Virus record (IMG/VR): IMGVR_UViG_3300037041_000435
Coordinates: 1 to 31,555 of that record
Strand: one strand, 5' to 3'
From: a virus
DNA: 31,555 nt
A program made the position numbers and the translations under genes. The notes under the pieces are model-generated. The model was not told where the DNA came from, made no database searches, and saw only the letters and a list, made by a program, of their open reading frames with translations. Position 1 is the first letter of the stretch; the number at the start of each line of letters is the position of its first letter. This document shows positions 1 to 31,555 of the stretch, piece after piece.

Positions 1-35
1 CCAACTTTGCCAAAAACCATTTAGATCTATACTCA
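1..35 (-). CDS. 5' fragment of Pro-Thr tail protein (same gene as 29861-31441)
   Basis: On the minus strand an ATG at 35 opens MSIDLNGFWQSW and runs off the left edge. These codons are identical to the start of the complete gene ending at 31441. It is best read as the same gene seen twice because the window ends overlap, not as a separate truncated gene. If the repeat is instead a true tandem duplication, a second copy of this gene would lie outside the window. Confidence 0.75.
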
Positions 36-150
36 TACCTGTAAATATTTAGGTTATTTTTTTGTTTTTTCTTTCTTCAAGTCCTTAACTTGATTTTGGA
101 GGTCTTGAATAACCTGTGCTTGTTGTTGTAATAACTCTTCTACTGAAGGT
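1..150. repeat. Left copy of 150-bp terminal direct repeat
   Basis: This stretch matches 31406-31555 base for base except at positions 127, 128 and 134, with no gaps. It spans the 3' part of a small coiled-coil gene and the first codons of a Pro-Thr tail gene. Reading off the left edge leads directly into the right edge, so the molecule is circular, circularly permuted or terminally redundant. The three differences change two residues in the coiled-coil gene, so they may be strain variants merged by assembly. Confidence 0.9.
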
Positions 151-200
151 TTTTTATCATCGTGGATTACTATTCCATCTTTAATTACTTTTACGCTCAT
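54..200 (-). CDS. Small coiled-coil protein (48 aa)
   Basis: A 48-residue reading frame, MSVKVIKDGIVIHDD followed by a helix rich in Q, L, V, E and K. Residues 19-48 show a heptad-like pattern (VEELL, VIQDL, VKDL) typical of a short parallel coiled coil, with a basic end (KKEKTKK). It lies between two Pro-Thr display-protein genes in the same direction, 18 bases before the next start and 36 bases after the previous stop. This suggests a small structural or trimerising accessory of the tail. I do not recognise a family. Part of it is repeated at the right edge with two amino-acid changes. Confidence 0.7.
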   Translation of the reverse strand: MSVKVIKDGIVIHDDKKPSVEELLQQQAQVIQDLQNQVKDLKKEKTKK

Positions 201-236
201 ATTTAATTTAATTTATTTTAATAGATTGATTTGAAA

Positions 237-1754
237 TTACAAACCAAAGATTGATTTATTATAGTTAAAGTTTGTCGTTACTTCTCCTGAAGATAATGGA
301 CGATTATATAATCTAATTATAGACATTCTACCACTAAATGGTTCATTTGCAATACTATTCCCAATCCATAAAGGATAAGTACTTGTTCCTGCTGGACTAA
401 TATTAGGACCGGATAAATCAGTTATGAAAATACCATTTTCATATAATTTATATGTTCCTGATGAATTATCCCAAGTAAAGACAATTTGTTTCCACGCATT
501 TATTAAGTTATATGTTGCTGAACCTCTATTGAAAAAACTAGTAGCCCAAACTTCTATTTGTGAACTACCCGCTAATCTAAACGCATAATTACCATAAGGT
601 GGAGACCAAGTATCAGGATCTTGTTTATTTAAGAATGTTTTATATGAAGCATTAGCAGTTGTTACATAAACCCAAAACTCAAAAGTCATTCCTGTTGTAA
701 ATTGAATTGATGATGAGTTATTAACAATAAAATAACTACCGACTAATGAACTTTGATTAACATTAAAATAACTCGGTGTAGATGCCGTGTATATTGGTAA
801 TGTAGATCCTGTTAATAAAGCATCATTATCATTTGCTGTTAAATCATACCAAATTGTTCCTGAACCATTATACGAACTAGAATTATTAGCATCTAAATGT
901 AATGCTAAACCTGATGTTACAAATGGTAATGGACTAGCACTTGGCGTTGGTGTTGGAGTTACAGTACTAGTTGGTGTTGGAGTAATAGTTGGCGTATTTG
1001 TAGGAGTAACTGTTGGTGTGTTAGTAGGTGTTTGAGTTGGTGTATTTGTAGGAGTAACTGTTGGTGTATTAGTAGGAGTAATTGTGGGCGTATTTGTAGG
1101 AGTAGCGGTAGGACTTGCTGCTGGTGTAGATGTAGGCGTATTTGTAGGTGTTGGTGTTGTTGTAGGTGTATTAGTAGGTGTAACAGATGGTGTTAAACCT
1201 GGTGTTTGAGTAGGGGTATTTGTTGGTGTAGGCGTAGGAGTTGGTGTAACCCAATAAGGAAACTCGGGTATAATACAATTCACCTGTCTTGTTCTTAAAA
1301 CAAATCTACCCACAACACCTGTGGCTTTATCTGGTGTTTCATCAACAGCAGGATAGAATGATATATCTTGGGAAATCAATACACCATACTGACCCCAATT
1401 CTGTTGTATCATCGTAACTAAATCCTGAAGACATTGTAATGTATCACTTAAAATCTCTTGGGAGTTGTCGCTTGGGAAACCATTTGTATCCAAGTAGTTC
1501 TCTTGAATGTTGATCTTATCCATAAACATAATGGAAAATGATAAATCAGGGATTGCCGATTTATTATTTGATCCTGTTGCTATGGAACTATCCTCGTTCA
1601 TAGTAACCCACATATAAGGGAAGGTCATTTGTCGTGATGTCCCTATATCGTAAGGCTCCCCAAAACCAAAATCTTTTAGGAAATAATGGTTCTGTTGAAA
1701 TAACTGAAACCAGTTAATCAATTGATTTAATGAAATTATACTTGTTGTAGACAT
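237..1754 (-). CDS. Neck/tail-terminator-like protein with Pro-Thr linker and LamG-type lectin domain
   Basis: A 505-residue modular protein. Residues 1-168 form a compact alpha/beta domain ([25 protein letters not shown]) that resembles tail-terminator or neck proteins of Bacteroidota phages. This is a fold-level guess. Residues 169-277 are a linker of TPTNTPT units. Residues 278-505 look like a concanavalin-type LamG_3 lectin domain ([10 protein letters not shown] at the start, [18 protein letters not shown] near the end). The likely role is a virion protein anchored by its N-terminus that displays a carbohydrate-binding domain. The start overlaps the upstream stop by one base (TAATG), implying translational coupling to the frameshifted gene before it. 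Confidence 0.75.
924..1250 (-). repeat. Pro-Thr linker-coding repeat
   Basis: Degenerate tandem repeat encoding about 109 residues of TPT, TNTPT and SPT units. On the plus strand it reads as repeated GTTGGTGT/GTAGGAGT blocks. Such tracts act as extended flexible stalks between virion domains and are prone to recombination and slippage. Confidence 0.9.
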
Positions 1755-2547
1755 TACAAACTATTTTTATCTTTTATATCTTCCTTGTTCTTAAAATAAC
1801 TTAACCAGTTCAAACAAGAAATGTAATTTTTCTCATATATTTTATCTTCAGGTTCTCTCATCTTATCCATCAAGATATAAACGAAATCTAACCATTTATA
1901 CCTATCATCTAATTTCTTCTCTTTTAACTTTTTTGTAAATCTACCTTCAGGGTCGTTGATTGGTCTTTGCTTTTTGTAGAGCCCTTCATACTGCTTAAAG
2001 ATGTATTCTCGCCAGTTGAAAAAAAAATGAAGATGTGATAGATCTGTGCGATTGGAACTTCCAAAAACATTTCCTTTCTTCTTAACATTTCTGTTGTAAA
2101 CTTCTCGTATTTTCCCTCCTGATCTTTCTTTCTTAAGAACAAACATAATAGATCAGCCATAACCTTATTAACATCACCACTCGCTCCGTCCATTAGGGTT
2201 TCTATGGTAATTACCTCACCTGTTGTAAGTTTGTTAAACTCCGTGTATAGATAATATTTATCACCATTCAACTCCAAGTATTCCACTTCTACTTTGGGGA
2301 TCTCTTTGGTAATGAATGTAAGTTTGTTGGATAGTTCCTTAAAGTCATCTATATCCATTTGTAATAGAACCGCTTGTTCTATATCAGTTAGTGAGGATAT
2401 GATATTCACAGCCCCCAATAGATCGTTATTGTTCGGGTTCTTGTTTTCATACAATTTCATAAATTGTTTAACATTAACCTCATCCCAATTTTCAGGAACT
2501 TTGTAGGTAGTTTCATACCCATCCATATTTACATTTACTTCTATCAT
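1754..2547 (-). CDS. Putative tail-assembly chaperone, long form made by -1 frameshift (about 264 aa)
   Basis: Two overlapping frames, 2547-1924 and 2146-1754, appear to be one gene. The first encodes a folded-looking domain ([18 protein letters not shown], then [10 protein letters not shown]) to about residue 176. After that it turns into low-quality sequence ([17 protein letters not shown]), while the -1 frame becomes good coding ([17 protein letters not shown] through [12 protein letters not shown]). The switch falls at a run of nine T. A -1 slip gives 176 plus 88 residues. The layout mimics lambda G/GT-type tail chaperones, whose long form recruits the tape measure. It is unusual that it lies directly after the large terminase and far from the tape measure. 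A homopolymer sequencing error would look the same. Confidence 0.6.
1924..2547 (-). CDS. Putative tail-assembly chaperone, short unshifted form (207 aa)
   Basis: This is the product if ribosomes do not slip. It shares residues 1-176 with the long form and then has a 31-residue polar tail rich in S, T and K that does not resemble a folded domain. In the lambda-type system the short form is the abundant one and coats the tape measure's central part. The start at 2547 begins [17 protein letters not shown] and is preceded at 14 bases by TATATTTA and an AAAAG tract, not by a Shine-Dalgarno sequence. The family assignment rests on architecture, so it is tentative. Confidence 0.55.
   Translation of the reverse strand: MIEVNVNMDGYETTYKVPENWDEVNVKQFMKLYENKNPNNNDLLGAVNIISSLTDIEQAVLLQMDIDDFKELSNKLTFITKEIPKVEVEYLELNGDKYYLYTEFNKLTTGEVITIETLMDGASGDVNKVMADLLCLFLRKKDQEGKYEKFTTEMLRRKEMFLEVPIAQIYHIFIFFSTGENTSLSSMKGSTKSKDQSTTLKVDLQKS
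2019..2027 (-). promoter_or_regulatory. T9 slippery site for -1 frameshift
   Basis: On the minus strand the sequence reads ATT TTT TTT TCA in the zero frame. It contains the canonical T TTT TTT heptamer, which lets both tRNAs re-pair after a one-base backward slip. Coding quality switches frame exactly here. I did not identify a clear downstream stimulatory hairpin. Confidence 0.6.
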
Positions 2548-2561
2548 AATTGTTCTTTTAA

Positions 2562-2569
2562 TAAATATA
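2562..2569 (-). promoter_or_regulatory. TATATTTA motif upstream of chaperone gene
   Basis: An exact TATATTTA on the minus strand, 14 bases before the start at 2547 and followed by TTAAAAG. It is one of five exact copies before leftward genes. It resembles the Bacteroidota -7 box (TAnnTTTG) with the last base changed, or it could be part of an A/T-rich translation-initiation region. Confidence 0.35.
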
Positions 2570-2594
2570 CGCTTATACCAAATGTTTTTACACC

Positions 2595-3776
2595 CTACAT
2601 AAATCTTACTACAGGCTTATTTGATCCTTCTTTTCTAATACCAAGTTTCATAGTTGCTACATACCTTAACGCATCACAGGCATGGTTATGAGCATCTATT
2701 GGGGTTGTATCATATCCCCCATCTCTATTCTTTTTCCAAGAATACTTTTGTAATTCATCTAATAAGTTTTTGGATTTGCTAGTTACAAACATCTTCTTCT
2801 GTTGGAGTATCTGTATTCCGTAGTTCACACTATCACGCCCCTTTTCCACAGGTTTTACTTGATGTCCGTATCGTTTTAACTCGTGAATGGACTTGGGTTC
2901 AGCACTATCAGCGAAGATCTCACCAGTAACCTCATATTGTTTCATAATGGAACTTAACTCACTATTCAACAATCCTGTTTGATATACGATCTCATCCACA
3001 ATAATGTCTTCGTTGTATTTGTATAAAGCAATTAGGGCTGCCGGATCTACACTAAAACCGAAATCTAAACCATATCCTAACAATCTTGCTTCATCGGGGA
3101 TCTTATCTATGACTTCGTAATCACTAAAGATCGTTCCTTCTACTTGTCCTACCTCACCCAAAAGGTAGACATTTACCCAATTACTCCAGTAGGTAGATGT
3201 CTTTGCTTTTTCGTAATTACTCTCCAACATCTTTATTACCTCATCCGGTAGTCCCTCGTTGTCTTTATATGTTAAGATGATAAAATCTGTGTCGGGTTGT
3301 GGTATAATCTCCGTATGAACCCAAAAACGAGCAGAGGGGTTGTAATCTAAATAGATGTCCCCACTTGTTCTAATCGCTAATTGTAGGTATGCTTCGTAGT
3401 TAATTCCATTCGCCTCATTCATATACAACACTTGACGACGACCTCCACGCAATTTACCCTCATCTAACGCACTAAAGAACTCTATGTATGATCCATTACT
3501 GAACTCGTATCTTAATAAGGTCTTATTGTAGTTGGAGGGGATAAATCTATTTGTTTCTTTTAGGATCTTGATTGCGTCTTTTAATGCTCCCCTTCTTAAA
3601 TGCGGGATACTCTCACTAACAACAGATACTTCAAGACCTGGTGTCTTAATACACTTGTCTATTAGTAAGATTAGGATTGCTATTGTCTTACCGGCTGATG
3701 ATCCACCCTGTATGACTTTAATTCTATTCTTGAGTGATCTAATCTTTTTTAATGCTGTTGTTTGTCTATAACTCAT
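2595..3776 (-). CDS. terL: Terminase large subunit
   Basis: A 393-residue packaging motor and nuclease. Walker A is GGSSAGKT at residues 24-31. Walker B is VLYMNE at 116-121, with the glutamate as the likely catalytic residue. The RNase H-like nuclease half shows its acidic residues in GLDFG (D238), IFADSAEP (D290) and DAHNHACDALRY (D361, D368). It belongs to the PBSX-like/Terminase_3 type, which cuts concatemers and threads DNA into the prohead through the portal. The length is near that of compact members of the family. Its ATG overlaps the small-subunit stop as ATGA, so the two subunits are translationally coupled. Confidence is high from motifs alone. Confidence 0.96.
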   Translation of the reverse strand: MSYRQTTALKKIRSLKNRIKVIQGGSSAGKTIAILILLIDKCIKTPGLEVSVVSESIPHLRRGALKDAIKILKETNRFIPSNYNKTLLRYEFSNGSYIEFFSALDEGKLRGGRRQVLYMNEANGINYEAYLQLAIRTSGDIYLDYNPSARFWVHTEIIPQPDTDFIILTYKDNEGLPDEVIKMLESNYEKAKTSTYWSNWVNVYLLGEVGQVEGTIFSDYEVIDKIPDEARLLGYGLDFGFSVDPAALIALYKYNEDIIVDEIVYQTGLLNSELSSIMKQYEVTGEIFADSAEPKSIHELKRYGHQVKPVEKGRDSVNYGIQILQQKKMFVTSKSKNLLDELQKYSWKKNRDGGYDTTPIDAHNHACDALRYVATMKLGIRKEGSNKPVVRFM

Positions 3777-4147
3777 TCATCATCATCAGGGAGTAATGGT
3801 TGCTCGCTGATTGTAATATCTGTCTGTGTTTTATCAGTATATTGGTAATGGTTCTTCAATACGAATATCGCCATAGTGGGATTTAATGAATGTTTTAGTG
3901 TCCCATCTACCAATTTATTCTCTTGGATTTTCTTTGCCTTTTTAATAAGTTCGGCAAACTTTGGATATTTACCCTTCATTTCACTAATTAGTTGAGGGTA
4001 TAAATCCTTTTCTTCATATAAAAATCTCTCAAACCAAACATTTTCATCGTCCGCTTTCAACCATTCTATAAGTTCTTCCCCAAGTTGTAGGATCTTTTCT
4101 TCAGTCCATATTACCGGTCTTCCACCGGGGTTTTTCTTTCTAGCCAT
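3773..4147 (-). CDS. terS: Terminase small subunit
   Basis: About 124 residues beginning MARKKNPGGRPVIW. The basic N-terminus with GGRP followed by a helical segment (EEKILQLGEELIEWL) is the usual DNA-binding start of small terminases in this type of phage. The C-terminus is acidic (PLLPDDDE). I prefer the ATG at 4147 to one at 4168, because the internal start begins the family-like sequence and overlaps the upstream stop by only 8 bases. It recognises the packaging site and loads the large subunit, with which it overlaps by 4 bases. Confidence 0.85.
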   Translation of the reverse strand: MARKKNPGGRPVIWTEEKILQLGEELIEWLKADDENVWFERFLYEEKDLYPQLISEMKGKYPKFAELIKKAKKIQENKLVDGTLKHSLNPTMAIFVLKNHYQYTDKTQTDITISEQPLLPDDDE

Positions 4148-4607
4148 TTTGTAATTTCTCAAACTCATTTATGATACTTTCATCGTATCTAAACCATTCT
4201 CTATGATTTTGTTTTTTTCTTACAGGTACATTAAGATGACTAAACTTTCTATGTAATTTAGTTTCCAAATAAGAATGATTTGGTATTTCATAAATTATTT
4301 CAATATCCTTCAAACCCATATCTTTTTCTATACCCCTAACTCTTTCATCCATATTTTTAGTTTTACCTATCTTGTATAACCCCAATTCTTTTGAGTATAA
4401 TAGATAAAGGAAATCACTATAATAAATGTTTAAGTAATGTTTAGCAGAGGCAATTAAATGAAGAGTATGTTTATATTCCTCTAATGTTCTTTTAGAGCAA
4501 ATCTCTAACATTTTAAGGGGTTCTTCATTCAACCCCATAATTATTTCTAATTGCTCAAAACACCAATCAAATCTTTTTTTAGCAAGTTGTTTTGCTGATA
4601 GTTTCAT
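4140..4607 (-). CDS. GIY-YIG-type endonuclease (MUG113/T5orf172-like)
   Basis: A 155-residue protein. After an alpha-helical N-terminus, residues 67-145 carry a GIY-YIG-like core: FLYLLYS, then LYKIGKT (78-83), an arginine at 89 in DERV, the catalytic-type glutamate E115 in LETKLHRKF, and REWFR at 137-140. These match the MUG113/T5orf172 branch. It lies between a small unknown gene and the small terminase, overlapping both. It could be a selfish homing element that settled beside an essential gene, or a nuclease recruited to DNA packaging, as HNH proteins next to terminases are in some cos phages. The sequence does not decide between these. Confidence 0.75.
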   Translation of the reverse strand: MKLSAKQLAKKRFDWCFEQLEIIMGLNEEPLKMLEICSKRTLEEYKHTLHLIASAKHYLNIYYSDFLYLLYSKELGLYKIGKTKNMDERVRGIEKDMGLKDIEIIYEIPNHSYLETKLHRKFSHLNVPVRKKQNHREWFRYDESIINEFEKLQNG

Positions 4608-4773
4608 TTAAGTATTTTTGTTTTGGGGCGTATTTATGTAATTCAACATTTAGAATTACTTTGTATTCATCACCGAGTTCTTCATTCAAATCCTTTCTTA
4701 ATATCTTAAGTTCTTCTTCAGTTATTAGACCGGTGATATTTACGATGTATATTGGTTTGGGTTGGAAACTCAT
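4579..4773 (-). CDS. Small hypothetical protein (64 aa)
   Basis: This starts at ATG 4773 (MSFQPKPIYIVNITG), one base after the methyltransferase stop, in preference to an upstream ATG inside that gene. Its pattern of a short strand, a helix (EEELKILRKDLNEEL) and a strand (YKVILNVELHKY) suggests a small alpha/beta domain. It overlaps the GIY-YIG start by 29 bases. No family is recognised. Its position in a tightly overlapping run with the methyltransferase, nuclease and terminase suggests co-expression with late packaging genes. Confidence 0.6.
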   Translation of the reverse strand: MSFQPKPIYIVNITGLITEEELKILRKDLNEELGDEYKVILNVELHKYAPKQKYLNETISKTTC

Positions 4774-4774
4774 A

Positions 4775-6085
4775 TTAGTTATTTTCAATTCTTCTTTTAG
4801 CAATCTCCATATACTCTTCTTCCCTCTCTATTCCTATGAAGGACATACCCAAGTTCTTTGCCGCGATCCCTGTTGATCCGCTACCCATAAAAGGTTCCAG
4901 AACAGTTCCACCTTTTGGTGTTACGAGTGTGATAAGATATTCCATTAGTTTAATTGGTTTTACTGTTGGGTGAGTATTCTTTTTTGGTGGTGTAATCCAA
5001 TCAGGTGTTTCACATTTACAATCTTTTGGTTTTAACATACTTGTTCCACAATTTCCACATATTCTATCTAATCCGTGTCCTTTTTGTCTATTGGTCGTTT
5101 CTTCCATATCTTCTAACCCTGCGTTTCGTTCCTTCTTGGATACTTTGGGACAATAGAAGAACCTTGATGCTCCACCTTTATCATTAGCGTATTCTGTTAT
5201 TTTTGTTATGTTTCCCCCTACATCACATTGTGAATTACCTTTATTCTTTTTTCTTGCCTCAATACAATTATCAATACTTTTTTGAGACCTTTTACCAGTT
5301 ACTGATGTAATACCACTCTGTTCGTCCAATATCTTACCAGCCTCTTCATCAAACATAATGTTAGCAGGAAATCTACCATTTACATCAACAAACTCATCTT
5401 TACTTGAATTAGTTTCTTTATAGACACCACCATTACCATTAGCAAAGTTTTTTTGTTGATTTTTTCTTTCCTCACTACCAATTCTACAATCATCTATGTT
5501 TATTCCACCAGTTCCATGCTTCAATACATTCTCTGCGATGGACTTTTCACTTAAAGGTTTTCTTGCCATACAGATTGGTTCGTGTGCTGGTTTTAATGCT
5601 GTTCCCCAACCTTCCCATTCACTTTGTCCTTTGGTTTTATCATACTCACCTGATGTTGAATATATTTCATCTTCTATTCTATATTCATAATCGTTGAACG
5701 CTTTTGATGTTTTACCTGATCTTTCTTTACCAACAACCTCTCGTTCATTTCCTTGTATCTTATCAATCGCTTTACCGATGTTATGTGATTTGGGGAAGCC
5801 TGAACCATAGACCCACATAATCTGGTCTCTAACCTCAAATCCTGCGTCTTCTATCGCCACAGCCATTCTATGATATGTTCTTGAACCACCAAATGATAAT
5901 AGATGACCTCCAGGTTTTAATACTCTTAAACATTCTTTCCATACATCCACAGATGGAACATCGTAATCCCATTTCTTTCCCATAAAGGATAATCCGTATG
6001 GAGGGTCTGTTACAATACTATCTACCGAATTATCTGGTAATGTTTTTAGGACTTCTATACAATCCCCTAATCTTAAATCTATCAT
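4775..6085 (-). CDS. DNA adenine-N6 or cytosine-N4 methyltransferase
   Basis: A 436-residue site-specific methyltransferase. Motif IV is TDPPYG (DPPY at 27-30), and the SAM-binding motif I is FMGSGSTG near residues 399-406, followed by FIGIERE. With motif IV before motif I, this is a beta-class N4/N6 enzyme. HPTVKP before the SAM motif is typical. Between the catalytic halves is a long insertion (about residues 145-370), probably the target-recognition region. It includes a Cys cluster (CGNCG and CKC) that could bind zinc. No restriction enzyme is adjacent, so it is probably an orphan enzyme protecting phage DNA from host restriction. The base modified cannot be told from the sequence. Confidence 0.9.
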   Translation of the reverse strand: MIDLRLGDCIEVLKTLPDNSVDSIVTDPPYGLSFMGKKWDYDVPSVDVWKECLRVLKPGGHLLSFGGSRTYHRMAVAIEDAGFEVRDQIMWVYGSGFPKSHNIGKAIDKIQGNEREVVGKERSGKTSKAFNDYEYRIEDEIYSTSGEYDKTKGQSEWEGWGTALKPAHEPICMARKPLSEKSIAENVLKHGTGGINIDDCRIGSEERKNQQKNFANGNGGVYKETNSSKDEFVDVNGRFPANIMFDEEAGKILDEQSGITSVTGKRSQKSIDNCIEARKKNKGNSQCDVGGNITKITEYANDKGGASRFFYCPKVSKKERNAGLEDMEETTNRQKGHGLDRICGNCGTSMLKPKDCKCETPDWITPPKKNTHPTVKPIKLMEYLITLVTPKGGTVLEPFMGSGSTGIAAKNLGMSFIGIEREEEYMEIAKRRIENN

Positions 6086-6540
6086 CCTTTGTTTGGTACT
6101 AACTTTATTTTATGAGACATATAAACTTCAATTGCCTCTTCTTTAGTTTTATATCTACCAAGTGATTTTCTTACGCCGTCTATACTAATTGCCGTTGCCC
6201 ATTTATTTCTACTTGAATCAAACCAACAACCAATACTTTCTTTATTATGTAAGTTTTGAGATGAGGTAACACTTCTTAAATTTGATATACGATTATCACT
6301 TTTATCTTTATTGATATGATCTAACATAATAAAATCAACATTACCGTAAGTCATATAAAATGCAAAATGATGACCCCAAAGTTGGAACTTAACATTTTTA
6401 TTTATCACTCTTAAATCTTTATATCCTCTTTGATCTGTACTAATCAATTCCTTCCCTTTAGGGTTAAAAATCTTACCAGTTTTACCATCATAGGTATATC
6501 CTTTAATTTTAAGATATTCGCATTTTTCTAGTCGGTTCAT
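6082..6540 (-). CDS. HNH endonuclease with AP2-like DNA-binding domain (copy A)
   Basis: A 152-residue protein. Residues 1-50 are a short leader domain (MNRLEKCEYLK...GYTYD). The HNH core follows: GHHFAFYMTYG, LDHINKDKSDNRISNLR and a following N. A C-terminal AP2-like domain (NKWATAISIDGVRKSLGRY, KTKEEA) completes it. It overlaps the methyltransferase start by 4 bases (ATGA). It is the only leftward copy of four paralogues in the window. Free-standing HNH-AP2 proteins of phages are usually homing endonucleases that cut unoccupied alleles. The C-terminus (YMSHKIKLVPNKG) diverges from the YHI-type ending of the others. Confidence 0.85.
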   Translation of the reverse strand: MNRLEKCEYLKIKGYTYDGKTGKIFNPKGKELISTDQRGYKDLRVINKNVKFQLWGHHFAFYMTYGNVDFIMLDHINKDKSDNRISNLRSVTSSQNLHNKESIGCWFDSSRNKWATAISIDGVRKSLGRYKTKEEAIEVYMSHKIKLVPNKG

Positions 6541-6872
6541 TATGATTTTGTTTTTTTCTTTGAGTTACATTTATTACATCCAACCTTTTCAGCTTCAACA
6601 ACATCCACTTCAGGTTCTACAACATAATCTTCTTCCAACAACTCAATTTCTTTTGATGTTCCTGCTAGATTATCCAAGATCTCAACTCTTGATAGGTAGT
6701 TTAGGATTAGTTTTTGTCCGTGCTTTAATTGTTGAGCACAACGAAGACAGACAGAATAACTCGGGTTAATGTATAACTGAATTGCTGCCTGTAGTTCTTT
6801 AGCCGTTTCATTTGTAATTCTTTGAAGCGTTGCTAAATTGTGTAGTTTGTCGTATAATGCTTGTGTAATCAT
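6540..6872 (-). CDS. Hypothetical protein with two CxxC pairs
   Basis: A 110-residue protein. The N-terminus is helical, followed by CLRC at 42-45, then an acidic stretch (about 75-95) and CNKC at 99-102 with a basic tail. Two CxxC knuckles of this kind commonly bind one zinc ion, although the long acidic gap is unusual. The stop overlaps the HNH start by one base. It is the first gene after the structured element at 6932-7010 and has a TATATTTA motif 18 bases upstream of its ATG, so it may begin a transcription unit that continues into the packaging genes. The function is unknown. Confidence 0.65.
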   Translation of the reverse strand: MITQALYDKLHNLATLQRITNETAKELQAAIQLYINPSYSVCLRCAQQLKHGQKLILNYLSRVEILDNLAGTSKEIELLEEDYVVEPEVDVVEAEKVGCNKCNSKKKTKS

Positions 6873-6890
6873 ATATTGTTATTTGTTTAA

Positions 6891-6898
6891 TAAATATA
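6891..6898 (-). promoter_or_regulatory. TATATTTA motif upstream of CxxC gene
   Basis: An exact minus-strand copy of the recurrent motif, 18 bases before the ATG at 6872 and downstream of a terminator-like structure. That is where a new promoter would be needed. Confidence 0.35.
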
Positions 6899-6931
6899 TG
6901 ATTGTTTGATTTTGTTGTGAAGTGTTGAAAA

Positions 6932-7010
6932 AAGTGGGGTGGTTATACTACTAGATGGCAGTTAAGTAGTATGCTTTTGGATAGGAAATAAAAGAATGCC
7001 CACCCCACTT
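6932..7010 (-). ncRNA. Structured intergenic element: nested stems, possible three-way junction or terminator
   Basis: An 11-bp perfect outer stem pairs 6932-6942 (AAGTGGGGTGG) with 7000-7010. Inside it are an 8-bp perfect stem, 6945-6952 (ATACTACT) with 6965-6972, and a 5-bp stem, 6974-6978 with 6990-6994, together giving a three-way-junction layout. On the minus strand the outer stem ends in a run of six T, as an intrinsic terminator would, though the loop is far larger than usual. It fills most of the gap between two leftward genes. No known riboswitch or ribozyme consensus was recognised, and strand and function are inferred. Confidence 0.45.
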
Positions 7011-7020
7011 GTATGGAATG

Positions 7021-7233
7021 TTATAGAGGATTTCTACCAAATATGATTTGGTCTATCTTCTCAAAACGATCTGTTAATGATTTGGAGTATCCGTTCTCCA
7101 CGAAGTCATTTAATACTGTTGTGATCTGTACGATCTCTACCATACTTAAACACTTATCACAAGAGTTCATATACTCTACCACTAGTTTAAGGTTTGATTG
7201 TGTTGCAATTTGTCTTTCTTTTGTCTGTGCCAT
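7021..7233 (-). CDS. Small hypothetical protein (70 aa)
   Basis: A 70-residue, mostly helical protein (MAQTKERQIATQSNLKLVVE) with a CDKC motif near residue 25 and a basic/aromatic end (FEKIDQIIFGRNPL). It sits in the early-type leftward run of small genes, followed 10 bases later by the nested-stem element. No family is recognised. The start is preceded by an A-rich leader (AAAACAACAAGAAAA), which is shared with neighbouring genes and probably serves translation in place of a Shine-Dalgarno site. Confidence 0.6.
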   Translation of the reverse strand: MAQTKERQIATQSNLKLVVEYMNSCDKCLSMVEIVQITTVLNDFVENGYSKSLTDRFEKIDQIIFGRNPL

Positions 7234-7247
7234 TTTTCTTGTTGTTT

Positions 7248-7475
7248 TTAATTATTTAATAAATCCCATTCTACTAACTCACGATATTCTTTTTCCATCA
7301 TTATGGTTTCATATTGTTCTACCTCTTTTGCTTGTAGCTCTGCCATAATGTCGTAAGCCTTTTGTTTTTCTTGTTCTTCAGTAATGAATTGTTCCCAAAG
7401 CCTGTATTCATACTCTTGTTTGAGTTGTTGGAAGTACAACTCATCCTCCATAAAGTTTTCTGTTATATTACACAT
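7248..7475 (-). CDS. Small acidic coiled-coil-like protein (75 aa)
   Basis: A 75-residue protein with about one third E, Q and K, predicted to be a long helix (MEDELYFQQLKQEYEYRLWEQ, then EEQEKQKAYDIMAELQ). It ends EYRELVEWDLLNN. The leader AAAAACAACAAGAT is A-rich, as for the neighbouring gene. It lies 43 bases after the sigma-like gene and 14 bases before the next gene. Possible roles are host takeover or an accessory of transcription, but nothing in the sequence fixes it. Confidence 0.6.
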   Translation of the reverse strand: MCNITENFMEDELYFQQLKQEYEYRLWEQFITEEQEKQKAYDIMAELQAKEVEQYETIMMEKEYRELVEWDLLNN

Positions 7476-7518
7476 ATCTTGTTGTTTTTCTTATTACAAA
7501 GATAGTGATTTTATTTGG

Positions 7519-8040
7519 TTAGGTCAAACTCTTTTTTAACTGATCTTTAATTTTTCTCACTTCGTGGAAAACTAAACAATAGGAAAACTCATTTTCATTT
7601 TCACTAGCAATTTGTCTATAGGTTTTTCCCTGTGTGAAGTAGGAGTGCCAGACATACTCTTGGAAGAAAGTTTTGGGAATTTTGGTGTATGCTCTGTCTA
7701 TCTGTTGGAACTTGATTTCTTTTTCCATTTTGAGTTCTATATCTGTGTCGTCTATAATCTCTATGTTCTCGTAGAAAATATGGTCTTTAACGACATTATT
7801 TTTATAGAATGGACTAGTGTTTGACCGAATATTGTTCGTTACACTCCTGATGAAATAATACAGGAAATAGCCCTGTTCTATAACTTGGTTTACTTTGGTT
7901 TCATTTTCCAAGAATGAAATTGCCAATTCACTAATCAATTCTGGTTTAAGGTGTGTATGTGGTCGTAGGATATTATCCATTATCTCACCATAAATAGAAT
8001 TGGGGTCTGCTATTTCTTCAAGTATTTGTCTTACCATCAA
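7519..8040 (-). CDS. Sigma-70-like protein, leftward operon
   Basis: A 173-residue protein resembling the small phage-encoded sigma-like factors of Bacteroidota phages. A helical segment with LKPELISELAISFLE and FLYYFIRSVTNNIRSNTSPF corresponds to a degenerate region 2, where the N..S.tSPF signature is typical. An acidic middle (YENIEIIDDTDIELKMEKE) follows, then a helix-turn-helix-like end (YFTQGKTYRQIASENE, VRKIKDQLKKSL) corresponding to region 4. It probably redirects host RNA polymerase to phage promoters. It overlaps the upstream gene by 23 bases. Two adjacent ATGs at 8040 and 8037 are equally good starts. The assignment rests on remembered family pattern. Confidence 0.55.
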   Translation of the reverse strand: MMVRQILEEIADPNSIYGEIMDNILRPHTHLKPELISELAISFLENETKVNQVIEQGYFLYYFIRSVTNNIRSNTSPFYKNNVVKDHIFYENIEIIDDTDIELKMEKEIKFQQIDRAYTKIPKTFFQEYVWHSYFTQGKTYRQIASENENEFSYCLVFHEVRKIKDQLKKSLT

Positions 8041-8269
8041 GTAACATTCTTAGTGGGATATAGATTGCCCTTATCATTCTACCCAACTCGTAATCATTTG
8101 GGTGTTTTACAATTAAGTCCAGTAGTGCTTCCATTACGGGATCTATATTATTTAGTGTTTTCATACGGATTGTTTCTTCTAAACATCTCACTTCCTCTCC
8201 AATCGTCTGTAAATCGTCGTCCCATGCCTCAATAGAAATAACAACCTGTTCAAGTATTTCTGTTTCCAT
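8018..8269 (-). CDS. Small hypothetical protein, first gene of the leftward operon (83 aa)
   Basis: An 83-residue acidic, helical protein (METEILEQVVISIEAWDDD) with a predicted helical hairpin and an end of IRAIYIPLRMLLDGKTNT. It is the first gene leftward of the control region and overlaps the sigma-like gene by 23 bases, so the two are probably co-translated. It could be a partner or antagonist of that protein, by position only. A TATATTTA motif lies 5 bases upstream of the ATG and palindromic operator-like repeats lie just beyond. Confidence 0.6.
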   Translation of the reverse strand: METEILEQVVISIEAWDDDLQTIGEEVRCLEETIRMKTLNNIDPVMEALLDLIVKHPNDYELGRMIRAIYIPLRMLLDGKTNT

Positions 8270-8274
8270 ATATA

Positions 8275-8282
8275 TAAATATA
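8275..8282 (-). promoter_or_regulatory. TATATTTA motif at the head of the leftward operon
   Basis: An exact minus-strand copy only 5 bases from the ATG at 8269. As a -7 box it would give an almost leaderless transcript. As a translation element it would be an A/U-rich initiation region. Confidence 0.35.
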
Positions 8283-8288
8283 CATTAG

Positions 8289-8323
8289 CTATGAAAAAGT
8301 TGTATTCATAGATTTTTTCTATG
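8289..8323. promoter_or_regulatory. Overlapping palindromes, candidate operator
   Basis: CTATGAA at 8289-8295 pairs with TTCATAG at 8305-8311. CATAGA at 8307-8312 pairs with TCTATG at 8318-8323 around a T5 loop. The middle half-site is shared, giving three CTATG half-sites in 35 bases just upstream of the leftward operon. The arrangement suits two dimeric repressor sites that overlap. Confidence 0.4.
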
Positions 8324-8365
8324 TAAATTGATTTTACCAAAGTAATTGTGTATTTATTGTATATG

Positions 8366-8451
8366 GGTCGCCACCTTGAAGACATTTTACATAAACTACC
8401 CCAGTTGAAGTGATAGGTTTGGCGACCACTACATTTTGACTGGGGTTTTTT
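8366..8451 (+). terminator. Pseudoknot-capable terminator leader of the rightward operon
   Basis: ACCCCAGT (8398-8405) pairs with ACTGGGGT (8439-8446), extendable through G-U and A-U pairs, and runs into six T at 8446-8451, as an intrinsic terminator does. The loop of this hairpin contains TGGCGACC (8420-8427), which is perfectly complementary to GGTCGCCA at 8366-8373, upstream of the hairpin. The order A-B-A'-B' is that of an H-type pseudoknot, or of two competing structures. It ends 13 bases before the ATG at 8465, so it could control entry into the rightward operon. TAGGTTTG at 8414-8421 also resembles a -7 box, an alternative reading. Confidence 0.6.
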
Positions 8452-8464
8452 AATTTTCATAACT

Positions 8465-8935
8465 ATGAAAGAATTATTAAAGAAAAGAAAAGGATTTAAC
8501 TTCTATAGATCTTACTATGATGTTTTTAACCTACTATCTGAAAAAGATAGATTAGATTTTATCACTGCGATTTTAGATAAACAATTTGAAGGAAGAGATA
8601 CTGACCTTGAAGGGATGGCTTTATTGGCTTATACCAGTCAGAAACATAGTATTGATAGTCAAGTTGAAGGGTTCTTAAATAAGATGAGGGGATCACAACC
8701 CCCTTCACTACCCCCTACCGAACCCCCTTCCTATGTCTCTAATGATAGTGTTATGACTACCGAACCCCCTTCGGTACCCCCTAGCGAACCCCCTTACCAA
8801 CAAGAGAAAGAAGAAGAGAAAGAAGAAGAGAAAGAGCAAGTAAAATTAACAAAAGAGCAAGTAAAATTAACAAATGTTAGAATAAGATTTAGTGATACAC
8901 TAGATGAATTATTAAACTTACCAGATGATTTTTAA
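8465..8935 (+). CDS. DUF6291-like putative replication protein with repetitive tail
   Basis: A 156-residue protein. Residues 8-75 (FNFYRSYYDVFNLLSEKDRL, AILDKQFEG, GMALLAYTSQKHSIDSQVEGF) fit the DUF6291-type N-terminal domain seen in phage replication-initiation-like proteins. This is followed by a proline-rich segment of PPS/EPP units (about 80-115), a highly charged EEEKEEEKE stretch and a perfect two-fold repeat of KEQVKLT. The C-terminus (IRFSDTLDELLNLPDDF) may be a short interaction peptide. Lacking a polymerase or helicase, this phage would depend on such a protein to recruit host replication. It is the first gene of the rightward operon, directly behind the terminator leader. Confidence 0.6.
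   Translation: MKELLKKRKGFNFYRSYYDVFNLLSEKDRLDFITAILDKQFEGRDTDLEGMALLAYTSQKHSIDSQVEGFLNKMRGSQPPSLPPTEPPSYVSNDSVMTTEPPSVPPSEPPYQQEKEEEKEEEKEQVKLTKEQVKLTNVRIRFSDTLDELLNLPDDF
8833..8874 (+). repeat. Perfect 21-bp tandem duplication
   Basis: The unit beginning AGAGCAAGTAAAATTAAC occurs twice head to tail, at 8833-8853 and 8854-8874, and encodes a duplicated seven-residue block. It keeps the frame and lies in the charged linker, which suggests recent slippage. Just upstream, GAACCCCCTT blocks recur in the proline-rich part. Confidence 0.9.
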
Positions 8936-8959
8936 TCCTTTTTGATTATACTTATAGAT

Positions 8960-9673
8960 ATGAGTTTATACGATCAATTATACACCCAACTTAATCATTT
9001 AATATCAACACTAGATGCTTGCAATTTCGTTTCCTATGAGGTAAAAAAAGATTTAGTCCAAGATGTTATTTTTATTTTACATAAAAGGATTGAAGACGGA
9101 AAATTAGAACCTGACTTTGATACGATAAAATCTTATTCATTTATTTCATTACAGAATGCTTGTAGAGCATATCACAAAAAAGAAATTAAAAGAGAAACAC
9201 CTGTTGCTGAATTTTGGGAAGTCAAAGATAATTCAACTACGAGTGAAGACGAGGAATACAAACAATATCTTCATACAATAGTAAAATCTTACATCCAGCA
9301 AACGAAGTATAGCGAGTTTGATAAAAGGGTTGTTGAGTTGTTATTAGATGGGTTAGAGGACACACAAATCCAAATAGAGACAGGTTTAACCAAAAGACAA
9401 ATTACCAAACATAAGTTTAGGGTTAAGAACAAGTTAAAGTTTGATTATAGACGATTAGTTAAGTATATTATTAAACACATAGAGAATAAAAATATTCAAG
9501 TTCCTTGTTTTACAATTGCCGATGCTAAAAATTACCTATCACACTTAAAACCCAGAAGTGTAACCTATATGATTACAGAGGAGGGTGTTATATCTCCTTG
9601 TGGGTTTTACATAGAGGTCTTAATCAAAAAAAAAAGAAAACAAAAAAAAAATGAACAGATTAGAAAAATGTGA
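8960..9673 (+). CDS. Sigma-70-like protein, rightward operon
   Basis: About 237 residues from ATG 8960 (MSLYDQLYTQLNHL). A TTG 18 bases upstream is less likely. Residues about 25-85 (YEVKKDLVQDVIFILHKRI, SYSFISLQNACRAYHKKEI) resemble sigma region 2, with the DLVQDV and LxN patterns. Residues about 135-180 (FDKRVVELLLDGLEDTQI, GLTKRQITKHKFRVKNKL) resemble region 4 with its helix-turn-helix. A C-terminal extension is unique and ends in a Lys-rich stretch encoded by two A10 runs. It probably steers host RNA polymerase and mirrors the sigma-like gene of the divergent operon. It overlaps the HNH gene downstream by 23 bases. Confidence 0.55.
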   Translation: MSLYDQLYTQLNHLISTLDACNFVSYEVKKDLVQDVIFILHKRIEDGKLEPDFDTIKSYSFISLQNACRAYHKKEIKRETPVAEFWEVKDNSTTSEDEEYKQYLHTIVKSYIQQTKYSEFDKRVVELLLDGLEDTQIQIETGLTKRQITKHKFRVKNKLKFDYRRLVKYIIKHIENKNIQVPCFTIADAKNYLSHLKPRSVTYMITEEGVISPCGFYIEVLIKKKRKQKKNEQIRKM

Positions 9674-10103
9674 GTTATTGAAATCTAAAGGATATACCTA
9701 TAATCCTGAAACTGGTATAGTTATAGGTTATAGAGGTTTTCAAATAAAAAGTAAAAATAATGGTGGGTATAATATTATAGGTGGATCTACTTATTTTCAA
9801 GGTGATTTATTATTACATCATTTTGCTTGGTATATGACTTATGGTAATGTTGATTTTGATGAATTAGACCATATTGATACTAATAAAAATAATAATAAAA
9901 TTGATAATTTAAGAATATCAAATAGATCACAACAAAGACAAAATACAAAACATAAAGGATATACTTATGATAAAAGTTCTAATAAATGGAGAGTTCGTAT
10001 TGGTATTGATGGTAAAACAATTTCTTTAGGAAGATTTGTGACTGAAGAAGAAGCGAGAAACACTTATCTACAAGCAAAAGAAAAATACCATATACACAGA
10101 TAA
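9651..10103 (+). CDS. HNH endonuclease with AP2-like domain (copy B)
   Basis: A 150-residue protein, MNRLEKCELLKSKGYTYNPE, with HNH core HHFAWYMTYG, ELDHIDTNKNNNKIDNLR and N, and an AP2-like end (NKWRVRIGIDGKTISLGRF, EEEARNTYLQAKEKYH). The ATG is the last A of an A10 run and overlaps the sigma-like gene by 23 bases in another frame, as expected of an insertion that fused to the operon's end. Copies B and C share the most C-terminal sequence. It is probably a homing endonuclease, and the AP2-like domain would contact DNA. Confidence 0.87.
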   Translation: MNRLEKCELLKSKGYTYNPETGIVIGYRGFQIKSKNNGGYNIIGGSTYFQGDLLLHHFAWYMTYGNVDFDELDHIDTNKNNNKIDNLRISNRSQQRQNTKHKGYTYDKSSNKWRVRIGIDGKTISLGRFVTEEEARNTYLQAKEKYHIHR

Positions 10104-10121
10104 TTAAAAGAAAAAGAAAAG

Positions 10122-10205
10122 ATGAATAAATTAGAACTACTATTGGCTATATTAACTTGTGCTGATGATATAGAAGAAGATACTTTACAAGACGAAGAAG
10201 AATAA
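10122..10205 (+). CDS. Tiny acidic peptide (27 aa)
   Basis: ATG at 10122 opens MNKLELLLAILTCADD and ends in a run of acidic residues (EEDTLQDEEE). A hydrophobic helical start and an acidic tail, behind an A/G-rich leader (AAAAGAAAAAGAAAAG), make it a plausible small peptide, perhaps inhibiting a host DNA-binding protein. It is short, so chance cannot be excluded. Confidence 0.4.
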   Translation: MNKLELLLAILTCADDIEEDTLQDEEE

Positions 10206-10231
10206 ATATATTTATCATAAGTGTTATTCAT

Positions 10232-10283
10232 ACCCCCTCTACTCCTTATCTTGTTGGAATGTTTGTCTTCTGGTAGGGGGGGT
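10232..10283 (+). other. Long-loop GC stem
   Basis: ACCCCCT at 10232-10238 can pair with AGGGGG(GG)T at 10275-10283 across a loop of about 36 bases. No U-tract follows. It may be a processing or stability element after the small peptide gene. It resembles the other C-run/G-run stems of this genome. Confidence 0.3.
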
Positions 10284-10300
10284 TCTATTATATGTTAAAT

Positions 10301-10331
10301 AAGGTAATAATTAGGTTTATTACCTTTTTTT
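10301..10331 (+). terminator. Rho-independent terminator of the rightward operon
   Basis: A perfect 10-bp stem AAGGTAATAA (10301-10310) with TTATTACCTT (10317-10326), a 6-base loop and a continuing T run through 10331. It closes the operon starting at 8465 and separates it from the HNH gene at 10347. Confidence 0.8.
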
Positions 10332-10346
10332 ATTTATATTTGTTGT

Positions 10347-10814
10347 ATGACGAGATTAGAGAAGTGCGAGATATTAAAATCCAAAGGATATACTTATGAT
10401 CCTGAAACTGGAAAAATCTTTGGTATTTATGGTAAAGAAATAAAAAGAATTAAAGATGGTTATATTTACATTAAAGGATCTAAATTATTCGATGGGTCTG
10501 TATTAGGACATCATTTTGCGTGGTATATGACTTATGGTAATGTTGATTTTGATAGATTAGATCACATTAATGAAGAAAAAAAAGGCATTGAGGGTAGAAG
10601 TGATAATCGTATATGTAATTTAAGGATTGTAACAAATCAACAAAATTGTTTTAATACAAATGCTAAAGGATATTATCTACATAAACCATCTAATAAATGG
10701 CTTTCACATATAGGTATTAACTATAAACAAATACATTTGGGGTTATTCAATACTGAAGAAGAAGCAAGAATTGCTTATCTTGAAGCCAAGAAAAAATATC
10801 ATATTATTGATTAA
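10347..10814 (+). CDS. HNH endonuclease with AP2-like domain (copy C)
   Basis: A 155-residue protein, MTRLEKCEILKSKGYTYDPE. The HNH core is GHHFAWYMTYG, then RLDHINEEKKG with a small insertion (IEGRSDNRICNLR), then N. The AP2-like end (NKWLSHIGINYKQIHLGLF, EEEARIAYLEAKKKYH) closely resembles copy B. It stands alone after the terminator. TATATTTG at 10335-10342 matches the Bacteroidota -7 box immediately before the ATG, so it may be transcribed independently with a very short leader. Its stop meets the KTSC gene's stop from the other strand (4-base overlap). Confidence 0.87.
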   Translation: MTRLEKCEILKSKGYTYDPETGKIFGIYGKEIKRIKDGYIYIKGSKLFDGSVLGHHFAWYMTYGNVDFDRLDHINEEKKGIEGRSDNRICNLRIVTNQQNCFNTNAKGYYLHKPSNKWLSHIGINYKQIHLGLFNTEEEARIAYLEAKKKYHIID

Positions 10815-11233
10815 CGCAGTGATCCACCTTTTTTATATTTGATATTACTATCCCTTAAGTATTTCCAAACTGCCGCTCCGTTAGATGGCGTTTTTCCTAC
10901 AAACCAAGATCCATATTTGTTTTCCCCGCTTGTAATACAGGTTGCTTTACCACCTGATACATCAAGGAATATTTGAAATGGGACTTCAAAGTATGTGTAT
11001 ATGTCTCCCTCTTGGAATTGTATAAACATTTCTTTTGTCTCATCGTTGTACATTATCTTTTTTACATTAGAAGATCGTATATTGTCTGCTCTCCATTTCT
11101 TAAAAGCATATTCAACATTATCTTCTGTAATTTCTTCTCCAAACAACTCTTCAAAAAACTTGATCTTAAAGTCGTTAGAAAGCATTGGGTGATCCAACAC
11201 CTCATCTATAGTCCAATCGTTTGCCATATCCAT
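10811..11233 (-). CDS. KTSC-domain protein
   Basis: About 140 residues from ATG 11233 (MDMANDWTIDEVL). An ATG upstream at 11371 would lie inside the connector gene and adds unlikely sequence. Residues about 55-115 fit the KTSC domain (VKKIMYNDETKEMFIQF, GDIYTYFEVP). This small beta fold is common in phage and bacterial proteins and probably binds nucleic acid, but its role is unsettled. The C-terminus (GKTPSNGAAVWKYLRDS) is conserved-looking. It is the last gene of the leftward structural run, directly behind the connector. Confidence 0.65.
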   Translation of the reverse strand: MDMANDWTIDEVLDHPMLSNDFKIKFFEELFGEEITEDNVEYAFKKWRADNIRSSNVKKIMYNDETKEMFIQFQEGDIYTYFEVPFQIFLDVSGGKATCITSGENKYGSWFVGKTPSNGAAVWKYLRDSNIKYKKGGSLR

Positions 11234-11243
11234 TCTTTTTAAC

Positions 11244-11864
11244 TTAATATGATATTCCTCTTCTTGACCAGCCAGTTCCACAACTAGTACAAGGCATGGT
11301 GCTACCGAATGGCTCCGTCCAAGTCGGGTAATAACTTCCACCATATCCAAATGGCATATACACTCCTCCAAAGTAAGATTGGATAGTACGAGGTAAGTTG
11401 TCTAATGCTGCTGGGTGATCATACCAAGTGAACTTTCCTGGATGGTCTGCCAAGTATTTAACCAATCGTCTTTGGTAGAACTCCGCTGCGTCCTTCACAT
11501 TTGATCTTAAAAACTTCATTTCATCAAGATCTGCGGCTTGTGAATACTCACTACTTTCTTTTGATAATGCTTTGTTGGTTGCCTTGAAATTAATAAATGG
11601 AAGACATAACCAAAAAGAATATTGGGTCACAAGGGGTTGGATATATGCCCTCATTAATTCTTGCTCATCAGGAGTAAGTGTATTGTTTTTAATTCCTTCA
11701 CTTAAAGCATTTAGTCCTGTTTCCCCTATTGATTGTTGAAGATATAATTGTTGTGCTTGAATAACATAAGGTGAGATCTTATCCCAATCAACATTATCTT
11801 CAACTGGTGTGTTAGCCAAGAAGTATTCTTGTGATATGAAATAAACTACTGGTGTAAAACTCAT
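11244..11864 (-). CDS. Head-tail connector protein (DUF6712-like)
   Basis: A 206-residue, largely helical protein (WDKISPYVIQAQQLYLQQSI, LMRAYIQPLVTQYSFWLCLP, EFYQRRLVKYLADHP). The pattern is that of connector proteins that bind under the portal in Bacteroidota phages. The C-terminus (YGGSYYPTWTEPFGS, CTSCGTGW) is Gly/Tyr/Cys-rich and probably exposed. It follows the portal by 35 bases, as expected for a neck ring protein. A TATATTTA motif and AAAAG lie just upstream of its start. Confidence 0.7.
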   Translation of the reverse strand: MSFTPVVYFISQEYFLANTPVEDNVDWDKISPYVIQAQQLYLQQSIGETGLNALSEGIKNNTLTPDEQELMRAYIQPLVTQYSFWLCLPFINFKATNKALSKESSEYSQAADLDEMKFLRSNVKDAAEFYQRRLVKYLADHPGKFTWYDHPAALDNLPRTIQSYFGGVYMPFGYGGSYYPTWTEPFGSTMPCTSCGTGWSRRGISY

Positions 11865-11876
11865 AATCTTTTATAT

Positions 11877-11884
11877 TAAATATA
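11877..11884 (-). promoter_or_regulatory. TATATTTA motif upstream of connector gene
   Basis: An exact copy 12 bases before the ATG at 11864, followed by ATATAAAAGATT, in the only gap between portal and connector. Confidence 0.35.
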
Positions 11885-11899
11885 GTTTATCTAATTCTG

Positions 11900-13111
11900 T
11901 TAGGTTAATCCTTGAATGTTACTATCACCTGTATCCACAATACTATCAGCGATTTGTATTGGTTCTTCACCTCTTGTTAGAACTCCTGTTGTATCAGCAA
12001 CGGTATAATCATTAAAGACAATCTTTTCTGTGTATCCTATGGTCTCTAAAATACCATTTATCGCCTCTTCCATTTGGTTCTGCTTAATAGCGATGAAATA
12101 TGTTTGTACTTCCATCATAAGTTCTTTTCTTTCGTCCTGTGATCCTAATGAACCTGGTACAACCGATACTAATTGAATTGGGAACTCGTGTGCCTGTGTG
12201 ATTTGTTTTTCAACCATTCCTTGTAACATAATAAATCTTTCATCACTACCATTATCAGGCACTGCAAGGATTTCAGGTTTTTGATCTCCACCATCACTAT
12301 AGGTAATCATAATCTTACCTGAGTTCTGTGCTCCCATAAAGTTTGCTTGGAATGATCTAAAGAATTGGTTTTGTTCATCAATTGAAGGTATACCTGTGGA
12401 AAAATTAAGTATGTAGCTCGGTTGGTAACCTTGTCTAACTTGGTTCAAGTGATAGACACCTACTTGATAGTCAAGGTCAATAAAATTAAGTGCCGTAGCG
12501 TATTCAGGTATAGGGTATAGGTCAGTTCCACTTGGGTTAGGATCTATGTAATACAAGGCTTGTCTTCCTTGTCTGTCTTTTGGATCAAATTGTTTGATGT
12601 ATTCAGGTTTGTATTCGTCTTTTTTGAACTGGCCCCAATCTTTACTGTACCAGTAATAATCTTGCTCACTATCGTCTTCTTTTAATCCAATACGAATTGT
12701 GTGAACAGGTAGGTGTTTTATATCAAAAGAAGTCCCCTCACGGTTCCAAATGATTTCTATGGCAAATCCACCATAGATCATAAAATCTTTTGCCAAATAC
12801 AATAATAATCTTTCAAGGTTATTTCTATCAGCCCACTCTTTTAACTTCTCATCTTGAATATCTTTATACCCAAAACCAGCAATCATCTTTGTTTTCTTGT
12901 TGATAATGCTTCGGTGTAATGGGGATCCATAGTTATTGTATAAGTTCAACAAAAGTAATGGATATAAATTATCGGCTCCAAATGTAAGGAAATGGTAATC
13001 CCCTTTCTTTTGGAATGTATACACCGGAGCGACATAGGCTTCATTAAAGGTAAACACCTTTGCTGATAATCCTTTAGTTTGTTCTTGTTCGTTATTTTTA
13101 TTTGCTTCCAT
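11900..13111 (-). CDS. Portal protein
   Basis: A 403-residue protein of the PBSX/SPP1-like portal group. Recognisable parts are FGADNLYPLLLLNLYNNYGS, SIINKKTKMIAGFG, LLLYLAKDFMIYGGFAIEI (clip/stem-proximal core) and a C-terminal helical region (SLGSQDERKELMMEVQTYF). Portals form the dodecameric ring at one capsid vertex through which DNA enters and leaves. The start at 13111 follows the previous stop by 2 bases. Unusually, the portal gene is nearly the last of the morphogenesis genes and far from the terminase along the direction of transcription. The length is compact for the family. Confidence 0.85.
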   Translation of the reverse strand: MEANKNNEQEQTKGLSAKVFTFNEAYVAPVYTFQKKGDYHFLTFGADNLYPLLLLNLYNNYGSPLHRSIINKKTKMIAGFGYKDIQDEKLKEWADRNNLERLLLYLAKDFMIYGGFAIEIIWNREGTSFDIKHLPVHTIRIGLKEDDSEQDYYWYSKDWGQFKKDEYKPEYIKQFDPKDRQGRQALYYIDPNPSGTDLYPIPEYATALNFIDLDYQVGVYHLNQVRQGYQPSYILNFSTGIPSIDEQNQFFRSFQANFMGAQNSGKIMITYSDGGDQKPEILAVPDNGSDERFIMLQGMVEKQITQAHEFPIQLVSVVPGSLGSQDERKELMMEVQTYFIAIKQNQMEEAINGILETIGYTEKIVFNDYTVADTTGVLTRGEEPIQIADSIVDTGDSNIQGLT

Positions 13112-13113
13112 AA

Positions 13114-13503
13114 TTATTCAAATACATATTGAGTTTGTGTGTTAGCAGGAGCGTTATACACATCTGGTGTAGTAGATCCTGATCCCGTTATTGTTGCCAA
13201 ACCTGTTTCTACCACATCATTTGTTGTTAAAGCTGATACAGACAAAGTGGATCCTGTGGTTTGCCATACTTTGTAATCATAAGTGCCAGCAATCAAATTG
13301 TAAGGAGTTAGGTTAATTGGAAACCAATTCCACCTGTTAATATTTGGTGAGGTTTCACCAGTCAAGAACAATAGCGTATCGCTATGTAATTGATTGGAGT
13401 GTAACTCCAAAATATATGTAACCGCTGATAATGGAATAGTTGTCTTTTCCAATAGCGTAAATGGAGTTAAACTCGTTTGATAGTTTGGTATTGTAATCAT
13501 CAT
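13114..13503 (-). CDS. Hypothetical beta-rich virion protein (129 aa)
   Basis: A 129-residue protein with alternating short strands (TYILELHSNQLHSDTLLFL, YNLIAGTYDYKVWQT) ending in a Thr/Asn-rich tail. It looks like a small beta-sandwich, possibly a capsid decoration or stabilising protein, and is translationally adjacent to the portal (2-base gap). No family is recognised with certainty. It is the first gene after the minus-strand terminator at 14470, and AATATTTAGTT directly upstream of its ATG may serve as promoter or initiation region. Two adjacent ATGs (13503, 13500) are possible starts. Confidence 0.6.
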   Translation of the reverse strand: MMITIPNYQTSLTPFTLLEKTTIPLSAVTYILELHSNQLHSDTLLFLTGETSPNINRWNWFPINLTPYNLIAGTYDYKVWQTTGSTLSVSALTTNDVVETGLATITGSGSTTPDVYNAPANTQTQYVFE

Positions 13504-13538
13504 AACTAAATATTTTTTTGATTTTTTTGTTTTATTGC

Positions 13539-13568
13539 ATTGCGGAATGGAATAAATCCGTATCTTTG
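13539..13568 (+). promoter_or_regulatory. Bacteroidota-type promoter of small membrane peptide gene
   Basis: TATCTTTG at 13561-13568 matches the -7 consensus TAnnTTTG. ATTG at 13539-13542, 18 bases upstream, is a weak -33 box. It leads to the start at 13597 with a leader of about 20 bases. Confidence 0.5.
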
Positions 13569-13596
13569 TAAGACAAACAACTTAAAACAACAGGAT

Positions 13597-13680
13597 ATGG
13601 AAATCACAACAATCTCTCAGGCATTAGTATTATTCTCAACAACTTTGGTAATCGGTATTTGTTTTTGGAAATACCAATAA
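13597..13680 (+). CDS. Single-pass membrane peptide (27 aa)
   Basis: ATG 13597 opens MEITTISQALVLFSTT followed by LVIGICFWKYQ. About 17 of its residues (8-24) form a hydrophobic helix with a basic/aromatic C-terminal end, the topology of a single-span inner-membrane peptide. It has its own promoter and lies on the opposite strand to the head genes around it. A role in superinfection exclusion or host modification would fit a moron gene, but this is inference. An AGGAT sequence lies directly before the start. Confidence 0.5.
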   Translation: MEITTISQALVLFSTTLVIGICFWKYQ

Positions 13681-13685
13681 AAAGT

Positions 13686-13717
13686 TTTGGCAGAACAGAA
13701 ATAAATACCTAATTTTA
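13686..13717 (+). promoter_or_regulatory. Possible Bacteroidota-type promoter before the 99-aa gene
   Basis: TTTG at 13686-13689, then 20 bases, then TAATTTTA at 13710-13717 (last base differs from the consensus). The TTTGGCAGA context is shared with the stronger promoter at 14029. The ATG follows after 4 bases, implying an almost leaderless message. Confidence 0.4.
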
Positions 13718-13721
13718 CAAT

Positions 13722-14021
13722 ATGGAAGACAGACAAACATATATTTTGAAAAATACATTCATTCGTGGAACGATGGGAATGTTGAAAGATTGGAGAATGA
13801 GTATGGACAATAGAGATCTAGCATACCAATATTTAATGGATGTAACGGCTTCTACAACTGAAGATGATATAATCCCATTACTTCGTGGTAAAAGTATTGA
13901 TGAGCTCGTTGTAATCAACGCACACACAGCAACATTTCTTACTCCACATTTGAAATACTCAAGTGAAAGTTCTTTAACTGCTGAAGCTTACAAAGAATAC
14001 GGAAAATACAAAGGAGATTAA
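13722..14021 (+). CDS. Small hypothetical protein of the plus-strand island (99 aa)
   Basis: A 99-residue soluble protein (MEDRQTYILKNTFIRGTMGM, then LAYQYLMDVTASTTEDD) with mixed helices and a basic end (YKEYGKYKGD). No family is recognised. It is the largest of four plus-strand genes that interrupt the leftward head genes between the 129-residue gene and the tube gene. Each appears to have its own promoter, which marks it as independently expressed cargo, not a virion component. Confidence 0.6.
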   Translation: MEDRQTYILKNTFIRGTMGMLKDWRMSMDNRDLAYQYLMDVTASTTEDDIIPLLRGKSIDELVVINAHTATFLTPHLKYSSESSLTAEAYKEYGKYKGD

Positions 14022-14028
14022 AAAAACC

Positions 14029-14060
14029 TTTGGCAGATTAGAAAAGAATTAGTATATTTG
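14029..14060 (+). promoter_or_regulatory. Strong Bacteroidota-type promoter
   Basis: TTTG at 14029-14032, a spacer of exactly 20 bases, then TATATTTG at 14053-14060. Both boxes match the TTTG/TAnnTTTG consensus of Bacteroidota primary-sigma promoters. It drives the gene at 14086 with a leader of about 20 bases and is the best host-type promoter in the window. Confidence 0.8.
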
Positions 14061-14085
14061 TAGAAACAATTAAAAACAAGAAACG

Positions 14086-14283
14086 ATGAAAAATATTGAA
14101 ATTTTAACTCTTATCGCAAACAGACAAAATAAAACTTTAAACGACCTCGTTTACGAGTATCTAACGAATGATGAATTCAAGGTAATGGCAGACATTTTAT
14201 TTGCTAATATTAACTCAAGAAGAATACCGAATGGTTTAGAACCGGTTGAAATAAATTTTTCAGTTATTTCAGCATGTAATTAA
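14086..14283 (+). CDS. Small hypothetical protein of the plus-strand island (65 aa)
   Basis: A 65-residue protein (MKNIEILTLIANRQNKTLND, then LVYEYLTNDEFKVMAD) ending VEINFSVISACN. Short helices dominate. No family is recognised. The leader ACAATTAAAAACAAGAAACG is A-rich, as in Bacteroidota mRNAs with weak Shine-Dalgarno use. The upstream promoter is a near-perfect host-type promoter, so the gene could be transcribed as soon as DNA enters the cell, independently of phage factors. Confidence 0.6.
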   Translation: MKNIEILTLIANRQNKTLNDLVYEYLTNDEFKVMADILFANINSRRIPNGLEPVEINFSVISACN

Positions 14284-14293
14284 GAATAATTAG

Positions 14294-14301
14294 TATATTT
14301 G
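14294..14301 (+). promoter_or_regulatory. -7 box of promoter for the last island gene
   Basis: TATATTTG within ATTAGTATATTTGTA, a context shared with the promoter at 14053-14060. The -33 region is weak (TTTC at 14267). The element lies 28 bases before the start at 14330. Confidence 0.55.
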
Positions 14302-14329
14302 TAAAACAAACCTAAAAAACATAAACAAG

Positions 14330-14458
14330 ATGGAAAATCAAAACAACAAACCAGCACAACAAAACGATCAAACCGCTAAAGAAGTAATGGTTCTTCTACA
14401 AGGGATTATCGCAATCGTAACAATCTGTTTCTCCCTTTATGTGTTGATCACACTATAG
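14330..14458 (+). CDS. Small tail-anchored-type membrane protein (42 aa)
   Basis: ATG 14330 opens MENQNNKPAQQNDQTAKEV, a polar Asn/Gln-rich stretch, followed by about 20 hydrophobic residues (MVLLQGIIAIVTICFSLYVL) ending in ITL. The layout is a cytoplasmic head with a C-terminal single membrane span. It has its own -7 box and is followed by the terminator hairpin at 14470. Together with the 27-residue membrane peptide it suggests that the island acts at the host envelope. No family is recognised. Confidence 0.55.
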   Translation: MENQNNKPAQQNDQTAKEVMVLLQGIIAIVTICFSLYVLITL

Positions 14459-14469
14459 GAAATAAAAAA

Positions 14470-14491
14470 CCCCCCATATCTCTGTGGGGGG
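14470..14491 (-). terminator. C6/G6 terminator between tube gene and plus-strand island
   Basis: CCCCCC at 14470-14475 pairs with GGGGGG at 14486-14491 around a 10-base loop. On the minus strand it is followed by six T, so it terminates leftward transcripts coming from the capsid and tube genes. For rightward transcripts it also forms a stem after the last island gene, but with a weak U-tract. Convergent genes end on both sides. Confidence 0.8.
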
Positions 14492-14525
14492 CTTCTATAA
14501 AGAAGGTCAAAGGACCTGAAGTAGA

Positions 14526-15047
14526 TTACGCTACTGTGATTGTAGTACCAACCAAAGATCCGTTAATTAAGTAAGCTCCGTTAGCAGATTTCCATTGGAT
14601 AGTTTGGTTAAGACCATTCATATCTCCAAGAAGAGTTCCAACTGAAGCGTCACCAGCAGAAGCTCTACCAGCTGACTCAAGACCTAAATAGTACCAGTCA
14701 CCAGCGTTAGATTTAACTACTGCGAAAAGTGCGGCTCTACCAAGTTCTACCATTCGGTTTCTAACATTACAGTCAAGACCGATAAGTTTAATGGATAATT
14801 GACTATCGTAGAAAACTGTACCATTTTCGCGGCTGTAGTTTCCTGTTTGTACTAATCCTGCATGTTCTATATCCTGCTCAAATTGGTATACTGTAAGACC
14901 TGTTGTAGTAATACCTGTGATAATACCACAACTATCCTGTGCAACAACTACATTCTCAACCCATTCGCCGATATAAACCTGCTCCACACCACCTATGCTT
15001 GAACATCCAAGTACATAGCCGTCTGTTAAATTACAAGTAAAAGACAT
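14526..15047 (-). CDS. Tail-tube-like structural protein
   Basis: A 173-residue beta-rich protein (MSFTCNLTDGYVLGC, GLTVYQFEQDIEHAG, LSIKLIGLDCNVRNRMVELG) with a regular strand pattern ending GAYLINGSLVGTTITVA. In Bacteroidota phages a protein of this sort follows the capsid gene and is taken as the major tail-tube or another abundant virion protein. It follows the capsid gene at 68 bases, separated by a G5/C5 hairpin, and is closed by the terminator at 14470. The identity as tube is inference from position and size. Confidence 0.55.
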   Translation of the reverse strand: MSFTCNLTDGYVLGCSSIGGVEQVYIGEWVENVVVAQDSCGIITGITTTGLTVYQFEQDIEHAGLVQTGNYSRENGTVFYDSQLSIKLIGLDCNVRNRMVELGRAALFAVVKSNAGDWYYLGLESAGRASAGDASVGTLLGDMNGLNQTIQWKSANGAYLINGSLVGTTITVA

Positions 15048-15079
15048 ATTTTATATTTTTATTTTAGTTTATTTTATTA

Positions 15080-15101
15080 AAGGGGGCTTTTACACCCCCT
15101 T
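15080..15101 (-). terminator. Hairpin between capsid and tube genes
   Basis: AAGGGGG (15080-15086) pairs with CCCCCTT (15095-15101) around 8 bases. On the minus strand only a short T run interrupted by A follows, so it is probably a leaky terminator or mRNA stabiliser that sets the capsid-to-tube ratio. Confidence 0.5.
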
Positions 15102-15115
15102 ATGATTAGGTTAGA

Positions 15116-16042
15116 TTATAGTTCAAAGAATACACAGTAATCCCAAAACGCCGCATTCACACCTGATTTCCATTTTGCTACAACTCTTACTTCTTGGAAG
15201 TCCATAGAGTAGAAGATCTCAAGGTTCTCGTAGTCGTTAAGTAAGTCACAACCAAAGAAAAGGTTAGATTTTGATGATAAGAACATTTTGTTAGTACCAT
15301 TCAAACCTTTAACTGCGATTGCTCTTACATTAGAACCTGGAACCATTTGTGAAAATTGCTCACCTTGATCTTCAGCTCCTGTGTAGTGGAACAAGTTAGC
15401 GTTTCTTAATGCGATGCTATACAATCTGTAAGTATCGTATCCCATAAACAAATACAAATCATCTTCTGCGATGATGTTTACAGGGATTACTTCAATAATA
15501 TCATCTACTAAACCGATGATGTTAGAAGCTGTGATTGCTGTTGCGTTAGATACATTACCATTTACTACAGAACCAGAGTAAGTAGTTTGTGCTAATGTTA
15601 CGAAACCATCACATAATGATGTTTGACCTGTAGTAGCGGTATTCCCGATCCATACTAAAGAGTCAATTAAAGAAGAGATTTGTGATACTTTCTCCTCAAC
15701 ATACAATTGCTCAAAACCAAAGTCCGTATCGTATGAACCTGGAGCCAACATACTTTGAGTATAGTATTGCTCTAATGTATCAATACAAATACTTTCGTTC
15801 ACTTTAAGTGGACATACATTTAGGGTGTTTTGTGTTAAGATTGTTTGACCTGCGTCAGTAAATCCACAACCACCAGCTTGTGCCACCAAAGTAGAAGACA
15901 ATAAGTTAATACTTGCTGCTGATTTGATGTCTGGCTGGATTGTTAAAAAACGAGTTGAACGACCACCTAAAATCATTTTTTTGATAAGTGCCATTCTCTC
16001 CTGATCTACATAGGCTTGAAGCCCGTTTACATTTAATGCCAT
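15116..16042 (-). CDS. Major capsid protein (HK97-fold)
   Basis: A 308-residue protein (MALNVNGLQAYVDQERMAL, GGRSTRFLTIQPDIKSAAS, CPLKVNESICIDTLEQYY, a long helix VEEKVSQISSLIDSLVWIG, and a C-terminal beta section FYSMDFQEVRVVAKWKSG). The order of N-arm, long spine helix and strand-rich P- and A-domains is that of HK97-fold capsid proteins. Context supports it strongly: a scaffold-like gene directly upstream and the protease two genes further. It has five or more Cys residues in the N-terminal half, notable for a capsid protein. The family is assigned from pattern, not from a hallmark motif. Confidence 0.8.
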   Translation of the reverse strand: MALNVNGLQAYVDQERMALIKKMILGGRSTRFLTIQPDIKSAASINLLSSTLVAQAGGCGFTDAGQTILTQNTLNVCPLKVNESICIDTLEQYYTQSMLAPGSYDTDFGFEQLYVEEKVSQISSLIDSLVWIGNTATTGQTSLCDGFVTLAQTTYSGSVVNGNVSNATAITASNIIGLVDDIIEVIPVNIIAEDDLYLFMGYDTYRLYSIALRNANLFHYTGAEDQGEQFSQMVPGSNVRAIAVKGLNGTNKMFLSSKSNLFFGCDLLNDYENLEIFYSMDFQEVRVVAKWKSGVNAAFWDYCVFFEL

Positions 16043-16067
16043 TTTAATTTATTTTTTTAGTTTATTT

Positions 16068-16850
16068 TTATCTTTGTCCAAAGAACTTCAACTTGTCTTC
16101 TTTCTTTGCAGATTTTGCGATAGTTTCAGTTTTTTTGGTTATTGTTTCTACTGATGGTTCAGCAGCAAACTTGTTAAATCTTTCTTTTAATTCTGTGTTT
16201 TCAGTTTTAAGATCGTTGATTGTAGATCTCAATTCGTCAACAACAGATTTGATAGTTGAAACTGCTTCAAACATAGTTTTCATTTCTTCGTTTTCTACAT
16301 CTTCTTCTTCAGTTTCTTTAGTTTCTAACTCGTTGATGAAACCATCAGCGTCAGTATAGATCGTAAGTCCATCTTGTAATTTGTGTTGTCCTGCGGGTGC
16401 TTTTACAAAGTTTCCTTCAGCATCTTTAACAAGGACTTCATCACCTACAGATAGGGCATCACCTTTAGACAAAACTTTTACTTCAGTTCCGTCCTCCAAT
16501 TTTGTATCAATTTCTTTGTTATAGTCAGCCATTTTATCTTTGTAATCCCCCATTTCCATTTCTTTTTCCATAGCGATTGGATTTGGTTTATCACTTAAAG
16601 CGTCGTATTCGTTTATTTCTTTGATTTCACCAGCCGCTACTGTAATTGATTTACCATTATCTAATAAGTAATTTCCATCAGGTAGTGGTGCTTCTTTTTC
16701 AGCAGCAATTTCAGCTACTTTCTCACCAACCTTTAATCCATCACCAAGACAACGGATAATTTCTCCTGTTGCTGCTGTGTAATCTGTAGCCATCTTTTCT
16801 TCTGCGAAAAGTTCTTTTATTTTGGCTATAATTTGACTTGTTTTGTTCAT
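16068..16850 (-). CDS. Scaffold-like capsid assembly protein with two beta repeats
   Basis: A 260-residue acidic protein. A helical N-terminus is followed by two related modules, LPDGNYLLDNGKSITVAAGE (about 56-80) and PAGQHKLQDGLTIYTDADG (about 152-176), and by a coiled coil (about 190-232, MFEAVSTIKSVVDELRSTI). The end is basic (KKEDKLKFFGQR). The coiled coil and basic tail just upstream of the capsid gene are typical of scaffolds that bind the capsid inside and are removed by the protease. The PDG/LQDG beta modules recur in protease- and scaffold-like proteins of Bacteroidota phages and may be exposed on the capsid instead. Confidence 0.6.
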   Translation of the reverse strand: MNKTSQIIAKIKELFAEEKMATDYTAATGEIIRCLGDGLKVGEKVAEIAAEKEAPLPDGNYLLDNGKSITVAAGEIKEINEYDALSDKPNPIAMEKEMEMGDYKDKMADYNKEIDTKLEDGTEVKVLSKGDALSVGDEVLVKDAEGNFVKAPAGQHKLQDGLTIYTDADGFINELETKETEEEDVENEEMKTMFEAVSTIKSVVDELRSTINDLKTENTELKERFNKFAAEPSVETITKKTETIAKSAKKEDKLKFFGQR

Positions 16851-16894
16851 AATACACTTAAAATTATATTTATTTATTTTTTGTTTAATACGAT

Positions 16895-17323
16895 TTAGTT
16901 TTTTGGGTTTATGTCCTTTGTAAACCCCACCATTTTCTTTAGGGACTTTCCAAAATCTATTACTCTATCCGTCAATCCTTTACCCTTAACCCACTTAATT
17001 TTTTCATCAATACTTGTGTACTCAATCCAAATTAAAAGTGAGGCAAAGAACTTGGTAAATGCCCAATCAAACCAAATGTAATTTCTCATAATCTCGTTGA
17101 TAATAAAACGATCAATCAAATATGTCGTAATCAATACTGTAAAGTAGATCACCAATTTGTTAGTTAAACCTTTACGGGTCTTTCTTGAAGTGATTTCTTC
17201 TCCTACGCTTCTAGCATACCATCTACCTACAAATGTGTCTAACACAGAAAAGAGTGATATAAGTAATGCCAGTGGGAGTAATGGACTTACAAATGCCATA
17301 AATACCATTAGATATTGTTTCAT
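16895..17323 (-). CDS. Holin-family membrane protein
   Basis: A 142-residue protein with three hydrophobic segments (about 6-31, 53-73 and 83-100) and the pattern LFSVLDTFVGRWYARSVG, TSRKTRKGLTNKLVIYF, IWIEYTSIDEKIKW, which fits the Phage_holin_4/toxin-secretion holin family (PF05105). Such proteins open the inner membrane at lysis. Its start overlaps the protease stop (ATGA), so it is coupled to head-maturation genes rather than to an endolysin, and no lysin gene is recognisable nearby. A structural or injection-related role is therefore an alternative. Confidence 0.7.
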   Translation of the reverse strand: MKQYLMVFMAFVSPLLPLALLISLFSVLDTFVGRWYARSVGEEITSRKTRKGLTNKLVIYFTVLITTYLIDRFIINEIMRNYIWFDWAFTKFFASLLIWIEYTSIDEKIKWVKGKGLTDRVIDFGKSLKKMVGFTKDINPKN

Positions 17324-18267
17324 GCTATATTCAATAAGTTTTTAATTTTTTGTTCTTTGGTTTCATCCGTGTCTTTGGAGTTCAAGATTGATTGTAATTG
17401 TTCCTCAACTCTTTCAATCATCTCATCTTCGTATTTCTCTATGAAATATCCCTCCAAACTAAATCCGTTGTATGTTCCCTCTTTAATTTCTTTCCAAACC
17501 TCATCGTTGTCTACATAGAATGTAGCAACCCAAGATCCTTCAGGTAGATCAGGGAATACATTACTGGTGGTTCTATCACCAACAATATAACTCTCCATCA
17601 TATAGATCTTATCTTTCTGTTGTTTGCTGTCGTGATTTACATTTACCTTATGGATCTTGTTTTCCTTAAAGTATTTCTTCATCATTTTTTCAATCGTTTC
17701 TTTGGTGAACTTCACAAAGTATTTACCCAGTTGGGGACTATATCTTGGGATCTTGGTTTCAGCCAACATCACAGGTGCTGTAACCATTCTTTTTTCCTCG
17801 TTGTATTCTTGGAATGCCAAATTGGATATTGTTGATAAACGAAGTTGTTTGTTGATCTGTTCCATTTTACGAATAGCCCACGCTATTCCTTCAGGACCCC
17901 CCCATGCGTCAACCATTAGACCCCCACAACCTTTGTCGTAAGGAATGTCTTTGTGTTGAAGATGTCTTGCGAAACTTGCCATACGAGCAATTGTTTCTAT
18001 TGTGATATTTCTTCTATTACAAAGTTGGTTTGCTCTCGCCCAACCTACTCTTGTTCCACAATCTATATCAGGGTTTTTCTCTTTATATTTTAATGCTCTA
18101 CAAGCACTTTCTTGTGCTCTAACAGGATAATCATTATACGATTGTTCTACTTCTTGGAACATCGCCCATTTGATTTCGGTGGCTGGTCTATCAACAAAGG
18201 ATAAAACCTCCATCCCCTCGTCCATTGCGTTTTCGTCAAAATCTAAATACAATATTGGTTCTTCCAT
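17320..18267 (-). CDS. Prohead protease, XkdF-like (S78_2), with an inserted conserved module
   Basis: A 315-residue protein. The C-terminal half (about 160-275) matches the XkdF/Peptidase_S78_2 family: MVTAPVMLAETKIPR, VNVNHDS (His212 likely catalytic), EGSWVATFYVDNDEVW and GTYNGFSLEGYF (Ser270 likely nucleophile). Residues 51-138 form a separate module (SACRALKYKEKNP, CGTRVGWARANQLC, IARMASFARHLQHKD, CGGLMVDAWGGPEGIAW) found in other phage head proteins. It would process capsid and scaffold during maturation, and the scaffold and capsid genes follow after one intervening gene. A TAAATAT element lies just upstream of the start. Confidence 0.82.
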   Translation of the reverse strand: MEEPILYLDFDENAMDEGMEVLSFVDRPATEIKWAMFQEVEQSYNDYPVRAQESACRALKYKEKNPDIDCGTRVGWARANQLCNRRNITIETIARMASFARHLQHKDIPYDKGCGGLMVDAWGGPEGIAWAIRKMEQINKQLRLSTISNLAFQEYNEEKRMVTAPVMLAETKIPRYSPQLGKYFVKFTKETIEKMMKKYFKENKIHKVNVNHDSKQQKDKIYMMESYIVGDRTTSNVFPDLPEGSWVATFYVDNDEVWKEIKEGTYNGFSLEGYFIEKYEDEMIERVEEQLQSILNSKDTDETKEQKIKNLLNIA

Positions 18268-18299
18268 ATGGTTAAATATTTTTTTTAATTTTTTGTTGA

Positions 18300-21200
18300 T
18301 TAGAACCTCGTTGATCTTTCAATTCTATTCACTCGTTTCTGTGAGGAACTAATATCACTCTCCACAACATAAGCCCTGATTGGATCATTTTGTCTTCCAT
18401 TATCCATAAATACAGGAGCAAATCTTTGTCCTTCATTTACAGCCGGTAGATCAGGTACAAATGATTTTCCACCACCTACTTCATTTATTGCTGATAGGAG
18501 TGGTAAGAATGCTTGTGTTGAGTTTGAGTTGATTACAGCCTCACCTGGTGCTAATCTTGAAGGGACACTATCTATTTCACCTGATCCAAAACCAGGAACA
18601 ATACCACCTGTTGCGGCTCTAAACTCTTGTCTTGCGATTAAAGCGATCTGTGTTGCGGCAAATACTCCTGCGAGTGCTGCCGCCAAGGTTCTAACCACAA
18701 TTCCACCTTGAGTTCCTGCAAACGCTCCCAATACCGCTCTTGCTCCATCTATAGTTGCTCCTGCGATACTCAAGGATTTCTCCGTTCTAAAGTTCTTTCT
18801 GTCTAAAGCCAGTTGATCCTGTTGTTGTCTTTGTTCTAATTGGGCGATCTCATTATCAAATTGTTCCCTTGATATAAGTGCTGCCGCATACTGACTTTCA
18901 ATCCTTGATCTATCTAACTCAATTTGATCGTTAAGTTGTTGTGTTGCGATCTGTGTTTGTTGTGCTGCGAATTGGGAAATAAGATTGGTGGCATCACTTA
19001 CAGCGTTTGAAATATAAGCCAAGTAGTCATCAAACCTTTTGATCCTCTCATCGTTTATATCATCTTCTGTCTTGATTGTAGCGTTTTTAACTTTGGTGTT
19101 AAAATCATCCACAGCCTCCAACTTTTTAACATTACTATCTTCCAATAAATTAACAGATGTTTGGTTAATATTTTCCTCCGTCTTGATTGCTATTTCAGTT
19201 AAATCATCAGCAACAATAATCGCATTACTATATTTGGTTAAAGCAACTTCTGCCGCATTCTTTTCTTCTACAGTTTTAGCCTTATCAAGATCTTGTTTTA
19301 ATCTTTCAAGTTCCTTTTGTCTGTATTCATTTGTCTGTTGGGAAATTGCCAATAATTCCTTATCCTTAAGTTCTAACTTATAGGTTAATAAACCATTTTC
19401 ATCTTCTTGTTCCCTAACAATAAAATCTTTTTTAAGATCAAACTTTTGTTGTTCTAACTCAACTTGTCTTTTGTATTCAGCATCTGCTGTCTGTATGGCA
19501 ACTTGTTTTTCTTGTTCTATAAATCCAAGTGTTACACCAAGTTTTGTTTCTTGTGTTTGGATATAATCATCAAGATCCTGTTGATTAGCGTATTTAGATT
19601 GGGTCAATCTACCTTCAAGTTGATTGATTAAGATTTGAGTTTGTCTTTGTTGTAAACCGATTAGAGTATCGGCAGTATTTCCCTCACCAAATTGGATCTC
19701 TTCCTGTAATGCTTTTGCTTGATCTGTAAGATATGTATATCTTTCACCATACGCTTTTAGTATCGTGATTGTATCAACCTGAATATCTGTAATCCTTTGG
19801 TTGTTTTGAGCTTTTATGAACTCCGTATAAGCAAGTTCATTCGCTTTTAATAACTCTTGTTTCTTTGTATTGTCCGTAATCTCTTTTTCAATTTGAACTC
19901 TAATTAACTCATAGGTCTTTTTAGCGTTCTCCTCTCTCTTTTTACGGGCAACCTCATCAGCATTTAAGAATGTATCAATATTCTCAATTCTTTTCTTGGT
20001 TGTTTCTTCTTCAGTACTGGCTGCTTCTTGGGATACTTCCTTAATCTTGGATAAGATGTCGTTGTATTTTTCTTGAGCCTCGGTCGCTTTATCCGTATTG
20101 TCGGTATTATCCTTCAAAGTGGTATTATACTTTCCTGTAGTCCCTTCTATTTCACTAATAACATTAGATACATTAAGATTTACCTTACCATAAGCTTCCA
20201 ATCTTTTATTAGCGGCATCCAACTCACCCTGTAGTTTATTAACCTCTTTGGTGTAATCTTGGATATTCTGTAAGACTTGAGGTGCCGACTTATCGTCCTG
20301 TCTAAAGTTTGCCGCCTTCGTTTCTTCATCTCGTAATAACTTTTGTGCTGCTACAAGTTTTTTGGTAATACCTTCCTGTTTAACCAAGTTGGCTTGGACT
20401 AATTCTTCGTTTTTCTGTAATTGGAACTTGGCTTTTTGGTAAGCAATATAATTGGCAACTTCTAAATTAAGTTGTTTTTGAAATGCTGTTTCATCACTTA
20501 AGTTCTTAAGAGTTGTGTTGTAAGTAGAGTTAATCTGTTTGATTAGTTTTTCCCTTTCAACAGAACCTGCGTTGGTTGCCTTCAACTGATTGATTAGTAA
20601 AATATAACCAGCACTTTCTTTGGCAATTGTTTGGGTTTGTTCCTGTTCTTGTTTCTTCAGGTTTTCAAGGTTCTTCTTTCTTTTTTCTTCTTGTTTTGCG
20701 GCATCATCACTAGCAGTCGCGTATTGATATAAACCATATACCAAAGTTCCAAGAGCAGCAACGATTGCGATAATAGGTAGAGCCTTCATCGCTGTTCCCC
20801 ATGCTGTTGTAGCAACCACAGCCCCTTCAGTCGCCACAGCATCTGCTGCTGTCGCTACGGTTTGAGTTTCTGTCGCCACAGTTAAGGATTGGAATGATGC
20901 CCTGATTTCATTTATTCTATCAGGTAAAGCACCAAATGTTTCAATTGCTTGGGATAAGTTTAATAATGCTTGAAGACGAACCATCGTCTTTTGTAGATCT
21001 TCACTCTCTGCACCGAATAAAGCAACCCCTGCGGATAATGCTTGGAAACCTGCTACACCTACAGATACAACACCTGTAATACCTTTGGCAAGTCGTTCAG
21101 TTAAATTACCTGCTAATTGACCTACAACTGCGTTTGTATCAGCAATTCTATCTCTTAACTCACCTGCACGAACTGATAGTTCCTGAAATCTTGCTGATCC

Positions 21201-21359
21201 TGGTTGTAGAGTTTGTAATTCTTGTACGGTTTTTCTTAATTCTGTCTTAAGTGATGCTGCTGACCCACCCGCAGCACTTATAGATTTGTTTAACTGATCT
21301 ACAGTTTTATTGGCGGATTGGGCATTTACATTTATATTGATCTGTGCGGTAGTTGCCAT
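18300..21359 (-). CDS. Tape-measure protein
   Basis: At 1019 residues it is among the longest proteins here. The N-terminal 500 residues are alpha-helical (VDQLNKSISAAGGSAASLKT), with a hydrophobic segment near 190-215 (PIIAIVAALGTLVYGLYQYA). A long Gln/Lys/Glu coiled coil follows to about 890, then a second hydrophobic region (VVRTLAAALAGVFAATQIAL). The typical C-terminal motif is GGIVPGFGSGEIDSVPSRL, then PGEAVINSNSTQAFLPLL. The tape measure sets tail length (roughly 1.5 angstrom per residue, so about 150 nm) and is ejected with the DNA. It is not preceded by its chaperone, which lies across the genome join. Confidence 0.93.
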   Translation of the reverse strand: MATTAQININVNAQSANKTVDQLNKSISAAGGSAASLKTELRKTVQELQTLQPGSARFQELSVRAGELRDRIADTNAVVGQLAGNLTERLAKGITGVVSVGVAGFQALSAGVALFGAESEDLQKTMVRLQALLNLSQAIETFGALPDRINEIRASFQSLTVATETQTVATAADAVATEGAVVATTAWGTAMKALPIIAIVAALGTLVYGLYQYATASDDAAKQEEKRKKNLENLKKQEQEQTQTIAKESAGYILLINQLKATNAGSVEREKLIKQINSTYNTTLKNLSDETAFQKQLNLEVANYIAYQKAKFQLQKNEELVQANLVKQEGITKKLVAAQKLLRDEETKAANFRQDDKSAPQVLQNIQDYTKEVNKLQGELDAANKRLEAYGKVNLNVSNVISEIEGTTGKYNTTLKDNTDNTDKATEAQEKYNDILSKIKEVSQEAASTEEETTKKRIENIDTFLNADEVARKKREENAKKTYELIRVQIEKEITDNTKKQELLKANELAYTEFIKAQNNQRITDIQVDTITILKAYGERYTYLTDQAKALQEEIQFGEGNTADTLIGLQQRQTQILINQLEGRLTQSKYANQQDLDDYIQTQETKLGVTLGFIEQEKQVAIQTADAEYKRQVELEQQKFDLKKDFIVREQEDENGLLTYKLELKDKELLAISQQTNEYRQKELERLKQDLDKAKTVEEKNAAEVALTKYSNAIIVADDLTEIAIKTEENINQTSVNLLEDSNVKKLEAVDDFNTKVKNATIKTEDDINDERIKRFDDYLAYISNAVSDATNLISQFAAQQTQIATQQLNDQIELDRSRIESQYAAALISREQFDNEIAQLEQRQQQDQLALDRKNFRTEKSLSIAGATIDGARAVLGAFAGTQGGIVVRTLAAALAGVFAATQIALIARQEFRAATGGIVPGFGSGEIDSVPSRLAPGEAVINSNSTQAFLPLLSAINEVGGGKSFVPDLPAVNEGQRFAPVFMDNGRQNDPIRAYVVESDISSSQKRVNRIERSTRF

Positions 21360-21384
21360 AGAATACTTTTAATCTAAATATCTG

Positions 21385-21552
21385 TTATTTAGAAGTGTTT
21401 TTATACTCACCTATAGCAATTCCCTGTATCGTAGCAGATTTCTTTGCTTTATTTCTACTACTTTCATCTTTAGGGGTATAAGTATAACACTTTCCACTAT
21501 CCCCCCATTTTAGACCTGGTTTCCCGTTGTCTTCACATTCTTTAACTGGCAT
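21385..21552 (-). CDS. Small Cys-containing phage protein (55 aa)
   Basis: ATG 21552 opens MPVKECEDNGKPGLKWGDS, with KCYTYTPKDESSRNKAKK and IQGIAIGEYKN after it. The pattern C-GKPG-KWG-SGKCYTY is one I recognise from small proteins or inserts in phage structural regions, function unknown. The two cysteines (6 and 22) may pair or bind metal. It sits 5 bases after the propeller gene and 25 bases before the tape measure, an unlikely place for a chance frame. Confidence 0.65.
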   Translation of the reverse strand: MPVKECEDNGKPGLKWGDSGKCYTYTPKDESSRNKAKKSATIQGIAIGEYKNTSK

Positions 21553-21557
21553 AATAT

Positions 21558-22532
21558 TTAATTTAATCTTTTAGTTGATGGTATAGTCATTATAGCTCTC
21601 CAAGTTGTAAAATTAGAACTTGATGGTAATGCAGTCCAATTTATTCCATCATAAGAATATGCCGCTCTTGCTGCGGGAGTACCTGCACCTGTACCAGCGG
21701 CAATCCACATAGATCCATTCCAAGTTACAGCATTAACTCGTGTTGTAATTGCTGAATTACCATTTGTAGATCCACTCCAATTTATTCCATCATAAGAATA
21801 ACCTAATCTATTTGTTCCCTCTCCACCTGCAACCCACATAGATCCATTCCATGCTATAGTTCTAACACTTGTTGTGAATATAGTATTAGCGCTCGCGGCA
21901 CTCCAAATAAGACCATCATAAGAATACGCAATTCTGTTTTCACCTGTACCACCTATTGCACCAGCAAGCCACATAGATCCATTCCATTCAAAATCGTTTA
22001 TTTGATTGTTAAATACATTATTTGTTGTTCTTTGCCAATTTATACCATCATAAGAATATCCAATAAATATTGAATTACCACCAGCAAGCCACATAGATCC
22101 ATTATATCTTATAGTTTGGATGCTCAAAGTAACCGCCGATATTAATGTTGTATTTGCAGACCAATTAAATCCATCATAAGAATATATCCCTCTATCATTT
22201 ACTTGACCTCCAGCAATCCACATTCCATTACCATATTCAATAGTTTGTACTGTGGTTTGTGCTGTTGTTGCACTACTTGTACTTGCAGACCAATTTATAC
22301 CATCATAAGAATAAGCAATTTTTGGAGTTGCTGCTATATTAGTTTGACCTCCAGCTAAATATAAATCACCATTATAGGCAATTGTATAAACTCCTATTGG
22401 TAATATTGTAGATGGACCTGTGGTTGCAGATAAATCAAAACCATTATATGAATATTGTAAATTAGAAGTTGCTGAAGTACCACCAAAGTACCATTCTGTA
22501 TTTCTATTAAATGAAAATGGATATGTAATCAT
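21558..22532 (-). CDS. Seven-repeat beta-propeller tail protein
   Basis: A 324-residue protein built of seven repeats of 40-47 residues, each with YSYDGINWS (or a variant) followed by a strand pattern TIxWNGSMWVAGG. Seven units match a closed seven-bladed propeller. The SYDGxxW turn resembles the Asp-box of sialidase-type propellers but is one residue shorter. The last repeat lacks the final GG strand and ends TIPSTKRLN, while the first begins with WYFGGTS, so the ring could close by the usual velcro. It follows the fibre gene with a one-base overlap and is probably a receptor-binding or adhesin-type tail-tip protein. Confidence 0.75.
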   Translation of the reverse strand: MITYPFSFNRNTEWYFGGTSATSNLQYSYNGFDLSATTGPSTILPIGVYTIAYNGDLYLAGGQTNIAATPKIAYSYDGINWSASTSSATTAQTTVQTIEYGNGMWIAGGQVNDRGIYSYDGFNWSANTTLISAVTLSIQTIRYNGSMWLAGGNSIFIGYSYDGINWQRTTNNVFNNQINDFEWNGSMWLAGAIGGTGENRIAYSYDGLIWSAASANTIFTTSVRTIAWNGSMWVAGGEGTNRLGYSYDGINWSGSTNGNSAITTRVNAVTWNGSMWIAAGTGAGTPAARAAYSYDGINWTALPSSSNFTTWRAIMTIPSTKRLN

Positions 22533-23803
22533 TAAATAAAGTTTTGTGTATATGATCCAAAAAATCTATTACCATCAAAGACAAATGTATAGACATCAAA
22601 TCTATCTGCGGTTGAGGTCATAACAGGGGTTGCTCCACCAACCCAAGTAACTCTTGGATCCCAAGTAATTGTATTACCACCACCTGAACTTTGTTTAATA
22701 ATTAAGATATAAGTAGCACCTGCTTTTGGGTTTGTAAATGTGAATGTTGTATTATCACCCAACACTTCTTCTTGGACATTTCCATCGTTCCAATTTATTG
22801 TTGTTGCCGATGTTGTAGTCCCTGTTGCTGGTAAAGCAACATAACTTTGACCTGTAACCTTAACATTTCCAACAACATCAAGTTTTTCAGTTGGGGTAAT
22901 AGTTCCCAAACCAACATAACCTCTTGTTGCTCCTGAACCTTGAATGTGAATATCAGGTGTTGTTCCATTAGCATCTTGACCGGCATAGAACCTAATGTAA
23001 TCTTCAGTTGTTCCTGTTCCTTGACGATTGATGATGTTAAGACCATTCATCTCGTTTGATGCGTATAAATGTCCGTCACCGATTTTACCATAACCAGGGA
23101 ATGTCGTATCATCATAGGTTCTAATACCCATAGATAAACTAAATAATGGTTTGGTTAAAGATGGAGCACCTGCCACAGAAAATCTTGGCAACATCGTATC
23201 ACCTGATATTTGGAATACCCCACCTGAAGTATCTTGATAAGTTACATTTGATTTTGTACCGAATGCTTCAATAGTATATTGTGGGTTTGCTGTGTTAATA
23301 CCTAATCTGTTATTAACCTGATCCATCGTAATACCTGATGTGGCACCAAAGTATGTATTACCTGTTACAGTTCCACCTGATAAAGGTAAGTAATCACCAC
23401 CAACAATTACTGTAGAACCTGTGATTGATGTTAGTATTGTATTACCCGAAACATCAACCGCCAATACATTAACAGGTGTTCCTGTACTTAATCCACCAAA
23501 TGTAATTGTATCTCCTGATGAAACTTGAATATCAATACCACTAGTAATATTACCTTGAAATAGAACTTGGTTTAAGGTTGGGACTGTTGTACCTGTTGAT
23601 CCCGATAAATCAATCGGTAAAATACCATTATCTGTTCTAATCCATAATAGATCATCAACAGCATTTAAGAAAAACTCACCAACAAATACATCTGTTGGGG
23701 TAAATTGGTTTAATGTAACCGCTGTAATAGGTGGGACTGTAGGGACTTCACCTGATTGGGTGGATCTCTTCATTAACAACCTACTATATTCTATTTTGTC
23801 CAT
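22532..23803 (-). CDS. Tail fibre or spike protein
   Basis: A 423-residue protein. The N-terminus (about 20-65, ITAVTLNQFTPTDVFVGEFF, LLWIRTDNGILPIDL) looks like a virion-attachment segment. The middle is Gly/Thr/Ser-rich beta sequence (LPLSGGTVTGNTYFG, NRLGINTANPQYTIEAFG). Later comes VGLGTITPTEKLDVVGNVKV, a fibre repeat common to many phages and chaperoned endosialidase-type tails, then a beta-sandwich C-terminus (DGNRFFGSYTQNFI). No intramolecular chaperone domain is evident at the end. Together with the propeller it forms the putative adsorption apparatus. M1 is used as the start; M11 is possible. Confidence 0.75.
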   Translation of the reverse strand: MDKIEYSRLLMKRSTQSGEVPTVPPITAVTLNQFTPTDVFVGEFFLNAVDDLLWIRTDNGILPIDLSGSTGTTVPTLNQVLFQGNITSGIDIQVSSGDTITFGGLSTGTPVNVLAVDVSGNTILTSITGSTVIVGGDYLPLSGGTVTGNTYFGATSGITMDQVNNRLGINTANPQYTIEAFGTKSNVTYQDTSGGVFQISGDTMLPRFSVAGAPSLTKPLFSLSMGIRTYDDTTFPGYGKIGDGHLYASNEMNGLNIINRQGTGTTEDYIRFYAGQDANGTTPDIHIQGSGATRGYVGLGTITPTEKLDVVGNVKVTGQSYVALPATGTTTSATTINWNDGNVQEEVLGDNTTFTFTNPKAGATYILIIKQSSGGGNTITWDPRVTWVGGATPVMTSTADRFDVYTFVFDGNRFFGSYTQNFI

Positions 23804-23860
23804 AGATTTTTTTAATAAAATATTTGTTTCTTATTTCTGTTTTTAATATACTTATATAAT

Positions 23861-24304
23861 ATGAACCGACTTGAAAAATGCCAATACTTAAAAGAAAAAG
23901 ATTACACATATGATCCTGAAACTGGTGATGTATATGGACCCAAAAAAAATAAAATAAAATCTACAGATGGAAAATATTTGTATATTAGATTGCCAAATCA
24001 TACTAATTTAGCTCACCATCACTATGCGTGGTTTATGACTTATGGTAATGTTGATTTTATTGAATTAGACCATAAAAATAGAAATAAAAAAGACAATCGT
24101 ATTTCTAATTTAAGAATACTTAATAGATCAGAGCAACAACATAATAGAGAAGCTAAAGGTTATTATTTCTATAAAAGAATTGGTAAATATATGTCTCGTA
24201 TACAAGTTCATAATAAAACCATATTTTTAGGTTATTACGATACTGAAGAAGAGGCATCTAAATCTTATCTTGATGCTAAAAAGATATACCATACATCTTA
24301 TTAA
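23861..24304 (+). CDS. HNH endonuclease with AP2-like domain (copy D)
   Basis: A 147-residue protein, MNRLEKCQYLKEKDYTYDPE. The HNH core is HHHYAWFMTYG, IELDHKNRNKKDNRISNLR and N. The AP2-like end is KYMSRIQVHNKTIFLGYYD, then EEEASKSYLDAKKIYH. It lies alone on the plus strand between two leftward tail genes, with 57 bases before its ATG and 7 bases to the opposing stop, as expected of a free-standing homing gene inserted between essential genes. It keeps the AWFMTYGNVDF core shared by all four paralogues. Confidence 0.87.
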   Translation: MNRLEKCQYLKEKDYTYDPETGDVYGPKKNKIKSTDGKYLYIRLPNHTNLAHHHYAWFMTYGNVDFIELDHKNRNKKDNRISNLRILNRSEQQHNREAKGYYFYKRIGKYMSRIQVHNKTIFLGYYDTEEEASKSYLDAKKIYHTSY

Positions 24305-24311
24305 ATCGTTT

Positions 24312-27300
24312 TTATATTACAAATGGAGGTTCACTTCCATCTATGATTGGTCTGGTTTTACTATCCCCACCAAAATCTCTTACACTATTAAGTCCACCAT
24401 CAATAATATCTATCAGGTTGGTTTTATCATAGTTCATTACATCATTTTCACCAGCGTCTATAATATAAACTGAAGACCATGCTAATGATAAACTATCACC
24501 ATTCAAAACTACACCATTTACATACAAACTATTTGATGAACTAACCTGCTGATTATCTCCAATAGCGATCACATTAGTCAATTCTTCGGTCGTAGATACA
24601 TTATTTCCTACCAACATAACATTACCACTACCTTTTGGAACAAAGTTGTTAAAACCTAATGAAACAGCGTCAGGACTATCTATGGATTGGTTGTTCTTAT
24701 TCTGTTCTACAGGTTTGTTTGTGTATACAGGTGAGTTGTTAAATGATCCTGTTGCTTTGGATACAACTTGTGATCCAACACCACTCTTGAATGATGAGGT
24801 TGACCCAACAGGATTACCTACACCTATACCACCATTTACACTATTTGGAACTTTACAAAAACCACTAGTCCAAATACCTCCAAGTAATTTACAACAATCC
24901 TCACCTAACTCTTGTCCTGATAGGGATACATAGATATAACCAGTTGGTTTAACTTTCTTCGCTACAACATCTGTAGGACAATCGTAAGCACTATCAGGTA
25001 ATTCTTCGTTAAGTGGTGGGAAGAAGTCCACAGAACTAATCTTGTATAACTCTACCTTCGTTGTCTTATCAATAGAAACAGGGTCGTAATCAATTATCTT
25101 GTTTACTCTATAGTAATTGTTCTCCAATAAAATAACATCTCTAAAATCAAAGTTTGCCATCTCATTTGGAGTGAGGTAGAAATAAGCCTCAACCAATTTA
25201 CTATTCACATCCTCCAATTCATTTAAGGTACTTGAATACCACATTTGAGTTAAGGTCTGTGATGGGAATAATCCCCCGTTCCAATAGATCTTCTGTGGTT
25301 TACCCCAACCTAAATCAAATGATGGGGAATATGGATCGTCCCACATACCGCAATAAGGGTATTGGGTATATGTAGTGGTTGTTGTTGAGTTTGGTGTATT
25401 CTTTAATGAAAAATTACCATCTTTTAGACCAGTATAGAACAATATTCTTGGTTTGCTCTTCTTTGGTTTCATTACAGTTGTGTTCTCAAGATCAGCAAGG
25501 AATGGTGCTACTCTTGGGGATATGAAATTATCTGTATCAGGTGTAGGACTAAAAGGAATTGTAACCTCTTTAATATCGTTTGAAAACTCATTTAAGAAAT
25601 CTACCTGTGTATTGGTATAGATCTCGTTGGTTTCATTTGTGTATTGTTTGTTGTAGTAGTCATCATCGTCCGTATAGTTAAACTGATATTGTCTAACATC
25701 CAACTCACTCATAGGAGTGATCTTAATATCGTAGAACTCATCAAGTAATGGCGACCAATCTTTTATCTTTTTCCTTGAATTGTAGAATATATCTTTTGGT
25801 TCAATAAGGATATTATTACTTTTGTTTGGATCATCCGCCACAATCAAGTTAAACATCTTAACAATAGCCAAGAAAAAGTCCCTCATCTTCATCACAGGAA
25901 CTACTTGGTTCACATCTACCTGAATGTTAGGTGCTGTGATTAGATTGGATGCCGGTTTAATTGATAATAAACTTGCTGATGTTCCAGCTATGTTATTTTT
26001 GATTAGGGGAACTGCTAATATTCTATTTGATAATGGACCAGGTAAAGCAAACCACTGAAAATTGGATGCGTATGATATTTGAAATCTAATTAAGATCTGG
26101 TCACCTGCCAATAGATAAACATTAGACAGGTTCATAGAAATATTTAATTCAGTATTTGTATCATACCAAGGCGAAGCATGAGTACCAGATGAAGGTTGGA
26201 ATGTTGAGTTATAGAAGTTTGGTGATGGTGCTGAAATCAAAGTAGTTAAAACTCCCGCTGATAGTTTCATTAGTGAAGCACCATAAGTAAAATTACCACT
26301 TTGGTAGCGAATGGTGTTAAATATCCCATCGGTTCTAATGTACTTCATAATGAAGTTCATATCAAACTCTAAATCGTAATAACCATCTTCGGTACAAACA
26401 TACTTTGATCCATTTATTGTAGTCCATCTGTTGCCAGGATCCTGCATGGTTGTTCCCAATACCGTTCCTGTTTCAAGTTCTAATGGGAAGTAATAATTCT
26501 TCGTTGGGTTATTGTAAGATGTTCCCCTAAACAATACGGGAGCAATCATTCTATAACCTGTAGCACCAACTCCTGATTGATAAGAGTAATATGCGTTAGT
26601 TAAGTATGGTGATCCTTCAGGTAGATTATTTCTAACCCCAACCGTTGTTGTAAGTCCTGATAGTTGTGCTTGTGAGTATTGTAGTTTGTCGTTTGTAAAT
26701 GGAACAATTAAGGACTTGAAGTATTCTGTGTTAAAGAACCTTGATGTGTAAGAATAACCAGCAAAGTCAAACAACTTATCCATAATTGTTTTAACATAAA
26801 TTGCCGGATACTGATCGTATACATAACTCCTTGTTGCGATGTCTTGTGAATTACCATAGTTGATGAAGGGATAAACATAACCCTCACCCAAACCTTGAGC
26901 ATCAACCAAAGCACCATTCTTAAAGATCTCGTAAGTCCAAGATTTTTCTATGTTTGTGATACTTCTTTGGTGGTTGTATTCACTCATATCAAGATCACTC
27001 AAGAAATAATCCCCAAAATTAAATAAAATGTTTTTTAGAATACCTGTAATTACAATCTCATACTCAACCAATCCCTGATTTTTAATGATCTGTAGTAATT
27101 GTAAGTTTCCTGTAAATACCTGCTCATCACCTATGGAAATGGAACAAGGGATTGCAACCTTTGGGTTGTAGGAAGACACACTTAAATCAATATTTAACTC
27201 AAAGATGTTCTCAAAGAAATCGTTATTGATACTTGTACCAGGTATGATGATCGTTTTGGAAAACGATGTTGACCTTGAAGTGATGTCTGTAATGTCGGTA

Positions 27301-27386
27301 ATTTGATAATTCAACGAAATCTCAAAGTCGTCGTAAGTATCTAATACCGTATTATTTGCGTAAATCTTAAATTGATTAAAAGCCAT
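24312..27386 (-). CDS. Large tail/baseplate protein (1024 aa)
   Basis: A 1024-residue protein. The N-terminus (MAFNQFKIYANNTVLDTYDD, ITSRSTSFSKTIIIPGTSIN) has the pattern of tail-associated proteins in Bacteroidota phages, probably a hub or baseplate component. The middle is beta-rich with a helix-containing domain (VVPVMKMRDFFLAIVKMFNL) near residue 500. Near 840 is a Cys cluster (CCKLLGGIWTSGFC). The C-terminus (GSGNVMLVGNNVSTTEELT, QVSSSNSLYVNGVVLNG) resembles a trimeric beta-helix ending. It follows the 646-residue tail protein by 2 bases. The assignment as baseplate rests on position and size. Confidence 0.65.
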   Translation of the reverse strand: MAFNQFKIYANNTVLDTYDDFEISLNYQITDITDITSRSTSFSKTIIIPGTSINNDFFENIFELNIDLSVSSYNPKVAIPCSISIGDEQVFTGNLQLLQIIKNQGLVEYEIVITGILKNILFNFGDYFLSDLDMSEYNHQRSITNIEKSWTYEIFKNGALVDAQGLGEGYVYPFINYGNSQDIATRSYVYDQYPAIYVKTIMDKLFDFAGYSYTSRFFNTEYFKSLIVPFTNDKLQYSQAQLSGLTTTVGVRNNLPEGSPYLTNAYYSYQSGVGATGYRMIAPVLFRGTSYNNPTKNYYFPLELETGTVLGTTMQDPGNRWTTINGSKYVCTEDGYYDLEFDMNFIMKYIRTDGIFNTIRYQSGNFTYGASLMKLSAGVLTTLISAPSPNFYNSTFQPSSGTHASPWYDTNTELNISMNLSNVYLLAGDQILIRFQISYASNFQWFALPGPLSNRILAVPLIKNNIAGTSASLLSIKPASNLITAPNIQVDVNQVVPVMKMRDFFLAIVKMFNLIVADDPNKSNNILIEPKDIFYNSRKKIKDWSPLLDEFYDIKITPMSELDVRQYQFNYTDDDDYYNKQYTNETNEIYTNTQVDFLNEFSNDIKEVTIPFSPTPDTDNFISPRVAPFLADLENTTVMKPKKSKPRILFYTGLKDGNFSLKNTPNSTTTTTYTQYPYCGMWDDPYSPSFDLGWGKPQKIYWNGGLFPSQTLTQMWYSSTLNELEDVNSKLVEAYFYLTPNEMANFDFRDVILLENNYYRVNKIIDYDPVSIDKTTKVELYKISSVDFFPPLNEELPDSAYDCPTDVVAKKVKPTGYIYVSLSGQELGEDCCKLLGGIWTSGFCKVPNSVNGGIGVGNPVGSTSSFKSGVGSQVVSKATGSFNNSPVYTNKPVEQNKNNQSIDSPDAVSLGFNNFVPKGSGNVMLVGNNVSTTEELTNVIAIGDNQQVSSSNSLYVNGVVLNGDSLSLAWSSVYIIDAGENDVMNYDKTNLIDIIDGGLNSVRDFGGDSKTRPIIDGSEPPFVI

Positions 27387-27388
27387 AA

Positions 27389-29329
27389 TTAAAATCTATA
27401 TTCGTTATTGGATACTCTTACATTAAATGTGTATGAAAATAATTGTTCGTTAATATTCTTAAATATCTCCAATTCATTCTCTGCCAAGTGGCATTGGAAT
27501 AAACGATTATCAGGGGTTTGAAGATACACAGAAGCACTCTGCATCAAATCCTCAATTAAAGTTCTCTCAAACTCATATAACCACCCTGAATTAAGAACAT
27601 AGGACTTCCTTGACTTCAAATAAAAGTTCTTTTCCCCATCTCCGTAGTCAAAGTATTGGAATGTATCATCTTCCCAACTACCATTTTGTTTGTAATATGT
27701 TTTTCTTTCCACCTCAACATTATCACGGGACATATAAATAAATGGATATGAAATAAATGATCCATATTTATCCTTCCACATCAGGTGGTAGATCTCATAC
27801 ATAGAACAATCCACATTCAACTTAAAACATATCTCATTAGTTCGTTGTGCTTGTGTTGATGGTGATGTAGCGTCATAAGCCCAAACCGTATAGTTTGTAA
27901 CATTTCCTGAATAACCACTGAATGTTCCACCTATATTGGTGTAAGTTGATTGACTAATCTGTAATAAACCTGCTGGTGTATACCAATCTGTTGAACCTGA
28001 AAGCTTTGGAACTCTAATAACTCCAAGTAATGATGATCCATTATAGAAATTAAACAATAAACCATCCACATAAGTTGTGTTATATGAGTGGGTAAGTAAG
28101 AACATATTTGTATTTGGTTCAACCCTATAACAATTATCTTGGTTTAGGATTGTTGAAATATTGTTTCCACTGAAACTTCTAACTTGAACCACATAAGGAT
28201 CAAAAGCAGATAAACTATAGTCAGGTATATCTATGTGAGCGTTATACACACAGAACCCACTTAATTGTAATTCTACAGGGTTTTCTGTGATCTGTCCGTC
28301 AGCGTATTGTATAATACCTGGTATTGGAACTGATGAGGTTGTAAAAGGTAAATCTGTAACAATCACAACTCCATAAACAGCATCCACAAATATTTGGGTA
28401 ATGATACAGGTTGCGTTATACTCTGGTCTTGGAACACCATAGATAAATCCACCCTCAACAGGTGTTGATGCTTGCCAAGTTTTGTTAATAACTAAACCAT
28501 TTGATGTAACACTTAAGATTGATGAAACCCCATTATAGTATGGGTATGTTTGTTGTCCTGTAACTGTGACTTGTTGGTTTGCTTGGAATGAATGTTGGGT
28601 AGAACCTGTAAATCCTACACCACCTGATCCAAAGTAATTGTCGTTGTAAGGCCATTCTACAACATCTTGTGTTACGGTAATCACATCTCCAATTTGGAAT
28701 GGTATACCATTTAATGTTGTTGTTCCTGATGAAAAGAATGCTACTGTCCCTCCACTAAATAAATTGTCGTCAAATTGGAATGTGTATTGTTGTTCACTAC
28801 CACAATATAGGGAATAACAAAACTTTGTATCAGGTCCATCATAAACCTGTCCGTATCCAACATTTTGTCCTGTTAAGTTTTGGGTTACAAAGTCCTTCAA
28901 GGTAGAAGATAGATCTATCTTACCATAACCATCAAGATCGGGTGTTAATTTCCATTTAATTACTCTTGAGCATGTATAACCAGGTGAAGCGAATGGAACA
29001 CCAGGTATTAGATCTATGGCAAATTGAGTAGGTGAAACAATCTTTTGAACTATGTAGTATCCTGTAAACTGATTGTTGTTTATACTATCGTCAACTAACA
29101 CCGTATCCCCAACACTAAAGTCGTGTGGTGTGGTACAAGTAAGTAATGTATAAACATCATTACCAATATTTATGGATTGATCTGCCGATATTGATACAGT
29201 ATCCCAAACAAGATTGATTAAATATTTGAATAACTCTTGTTGGTCGTATTCAGTAGAAAATACTTTAAGTGGGACTGCCGAATAAGCAGCCATATATGGA
29301 TTAGGTTGTGTAATTGCTGAATAAGCCAT
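27389..29329 (-). CDS. Tail protein, possibly distal-tail type (646 aa)
   Basis: A 646-residue, beta-dominated protein. Residues about 60-115 (HDFSVGDTVLVDDSINNNQF, GYYIVQKIVSPTQFAI) form a module seen in several phage tail proteins. It recurs loosely near 240-290 (HSFQANQQVTVTG). The C-terminal 150 residues (YEIYHLMWKDKYGSFISYP, RDNVEVERKTYYKQNG, LKSRKSYVLNSGWLYEFE, ending VRVSNNEYRF) are typical of Bacteroidota tail-tip proteins. It sits between the gp10-like neck protein and the baseplate protein. TATATTTA lies 13 bases upstream, so it may start a transcription unit. Confidence 0.6.
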   Translation of the reverse strand: MAYSAITQPNPYMAAYSAVPLKVFSTEYDQQELFKYLINLVWDTVSISADQSINIGNDVYTLLTCTTPHDFSVGDTVLVDDSINNNQFTGYYIVQKIVSPTQFAIDLIPGVPFASPGYTCSRVIKWKLTPDLDGYGKIDLSSTLKDFVTQNLTGQNVGYGQVYDGPDTKFCYSLYCGSEQQYTFQFDDNLFSGGTVAFFSSGTTTLNGIPFQIGDVITVTQDVVEWPYNDNYFGSGGVGFTGSTQHSFQANQQVTVTGQQTYPYYNGVSSILSVTSNGLVINKTWQASTPVEGGFIYGVPRPEYNATCIITQIFVDAVYGVVIVTDLPFTTSSVPIPGIIQYADGQITENPVELQLSGFCVYNAHIDIPDYSLSAFDPYVVQVRSFSGNNISTILNQDNCYRVEPNTNMFLLTHSYNTTYVDGLLFNFYNGSSLLGVIRVPKLSGSTDWYTPAGLLQISQSTYTNIGGTFSGYSGNVTNYTVWAYDATSPSTQAQRTNEICFKLNVDCSMYEIYHLMWKDKYGSFISYPFIYMSRDNVEVERKTYYKQNGSWEDDTFQYFDYGDGEKNFYLKSRKSYVLNSGWLYEFERTLIEDLMQSASVYLQTPDNRLFQCHLAENELEIFKNINEQLFSYTFNVRVSNNEYRF

Positions 29330-29342
29330 AAATCTTTTTAAC

Positions 29343-29350
29343 TAAATATA
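29343..29350 (-). promoter_or_regulatory. TATATTTA motif upstream of 646-aa tail gene
   Basis: An exact copy 13 bases before the ATG at 29329, followed by GTTAAAAAGATT. This closely matches the arrangement before the connector gene and the chaperone gene. Confidence 0.4.
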
Positions 29351-29373
29351 GTCAAAGAACAAGTGTTTTTACA

Positions 29374-29859
29374 CTACTGATTTTGATTTAATCTTTGGAA
29401 GTCAGCGCTTTGAACCCAATTCTTTTCCAATATCTTAACAATATTATCAACCATTCTTTCCTCATACTTCCTATTAGTATTCCTTGAAAGTTCTATGGTT
29501 CGTATGGTCTTCTTAATTACATTTGTTGGTTTGATCCCAAACTTATAGATGTTCTGTCTAATAGCCCATGCCGCTTCAGGTTTAATACCTTTGATTGCGA
29601 CCCATCTTTGTATTGCTCTAATTGGTGGGTAGGTTCCTGGTCTTCTACCCTCATCTACCCACTTTAGATAATTGTTTGCTAATAACTGAACCTGAACATA
29701 GTTGGCTGTCTCAACCAATCTGTAGTTGATTGAATTAACTAATGATCCTGAAGCAACCTTTGGGTAAGGTCTATTACCTTTTAGTTGAGCCACTAAAATC
29801 TTCACATAGTCCTTCCCAAACTCGTTGGCTAATTTCTTATCAAATATTTGATTTGCCAT
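29374..29859 (-). CDS. HK97 gp10-like neck/tail-completion protein
   Basis: A 161-residue basic protein. The core ASGSLVNSINYRLVETANYV followed by NYLKWVDEGRRPGTYPPIRA and WVAIKGI fits the HK97-gp10-like group, in which a strand/helix domain and the EGRRPGTYPP-type loop are characteristic. Such proteins join head to tail. The C-terminal helix (NTNRKYEERMVDNIVKILE) is basic. It starts 1 base after the Pro-Thr gene's stop, supporting one neck module with that protein. Its distance from the portal, across the tail genes, is unusual. Confidence 0.65.
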   Translation of the reverse strand: MANQIFDKKLANEFGKDYVKILVAQLKGNRPYPKVASGSLVNSINYRLVETANYVQVQLLANNYLKWVDEGRRPGTYPPIRAIQRWVAIKGIKPEAAWAIRQNIYKFGIKPTNVIKKTIRTIELSRNTNRKYEERMVDNIVKILEKNWVQSADFQRLNQNQ

Positions 29860-29860
29860 T

Positions 29861-31441
29861 TTATGAATAAGTATTTCTACCTAATGTAGTTTGGAATGTA
29901 TTAACTATCCCCTCCATAGTAGATGCTTCTGCTGGTGTTAAATAATCTGCAATATAGAAGAATTGAAATCTTAAATATCCACCTCTATAACCAGGAGCTA
30001 AATTTAAGCTTCCAAGATATATATTACCATTTGGTCTTGCTGTTAAATCAGTACCTGTTGTGATTTCAGTATTATTCCATCTAACATAAGTTGAACCTGA
30101 ATTATTACCTTGAGTAAATTGACCTTTAAGTGTTGCTGCCGTAATTGATGTAATAACTAATTCATTAACTCTTGAGAATTGATAAGTTTTAAGCGTTGTT
30201 GAGGTTTCCCAATTTAATCCTACAAAACTTTCAGGAGAACCACCACCATAAGCACCATACAAATAGTTTTCAAGACCCCAAGAAGACCTTAAGTTTACAA
30301 AATAAGACCCAATTGTTGATGTAATACCTGTTAAATTAGTTGCCGCATTAAAGTAAGTATTCGCATAATTTGTTCCAACTCCTTCATCGTTATTTATAGT
30401 TATACCACTCACATCAAAACTGCATGTCCCGTTATATGTTAATCTAAATGCTCCGTTTGTATTAATAGGATTAATTGCATTAAACTTATTACTATCGGCT
30501 GTTGAACCTAACATAGGATACATTACTTTAAGTTTAGTATAAAGTGACGCAGATTTTAATGATGTGAATAATGTATTTGTCGCTCCTGATATAGTGGCAT
30601 CTAATGTCCCTCCTGCTGAAACCATAGCCGATAGATAAGTAGCCGCATCAGGATCAATCGCTGGTGCTGGTGAAGCACTTGGTGTAGGTGTAATCGTAGG
30701 AGTTACAGTATTAGTTGGTGTAGGGGTTGGTGTCGGTAAAGGACAAGTTCCAATATCTGTAATTGTTCCAGGGCTACCTGATTGTGATACTGACCCTTGT
30801 TTAGCACAAATATTAGTTGGGGTATTACCTATAAATGTTGTGCCAGCTGTTCCATCACAATTAGTCCAATTAAAAGTAGTTCCAAAAAAACTAGCACCGA
30901 CTATAGTATAAGTTCTACAATCTCTTGGATCTGTAGGAGTTGGGGTAGGGGTTACAGTATTCGTTGGTGTGACTGTTGGTGTTGGTGTAACTGTAGTTGT
31001 AACACTTGGTGTTGGGGTCACAGTTGAAGTAGGGGTCACAGTTGGTGTAGGTGTTAATGTTGCTGTAACACTTGGTGTTGGCGTATTAGTTGGTGTTATA
31101 GTTGGTGTTGGGGTGTTAGTTGGCGTGGGTGTTGGTGTAACAGGTGTTCCAACCAAATACTCACCACAATACTGATAGAATGTGTAATAATCGTAAATAC
31201 GAGCATCATTTGTATTCTTGTAAAAAGTATATTCATCCCACACTTGAGGATAAGTTCCTTGTAATGCCTTAAACCACTCATAACGAGTTGTATTGTGGTA
31301 TGTGAAGAAATCATATTGACTAGCCAATACTTGTCCATTAGACATTACCATTCCCTTCCAAAACTCATATTGGTTTGTTGCTTGTGTATTACCACTTACA
31401 ACATCCCAACTTTGCCAAAAACCATTTAGATCTATACTCAT
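29861..31441 (-). CDS. Modular virion protein with two Pro-Thr linkers and a C-terminal display domain
   Basis: A 526-residue protein. Residues 1-98 have repeated aromatic units (YEFWKGM, YDFFTYHN, YEWFKAL, DYYTFYQYCGEY) and probably anchor it in the neck or tail. Linker 1 (99-170) and linker 2 (234-261) are TPTPT tracts. Between them, 174-233 is a four-Cys beta domain (DCRTYTIVGASFFG, CDGTAG, ICAKQGSV, DIGTC) found in tail proteins of many aquatic phages. Residues 262-526 form a larger domain (TYLSAMVSAGGTLDATISG, LKVMYPMLGS, RGGYLRFQFFYIADYLTPAE) seen in tail or display proteins. The start follows AATATTTACAGGT. The first codons recur at the left window edge. Confidence 0.7.
   Translation of the reverse strand: MSIDLNGFWQSWDVVSGNTQATNQYEFWKGMVMSNGQVLASQYDFFTYHNTTRYEWFKALQGTYPQVWDEYTFYKNTNDARIYDYYTFYQYCGEYLVGTPVTPTPTPTNTPTPTITPTNTPTPSVTATLTPTPTVTPTSTVTPTPSVTTTVTPTPTVTPTNTVTPTPTPTDPRDCRTYTIVGASFFGTTFNWTNCDGTAGTTFIGNTPTNICAKQGSVSQSGSPGTITDIGTCPLPTPTPTPTNTVTPTITPTPSASPAPAIDPDAATYLSAMVSAGGTLDATISGATNTLFTSLKSASLYTKLKVMYPMLGSTADSNKFNAINPINTNGAFRLTYNGTCSFDVSGITINNDEGVGTNYANTYFNAATNLTGITSTIGSYFVNLRSSWGLENYLYGAYGGGSPESFVGLNWETSTTLKTYQFSRVNELVITSITAATLKGQFTQGNNSGSTYVRWNNTEITTGTDLTARPNGNIYLGSLNLAPGYRGGYLRFQFFYIADYLTPAEASTMEGIVNTFQTTLGRNTYS
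30659..30742 (-). repeat. Pro-Thr linker 2
   Basis: Encodes about 28 residues of TPTPT/TNTVTPT units between the Cys domain and the C-terminal display domain. It has the same sequence style as the linker at 924-1250. Confidence 0.85.
30932..31147 (-). repeat. Pro-Thr linker 1
   Basis: Encodes about 72 residues of TPTPT, TNTPT and SVTPT units following the N-terminal anchor. With 30659-30742 and 924-1250 it gives three similar tracts in one genome, all in the same direction. Confidence 0.9.
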
Positions 31442-31555
31442 ACCTGTAAATATTTAGGTTATTTTTTTGTTTTTTCTTTCTTCAAGTCCTTAACTTGATT
31501 TTGGAGGTCTTGAATAACCTGTGCTTGTTGTGCTAATATCTCTTCTACTGAAGGT
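31406..31555. repeat. Right copy of 150-bp terminal direct repeat
   Basis: Partner of 1-150, with 147 of 150 bases identical. Here the coiled-coil gene reads EEILAQQ where the left copy reads EELLQQQ. The repeat stops exactly at the window edge, which fits a read- or k-mer-length overlap at the closure of a circular assembly. A real short terminal redundancy is also possible. Confidence 0.9.
31459..31555 (-). CDS. Partial second copy of the coiled-coil gene
   Basis: This is the 3' part (about residues 18-48) of the coiled-coil gene seen whole at 54-200, ending 17 bases before the start at 31441. Relative to the left copy it has L23I and Q25A, the latter from two adjacent base changes. Both substitutions are compatible with a coiled coil, so they look like natural variation, not read error. 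Confidence 0.7.
   Translation of the reverse strand, partial: PSVEEILAQQAQVIQDLQNQVKDLKKEKTKK

Follow-up and report, generated by a model that had tools for sequence, protein, structure and literature searches.

The window analysed in this study is a phage sequence of 31,555 bases. Directly before the first gene of its rightward operon, we found a leader in which the loop of an intrinsic terminator can pair with the 5′ region of the same transcript. In our judgement, this leader probably acts in cis as a transcription attenuator of a replication/sigma-factor operon, in which the pairing of segments A and A′ would be the antiterminator. We consider it likely that it represents a real, selected and apparently undescribed leader class that acts like a terminator/antiterminator attenuator. 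It would be a natural example of a terminator loop that pairs with the 5′ region of a transcript as a decision element. In such a switch, geometry and not letters would be decisive, and the layout recurs before the replication operons of unrelated phages and of cultured flavobacterial phages. Since the decisive helix changes its letters freely, leaders of this kind are easily missed by sequence-profile methods such as Rfam. In addition, gene timing in Bacteroidota phages is little known, and the leader offers a concrete and testable control point.

The leader and its place in the phage genome

The four segments are interleaved in the order A-B-A′-B′, and both A/A′ and B/B′ are perfect in the window according to the sequence and a repeat finder (Table 1). 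They lie exactly where a sequence-only reading of this DNA had placed them. That reading had also recognized an intrinsic terminator ahead of the rightward operon. Indeed, a stable stem is followed by a U tract there, and the stem is longer than the 8 bp first described: it has 15 bp including G-U pairs (z = -5.3 versus shuffles), and the first T of the tract (8446) pairs with A8398. Furthermore, the loop that holds A′ is closed by helix C, which has 3 bp in the window (TAG/CTA) and 4 bp in most homologues. Between the end of the T tract and the ATG there are about 13 nt in the window and roughly 5-17 nt in relatives; without a further promoter, the operon would thus depend on read-through.

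Table 1. Features of the leader, its predicted promoter and the first two operon genes in the window
Feature	Position	Strand	Basis and remarks
-35/-33-like element TTGA	8328-8331	+	predicted; TTG 37-38 nt before A kept in homologues inspected
-10/-7-like element TATTTATTG	8351-8359	+	promoter-box scan; Bacteroidota consensus TAnnTTTG
A, putative antiterminator 5′ arm GGTCGCCA	8366-8373	+	sequence, repeat finder, covariation; predicted 5′ end of transcript
Linker L1	8374-8397	+	CC right after A may add pairs with GG 8416-8417 (sequence, fold)
B, terminator-stem 5′ arm	8398-8412	+	core 8398-8405 = ACCCCAGT; fold and covariation
Helix C 5′ arm, TAG	8414-8416	+	closes A′ loop; UAGG in most homologues
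A′ TGGCGACC, inside terminator loop	8420-8427	+	sequence, repeat finder, covariation
Helix C 3′ arm, CTA	8429-8431	+	covariation alignment
B′, terminator-stem 3′ arm	8432-8446	+	core 8439-8446 = ACTGGGGT; fold
T tract of intrinsic terminator	8446-8451	+	sequence; six T in 9/9 homologues
First operon gene, DUF6291-like	8465-8935	+	PF19808, E 1.1e-5, 25.9 bits, below cut-off 27.2
Second operon gene, sigma-factor-like	8960-9673	+	phrog_1740, E 1.7e-5

The -10/-7 promoter consensus of Bacteroidota is TAnnTTTG. Relatives carry the boxes TATATTTA/TATATTTG at 4-31 nt before A. At the site of the window's -10/-7-like box, TATTTATT, TATATATTG or a similar sequence is present in the other window-family leaders. 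Most leaders have a TAnnTTTA/G box 4-31 nt ahead of A (in L052, the automatic box match differs from the likely box). The position of TTG(A), 37-38 nt before A, and the GG with which A begins suggest that the RNA probably begins with A itself. The sequence-only reading depended on a transcript start that is not downstream of 8373, and the predicted promoter puts the start of window-family transcripts probably at or about the first base of A. Meanwhile, in phi13:2, 11b and other leaders outside the window family, the predicted start precedes A by several nt.

The first 60 bases of the window recur at 31,405, which makes it probable that the window is complete and has direct terminal repeats of about 150 bases. 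Its terminase is 50% identical to Flavobacterium phage terminases, so the host is probably a flavobacterium-like member of Bacteroidota. PHROGs searches identified packaging, portal, tail, methyltransferase and HNH genes, and none of the scanned proteins was identified as a DNA polymerase, primase or integrase. Among these proteins, the DUF6291-like gene was the sole replication-type candidate of this tailed-phage window. Relatives of the first operon gene are annotated as replication protein, and a related-locus search with this gene returned no relatives. In addition, related genes resembling HNH/AP2 homing endonucleases are dispersed in the window (9651-10103, 10347-10814, 6082-6540 and 23861-24304), and their positions differ in relatives.

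Covariation of the helices and recurrence of the layout

The window family comprises nine leaders of metagenomic phages, namely the window and L016, L006, L022, L052, L074, L078, L082 and L091. The eight relatives were found through pattern scans and a search with a neighbouring 173-aa protein; an independent relaxed pattern gave no additional window-family leaders. A covariation model with A/A′ alone paired (R1) gave 72-109 bits for the homologous leaders, and the next match had 22 bits. In a six-sequence MAFFT alignment, 99.2% of A/A′ and B/B′ was paired, with 12 two-sided changes versus 3.5 in shuffles. The nine-sequence alignment was fitted to the A/A′ model only, and not to B/B′ or helix C. 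For the three helices together, 98.1% of its cells were paired, and there were 21 two-sided changes versus 5.8 in shuffles and at most 2 in slid controls.

With regard to the single helices in the nine leaders, A/A′ was 97.2% paired with two-sided changes at five of its eight pairs. B/B′ (99.1%) and helix C (97.2%) were kept by one- or two-sided changes, and UA was replaced by AU in helix C of two leaders. Mean pairwise identity was 0.47 at the five inner A pairs and 0.86 at the B arms. As judged from these alignments, the covariation of A/A′ is unambiguous, the pairing being kept while its letters turn over, and selection on both helices is shown by computation. Absence of compensatory change in A/A′ among homologues had been named in advance as evidence against the element, and such change is present. 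The nine homologues thus bear out a real, conserved, four-strand leader before the rightward operon of a Bacteroidota phage. Another candidate helix, P3, in which L1 would pair with the distal B arm, seemed sound in folds of single sequences but was dropped, as it showed no covariation.

The sequence of the window alone is borderline against chance and only suggestive: the exact pattern (8+8 perfect, before TTTT) occurs once in the window and seven times in 100 dinucleotide-preserving shuffles, or about 0.07 expected per shuffle. Under a 7+7 rule, the layout was found 16 times over 642 kb of the wider phage family versus 0, 0 and 0 times in block shuffles. A mirror control with the partner downstream gave five matches, so single matches need support. 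The search rules were loosened from scan to scan, most matches to loose terminator patterns were attributed to chance, and a 7-bp match in L009 was left as probable chance. A BLAST search of the window leader against 50,697 phages gave no match, and that of the L016 leader gave only short chance matches. The three matches of a pattern scan of GTDB genomes were all false, and model R1 had no match in 395 Bacteroidota genomes.

Eleven further leaders share the architecture only, with unrelated letters, and seven of them lie upstream of DUF6291/replication-protein operons. In the 642-kb search, L112, L120, L127 and L128 had the same layout in unrelated sequence, and a sigma-like gene lies downstream of the first three. 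The one match in 440 kb of unrelated contigs was L023, with a DUF6291-like gene about 12 nt beyond the end of its T tract; the upstream regions of other DUF6291 genes were therefore examined. The layout was found in two Bacteroidota genomes: in L142, A/A′ has 10 bp and the stem 17 bp, about 20 nt before the DUF6291 gene, and in L141 a GIY-YIG gene lies between the leader and the DUF6291 gene. The cultured phages with this layout are Cellulophaga phi13:2, Flavobacterium 11b, Muminvirus tooticki, Lillamyvirus hemulen and lillamy, and Elemovirus elemoA. The DUF6291 gene of these phages carries the annotation replication protein or, in most of them, has primase/helicase or replication genes behind it; a single short gene stands between it and the leader in tooticki, hemulen, lillamy, 11b and elemoA. 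The distance from the end of the T tract to a start codon is at most about 20 nt in nearly all DUF6291-type cases.

Shuffled DUF6291 upstream regions gave 3 matches in 1800. DUF6291 genes in mid-operon were without a leader, as were those of Riemerella and Vibrio phages, and the whole genomes of Fpv5, P12024S, EMB2, PM708P3 and BT2 gave two weak matches only, both in Fpv5. Downstream of the leader there may be a DUF6291 gene, a winged-helix gene, or a structured RNA and then a sigma gene. Thus, the leader appears to be a portable device that is not bound to one protein. The Rfam gathering threshold was reached neither by the window, nor by the leader alone, nor by the relatives. Together with the same layout before the replication operons of cultured flavobacterial phages, this favours the earlier suggestion of an undescribed leader class.

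Folding, the proposed mechanism and other explanations

Folds were computed for 13 leaders and 7 more with a program that scores no pseudoknots. When the RNA ended 3 nt after A′, the minimum-energy fold contained all A/A′ pairs, with B in the loop, in 19 of the 20 leaders; in L141 it contained six of the seven A/A′ pairs. When the RNA was extended to the T tract, the terminator fold without A/A′ was obtained in all 20. As modelled, this succession of folds would be that of an attenuator with A/A′ as antiterminator. Because one search rule served either to find or to check the eleven architecture-only leaders, these folds are to some extent expected for them. In several leaders (e.g., L006, L022 and L127), the two states differ by no more than a few kcal/mol. 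L023 and L082 are far more stable as terminators (-37.6 versus -7.6 kcal/mol in L023), so read-through there would have to be kinetic. In L112 and L120, A/A′ has 11-12 bp and the gap between A′ and B′ is just 1-3 nt, which is too short to cross such a helix; A/A′ and B/B′ therefore cannot both form fully. The modelled geometry argues for mutual exclusion clearly in L112 and L120 only. The shorter helix (8 bp) and wider gap (about 6 nt) of the window family would sterically allow both helices to coexist as a pseudoknot.

We propose the following mechanism. RNA polymerase would start at or just before A. As A′ emerges from the polymerase, the A/A′ hairpin would close and trap B in its loop. If this hairpin lasts until the polymerase has passed the T tract, the operon would be transcribed. 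If A/A′ fails or is prevented, B/B′ would pair, helix C would close the A′ loop, and transcription would stop 10-20 nt before the first gene. Our best guess for the trigger is anything that occupies A or slows its pairing, such as a protein, another RNA or polymerase speed. From the modelled folds, we infer which state would terminate, and that termination would be partial and regulated, with A/A′ favouring read-through. As in an attenuator, an intrinsic terminator stands before the first gene and both pairings are kept by compensatory change. Against this reading, helix C, which presents A′ as a loop, would be superfluous for a plain antiterminator.

The presentation of A′ as an 8-11 nt loop by helix C would suit a small stable phage RNA of about 86 nt, in which a pseudoknot between the 5′ end and the terminator loop protects against decay and for which read-through into the operon is incidental. 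Such an RNA would have its own promoter and terminator, as predicted here with the start at A and a strong terminator. Furthermore, there is a precedent in prophage IsrK, which shows that a terminated leader can be both sRNA and mRNA leader (PMC4825925). However, the T tract lies close to the start codon in nearly all DUF6291-type cases, full A/A′ and B/B′ are incompatible in L112 and L120, and no target-binding sequence is conserved across classes. We regard this explanation as unlikely, though one to be taken seriously. It is also conceivable, but quite unlikely, that the terminated leader displays A′ in the helix-C loop and pairs in trans with A of new transcripts of the same phage, which would block the antiterminator and shut the replication operon. 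If this were true, each phage would silence only itself and its like, because the A/A′ letters differ between relatives, and the leader would be an RNA-only dosage sensor or a superinfection-exclusion code.

The window family also keeps linker letters outside the helices (GAAGATATT, GTTGRAATG and CTAC). These could be a binding site at which a ligand or protein stabilizes the A/A′ form or the pseudoknot, as in a riboswitch. Nevertheless, the same letters are missing from the eleven other leaders, there is no Rfam match, and the genes downstream are replication or sigma genes and not metabolic ones, which makes a riboswitch-like leader decidedly improbable. The riboswitch considered in the sequence-only reading found no support in the form of a metabolite riboswitch, as there is neither an aptamer core common to the classes nor a metabolic gene.

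In addition, a ribosome that translates a short leader ORF through A or B could pick the helix. In phi13:2, an ORF of 31 codons spans the leader and overlaps the gene start, and short ORFs occur in some other leaders. Yet there is no common ORF, frames and peptides differ elsewhere, and L162 and L163 are without any ORF of at least 8 codons; we consider this control very improbable. A conserved leader peptide was rejected, as no translated leader ORF is conserved among the leaders. Finally, a chance pairing next to an ordinary terminator, with about 0.07 such patterns expected per shuffled window, has next to no probability left, since it is already refuted by the compensatory A/A′ changes aligned across nine homologues, and the layout recurs in unrelated phages.

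Relation to known systems and neighbouring RNA elements

Like the trp/TRAP (Bacillus) and rplJL attenuators, the leader has two predicted competing hairpins before an operon, one of them an intrinsic terminator. However, the putative antiterminator strand here pairs with the loop and not with the stem of the terminator, and the operon is a phage replication operon. In phage P4 CI RNA, P1 c4 and plasmid pIP501 RNA III, a separate antisense RNA governs attenuation. As proposed for the leader, RNA-RNA pairing governs early termination before replication or antirepressor genes in these systems, whereas the pairing partners here lie within one leader.

By analogy, the nearest published idea is the fhsA motif of Leptotrichia, in which a terminator stem-loop is predicted to pair with upstream RNA and this pairing is proposed to prevent termination (PMC11109978). 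The fhsA motif is one sequence family of 52 in cellular bacteria, pairs with a preceding hairpin and is associated with a folate gene. In contrast, the partner here is the linear 5′ region, the sequences turn over, and the genes are phage replication genes. The leader is set apart from the fhsA motif by description, with other downstream genes (no fhs) and another layout.

The put RNA of HK022 consists of two plain stem-loops that bind the zinc-binding domain of the polymerase (beta′) and act on distant terminators (PMC9378689). The leader resembles it as an RNA of about 70 nt right after an early phage promoter that is expected to favour read-through, but it contains its own terminator. The proposal of a put-like RNA in the sequence-only reading was thus abandoned: the fold is A/A′ or the terminator hairpin and not two stem-loops, and a terminator lies inside the element. 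The prophage leader IsrK of Gifsy-1 likewise has short terminated and read-through forms, but its target is the translation of a downstream ORF, in trans, and the abstract of its description mentions no terminator-loop pairing (PMC4825925). In the open-access literature, we found no description in phages of a layout with terminator loop and 5′ region.

Some other RNA elements were observed near these genes. A conserved non-coding RNA of ~200 nt lies before the sigma-like gene in L005 (4370-4555, -), L072 (1375-1568, -), L127 (4722-4923, +) and L112 (4356-4556, -), and in further related phages (L075, L076, L096, L131, L108 and L115). It has no Rfam match, and RNAalifold gave 27 pairs, 11 of them with two-sided changes. 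Its AAGUC/AAGUU segment can pair with either flanking GACUU/AACUU copy, and the coordinated change of all three between subgroups points to a two-state switch.

In the Nitratiruptor phages NrS-3 (L146) and NrS-2 (L159), which are identical there, a hairpin lies within about 110 nt before the DUF6291 gene. Its loop GTTGGTCCTT is complementary over 10 bp to AAGGACCAAC in the ribosome-binding region before the DUF6291 start; by its sequence, this hairpin is possibly a translational counterpart. At 10185-10290 of the window, the terminator that ends the operon (CCCCCTCTAC/GTAGGGGGGG) encloses a loop of 30 nt. This loop contains TCTTGT, and its complement ACAAGA occurs close to the stop codon of the conserved short ORF immediately upstream. 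The arrangement is similar in L007, L009 and L072, and this match is probably due to chance. Meanwhile, the ORF of the phi13:2 leader (L161) extends across the entire leader to a stop codon slightly inside the DUF6291 gene, a position that makes translational coupling possible in that phage only.
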